64,000 nucleotides of DNA, from positions 29,199 through 93,198 of the forward strand of contig PGXZ01000002.1 of the NCBI GenBank assembly GCA_002839415.1, read 5' to 3'. The translations under genes were made by a program, and so were the position numbers. The notes under the pieces are model-generated. The model was not told where the DNA came from and searched no databases. It saw nothing but the letters and a program-made list of their open reading frames with translations. Positions 1-64,000 of this stretch are shown in pieces (position 1 is the stretch's first letter; each line of letters begins with the position of its first letter). Source of the DNA: Candidatus Saccharibacteria bacterium HGW-Saccharibacteria-1 (GTDB lineage Bacteria > Patescibacteriota > Saccharimonadia > Saccharimonadales > Saccharimonadaceae).

Positions 1-99
1 AACCTACGAGCTGATGCTTACATGTGGTCTTATGAGAGGGCTAAAAAATCTAGTGTTATTAAATCGGTTTATACGGTTGAGTTGGCTCCTAGGTTTTAG
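1..99 (+). CDS. C-terminal end of a truncated upstream gene
   Basis: Frame 1 is open from the window edge to a TAG at 97-99 and reads as a plausible charged C-terminus (starts NLRADAYMWSYERAKKSS). The ORF-track entry at 14-229 lies in another frame and reads like a non-coding shadow, with low-complexity hydrophobic content and no ribosome binding site. Only 32 residues are visible, so no family can be assigned. Confidence 0.45.
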   Translation, partial: NLRADAYMWSYERAKKSSVIKSVYTVELAPRF

Positions 100-208
100 T
101 ATCTGCATAATTTTTTGTTCGGATAATATTAGCTTTTTACTTTTGTTTAAATTCAAACGTAGTGCTTGTTTGACCCCAGTTGTCTATGAGCTTTGCCCGT
201 GGTTACTG

Positions 209-214
209 TATAAT
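209..214 (+). promoter_or_regulatory. -10 box for the surface-protein gene
   Basis: A perfect TATAAT lies 40 bases upstream of the GTG start at 255. No convincing -35 hexamer is visible at 16-18 bp spacing. Bases 100-254 hold nothing else that I can support. Confidence 0.5.
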
Positions 215-254
215 AGTTATATAAATTAAACGTGGTGGTGCATTTTGGGGATTT

Positions 255-2396
255 GTGAGGTTTGTTTTGAGGCACTTTACGTTGTTATCTAGCATAAGGC
301 CAATTATTATTCATCTTTTAGGTGTAGTTTTAATGTTCGGTAGCGCAAATTTTATTATGCCGAGCGTGTTTAATCAGATCGCTAGAGCTGTTGAACAAGA
401 GCCGACTTGCGCCAATGGAGAGATATACTACGACGGTTTTTCTAGCTTTTTCACGATAAAATTAAACTGTAATGACCTACCGGTTTCTGCTAGCGCTACT
501 TCGAATGACAAAGCGCTAGTTAATCCTTCACTTATGAAACTTTGGGATGGAGCTAGCAACTATTCTCCGGGAAATATATCTATTGATAATAATATTCTAT
601 CTTTAGTTTTTAGTACTAACAACAAATATCCAAAGGTGGGTACTGTCATTATAGATGCGGGTGCTATTATGAATGAATCATTGCTAGCAAATGATACTAT
701 TGTTGTTCCGGCTAGTGAAATATCAGATTTTGCGAATCCAATCGCGCAAGATGACGACTATGTAACTATTCAGGGGGGAGAATTAAATATTCCTGTCGAA
801 TTGGGAGTTTTATCTAATGATAGCGACGATAGGGATGGCGTATTGACGGCTGCTGTTTCAACTGAACCCGCTAAAGGTGTCCTAACCTTGAATTATGACG
901 GTTCATTCACCTATGCGCCGACCGTTGATTATGACGGAATTGACTCTTTCACATATACTGTTTCGGACGAGTCGGGCAGATATAGTACTGCGAACGTTCT
1001 TATATCTGATGACTTGCCGATAATAAGTTTGGTTGGTGCCTATAGGGACAACCCCGAGGAGGATCCTAATTTTGCAAAAGTAGGGGACACGATAAGGGTT
1101 GATTTTGAAACCAGTGAGCCGGTTGAGGTTGTCAGCGCTATGATAGCTGGTCGTGTTGCGAATGTTGATATATTAGATACTACCCACTTTTCAATTTATT
1201 ATGTTATGCAAGAAAGTGACGAAGAGGGTATGGTCAGATATTCGTTGATTGTGCGTGATTCGGTCGGTAACTTAGAGCCAAGTTCAGATGAGACTGATAT
1301 TTGTTTTGACAAGACCAAACCAGTGATTGATTTGGGTGGTAGCGATTATATGGATCTTGAAATAAATGACATTTATGATGAGAGCACTGTAAGCGCGATC
1401 GATGCTCAGGATGGCCAAGTTGACTTTTATGCTGATATTGACGTCGATACAAGTATAGAGGGTATTTATCTTGTGACTTATAGCGCTGTTGATAGCGCGG
1501 GTAATCAGGCCGATGTAGTTACTCGGACGGTAGTTGTTGTGGACTCTACTAAAAAAGAATTTAAGGAATTATCGGATAGCTTAATATCCTTGGGTTTAGA
1601 AAATAATTTAAATAAGGTTAATGCCAATAACTATGGTGACTTTTCTGGATTATATATCGAAAAATCATTGAACGGGCTTAAGCTAGGTCGGATAATCTTT
1701 AATAATCCGATTGATTTATCTGACGCGGACATACTGCTTTTTTTAAATGAGCTGTCAACTAGAATGGAAACTGATGACGTGGGTGTGATTGGTTTTAATA
1801 TTGAAGGTATGACGGATTTATTAGATTATTTTGGTACGAATATTACAATTAAATTTTATAATCTTGATAAATTAGGCTTTAATAATGCATCAACCTTGAG
1901 TGATGTCTTGTCGAAACTGGACGTTTATGATGATAGCGGCAAAAAAATGAATAATTCGGGCCTTGATAAAAAAAGTGGTGTTTATACCGGTTGTTTAATC
2001 GGTAGTCTTGAATGTTATACATTTACGATAAACATAGCTCATTTTTCAAAATATGTAATAAGTAAAATAGAATATCCAAAAGTTAGTGACGCGATCATTC
2101 CCGGTAATTCAGTTAATTTGGCTAACTCGGCTGTTCTATCGACAGCGGCTATCTCAAGGTTAGATAGTGCAGTTTCGCAAGAAAATACAGATAATCAAGT
2201 TACGCTTGGGGTGCACGCTAATTCGAGCAGTGACGAGCTCGTTAGCTCAAAAAAGCAGACAAATCAGACAACTAAAAAAACTTCAAGTCAGGTTGTTGCG
2301 GCGTTAGCTTGGCAATGGTTTTTTATGATTGGCCTGGCTGTGGTTTTATCTGTTTGGGCCTTGTATGTTTTGTTCTTTTATCGCCATAAAATATAA
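255..2396 (+). CDS. Membrane-anchored surface protein with cadherin-like and Ig-like domains
   Basis: A 713-aa protein probably displayed on the cell surface. An N-terminal hydrophobic segment (about residues 15-40) looks like a signal anchor or signal peptide. Around residues 163-255 a segment with the pattern of tandem cadherin-like (VCBS/tandem-95 type) repeats is visible (LSNDSDDRDG, then YDGSFTYAP and DSFTYTVSD). Around residues 355-440 a bacterial Ig-like/DUF5011-type domain follows (DKTKPVIDLGG ... YSAVDSAGNQADVV). A single C-terminal transmembrane helix (about 685-708) ends in a short basic tail, so anchoring is by membrane and not by sortase. The start is GTG with a GGGG ribosome binding site just upstream. 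Domain calls rest on motif resemblance. A role in adhesion to a host bacterium is inference. Confidence 0.7.
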   Translation: MRFVLRHFTLLSSIRPIIIHLLGVVLMFGSANFIMPSVFNQIARAVEQEPTCANGEIYYDGFSSFFTIKLNCNDLPVSASATSNDKALVNPSLMKLWDGASNYSPGNISIDNNILSLVFSTNNKYPKVGTVIIDAGAIMNESLLANDTIVVPASEISDFANPIAQDDDYVTIQGGELNIPVELGVLSNDSDDRDGVLTAAVSTEPAKGVLTLNYDGSFTYAPTVDYDGIDSFTYTVSDESGRYSTANVLISDDLPIISLVGAYRDNPEEDPNFAKVGDTIRVDFETSEPVEVVSAMIAGRVANVDILDTTHFSIYYVMQESDEEGMVRYSLIVRDSVGNLEPSSDETDICFDKTKPVIDLGGSDYMDLEINDIYDESTVSAIDAQDGQVDFYADIDVDTSIEGIYLVTYSAVDSAGNQADVVTRTVVVVDSTKKEFKELSDSLISLGLENNLNKVNANNYGDFSGLYIEKSLNGLKLGRIIFNNPIDLSDADILLFLNELSTRMETDDVGVIGFNIEGMTDLLDYFGTNITIKFYNLDKLGFNNASTLSDVLSKLDVYDDSGKKMNNSGLDKKSGVYTGCLIGSLECYTFTINIAHFSKYVISKIEYPKVSDAIIPGNSVNLANSAVLSTAAISRLDSAVSQENTDNQVTLGVHANSSSDELVSSKKQTNQTTKKTSSQVVAALAWQWFFMIGLAVVLSVWALYVLFFYRHKI

Positions 2397-2455
2397 TTTA
2401 TTTTTATAAAGTCTCGTTTTTTAAGTTTGAGTACATTATTATTGATAGTATAGTG

Positions 2456-3355
2456 ATGAAAATATCTAAGAAAAAAAATAAACAATCCGAATCTATCATT
2501 GATAGGTTAAAAAATACATACAAGCTATTAGCCGTTCCACATGCTAAAAATGAATATCGACCGCATTTAATTCGAGGTTATGGCTTGGTTGCGATTGTTT
2601 TTTTGGCGGTTGGGTTACAATTTGGGTATAACGGCGTAGCGAGCGGTAGTGTTTTGGGCGATAAAACTGACATTACTATCAATTCGCTACTTGAAGCGAC
2701 TAATAAAATACGGTCTGACAATAGTAAGAGTGAGTTGACTTTAAGCGCCAAGTTAAATAAAGCGGCTAATTTGAAAGCACAGGACATGTTTGCTGACCAA
2801 TATTGGTCGCATAATGCTCCAGATGGGACCTTGCCATGGAAGTGGTTGGGTGATGTCGGCTATGATTATAGTGAGGCTGGCGAGAATTTAGCCATGAATT
2901 ATAGCCTGACGGCTAATGTCATGAAAGCTTGGATGAACTCGCCTGAACATCGCGAGAATGTGTTAAAGGACAGTTATCAAGAGGTTGGCTTCTCGATTGT
3001 TAGCGGCACCTTAAATAACAAACCAACCACGATTATAGTAGCGCTATATGCAGTCCCAGCCCAAGTTGCAGGGGCTAACACTCAAAAGGTCTTTACAGAG
3101 GCTACGCCGTCATCACGCAACGGTATCGTTGCCAGTATGATTTCGGTTTTCCAATTTGTTACACCGGCGGCCATGGCTAGCTTGGCGTTGTTGGCGTTTG
3201 CTGTTATCGTTTCGGCTTCGGCGCATACTTATCGTGATAAATTACCTAAGAAACTTCGAAAATCTTGGCGTAAGCATCATGGGCTATTTAAAATAATAGG
3301 GTTAGTGATCTTTGGCTTGGCGATTTTGCTACTTTATAATAGTGGACAGATTTAG
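2456..3355 (+). CDS. CAP-domain (SCP/PR1-like) membrane protein
   Basis: About 299 aa. After a basic N-terminus and a hydrophobic segment (about residues 45-65) comes a CAP/SCP domain at about 75-200. Its hallmarks are an N-terminal helix 'LLEATNKIRSDN', 'DQYWSHNAPDG', 'AGENLAMNY' and 'AWMNSPEHRENVL'; the His and Glu residues match the family cavity. Two further hydrophobic segments follow near 232-252 and 280-297. Bacterial CAP proteins are extracytoplasmic and of mostly unknown activity. The track start at 2453 is a GTG directly before ATG 2456. A -10-like TATAGT overlaps the start codons, so the precise start is uncertain. It follows the surface protein by 59 nt. Confidence 0.85.
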   Translation: MKISKKKNKQSESIIDRLKNTYKLLAVPHAKNEYRPHLIRGYGLVAIVFLAVGLQFGYNGVASGSVLGDKTDITINSLLEATNKIRSDNSKSELTLSAKLNKAANLKAQDMFADQYWSHNAPDGTLPWKWLGDVGYDYSEAGENLAMNYSLTANVMKAWMNSPEHRENVLKDSYQEVGFSIVSGTLNNKPTTIIVALYAVPAQVAGANTQKVFTEATPSSRNGIVASMISVFQFVTPAAMASLALLAFAVIVSASAHTYRDKLPKKLRKSWRKHHGLFKIIGLVIFGLAILLLYNSGQI

Positions 3356-3398
3356 TATATTTCTTAGCTAATCATTGTTTTTAATGCCCATATCTGTT

Positions 3399-3404
3399 AT
3401 AATT
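3399..3404 (+). promoter_or_regulatory. -10 box for rplU
   Basis: A TATAAT-type hexamer lies about 40 nt before the L21 start, leaving a normal leader that contains the AAGGA ribosome binding site. Confidence 0.5.
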
Positions 3405-3442
3405 TACAACTGATTAGTTAAAAGTAATAAGGAATTATTTAA

Positions 3443-3751
3443 ATGGTAAAAGCAGTCATTAAAGTCGGCGGAAAACAATTTATTGTTGCCGAAAAAGAGA
3501 CCCTCCTGGTGGACCTCCTCCCTGAAGGCACAAAAGAGCTCACGCTTGATGCACTGTTGGTTATTGATGGCGAAAAAACGCAAGTCGGTACTCCAACTGT
3601 TAAAGGTGTGACTGTATTGGCTAAGGTTGTTGAAGACCTAGTCAAGGGTGACAAAATTCGTGTTATACGCTACAAATCAAAAAAGCGTGTTCACAAAGAG
3701 AATGGTCATCGCCAAAAATATAGCAAGATTGAAATTGCTTCAATCAAATAA
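3443..3751 (+). CDS. rplU: Large ribosomal subunit protein L21 (bL21)
   Basis: 102 aa, the usual bL21 length, binding 23S rRNA. The family signature is clear: N-terminal 'IKVGGKQFIVAEKE', a central 'VGTPTVKGVTVLAKVVED' and the C-terminal 'YKSKKRVHKENGHRQKYSKIEI'. ATG 3443 is preceded by AAGGA at good spacing. In most bacteria rplU is followed directly by rpmA (L27). Here a terminator follows and rpmA sits about 47 kb away on the opposite strand. Confidence 0.98.
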   Translation: MVKAVIKVGGKQFIVAEKETLLVDLLPEGTKELTLDALLVIDGEKTQVGTPTVKGVTVLAKVVEDLVKGDKIRVIRYKSKKRVHKENGHRQKYSKIEIASIK

Positions 3752-3763
3752 ATCTATAAAACT

Positions 3764-3793
3764 AAAATACTCGCTCTAAGCGAGTATTTTTTT
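3764..3793 (+). terminator. Rho-independent terminator after rplU
   Basis: The stem AAAATACTCG / CGAGTATTTT is followed by a run of T. It separates rplU from parA. Confidence 0.9.
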
Positions 3794-3805
3794 ATGCGCT
3801 CATGG

Positions 3806-3811
3806 TATAAT
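3806..3811 (+). promoter_or_regulatory. Extended -10 promoter of parAB
   Basis: TATAAT is preceded by TGG, giving an extended -10 box. It lies 28 nt before the GTG start of parA, and the AGAGAGGG ribosome binding site falls between. Confidence 0.6.
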
Positions 3812-3839
3812 AGGGCAAAAGAGAGAGGGAAATCAAAAC

Positions 3840-4607
3840 GTGCCAATTGTAATAACAGTTACTAATCAAAAGGGTGGGGTAGGTAAAACGACAACTGCCG
3901 TTAATTTAGCATATTACACCGCAAAGGCCGGTAAAAAAACTTTGTTAATTGATTTTGATCCACAGGGCAATGCTACTAGTGGACTTGGTATAGACAAGCA
4001 ATCTTTAGAGCAAGCAATGGTAGACGTGATAATGGAATCGACTACGCTTGATCAGGTAACGCTACAGACTGCTTATAAAGATTTTTTTTTGGCACCAACC
4101 GTACCTAATCTTGCCAATGCCGAGGTGGAGCTAGCTCAGGCTGATAGGCGATTTTCTCGTCTTAAAAATGCGATTGATTCTAGCCAAGCGAATTACGATA
4201 TAATTATCATCGACAGTCCGCCGAGCCTTAGTTTATTAACTGTTAACGGCCTTGTAGCCTCTAATTATGTATTGTTACCAGTCCAGGCCGAATTTTATGC
4301 ACTAGAGGGTCTAGGTCAGCTATTGGACGCAATGAAATTAGTTCGAAAGGGTATGAATCCAACGCTTGAATTATTAGGGGTTTTGCCAACCATGATGGAT
4401 AGTCGAACAACATTAAGTGGCCAAGTTCATGAAGAAATAAAAAAGCATTTTCCTGGAAAAGTATTTAGCGAAGTTATTCCGCGTAATATTCGTTTAGCCG
4501 AGGCTCCAAGTCACGGCTTGCCGATAGGCGCTTATGATAGGTTCTCAAAAGGTGCAAGGGCATATAAGGCATTTACCAAGGAGGTGTTAAATCGTGTCAG
4601 TATCTAA
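3840..4607 (+). CDS. parA: ParA/Soj chromosome-partitioning ATPase
   Basis: 255 aa. ParA ATPases bind DNA cooperatively and drive segregation of ParB-parS complexes. The deviant Walker A motif 'KGGVGKTTTAVN' is at residues 10-21. 'LLIDFDPQGNATSGLG' and 'IIIDSPPSLSLLTVN' follow in the family order. The start is GTG 3840 with AGAGAGGG upstream. The gene overlaps parB by 14 nt, indicating translational coupling. A T9 run lies inside the gene (around 4082-4090) without disturbing the frame. No parS-like palindrome was recognised nearby. Confidence 0.97.
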   Translation: MPIVITVTNQKGGVGKTTTAVNLAYYTAKAGKKTLLIDFDPQGNATSGLGIDKQSLEQAMVDVIMESTTLDQVTLQTAYKDFFLAPTVPNLANAEVELAQADRRFSRLKNAIDSSQANYDIIIIDSPPSLSLLTVNGLVASNYVLLPVQAEFYALEGLGQLLDAMKLVRKGMNPTLELLGVLPTMMDSRTTLSGQVHEEIKKHFPGKVFSEVIPRNIRLAEAPSHGLPIGAYDRFSKGARAYKAFTKEVLNRVSI

Positions 4608-5496
4608 TAATAAAACTCAAAAAAGAGGTTTAGGTAGGGGTTTTGAATCCTTGATTCCAACAGAATTGCTTGATGAATCGTTTGATCCTACAGCCTCTCA
4701 AGACCAGCAGGTTAGTGAACTTCGACAGATTAAACTAAATCAAATTGTTGTTGATGCTGATCAGCCACGTAAACAATTTGATCAAGAGGGCCTTGAGGAT
4801 TTAGCAGCTTCAATTTCTGAGCATGGCGTAGTCCAGCCGATTATTGTTATTCCATATCAAGATGGTTATCAGATTGTCGCCGGCGAGCGACGTTACCGGG
4901 CTTCTAAGATTGCAGGGCTCGATAAGATTCCGGCGCTTGTTCGTACGCTAACTGACCAGCATAAACTAGAAATTTCGTTAATCGAGAATTTGCAGCGTAG
5001 AGATTTAAATGCGATGGAAACAGCAACGGCATATTTGAAATTGCGTGATCAGTTTAATCTAACACTCGAAGAGATCGGTAAAAGGGTTGGAAATCGCTCC
5101 GTAAGTGCCGTAAGCAACAAATTGCGACTACTTAAGCTTTCGAATGCTATCAAAGAGCAATTAGTTGCGGGTAACATAACTGAAGGCCAGGCAAGGCCTT
5201 TGATTGGACTTGACGATGAAACCGTGAAAAATGTTTTACCGCAGATTATTGGCGAAAATTGGAACTCGCGCAAAATTGAACAATTTGTAGTGAACTTGAA
5301 AAAAAATCGATCAGATTCTAGTTTGACGGCGATGCAAAAAATTAAGCAGCAGCCTTATGACAAGCAACTTAAACACATTCAAGATCGGCTTAAGACCGAG
5401 GTTAAGATCCAAACTAATTCAAAAGGCGCTGGCCGCATTACGATTAAATTTAAAAATGAAAAAGAATTTGAACGGCTTCAGGAACTAATAGGTTAA
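4594..5496 (+). CDS. parB: ParB/Spo0J chromosome-partitioning protein
   Basis: 300 aa. The N-terminus is Soj/ParA-interaction-like ('KRGLGRGFESLIP'). The ParB CTPase fold follows with 'DQPRKQFD', 'HGVVQPIIV' and the 'GERRYRASKIAG' box, then 'LIENLQRRDLNAMETA' and the helix-turn-helix region. The start is GTG 4594 inside the end of parA, preceded by AGGAGG. This is a standard two-gene par operon. It runs convergently into lepB with one base between the stop codons. Confidence 0.97.
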   Translation: MSVSNNKTQKRGLGRGFESLIPTELLDESFDPTASQDQQVSELRQIKLNQIVVDADQPRKQFDQEGLEDLAASISEHGVVQPIIVIPYQDGYQIVAGERRYRASKIAGLDKIPALVRTLTDQHKLEISLIENLQRRDLNAMETATAYLKLRDQFNLTLEEIGKRVGNRSVSAVSNKLRLLKLSNAIKEQLVAGNITEGQARPLIGLDDETVKNVLPQIIGENWNSRKIEQFVVNLKKNRSDSSLTAMQKIKQQPYDKQLKHIQDRLKTEVKIQTNSKGAGRITIKFKNEKEFERLQELIG

Positions 5497-5497
5497 A

Positions 5498-6097
5498 TTA
5501 AAAGTTACGAAACTTATCAAAGGGATAGATTCGTAGGCCAACTGGCCCAACAACGTCATAAAATGGTATTGTCCCAAGGCCATTGCGTGAGTCATAAGAA
5601 TAAGAGCCTTGACGATGGTCGCCAGAAACAAATAGCTCTCCATCGGGTACGATAGTATCTAAAGTTCCGCTAGTTGTGCTGCCGGGTTCGCCGTTGTTGT
5701 TATCGTCAGGGTTAAAGCCGTTTGGATTTTCTGTATTATATACTGTGTAATGACCATCGCTTAGAACGACTCTTTCGCCAGGGAAGGCTATAACTCGCTT
5801 TACAATGTATTCGTCGCCGTTTTCGACACTATAACGAGGGTTTCTAAACACAATTACTTGACCACGTTGTGGTATATAATCTTTGTTCTGTATTTGAGAT
5901 AATGTTACGGGTAGGCGATTAACGATCAATCTGTCATTCGTATACAGTGTTGTTTCCATACTAGGGCCGATAACGCTAAAGCTGCGAAAGACGAATGTAT
6001 TTATAACTAATGTACCTATTAAGACGCATACTATAAATACTGCAATGCTAATTGCGTCTTTTATGAACGGGTGGCGTTTAAAGAAGTTCATTTCCAT
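5498..6097 (-). CDS. lepB: Signal peptidase I
   Basis: 199-aa membrane serine peptidase that cleaves secretory signal peptides. One N-terminal transmembrane segment (about residues 15-35) precedes the catalytic Ser46 in 'GPSMETTL' and the catalytic Lys100 in 'EYIVKRVIAFPGE'. The conserved 'VSGDHRQGSYDSRNGLG'-like box is present as 'SGDHRQGSYSYDSRNGLG'. There is an Asn/Gly-rich insert before that box. A -10-like TATAGT lies 8 nt before the ATG, so the mRNA is probably leaderless. It is divergent from the LCP gene. Confidence 0.96.
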   Translation of the reverse strand: MEMNFFKRHPFIKDAISIAVFIVCVLIGTLVINTFVFRSFSVIGPSMETTLYTNDRLIVNRLPVTLSQIQNKDYIPQRGQVIVFRNPRYSVENGDEYIVKRVIAFPGERVVLSDGHYTVYNTENPNGFNPDDNNNGEPGSTTSGTLDTIVPDGELFVSGDHRQGSYSYDSRNGLGTIPFYDVVGPVGLRIYPFDKFRNF

Positions 6098-6105
6098 GTC
6101 TTACC

Positions 6106-6111
6106 ACTATA
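6106..6111 (-). promoter_or_regulatory. -10 box of lepB
   Basis: Read on the minus strand, TATAGT ends 8 nt before the lepB start codon. Confidence 0.55.
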
Positions 6112-6173
6112 CACTTTTTATTTATTTATGAATAGCGATAAGCTTATTGTTTTGAATATAGCTACAAGTTAGT

Positions 6174-6179
6174 TATAAT
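6174..6179 (+). promoter_or_regulatory. -10 box of the LCP gene
   Basis: TATAAT ends 13 nt before the ATG at 6193, with TTGAAT about 16 bp upstream as a possible -35. The predicted 5' leader is only about 6-7 nt. Confidence 0.6.
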
Positions 6180-6192
6180 AGTACGAGCATTT

Positions 6193-7839
6193 ATGAGAAA
6201 TAGACAATCATCAATTGACGGTTTTGTAAAACGGAGATCTGGAAACCGTATTAGTTCATCACATGATTTTAAACGTAATCATGAAGGTGAAACGGGTGAA
6301 GTAAAATTACTACACAACACTGGTAGCGATAAGGTAAAGAATCTTGATCAACATAAGGTTCAGACCGGTCGCGCCCTTGGTCGATCTGATATTGAAGATT
6401 CGTTAAAGGGTATCAACGTTAGCGGTGGCCCAGAAAAGAAACTCAGCCGCAGACAAATACGAAAATTGGCAAAAAATAATAAAAAACCACGAAGTTTAAA
6501 ACGTCGAATAACTAAATGGTTCATAATTATATTGGTAGTCGCCTTGTTGAGTGCTGGTAGTTTTGTGGTTTATAAAATTGTGCGCGCTAGTAAAAACTCT
6601 TTTAAGGGTGATTTCTTGGGACTACTTGTTAGTAATAAGCCTCTAAAGCAAGATAGCAATGGGCGAAGTAATTTTTTGCTTTTGGGAACTTCAGAAGACG
6701 ATCAAGGTCATGACGGGGCTGATTTAACTGATTCTATGATGATCATTAGTGTTGATCAAAAAAACAAAAATATTTATATGTTTAGTATACCGCGTGATTT
6801 ATATGTAAAATATGGCGAAGCTTGTCCAGCTGGTTATGCTGGTAAGATAAATGCATACTTTAGTTGTTCGAACGATGGTACGACAGCCGAGGCCGAGCAG
6901 GATAGGTTAGCTAAAACACAAAGCTTTGTTGGTGATATATTTGGTATGGATATTCAATACGGTGTTCATGTTAATCATACAGTAATCAAGCAGGCAGTTG
7001 ATGCCGTTGGCGGTGTTGATGTTGATGTTCAAGGAAGTAATGGCGACTCAGGAGTTTTGGATAGAAACTTTGACTGGCGCTGTAATTATAAGTGTTATTT
7101 AGTTAAATACGACAACGGCGTACACCACTTGGACGGTGAACATGCTTTGTTCTTGTCAATGGCAAGAGGTGATATTGCGCCAACATATGGTTTGGGTAAC
7201 TCGAACTTTGATCGCGAGAAAAATCAGCAAAAAATTATCATGGCCCTAAAGACCAAGGCGACGTCAACGGGTATATTGACAAACTTGGGCGCGATTACTA
7301 AGTTAATCGACGCGCTAGGAGATAACCTTAGGACGAATATTGGTACCGACGAGATTAAGACATTAGTTCAAGTTGCAAGTGACACAAAACAAACTGATAT
7401 TCACACATTAAGTATGTTTGGAGATGAGAATGCGGTTGTTACTACGGGTAATTATGGCGGGGCAAGTGTGGTTATGCCTGCGGCTGGTATATTTGATTAT
7501 AGTGATATTAAATTATTTGTAGCCAAAAATCTAACAAGCAATCCCGTAACTAGGGAGGCGGCTTCAATCGTAGTTCTAAATGGCACTGGCGAGACCGGTT
7601 ATGGCCAAACCAAGGCCGATGGATTAACTAGTGAGGGTTATAATGTAACGTTGGTTGATAATGCGCCCGATGGTACATACGGCAAAGTTGAAATTTATCA
7701 GATTGGTACAGAAAACAATACTGCTACGGCCGCTAAATTAGCTGAAAAATACAAGATAAAGGTAAAAACAACTGCGCCACCTATTGAAGTAACTAGTGAT
7801 GTTAAATTTGTTATTATTTATGGAGCCACCGATAACTAG
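6193..7839 (+). CDS. LytR-CpsA-Psr (LCP) family cell-wall polymer ligase
   Basis: 548 aa. LCP enzymes transfer undecaprenyl-linked glycopolymers to peptidoglycan outside the membrane. A long basic cytoplasmic tail (1-105) precedes one transmembrane helix (about 106-128). The LCP catalytic domain follows: 'LLLGTSEDDQGHDGADLTDSMMIISVD', then 'FSIPRDLYVKYG', 'VDAVGGVDVDV' and 'NFDREKNQQKIIMAL'. A C-terminal LytR_C domain is visible around 455-545 ('IVVLNGTGETGYGQTKADGL'). The start lies 13 nt after a -10 box and has no ribosome binding site. The exact polymer transferred cannot be told from sequence. Confidence 0.93.
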   Translation: MRNRQSSIDGFVKRRSGNRISSSHDFKRNHEGETGEVKLLHNTGSDKVKNLDQHKVQTGRALGRSDIEDSLKGINVSGGPEKKLSRRQIRKLAKNNKKPRSLKRRITKWFIIILVVALLSAGSFVVYKIVRASKNSFKGDFLGLLVSNKPLKQDSNGRSNFLLLGTSEDDQGHDGADLTDSMMIISVDQKNKNIYMFSIPRDLYVKYGEACPAGYAGKINAYFSCSNDGTTAEAEQDRLAKTQSFVGDIFGMDIQYGVHVNHTVIKQAVDAVGGVDVDVQGSNGDSGVLDRNFDWRCNYKCYLVKYDNGVHHLDGEHALFLSMARGDIAPTYGLGNSNFDREKNQQKIIMALKTKATSTGILTNLGAITKLIDALGDNLRTNIGTDEIKTLVQVASDTKQTDIHTLSMFGDENAVVTTGNYGGASVVMPAAGIFDYSDIKLFVAKNLTSNPVTREAASIVVLNGTGETGYGQTKADGLTSEGYNVTLVDNAPDGTYGKVEIYQIGTENNTATAAKLAEKYKIKVKTTAPPIEVTSDVKFVIIYGATDN

Positions 7840-7855
7840 GTTGGTTGACCCGTGT

Positions 7856-7861
7856 TATAAT
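7856..7861 (+). promoter_or_regulatory. Extended -10 promoter of the 7873 gene
   Basis: TGT precedes TATAAT, which ends 11 nt before the ATG at 7873. This implies a near-leaderless mRNA. Confidence 0.6.
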
Positions 7862-7872
7862 AGTTTATAGTT

Positions 7873-8670
7873 ATGGAGTTTTTGAAATTAGTTAAGCGAC
7901 GTTCATTTCTAAATGAGTTATTATATGTGCTGTTGAATGTCGGAATGGCAATTGCCATACTTGTTATTATCAAAGTTACCGGATCTGTTTTTCCGGCCTT
8001 TATTCTTGTCTTACTAAGCAAGTGGAGGGTTTTGGCGGTTCGTTCAAGGTTTTGGGCTGCAAATATTCAAGCTAACTTAGTCAGCGTCATTGTTGATTTT
8101 AGCTATATAATAATTCTATACAAATCAAGCTTATCTAGTATAAATAGTACACAAAACTTTATCTTCCAGGCTATTCTTGTGACTATTTATGTATTTTGGC
8201 TTTTGTATTTAAGGCCAAAGTCAAAGCGCGTATATGTTGTCGCCCAGGCTGGATTGGCTGTCTTTGCGGGTATTACGGCTATTTATGCGATTACTTATGG
8301 CTGGATTGCATCACCGGTTGTATTGCTTGTTTGGCTGGTTGGATACGCCACTGCAAGACACGTACTTAGCAGCTACGAAGAAGATCATCTGTTATTTTTG
8401 AGCCTTGTTTGGGGGTTGGTTATAGCTGAGATCGGTTGGTTGGCTTATCACTGGACTGTGGCGTATCGATTGCCATTTATCACCAATCTGATGCTACCTC
8501 AGGTTTCGATAATTATTCTATGCGTTAGCTTTTTGGCATATAAATCATACGACTCTTTTATTCAAAATGGTAAAATCAAATTGAATGATATAATACTGCC
8601 GCTGATATTTACAATCAGTACCGTAAGCGTTTTATTACTGGCGTTTAATGGCGTTAGCTCAAATATCTAA
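7873..8670 (+). CDS. Polytopic membrane protein of unknown function
   Basis: 265 aa with about seven or eight hydrophobic segments spread over the whole length and short charged loops. I do not recognise a family. It lies immediately downstream of the LCP ligase but has its own -10 box. Its 3' end overlaps the convergent prmC by 17 nt. The ATG has no ribosome binding site. Polar loop residues give no transporter or enzyme motif. Confidence 0.75.
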   Translation: MEFLKLVKRRSFLNELLYVLLNVGMAIAILVIIKVTGSVFPAFILVLLSKWRVLAVRSRFWAANIQANLVSVIVDFSYIIILYKSSLSSINSTQNFIFQAILVTIYVFWLLYLRPKSKRVYVVAQAGLAVFAGITAIYAITYGWIASPVVLLVWLVGYATARHVLSSYEEDHLLFLSLVWGLVIAEIGWLAYHWTVAYRLPFITNLMLPQVSIIILCVSFLAYKSYDSFIQNGKIKLNDIILPLIFTISTVSVLLLAFNGVSSNI

Positions 8671-9490
8671 AAGCAATTATATAATCTTGTTGAATAAATA
8701 ATTTGAACGACTTTTCCGTGGCAAATTGAATTAAGCTTGGGTGTTGTTCTGGGTCGGCTTCGATTATTAAATACCCACCATTATTTAAGGTGTTAATAGA
8801 TTGAATAACTAGTTTTTCGATAAGTTGTTTGCCGGAGTTATCTGCAAACAGAGCTAATGATGGTTCGTAATTCGTTTCGGGTGATCGTGCCCAATCTTTA
8901 TCGACATAGGGTAGGTTGGCGATTATAATATCAAATTTATTGTTAATGCTTGCTAGTAAGTCACTTTCTATAAGGTCTACAGTCGCCTTTAATCTGTCTG
9001 CGTTTATTTTGGCGATCTCGAGAGCCTCGGGGCTGACATCGGAAAGTGTTACGTCTAAATCTGGCTCTTCGAGTTTAGCGCTAATGCCAAGACAACCGCT
9101 ACCGGTGCCGATATCAATTAGGTTTGAAATTTTATCTGTATTGATTTGTTTTAGGATATCTATGATTGTTTCTGATTCTGGCCGGGGTATCAGCGTGTCT
9201 TTTGTAATCTGGAATTCGCGTCCATAAAATTCTTTATAGCCGAATAAATAGGCAAGTGGTATGCGTTTTAGTCGTTGTTCGATTATTTCGTCAACTTTTG
9301 ATAGGGTTTCTGTGTCAATTTTAGCCTCGGGATATGCATGCAGGTAGGTTCTGTTTTTTAACATACAGTTTGATAAAATAATTTCGGCATCAAGGTCGGG
9401 GCTGGGTATGCCAGCTTTGGAAAGTTTTAGTGAAGCGTCTGCAAGCCAATCTTTAATTACTGGCATTTGCGGCAGCCAATTCGCGTTCAT
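8654..9490 (-). CDS. prmC: Release-factor glutamine methyltransferase PrmC/HemK
   Basis: 278 aa. PrmC N5-methylates the Gln of the GGQ motif in RF1 and RF2. An N-terminal helical domain ('[30 protein letters not shown]') is followed by the SAM-binding fold: '[13 protein letters not shown]' (motif I), '[19 protein letters not shown]', and the catalytic motif IV as NLPY ('[13 protein letters not shown]') in place of the usual NPPY. 'GFYGREF'-type and '[10 protein letters not shown]' boxes are present. It overlaps the end of prfA by 38 nt, the classic prfA-prmC pairing that places the enzyme next to its substrate. Confidence 0.95.
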
Positions 9491-10523
9491 AGCTTTGTAG
9501 TTTTTCTACTAAATCTTCGATATCGCCGTTCATAGCCCCGGGAATCCCACTGCGAGAATAGCTGATTCGATGATCAGTAATGCGGTCCTGGGGGAAATTA
9601 TAGGTGCGAATTTTTTCGCTACGATCACCCGAGCCGATTAGGCTGCGACGCTCTGCTGTTAATTTTGCTTGTTCGGCGTCGGTTTTTTGTTGTAGTAAAC
9701 GACTACGGAGTACGCCGAGGGCTTTTTCTTTGTTTTTTAACTGAGATTTCTCATCCTGGTTAATGACTACCATGCCGGTAGGGATGTGAGTTATGCGAAC
9801 AGCACTGTCGGTAGTATTGACGGACTGTCCGCCGTGTCCACCAGAACGATAAATATCAATTCGTAGATCATTTGCTTCGATTTTAATGTCAGTTTCTTCG
9901 GCTTCGGGAAGAACAGCTACTGTTACGGTGCTAGTATGGATTCGTCCTTGTGATTCAGTGGTTGGGACGCGTTGGACGCGATGAACGCCAGATTCGAATT
10001 TTAATTTTGAATACGGAGCGTCGCCTTTGATACTAAAAATAACTTCTTTGTAGCCACCGGTGTCGTTGGCGCTCTCGCTGATTAGCTCGGTTCGCAAGTT
10101 GTGGGTTTCACAGTAACGTAGATACATTCGATATAGTTCGGCGGCAAACAAACTGGCCTCATCGCCACCAGCGCCAGCCCGAATCTCGACAATGATATTT
10201 TTTTCGTCATTAGGGTCTTTGGGCGCAAGCATGGCAAATAACTCATCATCAATTTTCTGCAGCTGCTCGTTGATGTCGTCTATCTCTTGCCTGGCCATCT
10301 CGGCTAGTTCGTCATTACCGCTAGCTAATTCCTTGGCCTCATCTAATTGACCTCTGAGGGTTTCTTGCAAATTAGCTTTTTCAAGGATGTTGTTTAATTC
10401 GGTAGCACGCTTGTTTTTCTTGGTATAGTCAGGGTCTGTATAAGCAGTGGGTGATGATAAAAACGAATCAAGCTCGGCTTTTTCGAGTTGCAATTCTGCG
10501 GTGTTGAGTGATATTTTTGCCAT
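9453..10523 (-). CDS. prfA: Peptide chain release factor 1
   Basis: 356 aa, full length. RF1 terminates at UAA/UAG. The GGQ loop is '[19 protein letters not shown]'. The codon-recognition tripeptide, PAT or PVT in most RF1, reads PTT here in '[17 protein letters not shown]'. The ribosome-binding C-terminus '[15 protein letters not shown]' is intact. A start-proximal AAAGG lies upstream. It is followed by prmC in an overlapping operon. RF2 is also encoded in this window, so the standard stop set is used. Confidence 0.97.
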
Positions 10524-10553
10524 AATTTTATAAACCTTTTATTATATTGTAAC

Positions 10554-10586
10554 AAAAAAGAGGCTATCATCACGATAACCTCTTTT
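10554..10586 (-). terminator. Terminator after rpmE
   Basis: On the minus strand, AAAGAGGTTATC pairs with GATAGCCTCTTT and is followed by T6. It separates rpmE from the downstream prfA. Confidence 0.85.
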
Positions 10587-10596
10587 GATATTAAAG

Positions 10597-10920
10597 CTAA
10601 AGTTCTTCTGATTTTTTAGCTTTTTGAGCGTTAGCCTTTTTAGCTTTACTTGCAAGCGCAATTTTACGAGCTTCAGCAGCTGCAAATTTAGCCTTAAAGC
10701 GATCAACACGACCTTCGGTGTCGATAATTTTTTCTTCACCTGTAAAGAATGGGTGAGAAGCTGATGAGATGTGGATTTTAACGAGTGGATATTCGTTGCC
10801 ATCTTCCCATTTAGTTGTTTCGTTGGTCTGCGCAGTAGACTGTGTCAAAAACGCAAACCCAGCCACCTCGTCGCTAAATACGACAGGGCGATATTCGGTT
10901 GGGTGTAAATTGGTTTTCAT
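10597..10920 (-). CDS. rpmE: Large ribosomal subunit protein L31, type B
   Basis: 107 aa. The protein opens '[21 protein letters not shown]' and contains '[18 protein letters not shown]' and '[10 protein letters not shown]'. These mark the type-B (zinc-free) L31 family; the CxxC cysteines of type A are absent. An Ala/Lys-rich tail of about 30 residues extends the family core. The track start at 10959 adds 13 unlikely residues. I choose 10920 because it matches the family start and lies 10 nt after a TACAAT -10 box (10931-10936). Confidence 0.95.
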
Positions 10921-10998
10921 AATCTGATATATTGTATCTGTTTTTGGTTGAAATGTCAAAGGGTTATTGTATTTGTTGAAATACTTTAGCCAGAGTGT

Positions 10999-11004
10999 TA
11001 TAAT
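10999..11004 (+). promoter_or_regulatory. Extended -10 promoter of rpsB-tsf
   Basis: TGT precedes TATAAT, 89 nt before the rpsB start. This leaves a leader of about 80 nt, unlike most genes in the window. Confidence 0.65.
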
Positions 11005-11030
11005 TAACCAGTAAATAATTTAATGACACA

Positions 11031-11071
11031 ACCTGCGTAAAAGACAAACTCGGAACCTTCGAGATGCAGGT
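11031..11071 (+). promoter_or_regulatory. Structured rpsB leader
   Basis: ACCTGC (11031-11036) pairs with GCAGGT (11066-11071) around an inner CTCG / CGAG hairpin. It sits directly before the AAGGAG ribosome binding site of rpsB. S2 leaders in other bacteria bind S2 for feedback control. A similar role here is inference, since I cannot match a defined leader family. Confidence 0.5.
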
Positions 11072-11093
11072 GAGGAAAAAGGAGCACAAATTT

Positions 11094-11819
11094 ATGGCAG
11101 TAGATGTCAATATGAAAGACCTGTTTGAAGCAGGCGTACACTTCGGTCACAAGACCAGCCGTTGGCACCCTAAAATGGCAAAATATATTCACAGTAAACG
11201 ACAAGATAGTCACATTATTGACCTTGCTAAAACTGTCGAAGGTCTAGATTTGGCATTGCCATTCTTGACCAAGGTTGCCGCTAGTGGCAAGCAAATTTTG
11301 TTCGTAGGTACTAAAAAGCACACCAAAGATATCATCCGCGAAGCTGCAGTTGCTATCAATCAACCATACGTAACCGAACGATGGTTGGGTGGCACGCTAA
11401 CGAACGTTACTACAATGACCAAGCAGATCAAGAAACTAAAAGATCTTGAAAAGCGAATGGACTCTGGTGATCTTGAAAAGCGATACTCAAAGCTTGAAGT
11501 CCAACGATACCAAGAAGAAATTGATGAACTAAACCTTAAATATGGTGGAGTCAAAGACTTAAACGGTAAACCGGGCGCAGTCTTGATTGTTGATGTTATT
11601 GGCGATATGAATGCTATTAAAGAGGCGAGAACATTAGGTATCCCAGTTATTGCTGTCGTTGACACGAATGCCGACCCATCTCTAATTGACTATGTAATCC
11701 CTGGTAATGATGACGCAATCAAGGGCGTTCAGTTATTACTTGACTACGTTAGTGCAGCTATATGTGAGGGCGCTGGCACTAAAAAAGTGGCCGACGAAGT
11801 TAAGACCGTAGAAAAATAA
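11094..11819 (+). CDS. rpsB: Small ribosomal subunit protein S2 (uS2)
   Basis: 241 aa. The N-terminus 'MKDLFEAGVHFGHKTSRWHPKM' and the boxes 'ILFVGTKKHTKDIIREAA', 'RWLGGTLTN' and 'IPVIAVVDTNADPSLIDYVIPGNDDA' are classic uS2. The track start (11064) adds ten residues. ATG 11094 fits the family and has AAGGAG at the right distance. It is co-transcribed with tsf, the near-universal arrangement. Confidence 0.97.
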   Translation: MAVDVNMKDLFEAGVHFGHKTSRWHPKMAKYIHSKRQDSHIIDLAKTVEGLDLALPFLTKVAASGKQILFVGTKKHTKDIIREAAVAINQPYVTERWLGGTLTNVTTMTKQIKKLKDLEKRMDSGDLEKRYSKLEVQRYQEEIDELNLKYGGVKDLNGKPGAVLIVDVIGDMNAIKEARTLGIPVIAVVDTNADPSLIDYVIPGNDDAIKGVQLLLDYVSAAICEGAGTKKVADEVKTVEK

Positions 11820-11844
11820 ATCAAATTCATAGGAGAAATAGGCG

Positions 11845-12441
11845 ATGGCAGTATCAATTGATGATATTAAAAAACTAAAAGAGTTATCAGGTATTGGTTT
11901 GACTGATGCAAAAAACGCTCTTGTTGAAGCTGACGGTAATTTTGACAAAGCACTTGAGGCACTACGCAAAAAAGGCATCACAAAAGCCGAGAAAAAAGGT
12001 GATCGTGAAGCTCGCGAAGGCTTGATTGATAGCTATGTTCATGGTGGACGAATTGGTGTTGTAGTTGAGGTCAACTGCGAGACTGATTTTGTGGCCAGGA
12101 CTGATGGCTTCAAAGCTTTTGTGCACAATATTGCATTGCAGATTGCATCAATGGCGCCAACTTATGTTAGCGAAGCTGATATTCCAGAAGCAGAGATCGA
12201 GCGAGTTAAGGCTGAATGCAAAGAGCGCACTCTTGCAGAAGGCAAACCTGCTAATATGGTTGATAAAATCGTTGAAGGCCAGGTAAAAAAGCACTTTGCT
12301 GAAAAGGTTCTGCTTAACCAAGTTTATATTATGAACGATAAGCAAACGGTTGAAGAGTTTGTCAAAGAAAATATTGCTAAAACTGGTGAGAATTTAATTA
12401 TTCGCCAATTCAAACGAATTGAACTTGGCGTAAGCGAATAG
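11845..12441 (+). CDS. tsf: Elongation factor Ts
   Basis: 198 aa. This is the nucleotide-exchange factor for EF-Tu. The N-terminal UBA-like helix bundle ('IKKLKELSGIGLTDAKNALVEADGNFDKALEALRKKG') is followed by the core with 'EVNCETDFVARTDGFKAF', the TDFV segment that inserts into EF-Tu. It is shorter than E. coli EF-Ts (about 283 aa), with a reduced C-terminal core as in several other lineages. The ribosome binding site is AGGAG, and a strong terminator follows. Confidence 0.97.
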   Translation: MAVSIDDIKKLKELSGIGLTDAKNALVEADGNFDKALEALRKKGITKAEKKGDREAREGLIDSYVHGGRIGVVVEVNCETDFVARTDGFKAFVHNIALQIASMAPTYVSEADIPEAEIERVKAECKERTLAEGKPANMVDKIVEGQVKKHFAEKVLLNQVYIMNDKQTVEEFVKENIAKTGENLIIRQFKRIELGVSE

Positions 12442-12461
12442 AATAAATCGCTAGCGAAACA

Positions 12462-12497
12462 AAATACCACACAATATTGTATTGTGTGGTATTTTTA
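12462..12497 (+). terminator. Terminator after tsf
   Basis: AAATACCACACAATA pairs with TATTGTGTGGTATTT, followed by a T-rich stretch. Confidence 0.9.
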
Positions 12498-12571
12498 TTG
12501 TTTTTATTAGTGTTAGATATTATACTATTGCCATAAGCTTTAAAAATAAAGCATAAGGTGGTATAAGAACT

Positions 12572-13798
12572 ATGTTTGTGGTTAGAAAAAACAAAGGATT
12601 TACGATCGTCGAACTAACGGCTGTAATCGTAGTAATTTCGATTTTAGTAGCTATTTCAATCGTATCTTATGTTGGTATTTCATCAAGGGCAATCCAGGCC
12701 TCGGTCCGCACTGATTTAGATAATGTAACAAAACAAATCAAGCAATATCAGGGCACGCTTGGAAATGGTAAGTATCCCGGCTCAGTAACGGATTGCCCTA
12801 ATCCTGCGAATGGCAATATGTGCTTAAAGCCTAGTGGATCAAATAAATTATCATACAAAGTTTATAATACGACCAAGCCAAAAGATTTTCGTATAACTGC
12901 GTATAACGAAGGTCAAGGAATTTATTATAGTAATAATGCTAGTGATATTAAATGTCCACTAAATTTCGTGATCGTACCGGGTAGTAGCTTATATAACACA
13001 AAAGATTTTTGTGTTATGAAGTATGAAGCAAAGCAGGCAAGTGCAACAGTGCCAGTGTCAAAAGCGGATAACTCACCTTGGGTCAATGTTGCTCAGGAGG
13101 CCGCAGGATTGAACAATGATGCAACTGAATATAGTAAAAACGTTGCAGATTGTAATAATTGCCATTTAATAAGCGAAGCGGAATGGCTAACTATTGCTCA
13201 TGATTTACTGTCTGTTTCGAGTAATTGGAGCAATGATGTTCCTGGTTACAACTATATATATCGAGGGAATAGCGCAATGGGAATGAGCTCTCCGATACCG
13301 GCTAGTAAAAAAGATAGCGAAGGATATTTTGGTTTAAATACTAGTCAAGGTGACGGAACATTGGTCGCTACGTATATAACGGGCGATTCGCAAAAACGAA
13401 CATTAACGTTGAGTAATGGCGAGGTTATTTGGGATATCGCTGGTAATATATCTGAATGGACGTCTAGTCAGGCTGATGAAGGTAGGCCAGGTAAGACCGG
13501 GATTGCTTGTAATGCAGCTGATGGCTCCACATTTGTGGAATGGATGACTGCTGATGTTATGGGTACTTTAAGCCCAAATCCTAGTATATTATTCATGACT
13601 GATATAACTAACTATAGTACACTAAATACGAGTCACGGCATAGGTAGCTTATGTAGTGATCCAATATCTGATTGGAGTCGTGCATTTGTACGTGGCGGAA
13701 GCTGGGTAAATGGTGGTATATCAGGAGTGTTGTCTTTATCGATTTATTTATCACCGGGCGTAGAAAATCAGTATGTTGGTTTTCGCGCCGCTCGTTAA
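12572..13798 (+). CDS. Type IV pseudopilin fused to an FGE/C-type-lectin-like domain
   Basis: 408 aa. The prepilin peptidase site and methylation segment are textbook: a short basic leader, then 'GFTIVELTAVIVVISILVAI' (G before F, Glu at +5). After a pilin stalk, residues of about 130-408 resemble the formylglycine-generating-enzyme/C-type-lectin fold: 'FVIVPGSSLYNTKDFCVMKYEA', 'LISEAEWLTIA', 'IWDIAGNISEWT' and the terminal 'VRGGSWVNGG ... YVGFRAAR'. Such C-termini are the usual variable region of diversity-generating-retroelement targets. No reverse transcriptase or template repeat was found in the window. It is probably a pilus-tip adhesin. The gene ends 46 nt before frr. Confidence 0.85.
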   Translation: MFVVRKNKGFTIVELTAVIVVISILVAISIVSYVGISSRAIQASVRTDLDNVTKQIKQYQGTLGNGKYPGSVTDCPNPANGNMCLKPSGSNKLSYKVYNTTKPKDFRITAYNEGQGIYYSNNASDIKCPLNFVIVPGSSLYNTKDFCVMKYEAKQASATVPVSKADNSPWVNVAQEAAGLNNDATEYSKNVADCNNCHLISEAEWLTIAHDLLSVSSNWSNDVPGYNYIYRGNSAMGMSSPIPASKKDSEGYFGLNTSQGDGTLVATYITGDSQKRTLTLSNGEVIWDIAGNISEWTSSQADEGRPGKTGIACNAADGSTFVEWMTADVMGTLSPNPSILFMTDITNYSTLNTSHGIGSLCSDPISDWSRAFVRGGSWVNGGISGVLSLSIYLSPGVENQYVGFRAAR

Positions 13799-13830
13799 TC
13801 ATGGTACTAGCGATTATTGCAGGTATTCGT

Positions 13831-13836
13831 TACAAT
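13831..13836 (+). promoter_or_regulatory. -10 box of frr
   Basis: TACAAT ends 8 nt before ATG 13845. Together with family length, it decides the frr start. Confidence 0.6.
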
Positions 13837-13844
13837 ATAAGTAT

Positions 13845-14399
13845 ATGTTTGACACTAAACCATACGAAGAAAAATTCAATTTAACAGTAATTCATTTTGA
13901 AGATGAACTTAAAAAAGTCCGAACTGGTCGGGCGCATCCAAGCCAGCTGGATGCTATAAAAGTTGAAGTTTATGGTGCTATGTCGCCGCTTAATCAGGTT
14001 GCTAGTATTTCTGCGCCCGAACCTCAACTTTTGCAGGTAACGCCATTCGATCCAAGCAATATCCAAGCAATTTGTGCTTCAATTCGCGCTGATCAAGCTA
14101 TGGGATTCAATCCGAGTGACGACGGACGGACGATTCGCATTCCAGTTCCTCCACTTACTGAGGAGCGCCGCAAGCTACTTGTAAAACAGGCTAGCGAAAA
14201 GGTAGAAGAAGCCCGAATTGGCTTGCGAAACATCCGCCAGGATGCCCTAAAGGACGCTAAGCGCAAAAAAGACGCCAAAGAAATGTCCGAAGATGACGCG
14301 AAACGGATTGAAAAAACTATCGATGCAGCTTTGGCAAGTATGAATAGTAAACTTGATGAGATTTTCCGAGAAAAAGAAAAAGAAATCCTGAAGGTATAA
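13845..14399 (+). CDS. frr: Ribosome recycling factor
   Basis: 184 aa, the usual RRF length. RRF splits post-termination ribosomes together with EF-G. The signatures 'VRTGRAHPSQLD', 'PLNQVASISAPEPQLLQVTPFDPS' and 'IRIPVPPLTEERRKLLVKQASEKVEEARIGLRNIRQDA' are intact. The track start at 13773 would add 24 unrelated residues reading through the pilin end. ATG 13845 starts 'MFDTKPYEEKF' right after a -10 box. The stop abuts the uppS start with no spacer. Confidence 0.96.
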   Translation: MFDTKPYEEKFNLTVIHFEDELKKVRTGRAHPSQLDAIKVEVYGAMSPLNQVASISAPEPQLLQVTPFDPSNIQAICASIRADQAMGFNPSDDGRTIRIPVPPLTEERRKLLVKQASEKVEEARIGLRNIRQDALKDAKRKKDAKEMSEDDAKRIEKTIDAALASMNSKLDEIFREKEKEILKV

Positions 14400-15092
14400 A
14401 TGTCTAACAATATAGCTCCTAAACATATTGGTTATATCGTCGACGGCAATCGTCGATGGGCCAAGGAGCGTGGACTATCGACCTATGAAGGTCATTTAGC
14501 TGGTTATAAAACTATTTCAAAAATAGCATTAGCCAGTTTTGATGCAGGCGTAAAATACGTATCGGCTTATATTTTCAGCACTGAAAATTGGAAGCGTAGC
14601 GAGGAAGAAGTAGGTAAGTTAATGGGGCTTGTTATGCGGCTAGTAACTACTGATCTATCTGAACTCGAAAAGAATAATATCAAATTAGTTATCTTGGGTT
14701 CAAGGGATAATTTAAGCGATAGTGTCAAAAAAGCGGTTGACAAGGCGGTATTAAAAACCGCAAATAACACCGCTGGGACTTTGGCGCTATGCTTTAATTA
14801 TGGTGGTCACCAAGAAATTATTGATGCAGTTAAAAAAATTGTTCAATCAGGTGCGTCTGCCGACGAGGTGAGTACTGATTTAATTGAGCAAAATTTATAC
14901 GGTCCAGAAATACCGCCAGTTGATTTAGTTGTTCGTACAAGTGGTGAACAGCGAATTTCTAATTTTATGCTTTGGCGAATTGCGTACAGTGAGATGATGT
15001 TTTTAGATAAATATTGGCCTGACATGACAGAATCGGATGTTGCGGATATAATAAATGAATATAACAGTCGTTCAAGGCGCTTTGGGGGTTAA
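14400..15092 (+). CDS. uppS: Isoprenyl transferase (undecaprenyl diphosphate synthase)
   Basis: 230 aa. It condenses isopentenyl diphosphate to long-chain polyprenyl diphosphate, the lipid carrier for cell-wall polymers. The N-terminal 'HIGYIVDGNRRWAKERG' carries the catalytic Asp15. 'YIFSTENWKRSEEEV', 'FNYGGHQEIIDAV' and 'VVRTSGEQRISNFMLWRIAYSEM' complete the family motifs. The order frr-uppS-rseP parallels the frr-uppS-cdsA-dxr-rseP cluster of other bacteria. Here cdsA and dxr are missing between uppS and rseP. Confidence 0.96.
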   Translation: MSNNIAPKHIGYIVDGNRRWAKERGLSTYEGHLAGYKTISKIALASFDAGVKYVSAYIFSTENWKRSEEEVGKLMGLVMRLVTTDLSELEKNNIKLVILGSRDNLSDSVKKAVDKAVLKTANNTAGTLALCFNYGGHQEIIDAVKKIVQSGASADEVSTDLIEQNLYGPEIPPVDLVVRTSGEQRISNFMLWRIAYSEMMFLDKYWPDMTESDVADIINEYNSRSRRFGG

Positions 15093-15095
15093 ATT

Positions 15096-16235
15096 ATGGA
15101 TTTGATTATTGGGATAATTACAGGTTTGATTATATTAGCGCTTTTAGTAGTGGCTCATGAATTAGGTCATGCAATCGTCGCTCTTCGTAACGGTGTAATT
15201 GTAGAAGAATTTGGCGTTGGCTTTCCGCCGCGCGCTTGGAAGAAAAAACTTAAAAATGGAGTACTTCTATCTCTTAATTGGCTGCCACTTGGTGGTTTTG
15301 TAAAATTACAGGGTGAACATGATTCGGCCGATAAAAAAGGCGACTATGGCGCTGCTACTTTCTGGCAAAAAACAAAAATTTTGTTGGCTGGTGTAACGAT
15401 TAACTGGTTACTCGCGGCAGTAATTTTGACTGTCCTTGCGATAACGGGATTGCCAAAGGTCTTGCCAAATCAAATCACGATACCAGGCGACACTACAGTT
15501 GTTCATCAGTCAGTTGAACTTGTATCGATAACTTCAAATCATCCCGCTGAAGATGCCGGCTTAAAGGTTGGCGACAAGATTATCAAGTTTAACGGTCAAA
15601 ATGTTGCTACGGCAAGTAGTTTAATGGAGCTTACTAAACGAAACAAGGGTCAGCAAGTTGAAATTATTTACAGTCGAAATAATGTTGAAAAAACCGTAAA
15701 ATTGACACTAGGTGATAGCGCAAAGGGCGGATATTTAGGTGCTGGTCTTGGTCAACGTGAATTTATTAAATCAACCTGGTCGGCGCCGATAGTTGGCATC
15801 GCAACTACCGGTCAGTTTACGTGGGCGACACTTGAAGGTATGGGAACGCTTTTCGGTAATCTGGCAAACGGTGTTGTTTCTCAATTCAGCCCTAACCCTG
15901 ATGTTCGCAAGCATGCTTCGGCCGACCTGGGCATGGCTAGCGAGAGCGTAGCTGGTCCGATTGGCATTTTGGGTACAATCTTTCCGTCAGCTCAAAAGGC
16001 CGGACTAACTCAACTGCTCTTTTTGACGGCCATAATATCGTTGTCGCTTGCTGTTATGAATATATTGCCGATTCCGGCCCTTGATGGTGGTAGGTGGTTT
16101 ACAATGGCGATTTTTAGAATAACTAAAAAAGAACTTACCAAGGAACGTGAAGAAAAAATTCAATCAGTTGGATTTATGATATTGATGGGCTTGATAATTT
16201 TGGTAACCTTCGTAGATGTCTCAAAGCTATTCTAA
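15096..16235 (+). CDS. rseP: RseP-type site-2 intramembrane metalloprotease (M50)
   Basis: 379 aa. It cleaves membrane-embedded substrates or leftover signal peptides. The zinc site HELGH is at residues 21-25. A PDZ domain spans about 145-205 ('AEDAGLKVGDKIIKFNGQNV'). The third metal ligand motif occurs late as 'NILPIPALDGGRWF'. Four hydrophobic segments are visible. It lies 3 nt after uppS and overlaps the next gene by 20 nt. Confidence 0.95.
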   Translation: MDLIIGIITGLIILALLVVAHELGHAIVALRNGVIVEEFGVGFPPRAWKKKLKNGVLLSLNWLPLGGFVKLQGEHDSADKKGDYGAATFWQKTKILLAGVTINWLLAAVILTVLAITGLPKVLPNQITIPGDTTVVHQSVELVSITSNHPAEDAGLKVGDKIIKFNGQNVATASSLMELTKRNKGQQVEIIYSRNNVEKTVKLTLGDSAKGGYLGAGLGQREFIKSTWSAPIVGIATTGQFTWATLEGMGTLFGNLANGVVSQFSPNPDVRKHASADLGMASESVAGPIGILGTIFPSAQKAGLTQLLFLTAIISLSLAVMNILPIPALDGGRWFTMAIFRITKKELTKEREEKIQSVGFMILMGLIILVTFVDVSKLF

Positions 16236-16956
16236 GTGGCTGAGGGTTCTAGCTCTAACTGGATGGATATTTGCAGGCTTTTTTAGTGCTAGCTTTTTAA
16301 CGTCTGGATTATTCTTCTTTTTAACGACTGTCGGTATCGATTTTAATACGCTTAATTCTAACGTCTTGAGTACAGCTACTGCCGCAGTTTTATACTTATG
16401 TACTCTTCTGATTGTGATTGGCTTGCCATGGCTAGTTAGGGAAAAGAAAACTACACTAAAAGATGTTGGTCTGGATAGGCTAATGTCCTGGTTGGATATC
16501 TTTATTACACCTTTGGGTCTGATTGTCTATCTGTTGTTGTCGGCTTTTCTGGTCTATTTTGCATCCAAATATATACCGTGGTTTGATACAAATCAGGCTC
16601 AAGATACTGGCTTTGAGCGACTTAATCAGCAATATGAATTTTATCTTGCTTTTATTACGCTTGTGATTATCGCTCCCGTGGCTGAAGAAGCTTTGTTTAG
16701 AGGTTATATGTTTGGAAATTTAAAAAAGATGGTTCCAACTTGGGCGGCAATATTAGTCACGAGCTTATTATTTGGTATTTTTCATGGCGCATGGAATGTT
16801 GGCGTTGATACTTTTGCTCTTAGTATAGTTTTATGTTTGCTACGTGAAATCACTGGCGGTATTTGGTCTTCGATATTGCTTCATATGACAAAAAATGGCA
16901 TTGCCTTTTATATACTCTTTTTAAATCCGACATTATTAACTACGCTAGGCGGATAG
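16216..16956 (+). CDS. CPBP (CAAX/Abi) family intramembrane metalloprotease
   Basis: 246-aa polytopic membrane protein. The family motif is the 'EEALFRGYMFG' box at about residues 157-167. A second motif is 'FGIFHGAWN', whose His is the expected second metal ligand. Members process prenylated proteins, bacteriocins or related membrane substrates, but the substrate here is unknown. Overlap with rseP suggests both membrane proteases are made together. Confidence 0.87.
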   Translation: MSQSYSKWLRVLALTGWIFAGFFSASFLTSGLFFFLTTVGIDFNTLNSNVLSTATAAVLYLCTLLIVIGLPWLVREKKTTLKDVGLDRLMSWLDIFITPLGLIVYLLLSAFLVYFASKYIPWFDTNQAQDTGFERLNQQYEFYLAFITLVIIAPVAEEALFRGYMFGNLKKMVPTWAAILVTSLLFGIFHGAWNVGVDTFALSIVLCLLREITGGIWSSILLHMTKNGIAFYILFLNPTLLTTLGG

Positions 16957-17009
16957 CGTTGGATTGCTCGTATAGTTTTGTGGCAATTACATTGGTTAGT
17001 AATTGTTAT

Positions 17010-17038
17010 TGACACACAAGCAACCGCTTGCTAGACTT
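17010..17038 (+). promoter_or_regulatory. Possible promoter with inverted repeat upstream of greA
   Basis: TTGACA is followed after 17 bp by TAGACT. The spacer contains CAAGC-aacc-GCTTG, a small inverted repeat that could bind a regulator. A second TATAAT at 17114-17119 and a GGTGC / GCACC hairpin lie closer to greA. Confidence 0.45.
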
Positions 17039-17141
17039 AGTTGACCATAAAAATATATGGTTTTTAAAATTTAAGATACATAGTGTCGTGGTGCTATAAA
17101 TTTGGCACCATTTTATAATGATAAAAGGAAAAGAATTTTTT

Positions 17142-17597
17142 ATGAAAAAAGTATATAAACTAACGATCGAAGGGAAGCGTGAGCTCGAGCAAGAACTTGA
17201 GTTGTTAAAATCACAACGTGGTGAAGCGACTGAAAAAATTGCTGAAGCTCGTGAGTTTGGTGATTTGAGAGAGAACTCTGAATATGATGTTGCTCGCGAA
17301 GAGCAAGGTCTTTTAGAGACTCGTATAAGTGAAATCGAGAATATCCTTCAAAATATCGAGATTATTAAATCTGGTGATAAATCAAAAGTTGGAATTGGTA
17401 GCAAGGTTGAATTAAAGTTTGGCAAAAAGACCGTCGTTTATTCAATTGTTGGTCCAATCGAAGCAAATCCACTTGAAGGCAAAATTAGTAATGAATCTCC
17501 AATCGGACAGGCTTTATCTGGTAAAAAAGTTGGCGACAAAGTGACTATTTCGACGCCTAAGGCTAATATCGAGTACGAAATTATCAATCTTTGTTAA
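17142..17597 (+). CDS. greA: Transcription elongation factor GreA
   Basis: 151 aa. GreA rescues backtracked RNA polymerase by stimulating transcript cleavage. The N-terminal coiled coil carries the acidic tip in 'GDLRENSEYDVAREEQ'. The FKBP-like C-terminal domain has 'GSKVELKFGKKTVVYSIVGPIEANPLEGKISNESPIGQALSGKKVGD'. The track start at 17118 overlaps a TATAAT box. ATG 17142 has the better ribosome binding site (AAGGAAAAG) and family fit. Confidence 0.96.
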   Translation: MKKVYKLTIEGKRELEQELELLKSQRGEATEKIAEAREFGDLRENSEYDVAREEQGLLETRISEIENILQNIEIIKSGDKSKVGIGSKVELKFGKKTVVYSIVGPIEANPLEGKISNESPIGQALSGKKVGDKVTISTPKANIEYEIINLC

Positions 17598-17613
17598 TTC
17601 TGTACGTCCCAAG

Positions 17614-17650
17614 CATAATCAAATCCACTCCATAATAGGGGTGGATTATG
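17614..17650. terminator. Inverted repeat between greA and lysS
   Basis: AATCCAC pairs with GTGGATT, and CATAATC can alternatively pair with GATTATG. There is no clear T run, so it may be a weak terminator or an operator just upstream of the lysS -10 box. Confidence 0.4.
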
Positions 17651-17651
17651 T

Positions 17652-17657
17652 TATAAT
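17652..17657 (+). promoter_or_regulatory. -10 box of lysS
   Basis: TATAAT ends 8 nt before the lysS ATG, so the transcript is probably leaderless. Confidence 0.6.
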
Positions 17658-17665
17658 GTTAAGAT

Positions 17666-19177
17666 ATGGCTACACTAAAAGACTTCCGCGAAGAAAGATT
17701 ACGAAAACTAAAGCAATTGAAGGATTTGGGCTTAAATCCTTATCCAGCTGATGCTAAACGAACGCATAATACTATCGACATAATCGATAATTTTGAGGGC
17801 TTAATTGATCAAAAAGTTACAGTCTCTGGCCGCATTGTTAGCATTCGAAAGTTTGGCAAGCTCGCCTTTATCGTTCTCAAGGATTTTACTGGCCAAATAC
17901 AATTATTCTTGCGCTCAGATGTAGTTGAGGGTCTTGACGCAGGTAAGAACCAAATTGGAATTGCACAGTTGCCGTTGCTTGATACTGGTGATTTTATCGA
18001 GGCGACCGGTAGTGTTATTAAAACCAAAACAGGCGAAATTTCGATTGAAACGGTTAATTTAAAACTATTAACTAAATCACTTCGGCCAATGCCAAGTACT
18101 GTTGAGGGCTTTACTAATAAAGAAGAGCGCATGCGACGTCGTTATGTTGACATGAACGTTAATCAGGATGTTCGCGACCGTTTTATTCGTCGGAGCAAAT
18201 TTTGGCAGGCGACCCGTGATTTTCTTAATGAAAATGGCTTTGCTGAGATTAACACTCCAGTACTTGAACACACAACCGGCGGGGCAGACGCAAACCCATT
18301 TATGACCCACATGGATGCGCTTGACCAAGATTTTTACCTCCGCATCAGCCACGAGCTACCATTAAAACGCCTAATTGGCGCAGGTTTCGAAAAGATTTAT
18401 GATATTGGTCCACGTTTCAGGAACGAAAATTACAGTGACGAGCATTTACCTGAGCATGTCGCGATGGAGTGGTATTGGGCTTACGCCAACTGGCAGGACG
18501 GCATGAAGTTTATGGAGGAAATGTACAAGACGGTTCTTCAAAAGACTTTCGGCACTTTGCAGTTTAGTCTAAACGGCAAAGAGATTGATATGAACCGTAC
18601 CTGGGAGATTTGGGATTATGCGACGGTTATCAAGGAACGTTACAATATTGATGTTTACGAAAGTTCACTTGATGAGGTTAAAAAAGCCTTATCTGACAAT
18701 AAACTAGAAGTTGAACAGACCGAAAATCGTGCCCGTGGTATTGATAAGCTATGGAAAAATATTCGTAAAGACGTAGCTGGTCCTGTATGGTTGATCAATA
18801 CACCAAAATTCATCAGCCCTTTGGCTAAAAGTAATCCTGACGATGAGCGAACAGTACAGCGTTTCCAGTCGGTTATTGCAGGTTCCGAACTGGGAAATGG
18901 TTTTTCCGAGCTTAATGATCCGATTGATCAATTAAGCCGATTTGTTGAACAACAGGGTATGCGCGAAGCGGGTGATGATGAAGCTATGATGCTAGACATT
19001 GATTTTATTGAGATGTTGGAATACGGTATGCCGCCAGCCTGTGGTTGGGGTCATAGTGAACGAGTCTTCTGGATATTTGAAGGCGTAACGGCTCGTGAAG
19101 GTGTACCATTTCCTCAGCTTCGTAGTGATATTGACAACACTACACGCGAAATTTATTCTGATATAAAACTTATATAA
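17666..19177 (+). CDS. lysS: Lysyl-tRNA synthetase, class II
   Basis: 503 aa. An N-terminal OB-fold anticodon-binding domain (about 55-150, 'VTVSGRIVSIRKFGKLAFIVLKD') precedes the class II catalytic core. Motif 2 is 'IGPRFRNENYSDEHLPE'. Specific LysRS features include 'GGADANPFMTHMDALDQDFYLRIS'. Motif 3 is unusual: where LysRS normally has a GIDR-type sequence this protein reads 'CGWGHSERVFWIFEG', keeping the Arg but not the preceding Ile-Asp. Length is normal and the reading frame is intact. Confidence 0.95.
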   Translation: MATLKDFREERLRKLKQLKDLGLNPYPADAKRTHNTIDIIDNFEGLIDQKVTVSGRIVSIRKFGKLAFIVLKDFTGQIQLFLRSDVVEGLDAGKNQIGIAQLPLLDTGDFIEATGSVIKTKTGEISIETVNLKLLTKSLRPMPSTVEGFTNKEERMRRRYVDMNVNQDVRDRFIRRSKFWQATRDFLNENGFAEINTPVLEHTTGGADANPFMTHMDALDQDFYLRISHELPLKRLIGAGFEKIYDIGPRFRNENYSDEHLPEHVAMEWYWAYANWQDGMKFMEEMYKTVLQKTFGTLQFSLNGKEIDMNRTWEIWDYATVIKERYNIDVYESSLDEVKKALSDNKLEVEQTENRARGIDKLWKNIRKDVAGPVWLINTPKFISPLAKSNPDDERTVQRFQSVIAGSELGNGFSELNDPIDQLSRFVEQQGMREAGDDEAMMLDIDFIEMLEYGMPPACGWGHSERVFWIFEGVTAREGVPFPQLRSDIDNTTREIYSDIKLI

Positions 19178-19204
19178 TCAATAGCTCAAAACGTTTAAGT
19201 TTGC

Positions 19205-19210
19205 TATAAT
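19205..19210 (+). promoter_or_regulatory. -10 box of the first DUF2207 gene
   Basis: TATAAT ends 6 nt before the ATG at 19217. This is one of the tightest promoter-start spacings in the window. Confidence 0.6.
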
Positions 19211-19216
19211 CACGGC

Positions 19217-20983
<1,767 letters not shown>

Positions 20984-20992
20984 AACCCCAAA

Positions 20993-22834
20993 ATGAAAAA
21001 AGTTATATTTGGGCTGCTATTGTTATCGTCGCTCTTCATTCGAGTAAGTTCAGTTGTTGCATCGGATAGTTTTGCATTTAAGTCTGTAAATAATTTCACG
21101 ATTAGTGACTTTACGGCAGATCATTATCTTGATAAAGACAGCTCTGGTCGTTCGACGCTAAAAACCGTCGAGAATATTACTGCCGAATTTCCACAGTATG
21201 ATCAAAATCATGGAATCGAGCGTTATATTCCAATGAAGTATGATAATCATTCGGTGAGCTTAAGGATTGAATCGATTAAGAATGAAAAAGGCGGTAACAT
21301 TAATTACTCGCTTAAAAAATCTAACGACAATTTAGTTATTCGTATTGGCGATAGTGATAAATATGTTCATAATACGATGAAATATGTTATTACTTATACT
21401 CAGCGTGATGTAACGCGGCATTTTAGCGATACAGATAGCGATGAGTTTTATTGGGATATAAATGGTACTGGTTGGCCCCAGCGTTTTAGTAGTATAGCTG
21501 CAAGATTGCATCTGGGCGCTGGAATTGCCAAATCTTTAAGCGGAAAGCAATCTTGTTATTATGGCAAATATGGAGATACTAGCCAATGTGCACTTGTCCG
21601 CGATGATGATGTTTTTACAACAACCGTCACAAAACTTAAACCTTATGAAAATGTTACGATTGCCGTAGGTTTCAAGAGTAATACATTTAGTGACTACAAG
21701 GTTTCATCAGCCGAATTGATTGAAAAATATATTGTAAAGATCGAGATCTTTATTGCGATTTTGGTATTTTTGATATTAACGTTAATTAGGTTTACGCTCG
21801 GCGGGGATGCGCCCGGTAAGGGAATAGTTGTTCCCGAGTATTTACCACCCGAAAACGAAGATATTGCGACGGCGGCAGTTTTGAGAAAATGTAAAAAAAC
21901 TTGGTCAACGGCAATTATAATTGGCCTTGCAGTTGGTCGTAAAATACAAATATCTGATAATGGTGAAAAGAAGACTAGAAAAAAGATTTACACCCTAAAA
22001 CTACTGTCCATCGATAAATTAAGTCGCGGTGAATTTCTGGTCGTGCAGGCACTATTTGGCTACAAGCTGGTGATTGGTAGTGAGTATGTAATAAAACCCC
22101 ATAAAAATGACCCAGTATTAGCTAAATGGCTATTTGATTCGTTTAACGAGATTAAGATGCAGGTTGATTTAGATGGCTATTATTCTGAAAATGTCAAAGC
22201 TAATAAATTGATGTCAATTATACTGTACTCGACGATAGCACAAATGTCGTTGGCAGCTTTCATTTACCAGTTAAATGAAGATAGTATGAAATTTATAGTT
22301 ATGACTGCGATTATAAGTTTTATTTCGGGTATCATTATCAAGAATTCATACAAGCCGTTATCAGAGAAGGGTCGTAAACTGTCAGATTATCTCAAAGGCC
22401 TAGAAATGTACATTAAAACCGCCGAAACTGATCGAATTAACTTCTTGCAAAGCCCGCAGGGTGCTTTAAAAGGTTCTGTTGACGTGAATGATGGCGAGGC
22501 TATATTGCAATTATATGAACGAGTTTTACCTTATGCGGTTTTGTTTGGTATTGAAAAGAAATGGACTGAAACATTAAGCCAGTATTATCAGGGGCAAAAT
22601 TCTAATCCGTATTGGTATAACACCTATGATTCGTTTGATTCGTCATCGTTTAGGTCTGCAATGTCGAATTTTACTTCATCGGTAGGCAATAGCAGTAGTT
22701 ACGTCTCGTCATCTTTGCTCAGCGAATTGTCTTCAAGTGGCAGTTCGTCAAGTAGTTGGTCTTCAAGTGGCGGCTCATCTGGCGGTGGATCGTCTGGTGG
22801 CGGTGGTGGAGGTGGCGGAGGCGGCGGCTGGTAG
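20993..22834 (+). CDS. DUF2207 membrane protein, copy 2
   Basis: 613 aa, co-linear with the preceding gene over its whole length. It shares 'DRSTLK'-type, 'DQNHGIERYIP', 'TYTQRDVTRHFSDTDSDEFYWD', 'KSGENVTIAVGFK'-like and 'RLYERVLPYAVLFGIE'-like blocks and the same poly-Gly-Trp terminus. The main differences are a longer Ser-rich linker and divergent membrane segments. A tandem duplication followed by divergence is the simplest reading. The two genes very probably form one transcript. Confidence 0.88.
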   Translation: MKKVIFGLLLLSSLFIRVSSVVASDSFAFKSVNNFTISDFTADHYLDKDSSGRSTLKTVENITAEFPQYDQNHGIERYIPMKYDNHSVSLRIESIKNEKGGNINYSLKKSNDNLVIRIGDSDKYVHNTMKYVITYTQRDVTRHFSDTDSDEFYWDINGTGWPQRFSSIAARLHLGAGIAKSLSGKQSCYYGKYGDTSQCALVRDDDVFTTTVTKLKPYENVTIAVGFKSNTFSDYKVSSAELIEKYIVKIEIFIAILVFLILTLIRFTLGGDAPGKGIVVPEYLPPENEDIATAAVLRKCKKTWSTAIIIGLAVGRKIQISDNGEKKTRKKIYTLKLLSIDKLSRGEFLVVQALFGYKLVIGSEYVIKPHKNDPVLAKWLFDSFNEIKMQVDLDGYYSENVKANKLMSIILYSTIAQMSLAAFIYQLNEDSMKFIVMTAIISFISGIIIKNSYKPLSEKGRKLSDYLKGLEMYIKTAETDRINFLQSPQGALKGSVDVNDGEAILQLYERVLPYAVLFGIEKKWTETLSQYYQGQNSNPYWYNTYDSFDSSSFRSAMSNFTSSVGNSSSYVSSSLLSELSSSGSSSSSWSSSGGSSGGGSSGGGGGGGGGGGW

Positions 22835-22872
22835 GCCGCTACGGCTAAGGCTTGAATTTAAAATGTGTATTT

Positions 22873-22905
22873 AATAGGTTCGCGTGCTATCGCGGGTCTA
22901 TTTTT
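22873..22905 (+). terminator. Terminator after the DUF2207 pair
   Basis: AATAG-GTTCGCG pairs imperfectly with CGCGGGTCTATT, followed by T5. Confidence 0.7.
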
Positions 22906-22916
22906 AGTATTATAGC

Positions 22917-22943
22917 TTGACATTTAATAGTACCTTGTATAAC
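22917..22943 (+). promoter_or_regulatory. Promoter of the PadR-PspC-ABC operon
   Basis: TTGACA and TATAAC are separated by 15 bp. The -10 ends 8 nt before the padR ATG. A PadR repressor would be expected to bind its own promoter here. Confidence 0.6.
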
Positions 22944-22951
22944 ATAGAACT

Positions 22952-23296
22952 ATGGCAGACAAAGACACCACTAGCGAATTGTACGCCGAACAGATGGCGA
23001 TACAGCTTAGAAAAGGTTTTTTAGCTTATTGCGTACTCAAGGTTTGTTCGCATAATGCAAAATACACGAGTGATATTATTATGGAGCTTCGGGAAGCTCA
23101 GTTAGTAGTAGTGGAGGGTACAATATATCCTTTGTTATCGCGACTACAAAAAGACGGATTGCTGGTTCACGAATGGCAAGAAAGTGAACAAGGTCCACCA
23201 CGAAAATATTATAAAACGACAGAATATGGTAACGAGGTAATACAATTTACAACCAAAAAAATATCCGCACTTAACGCAACCCTGGAAAGATTATAA
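22952..23296 (+). CDS. PadR-family transcriptional regulator
   Basis: 114 aa. It is a winged-helix regulator of the PadR-s2 type: 'QLRKGFLAYCVLKVC', 'YTSDIIMELREAQLVVVEGTIYPLLSRLQKDGLL' and 'GPPRKYYKTTEYG' are the diagnostic segments. It is first in an apparent operon with the HAAS/PspC protein (9 nt downstream) and a MacB-like ABC transporter. PadR proteins usually repress such neighbouring membrane-stress or efflux genes until a ligand or partner relieves them. Confidence 0.93.
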   Translation: MADKDTTSELYAEQMAIQLRKGFLAYCVLKVCSHNAKYTSDIIMELREAQLVVVEGTIYPLLSRLQKDGLLVHEWQESEQGPPRKYYKTTEYGNEVIQFTTKKISALNATLERL

Positions 23297-23305
23297 GGAG
23301 AGATT

Positions 23306-24889
23306 ATGAAAGAAATTACCAGAATACATATTGCCAAAGTTCCGTATGACATTGAATTTGCGGCAAAAAAAGATATCGAAAAATACATCAAAGCTTTGGA
23401 GCTTTATGCCGAAGACGATGAGCTTCTTCAGGATATTGAAATACGAATTACTGAATTATTATCTGATCGTGGAGTATCCGTTAACGGTGTAATTACGGTT
23501 GATGATGTTGTTGCTATTCGAAAGCAACTTGGTGAGCCAGAGGAATTTATGGGTGACGAAAAGCGAGCAAAGCCAAATGTTGAAGTTAGTCATATCAATG
23601 CTGAACGTAAATTATTTCGCGATAAAGACAACGCTGTACTTGGCGGCGTATTAAGCGGCTGCGCAAACTACTTTGGGGTTAATCCACTTTGGCTAAGATT
23701 GATATTTATCGCAACTTTATTCTTTTCGGCAGGCACGGTACTACTAGCTTATTTGCTACTTTGGGTTATTATTCCACCGGCAAAAACTGCAGCTGAAAAG
23801 CTACAAATGTGCGGCAAGCCTGTTAATCTCGACTCTATTAGAGAGCTAAATGAGAGCGGTCAAAATCTTGCTTCCGAACGCGAACGCGCAACCGCAGTCC
23901 GTCGTGTAATAATGCTAATTATTGGCGTTATATCAATTGGGATTTCGGTAACAACATTGATGTTTACTATTTTTGCGGCCTTTGGAATTTATCACTATAA
24001 TGTTTTTGGTGGTATTGTGCCGGGCGCTCAATGGGCGTTTGTTGTTGCTTATATTTTAGCGATCATTTCAGGAGTTTTATTGTCAACATTGTTTGCTGTG
24101 GTTGCTTATATTGCTTTTACGCTAAATATAAACAAAAGAATAATAATTAGTGTTATTGTTATTGTTGTCGCTGGACTTTTGTCATTTGGCACAGCTGTCG
24201 GCCTAGTGTCGTACCAATCAATGAGGGTGGATAGTCAAATTCAAAGGACTGTAAAAGATAGCAGTATCTCGGTTCCAGCTGGTTTCTCATCGATAAAAAA
24301 GATATCAGTAGATGCGAGGTCTGTTCAGATAAAATATGTAGTTGATAATAATAATCGAATTGTATATCACTCTTTGCCGGGTGACGAACAGCCAAATATA
24401 TCTTATGACGGTACAAACTTAAGTGTTAAGCTTCAGCCGAATTTAAGCGCTAGGTGGCCACACCTTCAGCCGACTTTGACTATTTACGGACCAAAGCTAG
24501 ATTTGATCGAGGTTAAATACGGCAACGTAATTTATTCAGCCATTAAACAGGATTTAGCTATTTTTACAACAGGTCAAAATTCATCGATTAACTTAAGTGG
24601 TGGAATATTTAATAATCTTGCGATTGATGCTAGGGATAATTCCTCGGTATCGGCCGATGAATCTACTGTTGAAAATGTCATAATTAATTCACAGACAGAT
24701 TCGGATATTGAACTGGGGACGGTTAAATCACTCGACGTTACTCAGCCAGAAGCTTGTCCAGCTAATGCTAGCGCTAAGGTTGATTTGCAGAGTGTGAGTG
24801 CGGGTACTATGCTCTATAACAGTAAAGAAATCAAGGCTGGTACGTATGACGCAATCTGTGGGTCAATAACTTTTGACGGTAAAAACTAA
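23306..24889 (+). CDS. HAAS-PspC-toastrack membrane signalling protein
   Basis: 527 aa. The N-terminal 80-90 residues form a helical HAAS-like domain ('EKYIKALELYAEDDELLQDIEIRITELL'). A PspC domain (about 107-155, 'LFRDKDNAVLGGVLSGCANYFGVNPLWLRLIF') is followed by further transmembrane helices near 198-225, 240-270 and 280-300. The extracytoplasmic C-terminal half is beta-rich, with repeated hydrophobic strands typical of the toastrack (DUF4097/DUF2807) fold. PadR next to HAAS, PspC and toastrack domains is a known combination thought to sense envelope damage. The ribosome binding site is AAGGAGAG. Confidence 0.87.
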   Translation: MKEITRIHIAKVPYDIEFAAKKDIEKYIKALELYAEDDELLQDIEIRITELLSDRGVSVNGVITVDDVVAIRKQLGEPEEFMGDEKRAKPNVEVSHINAERKLFRDKDNAVLGGVLSGCANYFGVNPLWLRLIFIATLFFSAGTVLLAYLLLWVIIPPAKTAAEKLQMCGKPVNLDSIRELNESGQNLASERERATAVRRVIMLIIGVISIGISVTTLMFTIFAAFGIYHYNVFGGIVPGAQWAFVVAYILAIISGVLLSTLFAVVAYIAFTLNINKRIIISVIVIVVAGLLSFGTAVGLVSYQSMRVDSQIQRTVKDSSISVPAGFSSIKKISVDARSVQIKYVVDNNNRIVYHSLPGDEQPNISYDGTNLSVKLQPNLSARWPHLQPTLTIYGPKLDLIEVKYGNVIYSAIKQDLAIFTTGQNSSINLSGGIFNNLAIDARDNSSVSADESTVENVIINSQTDSDIELGTVKSLDVTQPEACPANASAKVDLQSVSAGTMLYNSKEIKAGTYDAICGSITFDGKN

Positions 24890-24907
24890 GGAAAATAAAG
24901 GATTGAA

Positions 24908-26182
24908 ATGACAACACGTGATATATTACGCCGAGCCAGACGAAGCTTGGCCCAGGCAAAGGTGCGAACAATATTAACTAGCCTTGCGATTGCTGTTGGG
25001 GCTTTCACTGTAACCCTTGCTTTAGCGGCTGGTGAGGGTGGTCGACAGTATACCGAAGAAATGGTCAAAACCAGTGGTGATGCCGGCAGTCTAAATGTTT
25101 ACCCAAAAAGGATTGAACCTAAAAACGACAAATTGACCGAATATGGTACAGCAGAAAATTCTCCTTCCCAGAGAAATACACTAAGTGAATCTGATGTGGC
25201 AAAAATTAAAAAAATTGATGGGGTCGCTAATGTTCAGCCGATATATGATATCCAGCCTCGTTATGTGACTCGCGGTGATGGATACAAAAAATATGTTGCG
25301 GCGGTTAATGTTAAAATTCATCGTACGGAAATGAAATTGTCGGCTGGGTCTTTGGATGACAACAGGATACCGATCGGCGGAATATCTGTGTCGGAAGAGT
25401 TACTGTCGTCATTCGGATTTTCTAATGCTACTAGTGCTATTGGCCAAAAAATTATAATTAATTTTCCAAAATTAACAGCCAGCGGTGAATCTACCGAAGA
25501 GTCGTTTAATAAAACGTTCAAGATTGCAGCAGTCGACCACGGTACCGATGCGACGTTGTATTATCAACCATCGCTAAATATTTCGGTTGATGATGGTAAA
25601 GAGGTGTATGACTACCAAATGTCGGGCAGCAGTAGTGATAAGTATGACGGAGTAGTGGTCGAGCTCAAAGATGGCGTGGATGTAAAAAATGCCAAAGAAA
25701 CGATTGCTGGGCAGAATTATGAGGTCTACTCACTTCAAGATATTCGTGAAACTTTATTGCAAATGGTTAATATTGCACAGTGGGGAATGGTTGCTTTTGG
25801 AGCGCTGGCTATTCTTGCTTCGATCTTTGGGATAATAAATACGCAGTATATTAGTGTACTAGAGCGCACTCAGCAGATTGGCTTGATGAAAGCGCTTGGT
25901 GCTAGAAAAAAAGACATCGCACGACTGTTCAGATACGAAGCTGCGTGGGTTGGGTTTTTGGGCGGAGTCGCTGGGACAGTATTAGCTTTGCTAGTTGGCT
26001 TTGCAAATCCATTGATTGCCAAGACTCTTGGTCTGGAAAAGGGCGTCGAGTTGTTAGTATTTCAACCTTTGACTAGCCTGATTTTGATAATAGTGATGAT
26101 GACAATTGCAATTAGCGCTGGCTATTTTCCATCCAGGAAAGCGGCCAAGCTTGATCCAATTGAAGCCTTAAGAACTGAATAA
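24908..26182 (+). CDS. MacB-like ABC transporter permease, copy 1
   Basis: 424 aa. An N-terminal transmembrane helix (about 20-40) precedes a large extracytoplasmic MacB periplasmic-core-like domain. An FtsX-type domain follows with three helices and the hallmark 'FGIINTQYISVLERTQQIGLMKALGARKKDIARLFRYEAAWVGFLGG', ending 'PSRKAAKLDPIEALR'. This is a mechanotransmission-type permease, not a channel importer. It is probably paired with the ATPase 29 nt downstream, and with the second permease as a heterodimer. Confidence 0.9.
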   Translation: MTTRDILRRARRSLAQAKVRTILTSLAIAVGAFTVTLALAAGEGGRQYTEEMVKTSGDAGSLNVYPKRIEPKNDKLTEYGTAENSPSQRNTLSESDVAKIKKIDGVANVQPIYDIQPRYVTRGDGYKKYVAAVNVKIHRTEMKLSAGSLDDNRIPIGGISVSEELLSSFGFSNATSAIGQKIIINFPKLTASGESTEESFNKTFKIAAVDHGTDATLYYQPSLNISVDDGKEVYDYQMSGSSSDKYDGVVVELKDGVDVKNAKETIAGQNYEVYSLQDIRETLLQMVNIAQWGMVAFGALAILASIFGIINTQYISVLERTQQIGLMKALGARKKDIARLFRYEAAWVGFLGGVAGTVLALLVGFANPLIAKTLGLEKGVELLVFQPLTSLILIIVMMTIAISAGYFPSRKAAKLDPIEALRTE

Positions 26183-26211
26183 ATGTTACAATAAATAGGA
26201 AAGAGGAAATT

Positions 26212-26892
26212 ATGATTGAAGTTAAAAATGTGACAAAAACGTATGGTAAAAAGAATAATGCTTTTGTTGCTCTTGATAATGTTAGTTTTACAATACCAGA
26301 CGGTGCCAGTGTAGCTATTTTAGGAAAGTCCGGAAGCGGAAAGTCGACGCTTATGCACGCCATCAGCGGTCTAGATAAACCAGAAAAAGGCGAGATTATA
26401 ATTGATGGTAAGAACATCTTAGCCCTAAATCAAAAAGCGATCGATAAATTTCGATCTAGGACAATTAGCTTTATTTTTCAAAGTTTTTTCGTTCAAGCCA
26501 ATGAAAGTTGCTATGATAACGTTAGTTTGCCGCTTGAAATTTCGGGCACGGCAGTAAATCGACGCAAGAAACGAATCGAAGATGCGTTGACGGCCGTTGA
26601 ATTGCTTGATAAAAAGAAATCGCGCGCTCGTGACCTATCGGGTGGCCAAAAGCAGCGACTTGCAGTGGCTAGGGCGATTGTCGGTAATCCGCGAATCTTG
26701 TTTGCCGATGAACCAACCGGAAACTTGGACAGCGCCACCGGTCAGGTTGTAGAAGATTTATTGTTTGGATATAATAAAGATAATGATGTTACGCTGATTG
26801 TCGTTACTCATGACCCAGACCTTGCCAAGAGATGCGATATTCAAATTCACATTAAAGATGGAAAAATCGAATCAATTGAAGGGAATGAATAA
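26212..26892 (+). CDS. ABC transporter ATP-binding protein (MacB/LolD type)
   Basis: 226 aa. Walker A 'GKSGSGKSTL', the Q-loop in 'FIFQSFFV', the signature 'LSGGQKQRLAVARAI', Walker B 'ILFADEPTGNLD' and the H-loop 'VVTHD' are all intact. The ribosome binding site AGAGGAAA precedes ATG 26212. It sits between two FtsX-type permeases, with its stop directly abutting the second. Lipoprotein or peptide handling, or envelope-stress relief, is the likely role. Confidence 0.95.
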   Translation: MIEVKNVTKTYGKKNNAFVALDNVSFTIPDGASVAILGKSGSGKSTLMHAISGLDKPEKGEIIIDGKNILALNQKAIDKFRSRTISFIFQSFFVQANESCYDNVSLPLEISGTAVNRRKKRIEDALTAVELLDKKKSRARDLSGGQKQRLAVARAIVGNPRILFADEPTGNLDSATGQVVEDLLFGYNKDNDVTLIVVTHDPDLAKRCDIQIHIKDGKIESIEGNE

Positions 26893-28170
26893 ATGAAACT
26901 TAGGGATATCACAATTCGCGCTGGACGAAGCCTGAAACACGCAAAGGCGCGGACATTACTAACTAGCCTTGCTATTGGCGTTGGTGCCTTTACGATTGTC
27001 TTGAGTTTGGCAGTTGGGGCGGGTGGCCGTCAATATGCTGCAAATATTATTAGTAGCAATACTAACGAAAAAGCGTTATATAACATTAGTCCAAAACAAG
27101 ACGGGGTTGATTCGTCCAAGCCTAAAAAATACACTAATGCGCAAATCGCCAATTATGGTGGTTACGAAATGGTGTTGTTGCGACAATCTGATCTTGATAA
27201 AATGGCTAAGGTTGATGGCGTTAAGTCTGTAATGCCGTATTTTACAGTTTCACCTAAATATGTAACACGTGAAGGTCAAGAAAAATATCAGGCCAGCATT
27301 GAACCTTTCCAAAGCGAGGTAAAGCTTGAATATGCGGCGGGTAATGCTAATGATATTGATAAAGATAGCATAATTATTCCTGATGATTATCGTGAAGCTC
27401 TGGGTTTTAAAAATGCATCAGATGCAATTGGCAAGAAGGTTCAAATCATTATTGAAAAGGGAGGTTCAAACCCGCTTGATCCAGAGATTAAGGCTTTTGA
27501 GTATAATATTGTTGGTGTAAATAAAAAGCCAGCCGTAGCTATAAATGGCGGCACGACATTACAAATGACAAGTGGCAATATGAAAATTATAAATGACTAT
27601 AATTTGCAAGGAACTCCAACTTACGGAACATACCTTAGCGCTTCGGTCATGGCAAAAGATGATGTCGACGTGGATACTGTGAAAACTAATCTGGACAAGG
27701 CTGGTTATGAATCTAAAACAGCCGAAGATTTGATGGGCTTCATATTCCAATTCATTAACGTTTTACAAGCAATCTTGATTGGCTTCGGCGCGCTTGCGGT
27801 TTTGACATCAGTCTTTGGAATTATCAATACTCAATATATTAGTGTGCTTGAGCGAACCCAGCAAATCGGTTTAATGAAAGCCCTTGGTATGCGACGTCGT
27901 GATGTTGGTCGCTTATTTAAACTTGAAGCCGCTTGGGTAGGTTTCCTTGGTGGATCGATCGGAAGTATTCTTGCAGTAGCAGGTGGTACGATTGCAAATC
28001 CAATAATTAGCAAAGCCCTAAAAATCGGTGATGTTAGCCTGATAGTATTTGAGCCTCTGAGTGTTGCGGTAGTTGTAGTTGGTTTAGTTGTAGTATCTGT
28101 TGTTTCAGGAATACTGCCAGCTCGCAAAGCCGCGAAGCTTAACCCGATCGAAGCTCTTCGCACTGAATAG
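26893..28170 (+). CDS. MacB-like ABC transporter permease, copy 2
   Basis: 425 aa, similar to the permease at 24908. It shares 'GRSLKHAKARTLLTSLAIGVGAF' at the start, 'VFGIINTQYISVLERTQQIGLMKALGMRRRDVGRLFKLEAAWVGFLGG' in the FtsX domain and 'PARKAAKLNPIEALRTE' at the end. The extracytoplasmic domains differ more than the membrane parts, as expected for a diverged heterodimer. It starts immediately after the ATPase stop. A terminator closes the operon. Confidence 0.9.
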   Translation: MKLRDITIRAGRSLKHAKARTLLTSLAIGVGAFTIVLSLAVGAGGRQYAANIISSNTNEKALYNISPKQDGVDSSKPKKYTNAQIANYGGYEMVLLRQSDLDKMAKVDGVKSVMPYFTVSPKYVTREGQEKYQASIEPFQSEVKLEYAAGNANDIDKDSIIIPDDYREALGFKNASDAIGKKVQIIIEKGGSNPLDPEIKAFEYNIVGVNKKPAVAINGGTTLQMTSGNMKIINDYNLQGTPTYGTYLSASVMAKDDVDVDTVKTNLDKAGYESKTAEDLMGFIFQFINVLQAILIGFGALAVLTSVFGIINTQYISVLERTQQIGLMKALGMRRRDVGRLFKLEAAWVGFLGGSIGSILAVAGGTIANPIISKALKIGDVSLIVFEPLSVAVVVVGLVVVSVVSGILPARKAAKLNPIEALRTE

Positions 28171-28189
28171 TTAGTCGATGGATAGTATT

Positions 28190-28224
28190 TCAGCCGTACC
28201 CATTATGAGTGCGGCTGATTTTTT
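28190..28224 (+). terminator. Terminator after the ABC operon
   Basis: TCAGCCG pairs with CGGCTGA and T6 follows. Confidence 0.85.
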
Positions 28225-28263
28225 AATGGTGCGCTTTGTGCTAAATTATAAATAATATGCTAG

Positions 28264-28269
28264 TATAAT
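28264..28269 (+). promoter_or_regulatory. -10 box of the beta-helix gene
   Basis: TATAAT lies 29 nt before the ATG at 28299. No strong ribosome binding site is visible in the A-rich leader. Confidence 0.5.
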
Positions 28270-28298
28270 GTTAGACTAATATAAAACGAAAAATAAAC

Positions 28299-29951
28299 AT
28301 GCTTAAGTTAAAAAATACGACGACAAACGACAAAATAAATATCTTTTTTATATTGTTAGCTTCGTTGTTTTTTATACTTTCAGTAGCTTTTGGTAGTATT
28401 ACATTTTTAGATTACAAAAAAGCAGAAAAAATTTCCCAAATAGAAAATTCTAAATTAGATGCATTGAAATCAAAACTTGAAAAAACATCCTCACTTAAAC
28501 CAATTGAGGGAAATGACACTAATGTGGTCAAAATGTTGCTTAAAATCTTGGGCAAATCAGATGATGAGGTTAAAGTTGACATTACCGATACCTCAAGCCC
28601 GCAGATATCAAAAGACGGCTCGATTATTTATGGAAGCTCAAAAACCGACGTAACGATTAACGTCACTGTAGTTATTGCCAGCGGTAATTTATCTTTTGCA
28701 AAAGATTTGACAGTATTAATCCCGAAGAAGGCTATCAAGCCAACTCCAACCGAGAGATCTGTGAGCGTAAGGGACTATGATGCAAAAGGCGATGGTATCG
28801 CCGATGACACGCTTAAAATTCAACGAGCTATCGATTATATCAGTTCGGTTGGTGGCGGAACCGTAAATATCCCATCAGGTACCTATATTATCAACCCAGA
28901 CGTTTCAATTAACATGAAAAGCAGTATCCAATTAAGTTTGTCGAGTGATGCAATACTTAAATCATCGTCAAGCAGCAAGGTGAACTCGGAAGTTATAAAT
29001 ATTATCGACGTCAATAATGTAAATATTATTGGTGGCAAAATTATTGGCGACAGATATATACACACTGGAACTGGTGGTGAATGGGGCATGGGTGTTAATA
29101 TTGAAAAAAGTTCAAACGTTAAAATTAGTGATATAAATATAACAAACTGTTGGGGTGATGGTATCTATATTGGCGGCGAATCGTCAAACGGTGTAGTTAT
29201 CGACGGAGTTATCAGCGACAACAACAGACGCCAGGGCTTGTCGATTACAAACGCAAAGAACGTTACCATTACCAGTAGTGAATTTAAAAATACTAACGGC
29301 ACCTTGCCTCAGGCTGGCATAGATCTCGAGCCAAACCCAGGCCAAACCGTCGAAGATATTAAAATTGATAATATAAAATCAATTGGTAACAAGGGTTCGG
29401 GTGTTGATATTTTAGGTATGAACGGTCCGGTCCGTAGGGTGAAAATATCAAATAGTGTACTGCAGGATAATGCGGGCATTGGCGTAATGATGTCGAGCGC
29501 AAATGACATCGCTTTAACTAACGACGTCATCCGTAATAGCACTTTTGGTATTGAAGTTAAAAACGATGTTTACAATGTAGTCGCAAGCGGCCTTGATATT
29601 TCATATAATCAGTCGCGCGGCGTATCTTTGGTTAGCAACAATCAAAAGGTCGGTATTGAAAATATTCTATTCAAAGATACGACGGTCGCAAATAACAGCC
29701 AACGTAGTCCGGGTAAAGCTGATGGCGTTAGGATTGACGCCTATGATTCGACTGGTTACATTAAAAATGTAAAATTTATGAACACTAAATTCATTGATAA
29801 CCAGAAATCACATACTCAGAGTTTTGGTTTGACTGTCGGTAACTCAAAGTTAATTAGCGACATAACCTTGTATGCCGACTGTGTATTTTCAGGCAATATA
29901 TCAGGCGGTTTACACTCTGCGGTCCCAATTTCTCAGAACGTACCTAGATAA
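28299..29951 (+). CDS. Membrane-anchored right-handed beta-helix (pectate-lyase-like) protein
   Basis: 550 aa. A signal anchor (about residues 15-40) and a coiled segment precede a small beta domain. The beta-helix begins near residue 150 with the pectate_lyase_3/GH28-type motif 'VRDYDAKGDGIADDTLKIQRAID' and 'GGTVNIPSGTYII'. About ten parallel-beta-helix coils follow ('VNIIGGKIIGDRY', 'GDGIYIGG', 'QGLSITNAKNVTI'). Such proteins bind or cleave polysaccharides or act as adhesins. Catalytic residues cannot be fixed from motifs alone. Confidence 0.82.
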   Translation: MLKLKNTTTNDKINIFFILLASLFFILSVAFGSITFLDYKKAEKISQIENSKLDALKSKLEKTSSLKPIEGNDTNVVKMLLKILGKSDDEVKVDITDTSSPQISKDGSIIYGSSKTDVTINVTVVIASGNLSFAKDLTVLIPKKAIKPTPTERSVSVRDYDAKGDGIADDTLKIQRAIDYISSVGGGTVNIPSGTYIINPDVSINMKSSIQLSLSSDAILKSSSSSKVNSEVINIIDVNNVNIIGGKIIGDRYIHTGTGGEWGMGVNIEKSSNVKISDINITNCWGDGIYIGGESSNGVVIDGVISDNNRRQGLSITNAKNVTITSSEFKNTNGTLPQAGIDLEPNPGQTVEDIKIDNIKSIGNKGSGVDILGMNGPVRRVKISNSVLQDNAGIGVMMSSANDIALTNDVIRNSTFGIEVKNDVYNVVASGLDISYNQSRGVSLVSNNQKVGIENILFKDTTVANNSQRSPGKADGVRIDAYDSTGYIKNVKFMNTKFIDNQKSHTQSFGLTVGNSKLISDITLYADCVFSGNISGGLHSAVPISQNVPR

Positions 29952-29984
29952 GTGTAATACTGGCGTTTACTAGTTTAGGTCTGT

Positions 29985-29990
29985 TACAAT
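29985..29990 (+). promoter_or_regulatory. Extended -10 promoter of serS
   Basis: TGT precedes TACAAT, which ends 6 nt before the serS ATG. The mRNA is predicted to be leaderless. Confidence 0.6.
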
Positions 29991-29996
29991 ATTTAT

Positions 29997-31295
29997 ATGT
30001 TAGATATACGATTTATTAGAGACAACGCCGCAGCCGTCGAAATTAATGCTCATAACAAAGGCTATGATATTGATATATCTTCACTTATAAAACTAGATGA
30101 TGAACGTCGTGATTTGCAAACTCAGGTTGATGATTTACGCGAAAAACGCAATGAAATCGCCGCCAGCTCAAAAGGAGTTCGACCTACGCCCGAGCAAATA
30201 GCAGAAGGTAAAGCTATCAAAGATCAGCTTTTGGTTATTGAACCCCAACTTAAAACTGTAAACGATAGTTATCTTGAGTTACTTAAAAAAGTTCCAAATA
30301 TGGCCGCTAGCGACGTACCGGTTGGTCTTACTGAGGATGAGAACGTCGTTACAAAAACCATAGGTGAGCCGACTAAATTTGATTTTAAACCCAAAAATCA
30401 CGCCGAAATCGCCGCTGGTCGTGGTTGGCTCGACAAAGAGCGTGCCGCCAAGGTGACCGGCAGTCGTTTTACCTATGTTAAGGGTGATTTAGTTAAATTA
30501 CAAATGGCGATTGTGCAATTCGTGATGAACGCATTAAGCGACGAAGAGGTTGTTGGTAAAATCGCAAAAGAGGCAGGGCTAACTGTATCAAGCTGCGCTT
30601 TTACGCCAATTTTGCCGCCACTGATGCTCCGCACTGAGATGTATGATGCTATGGACCGTCTCGAGCCCCGTGATGACCGTTACAAGATAGAGGGTGATGA
30701 TTTGTGGTTGCAGGGAAGTGCCGAGCATGTGCTAGGCAGTATGCACTCTGGCGAGATTTTTGAAGAGACCGAATTACCGCTTCGATACCTTGGTTATGCT
30801 ACTAGTTTCCGCCGCGAAGCTGGCACTTATGGCAAAGACATGGAAGGAATTCTTCGCATGCATCAATTTGACAAACTCGAAATGGAGAGTTTTACAACCG
30901 CTGATGACGGTCCAAATGAGCATCTGTTGTTCGTGGCGATTCAGGAATATCTATTAGCCCAGTTACAACTACCATACCGTGTAATTCAAAAGTGCACTTT
31001 TGATATCGGCAAGCCAAACTCTCGTGGTGTCGACATGGAAGCTTGGCTGCCTGGTCAAGACAAATACCGCGAAACTCACACCGCTGATTATATGACGGAT
31101 TACCAATCACGTCGTCTAAATACTCGTGTCCGTCGCACCTCTGGCGATCTTGAGCTGGTCCACACCAATGACGCCACGGCCTTTGCCATCGGCCGAATAA
31201 TGATTGCGATTATCGAAAACAATCAAACCGAGGATGGAAAAGTAAACATCCCAACGGTGTTGCAACCATATCTCGCCAATAAAGCAACCTTGTAG
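29997..31295 (+). CDS. serS: Seryl-tRNA synthetase
   Basis: 432 aa, full length. The N-terminal tRNA-binding coiled coil (about 25-105, 'LDDERRDLQTQVDDLREKRNEI') is followed by the class II core. Motif 2 is 'TSFRREAGTYGKDMEGILRMHQFDKLEM'. Motif 3 is 'AFAIGRIMIAIIENNQTEDGKVNIPTVLQPYL'. The TxE serine-binding segment occurs as 'GSAEHVLGSMHSGE', a variation on the usual TSE. The start sits 6 nt from a -10 box without a ribosome binding site. Confidence 0.96.
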   Translation: MLDIRFIRDNAAAVEINAHNKGYDIDISSLIKLDDERRDLQTQVDDLREKRNEIAASSKGVRPTPEQIAEGKAIKDQLLVIEPQLKTVNDSYLELLKKVPNMAASDVPVGLTEDENVVTKTIGEPTKFDFKPKNHAEIAAGRGWLDKERAAKVTGSRFTYVKGDLVKLQMAIVQFVMNALSDEEVVGKIAKEAGLTVSSCAFTPILPPLMLRTEMYDAMDRLEPRDDRYKIEGDDLWLQGSAEHVLGSMHSGEIFEETELPLRYLGYATSFRREAGTYGKDMEGILRMHQFDKLEMESFTTADDGPNEHLLFVAIQEYLLAQLQLPYRVIQKCTFDIGKPNSRGVDMEAWLPGQDKYRETHTADYMTDYQSRRLNTRVRRTSGDLELVHTNDATAFAIGRIMIAIIENNQTEDGKVNIPTVLQPYLANKATL

Positions 31296-31316
31296 TAAAA
31301 CAATAAGTAATAATGT

Positions 31317-31347
31317 GCAAGCCTGTATGAAACAGGATTGCTTTTTT
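31317..31347 (+). terminator. Terminator after serS
   Basis: GCAAGCCTGT pairs with ACAGGATTGC (one bulge) and T6 follows. Confidence 0.85.
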
Positions 31348-31399
31348 TGCAATATTATGCTAATGTTATAAGTAATTTAACAGATTAAAAAACAAAAAT

Positions 31400-33178
31400 A
31401 TGAAATCAGAAAAACTTTGTAGCAGTTATTCGCCAGAGAGTGATAAAAATAATATAACTTCACTTGAATCTTTTATTGAGCCCGAGAACTATATTGATTA
31501 TTTTGATAAAAAAATACCTCTAACCATTGATGCTAAATATAGTGATAACGATTCAGAAAAAGAAGTTAACAGATTAGTTCATGCTTTTAATGCCCTAAAA
31601 CATAAATCATCTGATAACAAAGATACTTTTAACAATCTGCTGAATTTATCTTACTGTCGGGCTACTCAGTATAATACATTTAATTATTACGATATTAATT
31701 CATATCCAGAATTAATATTAAAAGCGGTTGATGACATCAATAGTGATTCAGAATTTATAAACAGATTAATTAAAAAAATAACATTTAACGAGATTGAAAA
31801 TACACCGATAAAAGAGCATATGCCTTATATAGCCGACAATCCTAGGGCTGCTTTTATGAAAGACTATGTGAATTTTGGTCCTGATTACAGGCGTTTATAT
31901 CGGGAAGTGGTTGATTATTCTCAAGAAATAGACGATGTCGATCTATTGTATTCGCCAGGAGGCGAGACTCTGAATGAGCATTATGTTGAGTTAGAGGTAT
32001 TGTCACTTTTTGGTGTCAATATAACTGACGTTAGTGAGGCATCAAGAGGGGCTTTATTTGACTGGGGCGTAAATTTAACTAGAGATAAATATGATAGACT
32101 TAAAAAGATTGCAAAACCCAAAACATATACAAATAGAGTTGAGATGGCTAATGCGTTCCTAGCAACTGAATTTGGTGATGATTTTGGTGATTATATAGTT
32201 GATATAGCTGAATATTCTAAGGAAAATGAATCTGATGAAATTTTTGAAATAATTAATGAATATCGTGATGTCAGTAGGTCATTTAGTAGTCAGTTTAATG
32301 ATATCGATCCAGGCTTTTCATTAGGTGCTGAAAAAGCTATGAATGAAAGGTTGACTGACTTATTAGCTGTTGCCGCCGAGGTGTCTAAAAACGGTAGTTT
32401 GACTGCTGATGTAGCGCCACACAGAGGAAATGAAGATTATGTTCATGATGGGAAGTTTGATATAAAAATCGATTCACTAGATCAAATAATTGATACTATG
32501 AATTCATTTTTGAAATCCCAGAAAATGTTATCAGATATATTGTCAAGCAAAGACACTTGCATAATCAATAGGTATAAAAAAGACGTTGATAAAGTATATT
32601 CACAGACGTATTCGCTAATAAATGATAAGTTTGGTATTGCACAGTTTCATGTAAGGCGATTTGGTGCGGGTAGTTTTGATAAGACGGTTGAACATGGTAA
32701 TTATAATGGTACCGAGGCGACAATCAGTTGGTCTATCAGTCCAAACAATCCATTTGCGTATCCTGGATCAAAAGACCCTGATTGCATGAATGTCCGATTT
32801 GATAGGGAAGGGCGTTTGATTGATGAGGCTCCGGATTCGCCAGGCAGATCATCGATTCGCGATGATGGAGTAATTTCGTTAGATATCGGATCAGTTTTGG
32901 GCGAAAAAACTTCAGTGTCTACCGTTGTTGGACGAACAATTGCGGCCGGCAATATTATCAGGGCTGAAAGTGATAATGGGATTAACTCAATTTCATTAAA
33001 TCACAATACTAATTATTTATCGCAAGAATACGGCAATGCGAATGATTTTGCATGGTTAGCTACGATGATAGAGCAAAAAATCGTGAATAGTTACGAACAT
33101 GCTAATAAGAAAAACATTATAAAAATTGGCAAAACTTTGGTAAAGAAGAGTGTTGATGCTAGCTATTTAGTAAGTTAG
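31400..33178 (+). CDS. Orphan 592-aa soluble protein
   Basis: 592 aa with no signal peptide and no transmembrane segment. I do not recognise any family. It is acidic and rich in Asp, Asn and Ser, mainly helical-looking in its first two thirds ('NRLVHAFNALKHKSSDNKD', 'YREVVDYSQEIDDVDLLY'). A more beta-like C-terminal third carries 'AQFHVRRFGAGSFDKTVEHGN' and 'GVISLDIGSVLGEKTSVSTVVG'. No P-loop, metal-binding or nuclease motif stands out. Its end overlaps the convergent TrmB-like gene by 20 nt. It marks the left edge of an accessory-looking zone. Confidence 0.75.
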   Translation: MKSEKLCSSYSPESDKNNITSLESFIEPENYIDYFDKKIPLTIDAKYSDNDSEKEVNRLVHAFNALKHKSSDNKDTFNNLLNLSYCRATQYNTFNYYDINSYPELILKAVDDINSDSEFINRLIKKITFNEIENTPIKEHMPYIADNPRAAFMKDYVNFGPDYRRLYREVVDYSQEIDDVDLLYSPGGETLNEHYVELEVLSLFGVNITDVSEASRGALFDWGVNLTRDKYDRLKKIAKPKTYTNRVEMANAFLATEFGDDFGDYIVDIAEYSKENESDEIFEIINEYRDVSRSFSSQFNDIDPGFSLGAEKAMNERLTDLLAVAAEVSKNGSLTADVAPHRGNEDYVHDGKFDIKIDSLDQIIDTMNSFLKSQKMLSDILSSKDTCIINRYKKDVDKVYSQTYSLINDKFGIAQFHVRRFGAGSFDKTVEHGNYNGTEATISWSISPNNPFAYPGSKDPDCMNVRFDREGRLIDEAPDSPGRSSIRDDGVISLDIGSVLGEKTSVSTVVGRTIAAGNIIRAESDNGINSISLNHNTNYLSQEYGNANDFAWLATMIEQKIVNSYEHANKKNIIKIGKTLVKKSVDASYLVS

Positions 33179-33950
33179 ATTTTTTGGTAGGATCGTTTTT
33201 TCCAATTAAATCACCGACTAACATAAGTACCTGTTTCATAGCTTCGGCTATTGCTGGGCTGTTTATGATAGTTGCCATCTGTGTTTCGCCAAAGGCTATC
33301 AATGCGACTTTGTCGCCGTAAACGTTAATCTCGACAGGTGCGGTATAAGTGTTGTTTGGGAGGGTGTGTCGATCAAAGAGCCATTCTTCGTCTTTATTGT
33401 CTCGTATGTGCTGCCTAGCTATTTCGGTGTCGTGCGTCAAGGCGTATGTATTGATACCGAGTTGAACGCGTTTTTTGATGAAATCCTGCATAAATTCATC
33501 GCCTAGGCTAGGCGTATCGGCGGTTGTCCTTAATAAATAATTGTCTTTGTTTTCGTTAAGGATGTCTTTGTAAGCTTTTTTTATGCCATCTACACCTTGG
33601 AGGGTTCGAATTCCGGGTGATTCATTATGTTCATAATATATATCTATTAAGGTTGAAAGGTTTCGTACGATTTCTTGTTCGTTTCTTGTGACGATCTTTC
33701 GACGTTTTTCGGCCAATGTTTCAATAGCTGATGGGTGAGCGGCGATGTATATCGCCTTATTGGTGTTGTCTTTTTTCTTGGCTAGTCCGAGTTTTTCTAA
33801 TTTATCGACGATTGCATAGGTGTTTGTGCGAGTTTCGCTTATTAGTCCAGACAGTTCGGCGGGTGATTTTTCGCCGTTTTCGATTAGTGCCATATAACCC
33901 TTGGCTTGGCTTTCGGTGAGGCCGGCTTTTTTGAGAATATCGATTTCCAT
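33159..33950 (-). CDS. TrmB-family transcriptional regulator
   Basis: 263 aa. The N-terminal winged helix is the TrmB type: 'LKKAGLTESQAKGYMALIENGEKSPAELSGLISETRTNTYAIVDKLEKLGLA'. A helical linker and an alpha/beta C-terminal domain (from about 115, 'RTLQGVDGIKKAYKDILNENKDNYLLRTT') resemble the effector half seen in many bacterial TrmB-like proteins. It has a perfect -35 (TTGACA) and TAATAT -10 at 17 bp spacing; the -10 ends 6 nt before the ATG. The inverted repeat overlapping the -35 suggests autorepression. Confidence 0.87.
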   Translation of the reverse strand: MEIDILKKAGLTESQAKGYMALIENGEKSPAELSGLISETRTNTYAIVDKLEKLGLAKKKDNTNKAIYIAAHPSAIETLAEKRRKIVTRNEQEIVRNLSTLIDIYYEHNESPGIRTLQGVDGIKKAYKDILNENKDNYLLRTTADTPSLGDEFMQDFIKKRVQLGINTYALTHDTEIARQHIRDNKDEEWLFDRHTLPNNTYTAPVEINVYGDKVALIAFGETQMATIINSPAIAEAMKQVLMLVGDLIGKNDPTKKSNLLNS

Positions 33951-33956
33951 ACCTTG

Positions 33957-33998
33957 ATATTAGCACACTTTCGATGGTTTGTCAAAGTTATTTTGACA
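33957..33998 (-). promoter_or_regulatory. TrmB-gene promoter with overlapping palindromic operator
   Basis: Minus strand: TTGACA (33980-33985), a 17-bp spacer and TAATAT (33957-33962). The inverted repeat TGTCAAA-gttat-TTTGACA (33980-33998) covers the -35 and is a natural operator for the adjacent regulator. Confidence 0.75.
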
Positions 33999-34049
33999 GA
34001 TTTACAGACCGCACCACCCCTGTTAGTTTAAGTAGTTATCATAGCATTA

Positions 34050-34078
34050 TTGACATATAATCAAATATGTGCGATAAT
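34050..34078 (+). promoter_or_regulatory. Strong sigma70-type promoter in a gene-free stretch
   Basis: TTGACA (34050-34055), a 17-bp spacer and GATAAT (34073-34078) with TGC just before it, an extended -10. Transcription would start near 34085, over 500 nt before the next ORF. The promoter therefore feeds a long non-coding leader or an independent RNA. Confidence 0.75.
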
Positions 34079-34084
34079 GATTCC

Positions 34085-34560
34085 ATCGTTGAGAGAAAAG
34101 AGAGACTTCGACAACGAGTGAGAAATTTAAAAATATACCAAGCTAACCAACATCGTTAAACGGTCTTAGGTTGGTGCTAGAGTTGAGCTAAGGCTCCTCG
34201 CACCTTCACGAGAATAGATTCGTTAAATACAAACGATAGCGGGTGGGCCGGATATCGTCTCTGACGTATTAAATAAAATAAAAATACGCCAAAACACAAA
34301 TCACCAAAACAAACGCTGGTAGATTTTCAAAGCTATGAGAGGCTTCGAACGCAAAATCTACCAGCCCATTGGACTGTTATGAATACTGACCGCATGACAT
34401 TCCGATGGGCTGAAAAACAGCCTAAAAATGCGAAAGCATTGTACTTTTAAATATAAACTACTTAAACTTCGAATTCGTTAATATTTTAGAATTTTGTTGT
34501 TTATTGTTTCCTTTGCTTGTGTTGCCCATTTTGATGATTGATCGTTGTCGAAATGGGCAA
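34085..34560 (+). ncRNA. Putative structured non-coding RNA or long structured leader
   Basis: No gene lies between 33951 and 34611. Downstream of a strong promoter the DNA carries many nested pairings: TCGTTG/CAACGA (34086-34117), GGTGC/GCACC (34173-34204) enclosing GAGC/GCTC, and a perfect 13-bp stem GCTGGTAGATTTT/AAAATCTACCAGC (34315-34365). Then come GCCCATTGGA/TCCGATGGGC (34364-34410) continued inward by TGTTATG/CATGACA, and AATGC-GAAA-GCATT (34427-34440, GNRA loop). A 10-bp stem TTGCCCATTT/AAATGGGCAA closes it at 34522-34560. I tested by eye for tmRNA, RNase P RNA, SRP RNA and 6S RNA and found no diagnostic motifs. It may be a 5' leader of the 34612 gene or a separate RNA. Confidence 0.55.
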
Positions 34561-34611
34561 TATAAGTCCTATTTTTAAAAGAAAGGGAAGCATACTTTTA
34601 GATTTTTATCA

Positions 34612-35526
34612 GTGTGTTTTTTGGTGAAAAAAGTGGAAACAAAATTATTTAAGATTGAAAGAGAGTTAAGAAAAAGTGGTACCGATGAATATATTTTTGC
34701 GGAATATCAGCTTAATGCTGAGAATAGTTTTCCGTGGAACGATAACGGAAAATACAGAGAATATATATCGTGTCCTCATTCCGTTGTTGCGGTAAGCCAT
34801 AACGATAACGCTATAGAAATAGCGGTGTTAAAAGGGCCTGATATTACTCCTGAAGAACTGTATTGCTTAGTCGACGTAAAAATAGTCAAGCTTGATGAGG
34901 TCCCAATTAAAAAAATTGATCCTTATAGAGTTGATCTCTATTATGGGATGTCCGGATGTGTGGAATATTCGATCATTACCCTAAAAAGAGCAAGGAGTAG
35001 CAACGTTTTTGCTTTTGCCCAGTCAAGGAAAATGGTCTTGCATATCGGCCACTGGGGGACTCTTTCTCACGGTTTCGGGTCGACCGTAGAAGATTTCAAG
35101 GTGGTCTCGGATCATCTTAAAATGAAATACAAGACCCTTGACGCTGTTGAATCTAAACGTCTCGATCCTACGAAGGAAGATTGGTTCCAAGTTGATGATC
35201 CTGGCGTGGATTTTAGTCGTTATGATCATTACGCTACGGATGGCCATTACCGTGAAGATATGAGTTTCGTTAGGTATGATACACCTGACAAGGAAGAGAT
35301 TTTTGCCGAAAAATTTATTTCCTTTACGGAGGTCCAACCGGTCGTAAAGGATGAGCAGGATCTTGTAGCTCAAGGGTTTATCATCCCTGAAGATTATTGG
35401 GCAACTGATCTACCGCATGACCACGAAGCCGAACGGCTCGCGAAAAAAAAGCCTAAAGTTGAAGAGGTATGCGAGTACGATGACGATATCAACGTTGATG
35501 TCGCTGAGGTTGTTGAAGCTGAGTAG
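34612..35526 (+). CDS. Orphan 304-aa protein in the hairpin-rich zone
   Basis: 304 aa, start GTG 34612; an in-frame TTG/GTG pair a few codons later is also possible. AAAGGGAAG lies about 25 nt upstream. I recognise no family. The N-terminal part is mixed alpha/beta ('YIFAEYQLNAENSFPWNDNGKYREYISCPHSVVAVSHNDNA'). The middle has a hydrophobic, His- and Gly-rich strand ('MVLHIGHWGTLSHGFGSTVEDF'). The last 30 residues are highly acidic. No signal peptide or transmembrane helix is visible. It is flanked on both sides by structured non-coding DNA and is followed by another orphan gene. Confidence 0.7.
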   Translation: MCFLVKKVETKLFKIERELRKSGTDEYIFAEYQLNAENSFPWNDNGKYREYISCPHSVVAVSHNDNAIEIAVLKGPDITPEELYCLVDVKIVKLDEVPIKKIDPYRVDLYYGMSGCVEYSIITLKRARSSNVFAFAQSRKMVLHIGHWGTLSHGFGSTVEDFKVVSDHLKMKYKTLDAVESKRLDPTKEDWFQVDDPGVDFSRYDHYATDGHYREDMSFVRYDTPDKEEIFAEKFISFTEVQPVVKDEQDLVAQGFIIPEDYWATDLPHDHEAERLAKKKPKVEEVCEYDDDINVDVAEVVEAE

Positions 35527-35545
35527 TAGTCGTATTCTACGACTA
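35527..35545 (+). terminator. Short perfect hairpin after the 34612 gene
   Basis: TAGTCGTA-TTC-TACGACTA overlaps the stop region and is followed by an A-rich, not T-rich, tract. It could be an RNA end-protecting hairpin and not a true terminator. Confidence 0.4.
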
Positions 35546-35579
35546 TAAAAATAGAAAATTTGTCAAGCTCTCGATAAAA

Positions 35580-35745
35580 AATTGAGCGGCAGTTGGTTTC
35601 TGCCACAATAAAAACCCTTGAGTTCGCAAGCGTAACGAACCGCGAGTGCATTAACGCACCCACCGAGATGATGCGACAAATCATCTCAATAAACCTTGAA
35701 CTTATCAATTGAATTATGCGGATAAACCTTGTCAATATAATTCAG
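35580..35745 (+). ncRNA. Putative structured RNA element between the two orphan genes
   Basis: Successive hairpins: GGCAG/CTGCC (35588-35604), GTGC/GCAC (35646-35659), GAGATGAT/ATCATCTC (35665-35687) and GAATTAT/ATAATTC (35711-35743). The motif ATAAACCTTG occurs exactly at 35689-35698 and 35722-35731, with a looser version (ATAAAAACCCTTG) at 35608-35620; one copy sits in a hairpin loop. It ends about 40 nt before the AGAAGG ribosome binding site of the next gene. It could be a 5' regulatory leader or protein-binding RNA. Confidence 0.5.
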
Positions 35746-35786
35746 TCTGAGAGGCTGACGAGTAATAATAAAAGAGAAGGAAAAAT

Positions 35787-36302
35787 ATGGAAAATTTGAA
35801 AAATTCAAATGAATTTGAGCGAACTGAATTAAAGTTTAATAAAGAAATGGCGAATGACCTTATGGATAAACTGGACAAAGGCTTTGCGCTGCCGTTTTAT
35901 GATGATTCAGACCCTGATTATGCACATGGGCATATCGACATGGGCGGCGTTCATTGTAAAGTCGGTGTTGACATCGAAAATCAAAAGCGAGCACGAATAT
36001 TAGATGTATGTGGATGGGTTGGATCTGAATATGATTCAAGGACTTATTCTCCAAAAGGATCGGGTACTTATATAAATATTCCACTTCCTAGGGAAATTGG
36101 TGATTTAGTATTAGAAGTCGAAGAAGTGTGCAATAGTGACGGTGATTCTGATTATTGGTATAGTGTCGTTCGCCCAACGGGTGAGTTTTATTCTGACCTC
36201 GAGCTGGCTGAGCGAATCGATGATTATGTCGATATCCAGGATGAAAGTGATAAACAGATCACTGCCGAAGAGATAAAACGTCGCAGTACATTCGTTAAAT
36301 AA
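35787..36302 (+). CDS. Orphan 171-aa acidic protein
   Basis: 171 aa, ATG preceded by AGAGAAGGAA. No family recognised. It is strongly acidic, with no signal or membrane segment. The central region 'HGHIDMGGVHCKVGVDIENQKRARILDVCGWVGSEYD' looks like beta strands, and the end is helical ('DLELAERIDDYVDIQDESDKQITAEEIKRRSTF'). It shares the unusual hairpin-rich setting of the 34612 gene, so the pair may act together. Function cannot be inferred. Confidence 0.7.
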   Translation: MENLKNSNEFERTELKFNKEMANDLMDKLDKGFALPFYDDSDPDYAHGHIDMGGVHCKVGVDIENQKRARILDVCGWVGSEYDSRTYSPKGSGTYINIPLPREIGDLVLEVEEVCNSDGDSDYWYSVVRPTGEFYSDLELAERIDDYVDIQDESDKQITAEEIKRRSTFVK

Positions 36303-36354
36303 TTAGTTTGTTCAAAGTACGGCTAGCCTCTGTGGTAGGGGCTGGTCGACCAAG

Positions 36355-36395
36355 AAATTACAAAATTCATGTAATTTTATCAAATCATTGATAAC
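36355..36395 (+). terminator. Tandem hairpins after the 35787 gene
   Basis: AAATTAC / GTAATTT (around 36355-36378) is followed directly by TTATCA / TGATAA (36378-36395). The first has a short T run in its 3' arm and may end transcription. Confidence 0.45.
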
Positions 36396-36446
36396 TTCAC
36401 AGGGGTTTTGTGCCATAAATGGTCACATAATTCCAATTTAAAAATT

Positions 36447-36559
36447 AAAATTTGTAGAGTTGCTTCGAAAGAACGTCTATCTTAGTGGGGTGCGGTAAGT
36501 GTCGCACTCCAAAGTTGAAGCCTCTCATTTCGCGTACTATCGGAGTACCCACAAATTTT
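36447..36559 (+). ncRNA. Putative small structured RNA with closed multi-helix fold
   Basis: P1 AAAATTTGT (36447-36455) pairs with ACAAATTTT (36551-36559). Inside, AGAG-tt-GCTTC pairs with GAAGC-CTCT as a bulged 9-bp helix. It encloses TTC-GAAA-GAA and an 8-bp hairpin GGGGTGCG/CGCACTCC. GTACT/AGTAC forms a further arm before P1 closes. All helices are mutually compatible, giving a branched fold of about 113 nt. The GGTGCGGTAAG segment resembles one RNase P hairpin, but the other conserved RNase P boxes are missing. Confidence 0.55.
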
Positions 36560-36599
36560 CGCGGTAATATGTCAGTTATTCTGACATATGCGCGAGAAT
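36556..36599 (+). repeat. Long inverted repeat upstream of hpf
   Basis: TTCGCG-gtaATATGTCAG and CTGACATAT-gCGCGAGAA form an imperfect stem around TTATT. No T run follows, and the hpf promoter (TATAAT near 36617) lies next to it. It may serve as a terminator for the upstream RNA or as an operator. Confidence 0.5.
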
Positions 36600-36654
36600 T
36601 GGTTATGAATTTCTGCTATAATATAAGTACAACCAACCAAAACAGGAGGGTCGC

Positions 36655-37026
36655 ATGATTACATCAATCAAAGTTACTGGAATTGCATACGAGGTCGATG
36701 AAACGACACGAAAGTACGTAGTTAAAAAGGTAGGGCGCCTAAGTCGTTATCTGCCAAAGCACGCCAGAAAAAGCGTTACGGCCGACGTTAAATTAACTCA
36801 AGTTGACCATGATTTTGGTAACAAATATCAGGCAGAAATTATATTGAATGTGCCCGGTAAAGTGATAACCGCCAAAGACTCTACCAGTAATATGTTAGCG
36901 GCTGTTGATATAGTCGACGCTAAAATTCAATCACAATTACGTGAATACAAGGAAATGACAGTTTCCCATATTGGCAAACGTGGAGTTATGGGCCGCTTTA
37001 AACGAAGCTTCGCCCGCGAATTATAG
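36655..37026 (+). CDS. hpf: Ribosome hibernation factor HPF (RaiA/YfiA family, short form)
   Basis: 123 aa. HPF binds the 30S decoding centre and stabilises idle ribosomes. The family layout is clear: 'ITSIKVTGIAYEVDETTRKYVVKKVGRLSRYL', 'KSVTADVKLTQVDHDFGNKYQAEIILNVPGKVITAKDSTSNMLAAVDIVDAKIQSQLREYK'. There is no long-form dimerisation domain. Start ATG 36655 has AGGAGGG. Placement before secA, with prfB further down, matches the hpf-secA-prfB order of Firmicutes. Confidence 0.93.
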   Translation: MITSIKVTGIAYEVDETTRKYVVKKVGRLSRYLPKHARKSVTADVKLTQVDHDFGNKYQAEIILNVPGKVITAKDSTSNMLAAVDIVDAKIQSQLREYKEMTVSHIGKRGVMGRFKRSFAREL

Positions 37027-37119
37027 ATAGTTGTTATCTTGTCTAATTAGTGTTTTCGCCGTATAATAAAACCCAGTATTTTATTTTAGAACTTTCGAAT
37101 AGGAGCGTGGTTTTTAGTT

Positions 37120-39741
37120 ATGGTGAACAAGAATAAGGTTCTAACCAAGGTATTTGGCGACCCACAGGTACGTCTATTAAAGGGATTACAGAAAAAAGTT
37201 ATTGCAATCAATGCTTTAACTGATAAATATAAAAGGTTTTCAAAGCCAGAGCTCAAGGCTCAAACTGAGGTTTTGAAAAAGAAACTACAGAAAAAAGGCG
37301 TTACTTTGGACGCGATTATGCCCGATGCTTTTGCATTAGTGCGCGAGGCTAGCGAGCGTGTGCTGGGCATGCGGCATTTTGACGTGCAATTGATTGGCGG
37401 CATTGCGCTACATGAAGGCAACGTGGCCGAAATGAAAACTGGTGAAGGTAAAACCTTGGTTGCTACTTTGCCGGTGTATTTGAATGCGCTAGAAGCTAAA
37501 GGTGTTCACGTTGTTACAGTAAATGACTACTTGGCGCAACGCGACGCTTGTTGGATGGGCGAATTGTATGATTTCTTAGGTTTAACAACTGGTATTATTA
37601 TTAACGACGCATCATTTTTGTTTGATCCAAAATATGAAAACGAAGATCACACTGACCCTCGCTTAAGGCATTTGCGTCCAGCGACTCGCAAAGAAGCTTA
37701 CGCGGCTGATATTACTTATGGTACGAATAACGAGTTTGGTTTCGATTATTTGCGCGACAATATGGTTAACGAAGTTGATTTGTTGCGTCAGCGTGATTTG
37801 AATTATGCGATCGTTGATGAAGTCGATAGCATCTTGATTGACGAGGCTAGGACTCCGCTGATTATTAGCGCGCCGGCTGCAGAAAATCCTGATAGCTATT
37901 ATCAGTTTGCCAAGATCGCGGCTAAATTAGTTCCCGAAGATTACATTATGGACGAAAAACATCGCACGGTGGCGTTAAGCGATGAAGGTACTGAAAAAGT
38001 ACAAAAATTACTAGGAATAAAGAATCTGTACAGCCCAGATTATGTTCGTTCGGTTTACCACATGGATCAAGCCTTGCGTGCACAAGCTCTATTTAGGCGC
38101 GACAAAGATTACGTCGTAACGAACGAAGGTGAAGTGATTATTGTTGATGAATTTACGGGTCGTTTAATGCAAGGCCGTCGTTATAACGAGGGTTTGCACC
38201 AAGCGATTGAAGCCAAAGAGGGCGTTCCGGTTCTTCAGGAAAGTATGACCTTAGCTACTGTTTCGTTTCAGAATTATTTCCGTTTATACAAGAAACTATC
38301 AGGAATGACGGGTACGGCGTTTACCGAGGCCGAAGAGTTTCAACAAATTTATAGCCTTGATGTTATTCAAATTCCATCGAATCGCCCAATTGCGCGTATC
38401 GACAAGCAAGATTTAATCTTTAAATCTGAAAAAGCTAAATTAAAGTCAGTCGCAAACGCGGTGGCCGAATATCATAAGCAGGGTCGACCAGTGTTGGTTG
38501 GTTCGGCTTCGATTGCTAAAAATGAGTTGATAGCGTCTTGGTTGGACGAGGCAAAAATACCTTATGAACTATTGAACGCCAAAAACAACGAACGTGAGGC
38601 CGCAATTATCGAAAAAGCCGGCGAAAAAGGTGCAATTACGCTTGCAACTAATATTGCTGGTCGTGGTACTGACATTAAATTAGGTGAAGGTGTTAAAGAG
38701 CTTGGTGGGCTAGTGGTCATTGGTTCTGAGCGACATGAATCACGTCGAATTGATAATCAGCTACGTGGACGCGGTGGACGACAGGGTGATCCAGGTGAAA
38801 CTCAATTCTACGTTTCAACCGAAGATGATTTGATGCGTATTTTCCAAGGTGAGCGAATTGCTGGTTTAATGGACAAACTAGGTCTCGATGAAGATACTCC
38901 GATTCAAAATAAAGCAGTGTCCAAAACACTTGAATCAGCTCAAAAACGCGTAGAGGGATTTAATTTTGATACTCGTAAAAACGTTGTTCAATATGACAAT
39001 GTCATAAACCGTCACCGTCGGGTTGTTTATACGATACGTCGCAAAATTCTAGAGGGCAGCGATATCAAGCCCGAGATCGAAATCTTGATCAAAGACAAAG
39101 TTCGAGAATTAACATTGTTACCTGCAAAAAACAACAAGAATTTTGCGGATTCGTTTGAAACGATCTTTCCACTCCCCGAGGATAAAATTAAACTAATCGG
39201 TGACGAGAAGAGAGACAAAGCGCGCTTGGAGCTTGCACAAAAGGAAGTTGCAAAGCTATATAAAGAAAAAGAGGCCGAGCTTGAAACTGATATAATCCGC
39301 AAAATTGAACGAGAAGTTTATTTGCAGGTGCTTGATACGCTTTGGATGCAACACCTAGAGAATATGCAACATCTTCGTGAGGGTATTCACTGGCGAAGTG
39401 TTGGTCAACGCGACCCATTAGTGGAATATCGAAGTGAATCACAAAACTTGTTTAGCAGTTTACAGGCGACTTTACGCGATGAAGTATTGCGCGCAATTAT
39501 GCACGTACATCGTACTGACATTATTGCCAAAAGCAATGAAGAATACGAAACGGAGCTAACACGCCTAGCTGAAAATGCAGTTGAAAAAGGTGTAAACGAA
39601 ATTACTGGTGGTGAGGAAAATCGAGACCATGATTTCAAGGTAGCTAAAAAGACTTTAGTTCAAACTGCAAACCAAAAAAAGAATCAATCACGCAAGAAAA
39701 AGAAGTCTCAGCGTCAAAATCGCAAAAATAATCGCAAATAA
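37120..39741 (+). CDS. secA: Preprotein translocase ATPase SecA
   Basis: 873 aa. This motor drives secretory proteins through SecYEG. Walker A 'MKTGEGKTLVA', DEVDSILIDEARTPLI and 'TNIAGRGTDIKLG' (motor domain 2) are intact, as are the helical scaffold and wing domains ('GMTGTAFTEAEEFQQIY', 'YRSESQNLFSSL'). A modest insertion follows 'GLTTGIIIND'. The C-terminal zinc-binding (Cys-rich) linker of many SecA proteins is absent, replaced by a Lys/Asn-rich basic tail. The ribosome binding site is AGGAG, spaced somewhat far from ATG. Confidence 0.98.
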   Translation: MVNKNKVLTKVFGDPQVRLLKGLQKKVIAINALTDKYKRFSKPELKAQTEVLKKKLQKKGVTLDAIMPDAFALVREASERVLGMRHFDVQLIGGIALHEGNVAEMKTGEGKTLVATLPVYLNALEAKGVHVVTVNDYLAQRDACWMGELYDFLGLTTGIIINDASFLFDPKYENEDHTDPRLRHLRPATRKEAYAADITYGTNNEFGFDYLRDNMVNEVDLLRQRDLNYAIVDEVDSILIDEARTPLIISAPAAENPDSYYQFAKIAAKLVPEDYIMDEKHRTVALSDEGTEKVQKLLGIKNLYSPDYVRSVYHMDQALRAQALFRRDKDYVVTNEGEVIIVDEFTGRLMQGRRYNEGLHQAIEAKEGVPVLQESMTLATVSFQNYFRLYKKLSGMTGTAFTEAEEFQQIYSLDVIQIPSNRPIARIDKQDLIFKSEKAKLKSVANAVAEYHKQGRPVLVGSASIAKNELIASWLDEAKIPYELLNAKNNEREAAIIEKAGEKGAITLATNIAGRGTDIKLGEGVKELGGLVVIGSERHESRRIDNQLRGRGGRQGDPGETQFYVSTEDDLMRIFQGERIAGLMDKLGLDEDTPIQNKAVSKTLESAQKRVEGFNFDTRKNVVQYDNVINRHRRVVYTIRRKILEGSDIKPEIEILIKDKVRELTLLPAKNNKNFADSFETIFPLPEDKIKLIGDEKRDKARLELAQKEVAKLYKEKEAELETDIIRKIEREVYLQVLDTLWMQHLENMQHLREGIHWRSVGQRDPLVEYRSESQNLFSSLQATLRDEVLRAIMHVHRTDIIAKSNEEYETELTRLAENAVEKGVNEITGGEENRDHDFKVAKKTLVQTANQKKNQSRKKKKSQRQNRKNNRK

Positions 39742-39765
39742 CGGGTTGGCAGAAGGAAGATAACA

Positions 39766-41046
39766 ATGAATCATACCATCGAAGAGATGCGATTAAAAAA
39801 TGGCGCCCGTGGCTTACTGATAGATGTGCCGGATGCTACAACGATGAGTATGCAATTTCATTTTCGTGCAGGCAATCGCTATGCTAAATCAAAGGATATC
39901 GAGCAGGTCGCACATATAATGGAGCACATGGCGTTTGGCGCGAATGCTCGTTTTAAAAACGAGTCAGATTTTGAATTCGAATTTACTAAAAACGGCGCAT
40001 ATCGCAATGCATATACTAGTGATTTATCAATGGTCTACGAAGCGGACTGTGCTGATTTTGAATGGGATAGGATTCTTGACTTACAAAAATTAGCAATTTG
40101 TCAGCCAAGATTTAATGAAGCCGAGTTAAATGCCGAAAAAGGCAATGTTCGCAGTGAATTGACCAATTACCTAAATGATCATCATCGTATATTGTGGCCA
40201 AGGGTTCAGCAGTTACTTGGAGAGGATGTGCTAACCTACAAGCAATCATTGCCTACGATTAGCGCCGTAACGTTAGCCGATGTCCGCGAGCACCACAGAC
40301 GCACTCATACGACGCGTAACATGCGTTTTGTTGTAGCGGGTAAGCTTCATGGGCGGAAAGCCGAGATTAAGCGACAACTTGAAGATTTTCAGCTGGCCGA
40401 AGGCGAGCGCTTTGAGATCCCCAAGGATGAGCTTAAAAAAGCCGGCCCATGTATTATTCGCCGTAAAAGTGCAACTAATTTAACTTTTGGGCTTTTTATG
40501 GCCGTTCCCTGGGAGCTGAACGACGAAGACTTAGATGCGATGCATTACCTGAATCATATTTTGACAGGTACTATGCACTCACGTATTTTTGGTGCAGCTC
40601 GAAGCAAGGGTTTGGCGTACAATGTTAGCGCCTATACGGCGACTGGTTTTTACGACAGCGGTTGGGATATTACTGGCCAAGTAAATCACGAGGCGGCGGG
40701 TGACTTATTTGATATCATTACGCGTGAAGTCGATTGTGTATTGAATGGCAAAATCAAAGAGTCCGAATTAAACGCTGCAAAATCATTTGCACTTGGTCGT
40801 TACCAGATGGGTGCTCAGACTGTTTCGCAAATTAGCGGATTTTATACGGGGCGATATTTCGCTGACGGCTTTATAAAAGATTATTACAAAGTTCCCGAGA
40901 TGATTAAGAACGTTACTATGGAACGTATGGTAACGACCGCACGAAGCTTTATAAACGAAGATAAGTGGGTTCTTGCCGCAGTCAGCAATGGCGAAAAGCA
41001 TGATCTGGTAAAACTAAACGAAAAAGTAGAAACATTATTTAAATAG
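39766..41046 (+). CDS. M16-family zinc metallopeptidase
   Basis: 426 aa. The inverted zinc motif HxxEH is present as 'VAHIMEHMAFGANARFKNESDFEFEFTKNGAYRNAYTS', with the distal Glu expected in 'LNAEKGNVRSEL'. The second, non-catalytic M16 half follows ('SRIFGAARSKGLAYNVSAYTATGFYDSG', the R/Y substrate-tail motif). Such processing peptidases degrade or trim peptides; localisation here seems cytoplasmic since no signal is seen. It lies 24 nt after secA. Confidence 0.9.
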   Translation: MNHTIEEMRLKNGARGLLIDVPDATTMSMQFHFRAGNRYAKSKDIEQVAHIMEHMAFGANARFKNESDFEFEFTKNGAYRNAYTSDLSMVYEADCADFEWDRILDLQKLAICQPRFNEAELNAEKGNVRSELTNYLNDHHRILWPRVQQLLGEDVLTYKQSLPTISAVTLADVREHHRRTHTTRNMRFVVAGKLHGRKAEIKRQLEDFQLAEGERFEIPKDELKKAGPCIIRRKSATNLTFGLFMAVPWELNDEDLDAMHYLNHILTGTMHSRIFGAARSKGLAYNVSAYTATGFYDSGWDITGQVNHEAAGDLFDIITREVDCVLNGKIKESELNAAKSFALGRYQMGAQTVSQISGFYTGRYFADGFIKDYYKVPEMIKNVTMERMVTTARSFINEDKWVLAAVSNGEKHDLVKLNEKVETLFK

Positions 41047-41061
41047 AGGTAATATTGTAGT

Positions 41062-42360
41062 ATGAATATCGCAATTGCTGGATACGGAATAGAGGGCGAA
41101 TCAAACTATAAATATTGGTCAAGTGATAAAAACAATCACATAACGATTTTTAATGAAGTTCAGCCAGAGCGTGAATTGCCGGTTGATAGCAATGCCGTAA
41201 TTGGCGAGAATGCTTTTGAAAAGATGAACGGCTTTGATTTGGTTGTTCGTACAGCCGGATTGGCGCCGCGTAAAATTATAACTGACGGTAAAATTTGGTC
41301 GGCGACTAATGAGTTTTTTGCAAAATGCCCCGCAAAAATAATTGGCGTAACTGGTACAAAGGGTAAGGGGACGACTGCCAGTTTGATTGCTAGTATTTTT
41401 GAGGCAGCCGGCAAAAAAGTCTGGCTACTCGGAAATATTGGCGTGCCATCGCTCGATTCGTTACCGATTATTCAGCCTGATGATATTGTGGTGTACGAGA
41501 TGTCTAGCTTTCAGCTTTGGGATTTAGAACGTTCACCTCATGTTGCTGTTGTGTTGTTGATCGAGCCTGACCATTTAAATGTCCACGATGATTTTGATGA
41601 CTATGTTAAGGCTAAGTCTAATATTAGGAAATATCAAAAAGCAGGTGATCTGTGTATTTTTAATCCGACAAATAAATATTCAGCCCAAATTGCGAAGACT
41701 TCTAACTTAGGTGAGGCCGTTCGTTACGGAATTAAGGCCGACGGCGGTGTTTACGAAAAGGATAATAGTTTTTATCAATCTGAATACAAAATTTGTTCAA
41801 CATTAGCACTTCAGCTAATTGGTCAGCACAATATTGAAAATGCTTGTGCAGCCATAACTGTCGCAAAATTCTTTGAATTAACAGATGATGAAATTGAATC
41901 TGGGTTGCAAAGATTCAAAGGCTTACCGCACAGAATCGAGTTTGTCCGTGATTTGAACGGTGTTTTATATTATAATGACAGTTTTTCGTCGGCCCCATCA
42001 GCTACGATTGCCGCTATGAAATCTTTCGATAAACCTGAAATCGTCGTTCTGGGCGGTGTAGACAAGGGGGCTGATTTTTCGGTTCTAGCGACGGAAATTA
42101 AAAACCGCGATAATATTAAAAAGGTAATTGTGATTGGCGAAATTGGGCAAAAATTAGCCAAAATATTAAAAGATGTAAATTCAGGTTTAGATATTGAAGT
42201 GTCGAATGCTAAGTCGTTACGGCTAATTATTGAGCAAATTCAATTAAGCGTATTACCAGGTGATGTTGTGCTATTCAGCCCAGCCTGTGCAAGTTTTGAT
42301 ATGTTTAAAAACTTTTATGATCGAGGTGATCAATTTAGAGAGATCGTTAATAACTTGTGA
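41062..42360 (+). CDS. MurD-type Mur ligase (probably UDP-MurNAc-L-Ala--L-Glu ligase, MurD2-like)
   Basis: 432 aa. An N-terminal Rossmann-like domain ('MNIAIAGYGIEGESNYKY') is followed by the ATP site 'GVTGTKGKGTTASLIA' near residues 95-110. The Mur ligase core has 'VYEMSSFQLWDLERSPHVAVVLLIEPDHLNVHDDFDDYVKAK' and the C-terminal 'NDSFSSAPSATIAAMKSFDKPEIVVLGGVDKGADF'. It adds glutamate to UDP-MurNAc-L-Ala. Overlap with a MurL-type epimerase suggests it uses L-Glu, as MurD2 does. That assignment is inference, and classical D-Glu-adding MurD is the alternative. Confidence 0.85.
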   Translation: MNIAIAGYGIEGESNYKYWSSDKNNHITIFNEVQPERELPVDSNAVIGENAFEKMNGFDLVVRTAGLAPRKIITDGKIWSATNEFFAKCPAKIIGVTGTKGKGTTASLIASIFEAAGKKVWLLGNIGVPSLDSLPIIQPDDIVVYEMSSFQLWDLERSPHVAVVLLIEPDHLNVHDDFDDYVKAKSNIRKYQKAGDLCIFNPTNKYSAQIAKTSNLGEAVRYGIKADGGVYEKDNSFYQSEYKICSTLALQLIGQHNIENACAAITVAKFFELTDDEIESGLQRFKGLPHRIEFVRDLNGVLYYNDSFSSAPSATIAAMKSFDKPEIVVLGGVDKGADFSVLATEIKNRDNIKKVIVIGEIGQKLAKILKDVNSGLDIEVSNAKSLRLIIEQIQLSVLPGDVVLFSPACASFDMFKNFYDRGDQFREIVNNL

Positions 42361-43634
42361 ATCGATTCATTTTCAAATCATATTTTTTCGATCAGGCTAG
42401 TAAAACGGCCAGTTTTAATTACGCATTTGAAGACGGCAGGGCCTTTACTGAGAAAGTTGCATTTAAATTAACAGATAATCATAATTACAACCGTGAAACT
42501 CTTGATAGAGCGTTATTTTTATCGTTTATGCTAGTCGGTGTGTCATACTACAAGACTTTTCCTTCAGAAGATGTGTTAATTGATTTTCCGATTGATAAAT
42601 GGCAGGTTAATTTTTTTAATAAAGTTTATCAAGAGGGCTTGGGTCAATTTGCTTATGAGAATGGCTTGAAAAAGGATGATTTGGCGCATTTTGAGGCAAA
42701 CGCAGAATATTCAACAGTCATGGCGCCTAATTACACTGGTTCGGGTACTTTAGCTCTTCAAAGTGGCGGCAAAGACTCTTTATTGACAGCGTCACTTTTG
42801 AAAAGCAAAAGTATTGATTTTGCGGCTTGGTACCTATCGAGCGGTGAAGATTATCCGTCATTATTAGAATTTGTTAGCCCTGAACTGATTATTAGCAATC
42901 GTTTGATTGACCGCAACAATTTAAACCAGGCGCTAGGTGACGGGGCATTAAATGGCCACGTGCCAATAACTTATATTGTTCAAAGTTTCGCTGTTATTCA
43001 AGCGATTCTAATGGGCAAATCGGATATCTTAGTCTCGATAGCTCACGAGGGCGAAGAGCCGCATCACTTTATAGGTGACTTATTAGTTTCGCATCAATGG
43101 TCAAAAACTTGGTTTGCCGAAGAAATGTTTGCTAGCTATGTTGCGCGCTACATTTCGCCAAATATCCGAATCGGATCACCGCTGAGATGCTATAGTGAGC
43201 TACGCGTGGCCGAGTTGTTTGTTGAAAACTCATGGAAACTATATGGCTATAAATTTAGTTCTTGTAACGTTTATAATTATCGTCAAGGGGCTAATAACAA
43301 GACGCTTGGTTGGTGTGGTGATTGTCCAAAATGTGTAAACTCTTATTTGCTATTTGCACCTTTTTTGCCAAAAAATAAACTTTGTAAATTATTTGGTGGC
43401 GTAGATTTGTTCGCGCGGAACGATTTAATTGACACATTCAAGGGTTTACTTGGGGTTGATGGATTTACAAAGCCTTTTGAGTGTATTGGAGAGGTCGACG
43501 AGCTAAGAGTAGCTTATCATATGGCGATCAAAAAATATGATTATCAAAAACTGCCGTTTAAAGTGCCTGAGTCAAATTTTGATTACAAACTGCTGTACCA
43601 AGCTCAAAATTGGGCCCCTAAAGTGTTACAATAG
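42357..43634 (+). CDS. murL: MurL-type UDP-MurNAc-L-Ala-L-Glu epimerase
   Basis: 425 aa. MurL epimerises the terminal L-Glu of UDP-MurNAc-L-Ala-L-Glu to D-Glu in an ATP-dependent reaction and replaces glutamate racemase plus classical MurD. The protein has a PP-loop-like 'LQSGGKDSLLTASLL' near residue 135, 'SIAHEGEEPHHFIGDLLVSHQWSKTWF', and a Cys cluster 'LGWCGDCPKCVNSYLLFAPF' near 317, which together fit the family. The GTG start overlaps the ligase stop (GTGA), so translation is coupled. Identification is by motif memory, not a database match. Confidence 0.75.
   Translation: MNRFIFKSYFFDQASKTASFNYAFEDGRAFTEKVAFKLTDNHNYNRETLDRALFLSFMLVGVSYYKTFPSEDVLIDFPIDKWQVNFFNKVYQEGLGQFAYENGLKKDDLAHFEANAEYSTVMAPNYTGSGTLALQSGGKDSLLTASLLKSKSIDFAAWYLSSGEDYPSLLEFVSPELIISNRLIDRNNLNQALGDGALNGHVPITYIVQSFAVIQAILMGKSDILVSIAHEGEEPHHFIGDLLVSHQWSKTWFAEEMFASYVARYISPNIRIGSPLRCYSELRVAELFVENSWKLYGYKFSSCNVYNYRQGANNKTLGWCGDCPKCVNSYLLFAPFLPKNKLCKLFGGVDLFARNDLIDTFKGLLGVDGFTKPFECIGEVDELRVAYHMAIKKYDYQKLPFKVPESNFDYKLLYQAQNWAPKVLQ
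43627..43632 (+). promoter_or_regulatory. -10 box of prfB
   Basis: TACAAT, inside the end of the MurL gene, ends 7 nt before the prfB ATG. Confidence 0.5.
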
Positions 43635-43639
43635 ATTTA

Positions 43640-44719
43640 ATGCAGCCACTTACAAAAAGATTAACTAATTTATTATCCGAAATTGATGCGGCGTTTTTAC
43701 GTTTGCAGATTACAAAAAAACAAGATGAGCTTGCAGAATTGAACGTGCAACTGTCATCGTCCGAAATTTGGAATAACCCCGTAAACGCTCAAGAGGTGAA
43801 TAAAAAGTTTTCAGCACTTTCAGCTATGGTAGAGCCATGGATAACATTAAAATTCCAAGTAACTGATATGGTCGAGCTAATGCAGCTTGGTGACGACAGC
43901 TTAATGGCTGAATTTGAGCAGCAAGTGAACGCTTTTGAGGCGGAGTTTAGTAAACTTCGCAAAGACCTTTTATTCAACGGTGAATACGACAATCACAATG
44001 CAATCATCAGGCTAAGTGCTGGTGTTGGTGGTACGGATGCTCAGGATTGGACCGAGATGCTAGAGCGAATGTATTTACGTTGGGCGACTAAATCTGATAT
44101 GAAATCCGAAATTATTGAACGCTCGGTCGCTGAAGAGGCGGGGATTAAATCAAGTGTAATAGAAATCACTGGACTAAACGCCTATGGGCGGCTTAGGGGT
44201 GAACATGGTGTTCATCGTTTAGTGCGCCTAAGCCCGTTTAATAGCGATAACCTGCGTCAGACGAGTTTTGCGCTAGTCGAGGTCTTGCCGCAAATCGATA
44301 CCCCAGATGAAGTCCAAATTGACGACAAAGATATCAAGGTTGACGTATATCGTTCGGGCGGCAAGGGTGGCCAATCTGTTAATACGACCGACAGCGCTGT
44401 TCGTGTAACTCATATTCCAACTGGAATTGTTGTGGCGATTCAAAATGAGCGTTCGCAGCTTCAGAATCGTGAAATGGCAATGAAAATTTTACGGTCCAAG
44501 CTAATTCAGCTGCAGCTTGAACAACACGCTTCAAACGTTTCTGAATTGCATGCTGGCGAATCAGCTAATTGGGGCTCGCAGATTAGAAATTATGTCTTGC
44601 ATCCGTATACCATAGTCAAAGATACGCGCACTAAGCACGAGAATCAAAATGCTCAAGGAGTACTTGATGGCGACATTGATGAGTTTTCCGAAGCGTACTT
44701 GGAATCACTTCAGCAATAA
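43640..44719 (+). CDS. prfB: Peptide chain release factor 2
   Basis: 359 aa. RF2 terminates at UAA/UGA. The recognition tripeptide SPF is in 'HRLVRLSPFNSDNLRQTSFA', and the GGQ loop is '[20 protein letters not shown]'. The gene is one continuous frame from ATG, so it lacks the programmed frameshift that regulates prfB in many bacteria. Presence of RF2, and TGA stops elsewhere in the window, argue against UGA recoding as in Gracilibacteria. Confidence 0.97.
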   Translation: MQPLTKRLTNLLSEIDAAFLRLQITKKQDELAELNVQLSSSEIWNNPVNAQEVNKKFSALSAMVEPWITLKFQVTDMVELMQLGDDSLMAEFEQQVNAFEAEFSKLRKDLLFNGEYDNHNAIIRLSAGVGGTDAQDWTEMLERMYLRWATKSDMKSEIIERSVAEEAGIKSSVIEITGLNAYGRLRGEHGVHRLVRLSPFNSDNLRQTSFALVEVLPQIDTPDEVQIDDKDIKVDVYRSGGKGGQSVNTTDSAVRVTHIPTGIVVAIQNERSQLQNREMAMKILRSKLIQLQLEQHASNVSELHAGESANWGSQIRNYVLHPYTIVKDTRTKHENQNAQGVLDGDIDEFSEAYLESLQQ

Positions 44720-44725
44720 CAAAGT

Positions 44726-45457
44726 TTATTTAACTTCCGTTCCGCCCCATTCAACAACCGTAAAGCCTTTTCGCTCAAATGAACTGATTGTTTGTGGTTT
44801 GATTTGCTGATATTTGTCAACTGCTTTATAAACCATAAATACGCGCAATATCGAATCAGGAGCAGGCGAGATTGATAATTTTGCGCCGTCGGTATAGTCT
44901 TTGCCGGCAAAATGGATTAAATTATATTTATTGTTTTCCATTTTAGGCAACCAAAATACTATCATTTCGTTATATTCTTTGGCGGTTAACCCTAAGTCTT
45001 TTAATGTTTTTTGTAAAAAAGATTTTGTGTCATAACCTGTTACGACAAAACCTGTGTCGAACTTTGAATAGTCAGTTTTCGATTTACCCTCCCAGAATAA
45101 ATAACTATATGCAAGTCCATCAGCGTGATTAATTAAACTACCATCGGTTTTGGCGGTAACATCCCAGCCATTTAATGTTTTATTGTAGTCTGGATATGTT
45201 GACGTTAGCTTTCCGTCATAAAATAGTTTAACGCTAACATCTTCTGTCTTAGTTGGGTATAGATAAATCACTGGCTTCATTATCGTTATCGAACCATCAT
45301 CAGGTCTAGACTCAGTATATTCTTCGGAAGTATTCTCGATATAAACTTGGTATGCAAACACACTTCCAGACACCAAAAACAATATCGCCAAGATAAAAGT
45401 AAAGATTAAAGCCGTTCTTTTAATATTTTTCTTTGTCTTTTTGTTAGATTTAGGCAT
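44726..45457 (-). CDS. Membrane-anchored protein of unknown function with a 'KPVIYLYP' domain
   Basis: 243 aa. The track start (45583) would overlap ftsE; ATG 45457 has AGAGGAAATA and gives a normal basic N-terminus and one transmembrane helix (about 15-38). The exported domain has 'IMKPVIYLYPTKTEDVSVKLFYDGKLTSTYPDYNKTLNGWDV', 'YSYLFWEGKS' and 'EMIVFWLPKMENNKYNLIHFAG'. I have a memory of similar uncharacterised Gram-positive proteins with KPVIYLYP but no known function. It ends with 'GFTVVEWGGTEVK'. Promoter TATACT lies upstream; the gene is divergent from ftsE. Confidence 0.8.
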   Translation of the reverse strand: MPKSNKKTKKNIKRTALIFTFILAILFLVSGSVFAYQVYIENTSEEYTESRPDDGSITIMKPVIYLYPTKTEDVSVKLFYDGKLTSTYPDYNKTLNGWDVTAKTDGSLINHADGLAYSYLFWEGKSKTDYSKFDTGFVVTGYDTKSFLQKTLKDLGLTAKEYNEMIVFWLPKMENNKYNLIHFAGKDYTDGAKLSISPAPDSILRVFMVYKAVDKYQQIKPQTISSFERKGFTVVEWGGTEVK

Positions 45458-45543
45458 TATTTCCTCTAAACTTTTATATTTATTTTTAAAGTATAGCACT
45501 TTTATTATCTTTTTTTCATTTTTATTGATAATGCTTGTTATGT

Positions 45544-45549
45544 TATAAT
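45544..45549 (+). promoter_or_regulatory. -10 box of ftsEX
   Basis: TATAAT ends 9 nt before the ftsE ATG; no ribosome binding site is visible. Confidence 0.6.
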
Positions 45550-45558
45550 TATCATTGA

Positions 45559-46242
45559 ATGATATTGCTTGATAGGGTAACAAAATCGTACGGTAAGGAT
45601 CTAAATCCGGCTATAAATCGGATTAGTTTGTTTATCGAGCCGCGTGAGTTTGTTATTTTAGTTGGGACTAGCGGTGCTGGCAAGTCGACACTATTAAAGC
45701 TTTTAACTCGTGAAGAAAAACCAACTAGCGGTAAAATCGTGGTTGGTGGAATTGATTATGACACCCTAAAAGACAGAGATATTCCAATGTTACGCCGTAA
45801 AATTGGCGTAGTTTTTCAGGATTTTAAATTATTACCACAGCGAACTGTTTTTGAAAACGTCGCCTTTGCACTAGAGATTGCCGGTATGACGCGCCACGAG
45901 ATTAAAAACACCGTGCCAAAAGTAATTGAACTGGTTGGTTTAACTGGCAAGGAAAAACAGTTTCCGCATCAATTATCTGGGGGCGAACGGCAGCGCGTAG
46001 CAATCGCTAGGGCAGTAGTACGACAGCCAAAAATTCTAATTGCCGACGAGCCAACCGGTAACCTTGATCCGCGCCACAGCTGGGATATTATTCGCTTACT
46101 TGAAAAAATCAATAAATACGGCACGACGGTGTTGCTGACAACCCACAATGCTGAGATTGTAAACAAGCTAAAGCGACGCGTTATTACACTTGAACACGGT
46201 AAAATTACCGGCGATCAAGCGCAGGGGAGCTACAGACAATGA
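45559..46242 (+). CDS. ftsE: Cell-division ATP-binding protein FtsE
   Basis: 227 aa. Walker A 'GTSGAGKSTLLKLLTREEKPTSG', signature 'LSGGERQRVAIARAVVRQPKILIADEPTGNLDP' and H-loop 'LLTTHN' are intact. 'VGVVFQDFKLLPQRTVFENVAF'-like text is the FtsE Q-loop signature. With FtsX it forms the complex that activates peptidoglycan hydrolases at division. It overlaps ftsX by 4 nt, and the CHAP hydrolase follows. Confidence 0.96.
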   Translation: MILLDRVTKSYGKDLNPAINRISLFIEPREFVILVGTSGAGKSTLLKLLTREEKPTSGKIVVGGIDYDTLKDRDIPMLRRKIGVVFQDFKLLPQRTVFENVAFALEIAGMTRHEIKNTVPKVIELVGLTGKEKQFPHQLSGGERQRVAIARAVVRQPKILIADEPTGNLDPRHSWDIIRLLEKINKYGTTVLLTTHNAEIVNKLKRRVITLEHGKITGDQAQGSYRQ

Positions 46243-47222
46243 TATCCAAGAAAAAAGCCGATTCAAAATCAATTGCAAAGCAAAAACGAAACAAACGCAA
46301 ATTGCTTTCGTTTGCCAGGGTTTGTCGCTATGGCTTGGATAGCTTTGTTCGCAACTCTTGGCTATCCGTTGCGGCCACGGCTGTTATGACGATTACATTA
46401 TTGATCATTTTTGTTGCATTTATTGCCCAAAATATCTTAACCGATACGGTCGGCGAGCTTCGCAACAAGGTTGACATGTCGATTTATCTTAAAACTGAAA
46501 CAACCGACGAACAGGCAGCTGCAATATCAAAATTGCTTAAAAAACTACCATCAGTCAGAACTGTAACGTACGTCAGTGCAGCTAAAGCTAGGGAACAAAT
46601 TGTAGAGACGAATAAAAATAACAGTGACGTCCTCGAGGCGCTAAAGGTTGCGACTAATAAAAACCCAGCGACGCTTCGAATTGTAGTTAATGATATAAAT
46701 AACACCGCAGAGCTTGAAAAATTTGCTGAAAATAATGCCATATTGCAACGCTCAATCAACCAAGATTACAAGCCGTCCTTTGCGGGTGAGCGGCGCGAGA
46801 CTATCAAATCAATTGGTCGGGCGGTTAATTTTGCACAGGAGGTTGGTATTATAGCCGGTTCTATATTTGTAGCCATTTCATCTTTAATTATCTTTAATAC
46901 TATCCGCATGGCAATATTTAACCGCAAGGAAGAAATCCAGATGATGAAGCTGATTGGGGCTGACCAGTCGTTTATAAGGGGTCCATTCTTGATTGAGTCT
47001 ATAATATATGGCTTTATTGCGGCCTTGATTGCAACAGGTTTAGGCGTTACGGGCTTTTTCCGATCATCCGAGCTGCTGGCTAGCTATCAGATTTCAGTAC
47101 AACCAACGCTTAGTTTGATTACTGTCTATTGGCCAGTCGTTTTGTTGAGTATGATTGTATTAGGTGCTTTTATAGGCATTGTTTCATCGTTATTTGCGAC
47201 ACATCGCTATCTTAAATTATAA
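46239..47222 (+). CDS. ftsX: Cell-division protein FtsX
   Basis: 327 aa. A basic N-terminus and first helix (about 45-68) are followed by an extracytoplasmic loop domain with 'VDMSIYLKTETTDEQAAAISKLLKKLPSVRTVTYVSAAKAREQ', the FtsX_ECD signature. Three further helices follow, containing 'FNTIRMAIFNRKEEIQMMKLIGADQSFIRGPFLIESIIYG'. FtsX transmits ATP-driven movement to an extracellular hydrolase; the candidate partner is encoded 56 nt downstream. Confidence 0.96.
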   Translation: MISKKKADSKSIAKQKRNKRKLLSFARVCRYGLDSFVRNSWLSVAATAVMTITLLIIFVAFIAQNILTDTVGELRNKVDMSIYLKTETTDEQAAAISKLLKKLPSVRTVTYVSAAKAREQIVETNKNNSDVLEALKVATNKNPATLRIVVNDINNTAELEKFAENNAILQRSINQDYKPSFAGERRETIKSIGRAVNFAQEVGIIAGSIFVAISSLIIFNTIRMAIFNRKEEIQMMKLIGADQSFIRGPFLIESIIYGFIAALIATGLGVTGFFRSSELLASYQISVQPTLSLITVYWPVVLLSMIVLGAFIGIVSSLFATHRYLKL

Positions 47223-47278
47223 GCACAAGCTTTTTAGGGTTGATTTGTTATCATTCTTATGTTAAAATTTAATGTAAT

Positions 47279-48460
47279 ATGAAACTGCGTTCCACCACAC
47301 CAGCTTCGATCAATTTACCGGGTAAAATGTTGCTCGTTCTGTCAATTTTGGTAATTGCCGCTGCCGTACCAATTCAGATGATGAGTCGTCCGGCTTTGGC
47401 GGATGAATATGACGACAAAATTAGCGCGCTTCAATCAGAAATTGCACAGTTCAAGGCCGAGAGTGATCGCTTAAATAGCCAGGCGGCGTCTTTGCAAAAC
47501 GCGCTTGCACAATTAGGCAGTGAAAAAGCAGCTATCCAGACTCAAATTGACCTTAGTCAAGCAAAACACGATAAATTGGTTGCTGATATTACAGCGACGG
47601 AAAAAAAGATTGTTGATAACCAAGACGCACTTGGGACTACGATCGCCAACCTTTATGTTGATGATAAAATTTCACCAATTGAAATGATTGCAAGTAGCAG
47701 CAATATTAGCGAATTTATGGACAAGCAAGAATATCGTAATTCTGTCCGTGACCAGCTAACATCTACAATCTCAAAGATAAAAGAATTAAAAGCTATGCTG
47801 AGCACTCAAAAAGCGGATGTAGAAAAAGTCTTGGCCGATCAAAAAGAACAGCGCAGTTCGCTAGCTGCAAAACAAAACGAACAGCAGTCGTTGCTTGACA
47901 AGACAAAGGGCGACGAAGCTAGTTATCAGCAGATGATTGGCAATAATCAGGCTGCTATTGCCGAAGCAAAGGCTACGCAAGCTTTGATGAATGCGAGGTT
48001 TGCTAGTGCTGGCGGCGGTACATTGATAGATACTGGTTCTTTAGGGGATTATCCATGGAATCAATCAAACTGTTGGATGTCAGGTTATTGGTCAATGGGC
48101 GGTGCTGATGGTAACGGTGGCGACGGTCGTGGTTATGGCTGTCGGCAATGTGCAAGCTATGTCGCTTGGAAAATAGCAAAAGTTACTGGTAAATATTATT
48201 CATGGGGCAATGCAGTCAATTTTACTCAAAGCGCGATTAACGCTGGATACAAAGAAGGTGCGCCACAAGCTGGTTCGATTGCTGTAATGGATCCCGCGAC
48301 CTCAGGTGCATCAGAGGGGCACGTTGCTTGGGTAGAGGCGGTTAATGGGAATACTATTACGATTAGTCAGTATAATTACAATTACGGCGCCGGTTATGGT
48401 ATGTATAGCATGATGAACATGTCGGCTAGTGCGTTTGACCATTACGTCCATATAAAATAG
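47279..48460 (+). CDS. PcsB/CwlO-like peptidoglycan hydrolase with CHAP domain
   Basis: 393 aa. A signal peptide (about 1-40) precedes a long coiled coil (about 45-240) as in PcsB/CwlO/EnvC-type FtsX partners. The C-terminal CHAP domain (from about 265) has the nucleophile Cys in 'GRGYGCRQCASYVAWKIA' and the general-base His in 'GHVAWVEAV'. It probably cleaves septal peptidoglycan on FtsEX command. TAAAAT ends 10 nt before ATG. Confidence 0.93.
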   Translation: MKLRSTTPASINLPGKMLLVLSILVIAAAVPIQMMSRPALADEYDDKISALQSEIAQFKAESDRLNSQAASLQNALAQLGSEKAAIQTQIDLSQAKHDKLVADITATEKKIVDNQDALGTTIANLYVDDKISPIEMIASSSNISEFMDKQEYRNSVRDQLTSTISKIKELKAMLSTQKADVEKVLADQKEQRSSLAAKQNEQQSLLDKTKGDEASYQQMIGNNQAAIAEAKATQALMNARFASAGGGTLIDTGSLGDYPWNQSNCWMSGYWSMGGADGNGGDGRGYGCRQCASYVAWKIAKVTGKYYSWGNAVNFTQSAINAGYKEGAPQAGSIAVMDPATSGASEGHVAWVEAVNGNTITISQYNYNYGAGYGMYSMMNMSASAFDHYVHIK

Positions 48461-48556
48461 CAATTCTTAGAAAGCATAACTTTTATAACGTAACTTTTAA
48501 TTAGTGCGCTATAATTATATATAGTAAAAAATCGATGTCAGATTAGGGGATAGTTA

Positions 48557-49828
48557 ATGACCGAAGACCAGCCAAAAGTAGCTCAAGCAAATCATCATGT
48601 ATCAAAAAAAGCGCACAAGCGGAAGATGAAAAAGCCTGAATATAAAAAAGATCAAAATCAGCTGATGGTATTTATCTTTGTCGTATCAATGGCGCTGTCG
48701 GTCGCGCTTGGATATACGGCCGGTACTTATAACCGTCAAATAATTGCGATTATCAATCCTTTGTTCGGTGGACGATCTTATTCGGCAAATATCGATTTTA
48801 GCTCTCTACAGGCCACGTATGATCAACTTGCTAGTAAATTTGATGGTAGCCTGGATAAGACTAAATTGATTGAAGGCGCGAATCGTGGGCTAGTCGAGGC
48901 GGCGGGTGATGATTATACGGCTTATATGAGCGCAACTGAATCGACTGATTTCAATAATAGTCTATCTGGTAATATTGGCGGCGGCATTGGTGCCGAGGTT
49001 GGTATAAAAAATAATAAGGTAACCATTATTAGAACTTTAAAGGGTAATCCAGCTGAAAAAGTTGGTTTAATGGCTAATGATGTTATATTGAAGGTTAATG
49101 ATCAGGCGACGGGTGGTTGGACGGTAGAAAAGGCGGTAGGCTTGATTAGAGGTGAAAAAGGTACGACTGTTAAAATAAGCATCTTGAGGGGTACTGAAGT
49201 AAAAGAATTTACGATTACCAGGGATACTATCAACAATCCAAGCGTCGAGAGTGAAGTAGTTGATGGTATTGGCATAATGACTATCTCGAGGTTTGACGAG
49301 CAAACTGGAGTGCTGGCAAGGTCTGCAGCGCAAGACTTTAAAAAGCAGGGTGTAAAGGGCGTCGTGCTTGACCTTAGGGGTAATGGCGGTGGCTACGTTG
49401 AGGCTGGAAAAGACGTTGCGAGTTTGTGGTTGAATGATAAGATTATTGTTACCGAAAGAGTTGACGGCGTCATTAAGGTAACCGTAAAATCTGGTAAAAA
49501 TGCAATATTAGAGGGTTTGCCTACGACCGTTGTAGTTAACGGAAGTAGCGCTAGTGCTAGCGAAATTGTGGCTGGCGCTCTAAAAGATTATGGTGTAGCC
49601 AAGCTTGTTGGTGAAAAAACTTTTGGCAAAGGTAGTGTTCAGCAATTGGTTGATCTTAGCGGCGGTTCTCAGTTAAAAGTCACAGTTGCTAGGTGGTATA
49701 CTCCAAAAGGCAAAAATATTAACAAAGAGGGGATAACGCCGGATACGGTTGTGTCTATTAGTCAACAGGACATTGACAGTAATATTGACCCTCAACTTGA
49801 TGCAGCAAAAAAGGCATTAGGCTTATAA
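48557..49828 (+). CDS. ctpA: S41-family C-terminal processing peptidase
   Basis: 423 aa. One N-terminal transmembrane anchor (about 35-55) precedes a PDZ domain (about 135-215, 'IGAEVGIKNNKVTIIRTLKGNPAEKVGLMANDVILKV'). The tail-specific protease core has 'GVVLDLRGNGGGYVEAGKDVASLWL', the catalytic Ser in 'VNGSSASASEIVAGALKDY' and the Lys in 'GEKTFGKGSVQQ'. It may process hydrolases or other envelope proteins such as the CHAP protein upstream. The ribosome binding site is GGGGAT. Confidence 0.95.
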   Translation: MTEDQPKVAQANHHVSKKAHKRKMKKPEYKKDQNQLMVFIFVVSMALSVALGYTAGTYNRQIIAIINPLFGGRSYSANIDFSSLQATYDQLASKFDGSLDKTKLIEGANRGLVEAAGDDYTAYMSATESTDFNNSLSGNIGGGIGAEVGIKNNKVTIIRTLKGNPAEKVGLMANDVILKVNDQATGGWTVEKAVGLIRGEKGTTVKISILRGTEVKEFTITRDTINNPSVESEVVDGIGIMTISRFDEQTGVLARSAAQDFKKQGVKGVVLDLRGNGGGYVEAGKDVASLWLNDKIIVTERVDGVIKVTVKSGKNAILEGLPTTVVVNGSSASASEIVAGALKDYGVAKLVGEKTFGKGSVQQLVDLSGGSQLKVTVARWYTPKGKNINKEGITPDTVVSISQQDIDSNIDPQLDAAKKALGL

Positions 49829-49870
49829 CGCTTGTGTTTTTTAGCACTAGTGTAGTAACATAGAGGTAAT

Positions 49871-50263
49871 ATGGAAACAAAGAAAAAAATTTTACTAGTA
49901 GAAGATGATACAGCCTTATCAAATGTTTACAAGTCACGTCTGGATATGGAGGGCTTTGAAACTCACGCTGTCAGCAATGGCGAAGATGCCTTATCTGCCG
50001 CAGTGCAGCTTAAACCTGATTTGATACTGCTTGATGCAATGATGCCAAAAATTAGCGGTTTTGATGTATTGGATATTCTTCGCAATACTCCCGAGACCAA
50101 AGATATTCGAATTATCATGCTGACCGCACTTAGCCAGCCAAAAGACAAAGAACGGGCGGAGTCCCTAGGCGTAGATGATTACCTAGTCAAATCGCAGGTT
50201 GTAATTGGCGATGTCGTCGAGCGCGTTAAGTTCCACTTAGGCCTCTTAAAACACGAACAATAA
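49871..50263 (+). CDS. Single-domain response regulator (CheY-like)
   Basis: 130 aa. The receiver fold has acidic pocket 'LLVEDD', phospho-acceptor Asp in 'DLILLDAMMPKISGFDVL', Thr in 'IIMLTALSQ' and Lys in 'VDDYLVKSQ'. There is no output domain. It probably acts through protein contact. A histidine kinase lies 5 kb away (55517), but pairing is not established. The ribosome binding site is GAGGTAAT. Confidence 0.93.
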   Translation: METKKKILLVEDDTALSNVYKSRLDMEGFETHAVSNGEDALSAAVQLKPDLILLDAMMPKISGFDVLDILRNTPETKDIRIIMLTALSQPKDKERAESLGVDDYLVKSQVVIGDVVERVKFHLGLLKHEQ

Positions 50264-50284
50264 ATTGATTGTTTAAATCTAAAA

Positions 50285-50319
50285 TTAAAATAACTTCTCT
50301 GAGCGAGAAGTTATTTTAA
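50285..50319. terminator. Bidirectional terminator between the response regulator and rpmA
   Basis: TTAAAATAACTTCTC pairs perfectly with GAGAAGTTATTTTAA, flanked by A/T runs on both sides. Confidence 0.9.
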
Positions 50320-50336
50320 TTTGTATTATCAGTAGG

Positions 50337-50612
50337 TTAATTACTGACAATAACTTGAGTACGAGGTACTGTTTTGCCGGTAAAACGACTCTTGCGAACC
50401 TTTTTGAAGCTTACGACTCCATCAACGGCTGCGTGAATAGTAAAATCACGGCTAATGAATGTACCAGGACCAGCAATCTTCGATGAACCTGTTTGACGTA
50501 CTAGAACTTCGCCAGTACTGACTTTTTGGCCACCAAAACGCTTGACGCCTAATCGACGACCGGCGTTATTATGAATATTTTTTGCTGAGCCGCCTGCTTT
50601 AACGTGTGACAT
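50337..50612 (-). CDS. rpmA: Large ribosomal subunit protein L27 (bL27)
   Basis: 91 aa. 'NAGRRLGVKRFGGQKVSTGEVLVRQTGSSKIAGPGTFISRDFTIHAAVDGVVSFKK' is the L27 core. The N-terminus 'MSHVKAGGSAKNIHNNAGRR' reaches toward the peptidyl-transferase centre; it lacks the Firmicutes cleavage site. The ribosome binding site is AAGGAGT. It is detached from rplU, its usual partner. Confidence 0.96.
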   Translation of the reverse strand: MSHVKAGGSAKNIHNNAGRRLGVKRFGGQKVSTGEVLVRQTGSSKIAGPGTFISRDFTIHAAVDGVVSFKKVRKSRFTGKTVPRTQVIVSN

Positions 50613-50700
50613 GGAATAACTCCTTGAACTTTTATATCAAAATCTAATTAACTATATCAAAAATTAGAGGCAGCGTCAAGGTGTTTAATGGGGTAGCTGG

Positions 50701-51870
50701 TTATATTCTGGTTAAAACAAGAATCTCACGGGCAACAACTTGGCCTTCACGGTAATATAATAGGTCATTTTGCGAAACGTTCATAAATTCATGTGGCTTA
50801 TAGCCAAATCTAGCGATAGTGGCTACGAGCGGCAAGTGAGTAAATTTACCGTCTTTGCCGCACCAAGATGGTATAGCAATGCAAACAGGTGTGCCTGGCT
50901 GAATCTGTGAACCAAGGTTTTTGAGAAATTCGGTGATAATGTGATTACAGTTCTTCATTACCTCTTCAAGTTTAGCAGGGGACGGTGGGGCGCTAAACGG
51001 TTGCCCAAGGTAGGTCTCGCCAGCAACGGCATCGATTTGTAATTGCCACTGATATTTAGTGGCATCACCTTCTTTTACTTTGTAATCAAACTTGTCGCGA
51101 CGAACCTCTGATAGCCATTTAAGGTTTTCAAGACTGTATTCGATCATCTTTGCGGATAAATCCGTCCCATAGGCGCAGTAGCCCATCAGTAGGGCTTCTT
51201 GGAGGACGACACCAGTGCCGCAGAATGGGTCAAGTATCCGCATTGGTGGCTGAGCCCCACAAGTGGCTAAGTTGACCATTATTTGGGCTAATTTAGGTGG
51301 CAACATACCGACAAAGGCATCGCGCTTAGGTCTTTCTTGATCGCGCTTGGCATAGGCGGTGATATTTTGAGCACCGGTGCTTTCAGCAATAATCACTTTG
51401 TTGTTGTCGGTTTTGACGACTAATAATTCAACTTTGTTTTTGGATAGGCCAAGTTTATTGTGATGGCTAGTCGCAGAATTTAAGCTTGGTTCGGGGTTGG
51501 GGACTAGTCGGAGACTGGTGTTGTATTTTTTTAATTTTTGCTTTAGAATAATGCCGGTTTTTTGAACTTCTCGAGCATCGATATTAAAATTATAAGCACT
51601 AATTCCAACCGTTATTTTGCCGTCAAAACTTGACCATTCGTTGGCATAGTATTGAACGATTTTCTGGCTAACTTGATGCCAGCTACTTATCTGCAACTCG
51701 GCGATTACTTTTCCGGCCTTTGGCACTCCGCCAAAACGCTGAATGTCAAATTCTTCGCAGTCAATACTGACGGCCTGATTATAAAGGGGTTTAACTGATT
51801 TACCGCCAAAAACTCGTTCGAGCTCGGCGATGCCAAGTGCTGGCTGTCGTCCAAGGATTGCAATATACAT
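50701..51870 (-). CDS. TRM11/TrmG10-like RNA methyltransferase
   Basis: 389 aa. The N-terminal half (about 60-150) has a THUMP-like composition ('SAYNFNIDAREVQKTGIILKQKLKKYNTSLRLVP'). The C-terminal SAM domain has motif I 'ILDPFCGTGVVLQEALLMGYCAYGTDLSAKMIEYSLENLKWL'. Methylation motif IV is unusual ('VAGETYLGQPFSAPP' in place of D/N-PPY). The likely reaction is tRNA guanosine N2-methylation, but DNA methylation is not excluded. TATAAT ends 6 nt before the ATG. It is divergent from the UPF0104 gene. Confidence 0.8.
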   Translation of the reverse strand: MYIAILGRQPALGIAELERVFGGKSVKPLYNQAVSIDCEEFDIQRFGGVPKAGKVIAELQISSWHQVSQKIVQYYANEWSSFDGKITVGISAYNFNIDAREVQKTGIILKQKLKKYNTSLRLVPNPEPSLNSATSHHNKLGLSKNKVELLVVKTDNNKVIIAESTGAQNITAYAKRDQERPKRDAFVGMLPPKLAQIMVNLATCGAQPPMRILDPFCGTGVVLQEALLMGYCAYGTDLSAKMIEYSLENLKWLSEVRRDKFDYKVKEGDATKYQWQLQIDAVAGETYLGQPFSAPPSPAKLEEVMKNCNHIITEFLKNLGSQIQPGTPVCIAIPSWCGKDGKFTHLPLVATIARFGYKPHEFMNVSQNDLLYYREGQVVAREILVLTRI

Positions 51871-51876
51871 ACATCT

Positions 51877-51913
51877 ATTATACTTGGTGTGAAGCGTTTT
51901 TGGGTGTTATAAT
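51877..51913. promoter_or_regulatory. Divergent -10 boxes for the TRM11-like and UPF0104 genes
   Basis: Minus-strand TATAAT (51877-51882) ends 6 nt before the methylase ATG. Plus-strand TATAAT (51908-51913) with TGT before it ends 10 nt before ATG 51924. The two -10 boxes lie about 25 bp apart, so each gene's promoter overlaps the other's upstream DNA. Confidence 0.6.
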
Positions 51914-51923
51914 TATATGAGTT

Positions 51924-52952
51924 ATGTCATTTCGATCTATTGTAACCTTGATAACGCTTGTATTGTTGGCCTTCGTGGTTTTTTTTGGCTGGCCTCATAT
52001 TGAAAAGGCTTGGGTGTTAATGAGTGAAGTGAACCCTTGGATATTTGTGTTGATTCTGCCAGTTCAAATCATTAGTTATTATACGATTGGTGAAGTTGTA
52101 TTTTCGTACTTGCGACAAAAGGGTGATTTAAAAAATATTAGTCATTTTAAAATGACTCGAATTGCTCTTGAGTCAAATTTTGTTGATCACATAGTACCAG
52201 TACCGGCTGCGGCAGGTTTTTCGTTTCTAAGTTGGAGATTGCATCATTTAGGCGTCCGCACAAGCAGGTCTACAATGGCTCAAATGATAAGGTATATGTT
52301 GATATTTGTAACATTTGTAACTCTGATTTTTGTTTCTGTAGTTATTCTATTTTTTGATCACAAAGTTAACAAAAACATGGTTTTTTTAAGCCTGTCTTCT
52401 ATATTACTTGCATTGCTAGTTGTTGGTTTTCTAGTGTACGTTATCAAAAGTAAAAAAAGGCTAGCTGTTTTAGCGGGTTGGTTCACGAAATTTGTAAATC
52501 GATTAATTAAATTCATAACTTTCAATCGCAAGCAAAACATTATAAAGTTGGGTCCTGTTAGCGATTTTTTGAATGAGATGCACCAAGATTATATTGAAAT
52601 TAAACATGAAAAAAAATTATTACTTCGACCTGCTTCTTGGGCATTTATGACTAATATATTGGACGTTTCGTTGTTTTTTATTGCTTTTTTGTCGTTAGGC
52701 TATTTTATAAATCCAGCAGCTTTATTTATATCTTTTGGTATTGCTTCCGTTGTGACTATATTTGCAGCTACTCCCGGAGGAGCGGGTGTTTATGAGGCTA
52801 TTATGGTTGCAACTTTGATATCATTTGGGACGCCGGCAGAAATCGCGATTGCTGGTACATTGCTGGCAAGGGCTATATTATTGATTTTTACGATTTTATT
52901 CGGTTATGTATTTTATCAATTAACGATCAACAAATATGGAAAAATCACTTAA
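51924..52952 (+). CDS. UPF0104/YbhN (LPG-synthase TM-like) membrane protein
   Basis: 342 aa with about eight transmembrane segments. The family motifs 'DHIVPVPAAAGFSFLSWRLHHLGVRTSRSTMAQMIRYM' and 'FAATPGGAGVYEAIMVATLISFGTP' mark the lysylphosphatidylglycerol-synthase transmembrane family (COG0392-like). Members flip or modify lipids or glycolipids. Without the soluble aminoacyl-transfer domain the activity is unknown. It overlaps xseA by 17 nt. Confidence 0.88.
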   Translation: MSFRSIVTLITLVLLAFVVFFGWPHIEKAWVLMSEVNPWIFVLILPVQIISYYTIGEVVFSYLRQKGDLKNISHFKMTRIALESNFVDHIVPVPAAAGFSFLSWRLHHLGVRTSRSTMAQMIRYMLIFVTFVTLIFVSVVILFFDHKVNKNMVFLSLSSILLALLVVGFLVYVIKSKKRLAVLAGWFTKFVNRLIKFITFNRKQNIIKLGPVSDFLNEMHQDYIEIKHEKKLLLRPASWAFMTNILDVSLFFIAFLSLGYFINPAALFISFGIASVVTIFAATPGGAGVYEAIMVATLISFGTPAEIAIAGTLLARAILLIFTILFGYVFYQLTINKYGKIT

Positions 52953-54036
52953 CCCGGTTTTTAGTGTCAGTGATTTTATTGCTGTTGCTAATCAAACACT
53001 TGAATATGCCTTTCCAACGGTTGAAATCGAAGGTGAGGTTGCCTCGTTTAAGGTTAATCAATCAAAATTCGTATTTTTCGACATCAAAGATACCGGTGGC
53101 AGCATAGGTTGTTTTATGACGGTTTGGCAAATGCGCGTGCCAATCGAAGATGGTATGAAAGTTATAATTTCGGCCGTCCCAAAACTTACTCAGTGGGGCA
53201 AATTTAGCTTAACTATAAAGTCGATTAGACCAAGCGGTGAAGGAGCGTTAAAAAAGAGCTTTGAGTTATTAAAGGCAAAATTGGATAAAGAAGGCTTGTT
53301 TGCGCCAGAACGCAAGCGTTTATTACCTAGGCTACCTCGCCACGTGGCTGTAATTAGCAGTACCCAAGCGGCAGGCTATGTTGATTTTATTAAAATTTTA
53401 AATGACAGGTGGGGTGGTATAAAAGTTGACGTTGCCCATGTCCAGGTTCAGGGATCTGGCGCCCCCGATCAGATTATCAAAGCAATTGACTATTTTAATC
53501 AGCAAGAGCAATTGCCCGAAGTTATTGTGATAGTCAGGGGTGGTGGAAGCGCCGATGATTTGTCGACTTTTAACGATGAGCTGCTAGTCAGGGCGATTGC
53601 AGGCAGTAGAGTGCCAACACTACTGGGGGTTGGACATGAAATCGATGAGAGCTTATCGGATATGGTTGCTGACGTTCGGGCGGCAACGCCAAGTAATGCG
53701 GCTCAAATATTAGTGCCCGATAAACAGGAAATTATTAGATCTGTAAATAATCAGATCAAAGCGCTTTTACCCAGAATATTGCAAATAATATCCCAGCAAA
53801 AGCAAATTATTAGAGATAATTTGATGAGTGCGGTCAATTCAGTTGAAAGATCTTTAAACGATCAAATTTGGAAAATTAATTCACTTAAAAACACTTTAAA
53901 CCAGCTTAATCCAGAGGTTATTTTAGCCAGGGGGTATGCACTGATTCGCGGTAAGACAAGTGTGGGGCGTGTTATAGAGATCGAAACGAGTAAATATATA
54001 ATAGGAGCAGAGGTTAAAAATGTCACAGAAAAATAA
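52936..54036 (+). CDS. xseA: Exodeoxyribonuclease VII large subunit
   Basis: 366 aa, shorter than E. coli XseA (about 456). The N-terminal OB fold ('VEIEGEVASFKVNQSKFVFFDIKD') and the catalytic core with 'VAVISSTQAAGYVDFIKIL', 'VIVIVRGGGSADDLSTFNDELLVRAI' and 'GVGHEIDESLSDMVADVRAATPSNAAQ' are intact. The shortening falls in the coiled-coil arm. The C-terminus 'LARGYALIRGKTSVG' is present. It overlaps the small subunit by 17 nt. Confidence 0.96.
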   Translation: MEKSLNPVFSVSDFIAVANQTLEYAFPTVEIEGEVASFKVNQSKFVFFDIKDTGGSIGCFMTVWQMRVPIEDGMKVIISAVPKLTQWGKFSLTIKSIRPSGEGALKKSFELLKAKLDKEGLFAPERKRLLPRLPRHVAVISSTQAAGYVDFIKILNDRWGGIKVDVAHVQVQGSGAPDQIIKAIDYFNQQEQLPEVIVIVRGGGSADDLSTFNDELLVRAIAGSRVPTLLGVGHEIDESLSDMVADVRAATPSNAAQILVPDKQEIIRSVNNQIKALLPRILQIISQQKQIIRDNLMSAVNSVERSLNDQIWKINSLKNTLNQLNPEVILARGYALIRGKTSVGRVIEIETSKYIIGAEVKNVTEK

Positions 54037-54226
54037 ATCAATTCAAGAAAAAACAGACGAACTGTCTAAATTAGTTTCATGGTTTGATAGTGAAGACTTT
54101 TCACTTGAACTAGCGCTTGATAAATTTAAACAAGCCGAAGACCTTGCGACGGAGATTGAAAAAGATTTGTCGACATTAAAAAATGAAATCAACATCGTTA
54201 AACAAAGATTTGATAGCGAAAATTAA
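54020..54226 (+). CDS. xseB: Exodeoxyribonuclease VII small subunit
   Basis: 68 aa. 'IQEKTDELSKLVSWFDSEDFSLELALDKFKQAEDLATEIEKDLSTLKNEI' is the XseB helical-hairpin signature. It starts inside xseA with AGGAGCAGAGG upstream. The next gene begins directly after its stop. Confidence 0.94.
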   Translation: MSQKNKSIQEKTDELSKLVSWFDSEDFSLELALDKFKQAEDLATEIEKDLSTLKNEINIVKQRFDSEN

Positions 54227-54754
54227 ATGATCTGGTTTTGGTTGGCTGTAATTGTACTTTTGCCAACTTTTGGATTGGTAGTTTTTAGGGGTGCACCGTA
54301 CGTCCCAACTCGGAAAATGTATGTCAAACAGGCTTTAGCTGAGCTGTATCCTATATCAGGCAGGGATGTTTTGGTCGATATTGGTAGCGGTGATGGGGTG
54401 GTATTGCGCGAGGCGTCTAAACGTGGCGCTAGGGCAATAGGCTACGAGATTAATCCAATTTTAGTTTTGATTTCAAGATTACTATCTCGAAAAGACAAGA
54501 ATGTTGAAGTGAGGCTAGCTGATTTTTGGCTATCTAGTTTGCCTGATGATGTCAGTGTAGTATATGTGTTTGCAGTTTCCAGGGATATAAATAAAATTCG
54601 AAAAATGATGCAAAACGAAGCTAATCGATTGAATCGAGAGTTTCATTTGATTACGTATGGCAGCGCCTTTAACGACCTTAAATCAATCAAAAATGTCGGA
54701 GCATACAATTTGTATTCTTTTAAATCTTTACATGCTGACAAAGCACAAGTATAA
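54227..54754 (+). CDS. Membrane-tethered class I SAM-dependent methyltransferase-like protein
   Basis: 175 aa. One N-terminal hydrophobic helix (2-20) is followed by 'DVLVDIGSGDGVVLREASKRGARAIGYEINPIL', a clear SAM motif I/II. After that 'VRLADFWLSSLPDDVSVVYVFAVS' matches motifs III-IV of the small methyltransferases of this type (DOT1-/YtfB-like). Substrate unknown. It follows xseB with no spacer, but function need not be related. Confidence 0.82.
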   Translation: MIWFWLAVIVLLPTFGLVVFRGAPYVPTRKMYVKQALAELYPISGRDVLVDIGSGDGVVLREASKRGARAIGYEINPILVLISRLLSRKDKNVEVRLADFWLSSLPDDVSVVYVFAVSRDINKIRKMMQNEANRLNREFHLITYGSAFNDLKSIKNVGAYNLYSFKSLHADKAQV

Positions 54755-54755
54755 T
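54750..54755 (+). promoter_or_regulatory. -10 box of the 54762 gene
   Basis: TATAAT overlaps the stop of the preceding gene and ends 6 nt before ATG 54762. It decides the start against the upstream track start at 54657. Confidence 0.6.
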
Positions 54756-54761
54756 GGCGCT

Positions 54762-55421
54762 ATGATACAAATTAGAAATACGCGTGAAAGTGGGTCTGAA
54801 AAGGCTTTAATGATTATTACTATATGCTTGATTGTTCTGCTGGTCGGGGCTTCGGTACTATCAGTTTGGTTATATATAAATTATTCTGATCAAAAGAACA
54901 ATGTCGATACCAAGGTTAGTGCGGCGGTTGCGACGGCTAAAAATGAACAAGCTACGGTTGATGAAGAAAAATTTGCTCAACGCGAGAAAGAACCCTTAAG
55001 GCAATTTGTTGGCCCTGATGATTATGGTCGCGTTTCTTTTAGTTATCCAAAAACTTGGAGTGCTTATGTCAACAAAGATGTTTCGAGTGGTGGAACCTAC
55101 GAAGCATATTTAAACCCAATTACAGTACCTCCTATTTCAGCTACTCAGCAGTTTGCGCTTCGCGTAACGATTGAGGAGAAAGATTATGATAAGGTTATCG
55201 CAACCTATGATCCGCTAGTCAAAAAGGGTAGTCTAAAGACGAGCAGCGTTGCTGCGGACGGTAATAACGGCACTCGCCTTGACGGAAGCTTTTCAAAAGA
55301 TATCCGTGGTTCGGCTGTTATCTTTAAAATTCGAGACAAGACGTTAACCGTCCGTACTGACGCCGAGACTTTTACGCCTGACTTTAACGCATTAATTTCG
55401 ACTATCAAAATAAATCAATAA
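54762..55421 (+). CDS. Membrane-anchored extracytoplasmic protein, PsbP-like
   Basis: 219 aa. One transmembrane helix (about 15-38) and a coiled linker precede an exported domain 'FVGPDDYGRVSFSYPKTWSAYVNKDVSSGGTYEAYLNP'. The 'fsYPktW' pattern recalls PsbP-like folds. The last strand 'LTVRTDAETFTPDFNALISTIKI' fits 'F...l.sIk', common in these small domains. No catalytic residue is evident. ATG 54762 is chosen over the track start because of the -10 box and the lost overlap with the methyltransferase. Confidence 0.75.
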   Translation: MIQIRNTRESGSEKALMIITICLIVLLVGASVLSVWLYINYSDQKNNVDTKVSAAVATAKNEQATVDEEKFAQREKEPLRQFVGPDDYGRVSFSYPKTWSAYVNKDVSSGGTYEAYLNPITVPPISATQQFALRVTIEEKDYDKVIATYDPLVKKGSLKTSSVAADGNNGTRLDGSFSKDIRGSAVIFKIRDKTLTVRTDAETFTPDFNALISTIKINQ

Positions 55422-55431
55422 CATAGCATAG

Positions 55432-55472
55432 TTTCAAAAACCATCACAGTTTGCGATGGTTTTTGAAATTTA
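55432..55472 (+). terminator. Terminator after the 54762 gene
   Basis: TTTCAAAAACCATC pairs with GATGGTTTTTGAAA, giving a 14-bp stem. Confidence 0.85.
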
Positions 55473-55501
55473 TATATAGAATTTGTTCCGGTTTAACGTG
55501 C

Positions 55502-55507
55502 TACAAT
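55502..55507 (+). promoter_or_regulatory. -10 box of the two-component operon
   Basis: TACAAT ends 9 nt before ATG 55517. Confidence 0.5.
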
Positions 55508-55516
55508 TAGTAGTAT

Positions 55517-56257
55517 ATGAGTGCGGCAAAAGGGGATCACAAAGAGCTTTTAAATGGGTCGTTTACTGATGACCTACCTTCGCTAGTTGCTGCTGCGCAC
55601 GAGCTAAAATCGCCACTTGCCTTAATTCGTCAACTTTCATTGATGCTTGAAGAAGGTGAAATCTCTATTGACGATCATAAAAAGATACTAAGGCAAATTA
55701 GCTTAACAAGCGAACGCGCCCTTAGGCTGACTAGTGATTTAACAAAATCGGTTCGATTAACTGATGCTATGTTTAATCTTGAACCAATCAATCCAAAGCA
55801 GCTATGTGAGGACGTTGTTAGCGAGTTATCGCCGCTATTTCTAGCACATGAACGTAAATTAAGGTTAGTCTCTAGAAAACACTCAACCTTGATAATTGCA
55901 AATCGCGACTTACTTAAACGGATTATTATAAATTTTAGTGACAACGCACTTCATTATGCCAAGGATAGCAGTGCAGTTGAAATAAAAGTTTCATCCCACA
56001 GTTCAGGCAGGATAATTAGGCTCGGTGTGCGTGATTATGGGCCAGCGCTGCCGATTGATACATTTAAAAAACTACAATCTAAATTATCTAATTCGCCTAT
56101 GCCAGTTTACGCCAGGCCGCAAAGTAGTGGTTTGGGGCTTTATATATCAAGTCAATTTGCAGATATTATGAACGGTAATATAGGAATGATGAGGCACCGA
56201 GATGGCGCGACTTTTTACGTTGATTTACAGGCTTCTCGTCAAATGAATTTACTATGA
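55517..56257 (+). CDS. Soluble histidine kinase without sensor domain
   Basis: 246 aa. The H-box 'VAAAHELKSPLALIRQLSLMLEE' begins near residue 28. The HATPase domain follows with N-box 'IIINFSDNALHYAKDSS', 'GVRDYGPALP' and 'SGLGLYISSQFADIMNG'. There is no transmembrane segment, PAS or HAMP. The input must come from a partner protein or ligand that I cannot see. It overlaps the receiver gene by 4 nt, forming a two-gene cassette followed by recO. Confidence 0.93.
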   Translation: MSAAKGDHKELLNGSFTDDLPSLVAAAHELKSPLALIRQLSLMLEEGEISIDDHKKILRQISLTSERALRLTSDLTKSVRLTDAMFNLEPINPKQLCEDVVSELSPLFLAHERKLRLVSRKHSTLIIANRDLLKRIIINFSDNALHYAKDSSAVEIKVSSHSSGRIIRLGVRDYGPALPIDTFKKLQSKLSNSPMPVYARPQSSGLGLYISSQFADIMNGNIGMMRHRDGATFYVDLQASRQMNLL

Positions 56258-56625
56258 ACCCAATATCGGTTTTAGTGATCGAGGACGATAAATGGTTGGC
56301 CGAACAGTACAAAAGATTGCTTGATAAGGCTGAATATGGTGTAGTAATCTGTTCAAGCGCCGACAATGCTATTCAACTAATTGATGATAGCCTGCCTGAT
56401 GTTATCGTTTTAGACATATTATTAACCGGAAGTACGGCTTTTGCCTTGCTTCACGAGCTTCAATCATACGGCGATACCTGCAATATTCCTATCATTATTT
56501 GTTCATCGCTGGTAAATGATTTAAATTTAGACACACTCAAAGATTATGGGGTTAAAAAAATTCTGGATAAAACCACTATGATTCCAGGTGATTTAATCGC
56601 TGCTATAAAAGGAGTTTTGCAGTGA
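56254..56625 (+). CDS. Single-domain response regulator
   Basis: 123 aa receiver: acidic pocket 'VLVIEDDKWLAEQ', phospho-acceptor Asp in 'DVIVLDILLTGSTAF', Ser-type switch in 'IIICSSLVN' and Lys in 'VKKILDKTTMI'. No DNA-binding output domain. The ATGA overlap with the kinase argues that they are cognate. The stop overlaps recO by 4 nt. Confidence 0.92.
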   Translation: MNPISVLVIEDDKWLAEQYKRLLDKAEYGVVICSSADNAIQLIDDSLPDVIVLDILLTGSTAFALLHELQSYGDTCNIPIIICSSLVNDLNLDTLKDYGVKKILDKTTMIPGDLIAAIKGVLQ

Positions 56626-57296
56626 AAACCGTAAAAACTCAGGCTATAGTGTTGCGCCGGACAAATTACGGCGAAGCTGATAGGATATTGCAACTATTAA
56701 CGCCAAATGGCAAAAGATGCGTCATGGTCAAAGGCGCGCGCCGTGAAAAAAGCCGTCTAGCTGGTGGAATCGAATTATTTGCGATTTGTGAAGTCGTCTT
56801 AGGTGATGGTAAGGGCGAAATTGGCGTCTTGACCTCAGCTAGGCTGATCCATTTCTATCGTCATATTATGGAAGATTACGACCGTATGCAATTTGCATAT
56901 CTCGCCATTAAACTTGTTTCAAAGTCGTGTGATATGGTTGACGGGCCCGAGTGGTATGATGTACTAGCCGAGACTTTGGCTGGCCTTGACGCCCATTCTG
57001 TGAATTTAGGGTTGATTCAGACCTGGTTTTATCTTAAGTACTCGTCATTGATGGGTTATGAGCTGAGTTTATGGCATGATGTTTGTGGCGATAAGTTACT
57101 AGCGGATAATTCATATAGCTATGATATCGCTGAGCGTGGTTTAAGATTGTCGGATAATGGCGATATCGGCTCGAATCATATAAAATTATTGAGGTTGATT
57201 TCGACTAGGTCGTTAAAGGTTTTAGCCCAAGTTGGCGGAATCGAAGAGGTGATAGGTACTTGCATGGCAACCGTCAACACCCACGCCTCGATATGA
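56622..57296 (+). CDS. recO: DNA repair protein RecO
   Basis: 224 aa. RecO with RecR loads RecA onto SSB-coated gaps. The N-terminal OB fold 'TQAIVLRRTNYGEADRILQLLTPNGKRCVMVKGARREKSRLAGGIELF' is diagnostic. The helical C-terminal region is present but lacks the zinc-finger cysteines of some RecO proteins. The start is GTG with AAAGGAG. A 4-nt overlap with the upstream receiver suggests operonic expression. Confidence 0.92.
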   Translation: MKTVKTQAIVLRRTNYGEADRILQLLTPNGKRCVMVKGARREKSRLAGGIELFAICEVVLGDGKGEIGVLTSARLIHFYRHIMEDYDRMQFAYLAIKLVSKSCDMVDGPEWYDVLAETLAGLDAHSVNLGLIQTWFYLKYSSLMGYELSLWHDVCGDKLLADNSYSYDIAERGLRLSDNGDIGSNHIKLLRLISTRSLKVLAQVGGIEEVIGTCMATVNTHASI

Positions 57297-57299
57297 AAA

Positions 57300-57336
57300 G
57301 AGCACCTGAATTCAGGTGCTCGGGGGTATCCTTTTT
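57300..57336 (+). terminator. Hairpin terminator after recO
   Basis: GAGCACCTGAATTCAGGTGCTC is a perfect 22-bp palindrome, followed after GGGGGTATCC by T6. Confidence 0.8.
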
Positions 57337-57343
57337 TAAAGGC

Positions 57344-58123
57344 TTAAAAATTTTGACGGATGTATAACCTCATCCGTCTTGGATAGTAGACAAATTTGTA
57401 TAAACTTGATGCTTGGCTTAAACGTGATAAGTTATCAAACTCATATTTATCGTCTAAGTCTTTCAATATTTTATGGGCTGACTTGAGAAGCACTTTTGCT
57501 TCATTTTTGTTATCAAGCAGTAATAATACTTCACCCATAAAGCTTTCGCAAATTGCCATACGTTTAACATCGTTTTTCTTCGAGCTACATATTAAACTGT
57601 GGCATCTTTCAAAAACGACATTTGCTTCATCCAAGTAACGACTATCGTTACTTGATTTAAAGCGGTCAAGGTGGTTTATGCCAAGTTCCAATAGAGCCGA
57701 AATAATTAGCTCTCTGTCTTGTCCGCACAAACCTAAAGCATTCAAAAAAGCTTCTTCAGCCTTTATTAGCCATTTTTTGACTAATAATTTTTTGTACCAC
57801 TTTTTTGAATATAACCTGGCCGACAACCCCATCATCATTGCTGTATGATATCTTTCGATATCATTTTTGCAATATTTAAGGTTTACCTCAAACTGACCGT
57901 ATGCCTGTATGTAGTTTTTTGACGTAAAATCATTATACGCAAGTTGATCAATTTTTTGATATTCCTTTTGATAGCATTCTTTCAAAAAATCCAGATAATC
58001 TTCTTCTGGGTCGTCTAAAAAATCGGCCATGTAATCAATTTTATCGTTATCGTCCTCATCTAACTCGTCTTGATAATTTTGATTGCTTTCCCTGGGTTTA
58101 AACTCAAATATTTTCCCTGACAA
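57344..58123 (-). CDS. TPR-like soluble protein
   Basis: 259 aa, start TTG with AGAGGTGG upstream. The first 50 residues are very acidic. The rest is helical with TPR-like spacing ('LAYNDFTSKNYIQAYGQFEVNLKYC', 'AEEAFLNALGLCGQDRELIISALLELGINHLDRF', 'GEVLLLLDNKNEAKVLLKSAHKIL'). It likely forms a scaffold for protein contacts. No enzymatic motif. It is convergent with recO and divergent from glyS. Confidence 0.75.
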   Translation of the reverse strand: MSGKIFEFKPRESNQNYQDELDEDDNDKIDYMADFLDDPEEDYLDFLKECYQKEYQKIDQLAYNDFTSKNYIQAYGQFEVNLKYCKNDIERYHTAMMMGLSARLYSKKWYKKLLVKKWLIKAEEAFLNALGLCGQDRELIISALLELGINHLDRFKSSNDSRYLDEANVVFERCHSLICSSKKNDVKRMAICESFMGEVLLLLDNKNEAKVLLKSAHKILKDLDDKYEFDNLSRLSQASSLYKFVYYPRRMRLYIRQNF

Positions 58124-58215
58124 AAACTCACCACCTCTTGTTTTTTAAGGAACCCTTGCTTATATTTTATAACTTTTGACCACTAATGTCAAATGTAAAG
58201 TATTAAATATTGTGA

Positions 58216-58221
58216 TATAAT
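58216..58221 (+). promoter_or_regulatory. -10 box of glyS
   Basis: TATAAT ends 10 nt before the glyS ATG. Confidence 0.55.
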
Positions 58222-58231
58222 AACAGATATT

Positions 58232-59578
58232 ATGGCAAGTAAAAATGAAAAGATGGAAGCGATTGTATCGCTGGCAAAACGGCGCGGATTTATTTATCAA
58301 GGTAGCGAGATTTATGGTGGCCTAAGTGGTACTTGGGATTTTGGTCCACTAGGTACGGCATTAAAACGCAATATCATGGATTTGTGGTGGAAGATGTTTG
58401 TCGAAGATCGCGAAGACATGTATGGTGTTGATGCGGCGATTTTAATGAACCAAAAAGTATGGCAGGCGAGTGGTCATGTTGATACATTTGCTGATCCATT
58501 GGTTGAGGACTTGGTGACTAATCAACGATATCGAGTAGATCACTTATTGAAAGACGCAGGTTTTAAAGTCGATGGTTTAAGTTTTGACGATTTGAATAAA
58601 ATGATAATCGAAAATAAGGTTAAAAGTCCAAATGGAAATTCACTATCCGAAGTCCGCACCTTTAACATGATGTTTAAAACTAATGTTGGTCCGGTATCGG
58701 ACGAATCAAGTATTAGTTACCTTCGTCCAGAAACCGCCCAAGGCATCTTCACTAACTTTAAAAATGTTGTCGATTGCTTTTATCCAGATTTACCATTCGG
58801 TATCGGTCAACAGGGCAAGGCATTTCGTAACGAAATTAGCCCACGTGATTTCATTTTCCGTTCACGCGAATTTGAACAAATGGAAGTCGAATATTTTGTT
58901 CATCCTGAAAAATGGGAAGAGTCATTTGAAATGTGGCGCAAGCTTGTTTGGGATTGGTGCGAGGCGATTGGCCTTCCAAAAGAGTCTGTTCATGAACTAG
59001 AAGTTCCAGCCGAGGACAGGGCACATTACAGCAAGCGCACAATCGATTTCGAATTTGATTTTCCAATTGGTCGCGAAGAACTGTTGGGTCTAGCATATCG
59101 AACCGACTTTGATCTTGGTAATATTCAACGTGTAGCTGGCAAAAACATGGATTACAGCGTCAAAGGCACAAATGAAAAATTCATTCCTCACGTAATCGAA
59201 CCTAGTTTTGGTGTTGAACGTGCTTTGATGGCAGTTATGTCATCTGCATATCGCGAGGATGAAGTAAACGGCGAAAAGCGCATATATCTCAAATTCCCAG
59301 AACACTTGGCACCAATCAAATTTGCCGTTTCGCCGCTACTAAAAAACAAACCAGAACTCGTCGCCAAAGCTCGTGAAGTTTTTACGATTCTCAAGAAAAA
59401 ACATGGCGCAGTTATGTGGGATGACAACGGCAATATCGGTAAACGTTACCGTCGCCAGGACGAAATCGGTACGCCATACTGTGTAGTAATCGATTTTGAT
59501 ACTCTTGAAGATAACACTGTAACTATCCGTGACCGTGATACGACCGAGCAAAAACGAGTCCCAATCGCCGAGCTTTAA
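58232..59578 (+). CDS. glyS: Glycyl-tRNA synthetase, class II homodimeric type
   Basis: 448 aa. This is the eukaryote/archaeal-like single-chain GlyRS, not the bacterial alpha2beta2 form. 'KRRGFIYQGSEIYGGLSGTWDFGPLG' and 'YLRPETAQGIFTNFKNV' (motif 2 zone), 'GIGQQGKAFRNEISPRDFIFRSREFEQMEVEYF' and 'PHVIEPSFGVERALMAVM' (motif 3) are all present. The C-terminal anticodon-binding fold follows from about 355. The class and length match many CPR and Gram-positive enzymes. Confidence 0.97.
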   Translation: MASKNEKMEAIVSLAKRRGFIYQGSEIYGGLSGTWDFGPLGTALKRNIMDLWWKMFVEDREDMYGVDAAILMNQKVWQASGHVDTFADPLVEDLVTNQRYRVDHLLKDAGFKVDGLSFDDLNKMIIENKVKSPNGNSLSEVRTFNMMFKTNVGPVSDESSISYLRPETAQGIFTNFKNVVDCFYPDLPFGIGQQGKAFRNEISPRDFIFRSREFEQMEVEYFVHPEKWEESFEMWRKLVWDWCEAIGLPKESVHELEVPAEDRAHYSKRTIDFEFDFPIGREELLGLAYRTDFDLGNIQRVAGKNMDYSVKGTNEKFIPHVIEPSFGVERALMAVMSSAYREDEVNGEKRIYLKFPEHLAPIKFAVSPLLKNKPELVAKAREVFTILKKKHGAVMWDDNGNIGKRYRRQDEIGTPYCVVIDFDTLEDNTVTIRDRDTTEQKRVPIAEL

Positions 59579-59607
59579 ATAGTTACTCCTGTAAACTTAT
59601 AAAATAT

Positions 59608-59640
59608 AAAAGAAACGCTAAATCTAGCGTTTCTTTTATA
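59608..59640. terminator. Bidirectional terminator after glyS
   Basis: AAAAGAAACGCTA pairs with TAGCGTTTCTTTT. It also serves the small minus-strand ORF. Confidence 0.88.
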
Positions 59641-59659
59641 TAAATTCCCCAAAAATTAA

Positions 59660-59746
59660 CTAATAAACTTTTTTCTCTTTTGCAGCCTTGTCTTTTGATG
59701 GGGCTTTCTTTGTGCCTTTGCCTGGCTTTGATGCACCTTTTGCCAT
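59660..59746 (-). CDS. 28-aa Lys-rich small protein
   Basis: Too short for the ORF track. It reads MAKGASKPGKGTKKAPSKDK followed by AAKEKKVY and ends in TAG. A textbook AGGAGG lies 8 nt before the ATG, and a CATAAT -10 with TTGAAA 18 bp further upstream gives it its own promoter; a terminator follows. The protein has about 11 lysines, no hydrophobic stretch and many Gly/Pro/Ser, so it is probably disordered. A nucleic-acid-binding role is possible but unproven. Confidence 0.7.
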   Translation of the reverse strand: MAKGASKPGKGTKKAPSKDKAAKEKKVY

Positions 59747-59827
59747 TTTAAAACCTCCTGTTTAATCTTCATTATCTATTATGCGCTAACAAGCATAATA
59801 ATTTCAAGCAAACAGAGTATTTTATAG

Positions 59828-59833
59828 TAGAAT
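59828..59833 (+). promoter_or_regulatory. -10 box of the RNase HI gene
   Basis: TAGAAT ends 8 nt before ATG 59842. Confidence 0.5.
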
Positions 59834-59841
59834 AGATAGGT

Positions 59842-60279
59842 ATGATAACGTATTTTACTGATGGTAGCTGCAGTCCGAACCCTGGTCCAGGCGGATTTGC
59901 TGTGATAAAAAATGACGCCCCGGCTATTGTTGGACACGAACTAAATTCGACTAATATTCGCATGGAAGGCCTGGCGATGATCGCCGCCCTAACAGATGCA
60001 AATGGCGATGAATGCCAAATTTTTAGCGATAGTGAATTTTGGATTAACGTTGTTACAAAATGGTCACCGTCATGGGAGGCTAATGGCTGGAAAAAGAAAA
60101 ACGGAGAGATTAAAAACCTTGATATAGTAGTGGAGTTGTGTGGACTATACAAGGAATCAAACGCCAAACTCACCTGGGTTCGCGGACACAACGGCAATAA
60201 TAACAACGAATTAGCTGACGTCTGGGCTAATAAAGCGCGAGAAGAAAAACTAACTGGTTACATAGAAGAGGGAATCTAA
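59842..60279 (+). CDS. rnhA: Ribonuclease HI-like protein
   Basis: 145 aa. RNase HI cleaves RNA in RNA-DNA hybrids. The four acidic catalytic positions are visible: Asp7 in 'MITYFTDGSCSPNPGPGGFAV', Glu in 'NIRMEGLAMIAAL', Asp in 'IFSDSEFWINVVTKW' and Asp in 'NELADVWANKARE'. 'LTWVRGHNGNNNNELAD' keeps the family His. It stops one base before the next gene, forming a two-gene unit with a DUF4868/KwaB-like protein. Confidence 0.93.
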   Translation: MITYFTDGSCSPNPGPGGFAVIKNDAPAIVGHELNSTNIRMEGLAMIAALTDANGDECQIFSDSEFWINVVTKWSPSWEANGWKKKNGEIKNLDIVVELCGLYKESNAKLTWVRGHNGNNNNELADVWANKAREEKLTGYIEEGI

Positions 60280-60280
60280 C

Positions 60281-61258
60281 ATGGAAGAAAAAAACGAACC
60301 AACTGATATTTTTTTGTGGGCAAATAATGTTGATGGAATTAAAAAAGAGTTAGACGTTCAGTTCTTTTTGTTCAACAAACATTACACGCCATACACAACA
60401 AGCTTTAGTAGCGAGCTAAACACTCAGATCAAGCCGCTATTTTTATTTGATTTAATCAATTTTGTAAATCTGGGAGCAGGTACTGGTTTGTCGGTTCGCG
60501 ATTTTGAACTATCTGAAAACGAAGAAAACGTTTTGTTGCGGACTGACCTCGAGAAGGTAGGTCGTGCTGAGACATTGCTGAATCTTATCGAGCATCAACG
60601 TGGCGATATTGTTGAGTTTAGTGAGCAAGAGCACGAATTCAAGCGTATAAAGGGCATTTTAGCTCGTTTTACACACAAAGATTCACCAAACAAGCCTTTT
60701 TACGTCATTAAACAGATTTCTCAGGGCAACGTTCTAAACGGCTCGACCGCTTGGGAATTTCGCGATGGACGGTTTGGCGCTTTTCAGGCCGAAGTTGGCA
60801 TGAAGGTTCCGGCTGATAACCAGGTTATGATTGTCGACAAAGATATTTTTGTCTTTAATCAGCCAAAGTTTGAGCGGTTGTTTAATTACGATTACAAAAA
60901 ACAAGCCCTAGCTGATCAAAAAGTTGCCGAGATTGAAAAGCAATTTAAGCTAAGTTTCCCAGAGGGAATGGATTTGCAATCATTGGTCCGTGAGCGTAAA
61001 AAGACGGTCAATAAACTTCAAAAAATTGAAGTTGGCGAAGTAACTCAAGAGCAGGTGATTGAATATGCTGATAGCATGCAGCTAGAGCTAATGACCGATG
61101 ACGCTGGCGCAATAATTATCATGGACGGCAACGACCTAGATGTATTTGTGAATTTGATTAACGAAGATTACATAACTAGTGAAATTACAGGCCGTCGTTA
61201 CGAGGTCAAAAGCAAGAAGTTGCTTGACGACCCAGAGGGTGAGCCACCGCGAGGTTAA
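60281..61258 (+). CDS. DUF4868 (Kiwa KwaB-like) protein, tentative
   Basis: 325 aa, soluble. The C-terminal half has the pattern I associate with DUF4868/KwaB: 'IKGILARFTHKD', 'WEFRDGRFGAFQAEVGMKVPADNQVMIVDKDIFVFNQPKFERLFNYDYKKQAL' and a final 'RRYEVKSKKLL'. KwaB is one half of the Kiwa anti-phage system; its partner KwaA is a small membrane protein, which I do not find next door. The upstream RNase HI gene is one base away. The assignment rests on remembered motifs and needs a profile search. Confidence 0.5.
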   Translation: MEEKNEPTDIFLWANNVDGIKKELDVQFFLFNKHYTPYTTSFSSELNTQIKPLFLFDLINFVNLGAGTGLSVRDFELSENEENVLLRTDLEKVGRAETLLNLIEHQRGDIVEFSEQEHEFKRIKGILARFTHKDSPNKPFYVIKQISQGNVLNGSTAWEFRDGRFGAFQAEVGMKVPADNQVMIVDKDIFVFNQPKFERLFNYDYKKQALADQKVAEIEKQFKLSFPEGMDLQSLVRERKKTVNKLQKIEVGEVTQEQVIEYADSMQLELMTDDAGAIIIMDGNDLDVFVNLINEDYITSEITGRRYEVKSKKLLDDPEGEPPRG

Positions 61259-61277
61259 ATCTCCTAATCTTTCATTT

Positions 61278-61308
61278 AAACCCCGCTAATTTGGCGGGGT
61301 TTATTTTA
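61278..61308 (+). terminator. Terminator after the DUF4868-like gene
   Basis: AAACCCCGC pairs with GCGGGGTTT, followed by a T-rich tract. Confidence 0.9.
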
Positions 61309-61348
61309 TATTATTTTTATTATATAAAGATATAGCTAATCAATACTA

Positions 61349-61377
61349 TTGACAATTATCATAATATATGCTAACAT
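61349..61377 (+). promoter_or_regulatory. Sigma70-type promoter of the 61421 gene
   Basis: TTGACA and TAACAT at 17-bp spacing, followed by a normal leader with AAAAAGGAA before ATG 61421. Confidence 0.7.
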
Positions 61378-61420
61378 TCATGTATAAATAAAACCAAATA
61401 AAAAGGAATTAAAAAATAAT

Positions 61421-62389
61421 ATGTCTGCTGAAAAGTGTACAACAAGTAAAGAGGAATTCAGGGCCGTTGATACAAGCGACCTAGATTTTGATGATGCGGT
61501 TGAAGGATCGGGACGTAATAGTCGAGTTGCAAGGGCTGCTGACAATGTTAGGGATTTTGCTGATAATTTTGGTGATTTCGCTGAGAGCATGCACGAAAAG
61601 CGCATCGACTTCCAGAATGATCTAGTCGAGTCGATAAAGGACCGAGCTAATTTTATAAAAGAGAACGCTCAGGAAACTGGTGGTAAAGCACTTAGTTTTT
61701 TCCAGAAAGTCGGTGAAGTTAGTAAGAAGGTTGGTAAGACTATCGGGCTCGTTACGCTTGGTGCTGCTGTTATGGGCGTCGAAGCTGGTGCTAAGGTTGC
61801 AAATCATGTAAAAGAATCTGCCTCAGAGGCTTATTCGGACGGAAAGCAATTTGCTTCTGACAAGGTAGAATCTGGCAAGCAAACGATTAACAATACAGTT
61901 GAAAGTGTTAAGGGTTTTGCTGGTGATCGCAAGGCAGAGATCGTAGAAGTTATTAACGCTTGTAAAGATAAAAAAGCAGAGGCTGTTGCCCGTATTGATG
62001 CTCGTCGCCAAGCTCGAGAAGACCGAAGGACTGCAAGGGCGGAAATAAAGGCAGAGAACGCAGCTGAAAAGGCTAACCAAAAAGCAATTGAAGCTAGGGA
62101 GAAGGCTTTGGACGTCGCCCTACAGGCTAAATTCCGTATGGCTGACAGAGAAGCTCGAAGATTAAAAATAGAAGAGATTAAGGGTTCTGTCGTGGATAGT
62201 ATTAACGAAAAGAAAGATGCTATTTCTGAAAGGAAAGAAAAAATCGGCAATGGCGTTAGCAGTTTTGCCGAGTCAGCCTTAAATTTCTTTAAAAAGGCAA
62301 GGCAAACTGGTCAGGCGGCATACGAAGCAGCGACCGAAACCTGGAACTCTTACGACCAAAATAAAATAGACGATAATCCAGATTTATAA
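61421..62389 (+). CDS. Helix-rich, Ala/Lys/Glu-rich protein of unknown function
   Basis: 322 aa. A Gly/Ala/Val-rich hydrophobic stretch near residues 108-128 is flanked by long amphipathic helices. 'ASEAYSDGKQFASDKVESGKQTINNTVESVKGF' has LEA/apolipoprotein-like 11-mer periodicity. Residues of about 185-250 are a charged coiled coil ('RIDARRQAREDRRTARAEIKAENAAEKANQKAIEAREKAL'). It resembles YtxH-like or LEA-type envelope stress proteins in general appearance only. It has its own strong promoter and a good ribosome binding site. Confidence 0.75.
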   Translation: MSAEKCTTSKEEFRAVDTSDLDFDDAVEGSGRNSRVARAADNVRDFADNFGDFAESMHEKRIDFQNDLVESIKDRANFIKENAQETGGKALSFFQKVGEVSKKVGKTIGLVTLGAAVMGVEAGAKVANHVKESASEAYSDGKQFASDKVESGKQTINNTVESVKGFAGDRKAEIVEVINACKDKKAEAVARIDARRQAREDRRTARAEIKAENAAEKANQKAIEAREKALDVALQAKFRMADREARRLKIEEIKGSVVDSINEKKDAISERKEKIGNGVSSFAESALNFFKKARQTGQAAYEAATETWNSYDQNKIDDNPDL

Positions 62390-62435
62390 TTAGATAAATA
62401 GTTTATAATTAAAACAAATAAAAGGAAAAAATGAA

Positions 62436-62750
62436 ATGAACAAAAATTACACAATTACAGCAGCAGATTTAACAACAATGGGTATTAACTTAACAGATGA
62501 CAAGATGACGTCTTTGTTGGACCATCTAAACCAAGAATTGAATGAGCGAGTCGGCACGGCTTTGCTACAGGAATTGGACGACGAGCAGATTGACGAATAT
62601 AATGAATTTATTAAAACCGCCAGCGAAGATCAAGTAGGTGAATGGTTAAGTTCAAAAATACCCGAGTTTACTCAAATTATCCAAGATGAAATCGATGTTA
62701 TGCTGGGTGATGTTGCCGAAAAGGCTGAGAAGCTTGGCGAAGAAGCCTGA
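62436..62750 (+). CDS. DUF5663-like small helical protein
   Basis: 104 aa, acidic and helical. 'LTDDKMTSLLDHLNQELNERVGTALLQELDDEQIDEYNEFIKTASEDQVGEWLSSKIPEFTQIIQDEI' matches the helical repeat pattern of DUF5663 proteins, which are common in CPR and of unknown function. AAAGGAAAA lies upstream. It follows the helix-rich protein by 46 nt and is closed by a terminator. Confidence 0.75.
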   Translation: MNKNYTITAADLTTMGINLTDDKMTSLLDHLNQELNERVGTALLQELDDEQIDEYNEFIKTASEDQVGEWLSSKIPEFTQIIQDEIDVMLGDVAEKAEKLGEEA

Positions 62751-62771
62751 AAATATAATTTCTAAGATAAT

Positions 62772-62803
62772 AAACAACCCCTTTATAGTAAGGGGTTGTT
62801 TTA
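62772..62803 (+). terminator. Terminator after the DUF5663-like gene
   Basis: AAACAACCCCTT pairs with AAGGGGTTGTTT followed by TT. Confidence 0.88.
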
Positions 62804-62857
62804 ATGAGGGAATCGCGTTAATTGGGTTATAATTAGTTATGCTAATGGCGCTGTTTA

Positions 62858-63337
62858 GTGGTGCCGATAATTACAGATAGAGATGATATGAAAGACGTAA
62901 TAATTGACGAATACATAGATTGTATCAGTGACTTGCTGAGTGAAGAAATTGTCTGGTCGATGGATGATTTGCCTCATCATGCTGATGTTAGCTGTTTAGA
63001 CCACTGTTTTAATGTGTCATTTTTAAGTTTTTCGATTTGTAAGCGGTTGGGATTTGACTATCGAGCGGCTGCTAGGGGCGGATTGTTGCACGATTTCTTT
63101 TTATATGATTGGCATGGTACGAAGTGGAGGAATGTTCATGGGATAAAACATCCTAAATTGGCATTAGCGAATGCTAGGCGATATTTTGAAATCAGCAATA
63201 AGGAAGCTTCAATAATTAAAAAACATATGTGGCCGCTAACGATCTTTCCGGCGCTTCACAAGGAAGCTTATGTGGTGATGTTGGTTGATAAATATTGTAC
63301 GATTATGGAAATATTACGGCTAAAAACTAAAAAGTAG
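62858..63337 (+). CDS. HD-domain phosphohydrolase
   Basis: 159 aa from GTG 62858. GTG 62861 and ATG 62888 are alternative starts; a TATAAT at 62828-62833 and lack of a ribosome binding site leave the choice open. The HD fold is visible: 'DVSCLDHCFNVSFLSF' (first His), 'AARGGLLHDFFLYDW' (the HD pair) and 'ISNKEASIIKKHMWPLT' with a late His. 'VVMLVDKYCTIME' supplies the final Asp. Metal-dependent nucleotide or phosphate hydrolysis is likely; substrate unknown. Confidence 0.85.
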   Translation: MVPIITDRDDMKDVIIDEYIDCISDLLSEEIVWSMDDLPHHADVSCLDHCFNVSFLSFSICKRLGFDYRAAARGGLLHDFFLYDWHGTKWRNVHGIKHPKLALANARRYFEISNKEASIIKKHMWPLTIFPALHKEAYVVMLVDKYCTIMEILRLKTKK

Positions 63338-63373
63338 CTCTGGTTAAAAGTATCTATAAAAGCCAACATAGTT

Positions 63374-63379
63374 TATAAT
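63374..63379 (+). promoter_or_regulatory. -10 box of the helicase gene
   Basis: TATAAT ends 8 nt before ATG 63388. Confidence 0.6.
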
Positions 63380-63387
63380 TAGTCTTA

Positions 63388-64000
63388 ATGAAACAGGGGA
63401 TGGCACTTGAGGTTATGCTTTCGGGAGAAAGTGTTTTGCTAACTGGCCCAGCGGGGGCTGGCAAGACTTTTGTGTTGAATCAATTTATTCGTCAAGCTAA
63501 GGGCGATGGAAAACATATATCTGTAACTGCGACGACGGGATTGGCGGCGACGCACCTGGGTGGGGCAACGATTCACTCGTGGAGTGGAATTGGTATAAAT
63601 GACGAGCTGTCCAGTAATTTCTTAGATTCGATGGCTAAGGGGCGACGAGAAATTATTGAAAAGACTGATGTGCTGATAATTGATGAGATTAGTATGTTGC
63701 ATGACTTTCGCCTGGATATGATTGATGAGGTTTGTCGGGCTGTCAGAATGAAAGATGTACCATTCGGTGGGATTCAACTGATTATGAGCGGCGACTTCTT
63801 TCAATTGCCACCAATTAACCGTGGTGATTCGCGGGCGGGTGGTTTTGTAGTTAATAGCGAAGTTTGGCGTGAACTTGAGCCGGTTATTTGCTATTTGGAA
63901 GAGCAGCATCGCCAAGATGACGAACAATTGCTGGATATTTTGAATGCACTTCGGGCGGGCGATTTGAGGCGACATCATGCGCAGTGTTTATTGGATCGAG
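63388..64000 (+). CDS. PIF1-like ATP-dependent DNA helicase, 3' end beyond the window
   Basis: The ORF track missed this gene because no stop lies in the window. The first 204 residues carry the PIF1/RecD-type SF1B motor: Walker A 'VLLTGPAGAGKTFVLNQF', 'TATTGLAATHLGGATIHSWSGIG' (motif Ia), Walker B 'DVLIIDEISMLHDFRLDMIDEV' and 'GGIQLIMSGDFFQLPPI' (motif III). 'LEEQHRQDDEQLLDILNALRAGD' is typical PIF1 motif text. Start ATG 63388 is 8 nt from a -10 box. PIF1 helicases unwind forks, G-quadruplexes and R-loops. Confidence 0.93.
   Translation, partial: MKQGMALEVMLSGESVLLTGPAGAGKTFVLNQFIRQAKGDGKHISVTATTGLAATHLGGATIHSWSGIGINDELSSNFLDSMAKGRREIIEKTDVLIIDEISMLHDFRLDMIDEVCRAVRMKDVPFGGIQLIMSGDFFQLPPINRGDSRAGGFVVNSEVWRELEPVICYLEEQHRQDDEQLLDILNALRAGDLRRHHAQCLLDR

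Follow-up and report, generated by a model that had tools for sequence, protein, structure and literature searches.

How episymbiotic Saccharibacteria recognize and switch their bacterial hosts is an open question. It is touched by a gene in the 64,000 nt stretch of the genome of Candidatus Saccharibacteria bacterium HGW-Saccharibacteria-1 analyzed here (the window), for which a type IV prepilin N-terminus and a C-terminus in the style of the variable proteins of diversity-generating retroelements (DGRs) had been predicted. Is this gene a DGR target, and what would its product do? The open reading frame (12572..13798, + strand) codes for a protein of 408 aa. Our overall reading, which we consider quite probable, is that this protein is a minor modular pseudopilin with a non-catalytic lectin head, a former DGR target that was moved to the junction between tsf and frr and is now frozen.

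The prepilin signal and N-terminal helix (GFTIVELTAVIVV...; 12593..12757, + strand) matched Pfam N_methyl at residues 5-29 with 24.2 bits (cut-off 21.2), and NCBIfam IV_pilin_GFxxxE was also above its cut-off. In the AlphaFold2 model (pLDDT 82) the helix covered residues 12-62. The protein has the class III prepilin signal and the hydrophobic helix by which modular type IV pilins are defined. The head (residues 128-408; 12953..13795, + strand) was assigned to the FGE-type C-type lectin (CLec) domains, with conserved alignment columns from C128 to R405. Pfam FGE-sulfatase was marginal and below the cut-off for the protein itself (16.2 bits, E 0.0085) and above the cut-off for its homologs. The top PDB fold matches of the model were DGR variable proteins, namely, TaqVP (5vf4, E 5e-8), Mtd (1yu3, E 3e-4), and TvpA (2y3c, E 1e-3), with modest TM-scores of 0.25-0.40. 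The sequence of the protein also matched 5vf4 (E 4e-6), and although the TM-scores are modest, the resemblance in fold to solved CLec structures of the FGE subtype places the head in this group. Both predicted ends of the protein were therefore borne out, and the ending RGGSW...GFRAAR is as it had been quoted. The last part of the gene (13691..13795, + strand; RGGSWVNGGISGVLSLSIYLSPGVENQYVGFRAAR) is homologous to a DGR variable region (VR) in what appears to be a decayed form, and its 29-residue register is that of the templates in sister genomes.

Homologs of the window gene adjoin reverse transcriptases (RTs) in other Saccharibacteria genomes of the same genus. Cassettes with a pilin-FGE variable protein, Avd, template repeat (TR) and RT, and with adenine mismatches between VR and TR, were found in G015 (contig C40), G002 (C30 and C12), L109, L123 and L124. 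In the G015 cassette and in both G002 cassettes, the 3' end of the gene recurs beside the RT. In the coding part, all VR/TR mismatches of these three were located at template adenines (18/18 for G015, 17/17 for G002 C30, and 20/20 for G002 C12; hypergeometric test, p 1e-13 to 1e-16). Adenines also accounted for most mismatches of two remote genes: 15/16 for the gene on G002 C17 compared to the C30 template and 19/22 for the gene on G015 C37 compared to the C40 template. Judging from these sequences, remote pilin-FGE genes in the sister genomes are rewritten in trans. Two public Saccharibacteria genomes, L123 (49-20) and L124 (47-87), share 99.87% identity across 13 kb. In the pilin-FGE genes of this pair the identity was 99.9% for the sequence outside the VR and 88.9% within it, and the strains share the same template, with 12/12 and 10/11 VR mismatches on A. 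Strain-level hypervariation confined to the VR is thus observed in this family. The comparisons indicate that the pilin-FGE homologs of the window gene form a family of DGR variable proteins in the sister Saccharibacteria.

The DGR character that had been predicted holds for this family but not for the window gene, which has neither a template nor the codon signature. As had been stated, the window harbors neither an RT nor a template repeat: no RT was found there, and a scan of the window for a template-like pattern was empty. When the genome assembly was searched for a further copy of 13550-13810 (E<=10), nothing beyond short chance matches was returned, and a sister template used as query also gave no match in this genome. 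The same type of query found the VRs in the sister genomes at 68-87% identity. The last 35 residues of the window protein align to the sister templates without gaps (RGGSWVNGGISGVLSLSIYLSPGVENQYVGFRAAR compared to RGGNWNNGGNAGVLTLNLNNAPSNTNTNIGFRVSR). At the DNA level the identity was 47-52%, and the mismatches affected all bases and were not restricted to adenine. Adenine mutagenesis of AAY codons in a template can only produce NNY codons. In all eight active sister VRs tested, 10/10 of these codons were NNY. The window gene had NNY at 5/10 of the AAY-aligned codons, which corresponds to its own third-position background (0.55), as by chance; the other five end in A or G. Six other paralogs of the same length in this genome had NNY at 6-8 of 10 positions, and these genes pooled with the window gene (46/70) were not different from background (p 0.09). 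Amino-acid variability among these paralogs peaked at the template AAY sites (2.29 versus 1.44 bits, permutation p 0.003). We take this for a remnant of earlier DGR activity, although ordinary selection on a binding surface could give the same pattern. Since the window gene has no cognate template and no codon signature, we regard it as an orphan that was formerly a variable protein.

As a check it had been proposed to search the genome for an RT and for a template matching 13690-13798. The genome does have an RT, but the template of this RT fits another gene, and no template matched the segment. The sole RT is encoded at C7:14420-15103 and adjoins an Avd-like gene and a template, in the order variable protein, Avd-like protein, template, RT. 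The Avd-like protein matches NCBIfam DivGenRetAVD and Pfam bAvd. The variable protein of the cassette combines a prepilin with a FISUMP head that ends in GFSVRCLGN, and the template encodes a FISUMP-type ending, GFSVRCLEN. The assembly has a stretch of N in place of the VR of this protein; this is compatible with hypervariation but proves nothing. In an equivalent cassette of genome G007 the VR is intact, and 13/13 mismatches are on template adenines (p 2e-9). The resident template gave no match to the window gene, and action of the resident DGR on this gene was rejected, as its template matches a different pilin head. Of the features of an active DGR target, the window gene can thus claim an RT in its genome, of the FISUMP-target type, and none of template, adenine-restricted mismatches, and NNY codons. 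The cassette (G000 C7:14420-17320) adjoins genes for a TraG-like ATPase and, judged by sequence, an apparent restriction-modification methylase.

In 22 sister genomes, 53-94 nt separate tsf from frr. This gap has 1404 nt in the genome studied here and includes the window gene, which is an insertion at a junction that is empty in all 22. The insertion is bounded on its left by a terminator-like hairpin 3' of tsf (12461..12495, + strand), and a hairpin follows tsf at the same place in the sister gaps; the scan found one terminator-like site compared to 0.9 expected by shuffling. A promoter scan returned no + strand site for the window gene, and we therefore claim none. The contig of G026, the nearest relative, breaks off some 90 nt past tsf, within the N-terminus of a prepilin, so the insertion site may be common to both genomes. 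Upstream of rpsJ, at a second site, an FGE paralog is present in our genome and a gene ending like a FISUMP protein in G024.

Three other explanations have to be weighed against a frozen former target. If the gene were a currently active DGR target, its rewriting in trans would depend on the resident RT or on a template absent from the assembly. Such a template could have stayed unassembled, since the genome is a draft of 30 contigs (1.10 Mb, 98.9% complete), and the resident DGR, the action in trans on dispersed pilin genes in sister genomes, and the conserved register and A-site positions of the window gene are in line with this view. However, the FISUMP-type template is mismatched to the window gene, the kind of search that detected the sister VRs found no second copy of its 3' end, and codons ending in A or G at half of the AAY sites are impossible products of adenine mutagenesis of an AAY template. 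We consider an active target highly improbable. An even smaller chance is left for a surface-anchored formylglycine-generating or related oxidase enzyme, which we practically discount. The Pfam FGE-sulfatase similarity speaks for it, but residues 374-408, the segment equivalent to the catalytic site of human FGE, do not contain a single cysteine, and DGR variable proteins outrank PvdO and EgtB among the fold matches. PMC6328139 discusses where the human FGE triad lies with respect to a DGR VR. With the catalytic Cys absent from this segment, identity as an FGE enzyme was rejected.

The strongest of the three, still unlikely in our view, is that the gene was never a DGR target. Ordinary modular lectin-headed pilins would then have come first, and some members would have been captured by DGRs later. 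Grafted modules are common among pilins (PMC8179133), many relatives have fewer than 10/10 NNY codons, and the root of the FGE tree is unsettled. Against this, FGE homologs outside the Saccharibacteria branch, in Parcubacteria and Bdellovibrionota, have 10/10 NNY codons and several of them A-only templates, which makes descent from a DGR-linked ancestor the simpler interpretation; the variability at AAY sites also persists in the paralogs of our genome. In the tree of FGE heads these paralogs did not form one clade, support was weak, and the branch of the window gene was long (1.63). With such weak support, a tree-based proof that they descend from DGR-linked genes was dropped. Since the window gene is insecurely placed, the view that it was once variable rests on homology and register and not on a resolved node.

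For a former DGR target that is now frozen, we propose the following course of events. The prepilin helix would be cleaved by the prepilin peptidase and then inserted into the filament, most likely at the tip, and the FGE-type CLec head would bind a ligand without catalysis. In sister Saccharibacteria, RT and Avd copy an adenine-mutated template over the last 35 residues of the cassette gene and of remote copies. The window gene would be a copy that was moved from a DGR setting into the tsf-frr junction and then changed by ordinary point mutation in a lineage without RT and template of the FGE type, so its ligand surface would now be fixed. The order, variable first and frozen later, is what we infer. 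By analogy to modular pilins and DGR binders, the likeliest role of the protein is that of a non-enzymatic binding head on a type IV filament. Display on the pilus is suggested by the modular pilins of PMC8179133, and the protein may mediate adhesion to host bacteria. The DGRs of the relatives apparently vary what their pili grip.

TaqVP (5vf4), TvpA (2y3c), and Mtd share the fold, and their VR likewise lies at the C-terminus, spans about 35-45 residues, and has AAY-coded sites. Like them, the homologs in sister species have RT, Avd, and TR; unlike them, the window protein is anchored by a prepilin helix, and its gene has no template in the genome and no NNY signature. The modular type IV pilins described in PMC8179133 (e.g., PilB and PilC of S. 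sanguinis) likewise begin with a class III signal and an N-terminal helix, onto which a binding module is grafted. They include pilins of monoderms, and a Saccharibacteria protein is among the representative architectures. DGRs and the FGE head are not mentioned in the part of that paper considered here; in contrast to the pilins it describes, the head family studied here is hypermutated in relatives, and a single genome holds about 28 prepilin-like genes. According to Roux et al. 2021 (PMC8144416), cellular DGRs are enriched in CPR bacteria; the VR there is C-terminal and C-type-lectin-like, as it is in the pilin-FGE family. The CPR clade-2 targets of that study typically have no recognizable transmembrane or other conserved domains, whereas the targets described here clearly start as type IV prepilins. 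A plausible place on the cell is thereby offered for CPR DGR targets, which are often described as lacking recognizable domains. A type IV pilin with a hypermutated lectin head, like the one that differs between L123 and L124 almost solely in this segment, is a concrete candidate for a variable host-contact protein. Our check of titles and abstracts for literature joining DGRs to type IV pilins found none; it was incomplete and does not establish priority. In neisserial pilin antigenic variation, the major pilin is changed by gene conversion from silent cassettes. The two systems resemble each other in the variable surface of the pilus and in the many related copies that a genome contains. Unlike in the neisserial system, the relatives studied here reverse-transcribe a template, and the copies are complete genes.

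The protein search of the 1.1-Mb genome gave 28 places at E < 1e-3, which make up the prepilin-like genes counted above. Nine FGE proteins, including the window protein, have 35-43% overall identity. Eight of them match across the prepilin N-terminus; the ninth, on C9, carries another kind of membrane anchor. The heads of the remaining prepilin-like genes are FISUMP domains, DUF5122 beta-propeller repeats, or unknown. The genes inspected are mostly single and lie amid housekeeping genes. For pilus assembly, the genome encodes a prepilin peptidase (PF01478) and two PilC-like proteins. A FISUMP gene on C9 and a propeller gene on C30 have 207 nt of N-terminal DNA in common (90% identity) and different heads, which suggests that prepilin genes exchange heads or N-termini. 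Inspection by eye revealed no noncoding flanks common to the FGE paralogs as a signature of mobility. Apart from FISUMP copies and the DGR cassette, no genes were seen to share downstream DNA. The FISUMP copy on C6 (L038:1425-1898) and the variable protein gene of the cassette (L036:4203-5471) have about 150 nt in common across the stop codon and the downstream noncoding DNA (75%). The C6 gene looks as if it had been copied out of the cassette. More tentatively, and with doubts that outweigh our confidence, we envisage a repertoire of pilus adhesins that evolves at two speeds. The cassette would mutate one head, copies that left it for housekeeping junctions would be rewritten in trans or kept as a frozen archive, and N-terminal modules would recombine among the different heads. 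Frozen copies such as the window gene would reveal which heads were kept.

Several further loci were noted. A FISUMP prepilin gene upstream of rplC (L044:6490-7427) has an in-frame TAA just past the N-terminal helix and is a broken copy. In G017 (L203:1-1092), a serine-recombinase-like gene is located upstream of a prepilin-FGE variable protein and an RT, with no template found nearby; by this neighbor, DGR cassettes may travel with mobile elements. A sequence filed as viral, L260 (IMGVR_UViG_3300025582_000056), carries genes for a prepilin-FGE protein, an Avd-like protein, and an RT-like protein, arranged as in a DGR. Scaffold 3 of Microbacterium sp. ASV49 (L132; 63.7% GC) carries two adjacent prepilin-headed genes, one of which has an FGE head branching inside the Saccharibacteria set (support 100/99). 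Genes may have passed between Saccharibacteria and an actinobacterium here, or the assembly may be mixed.
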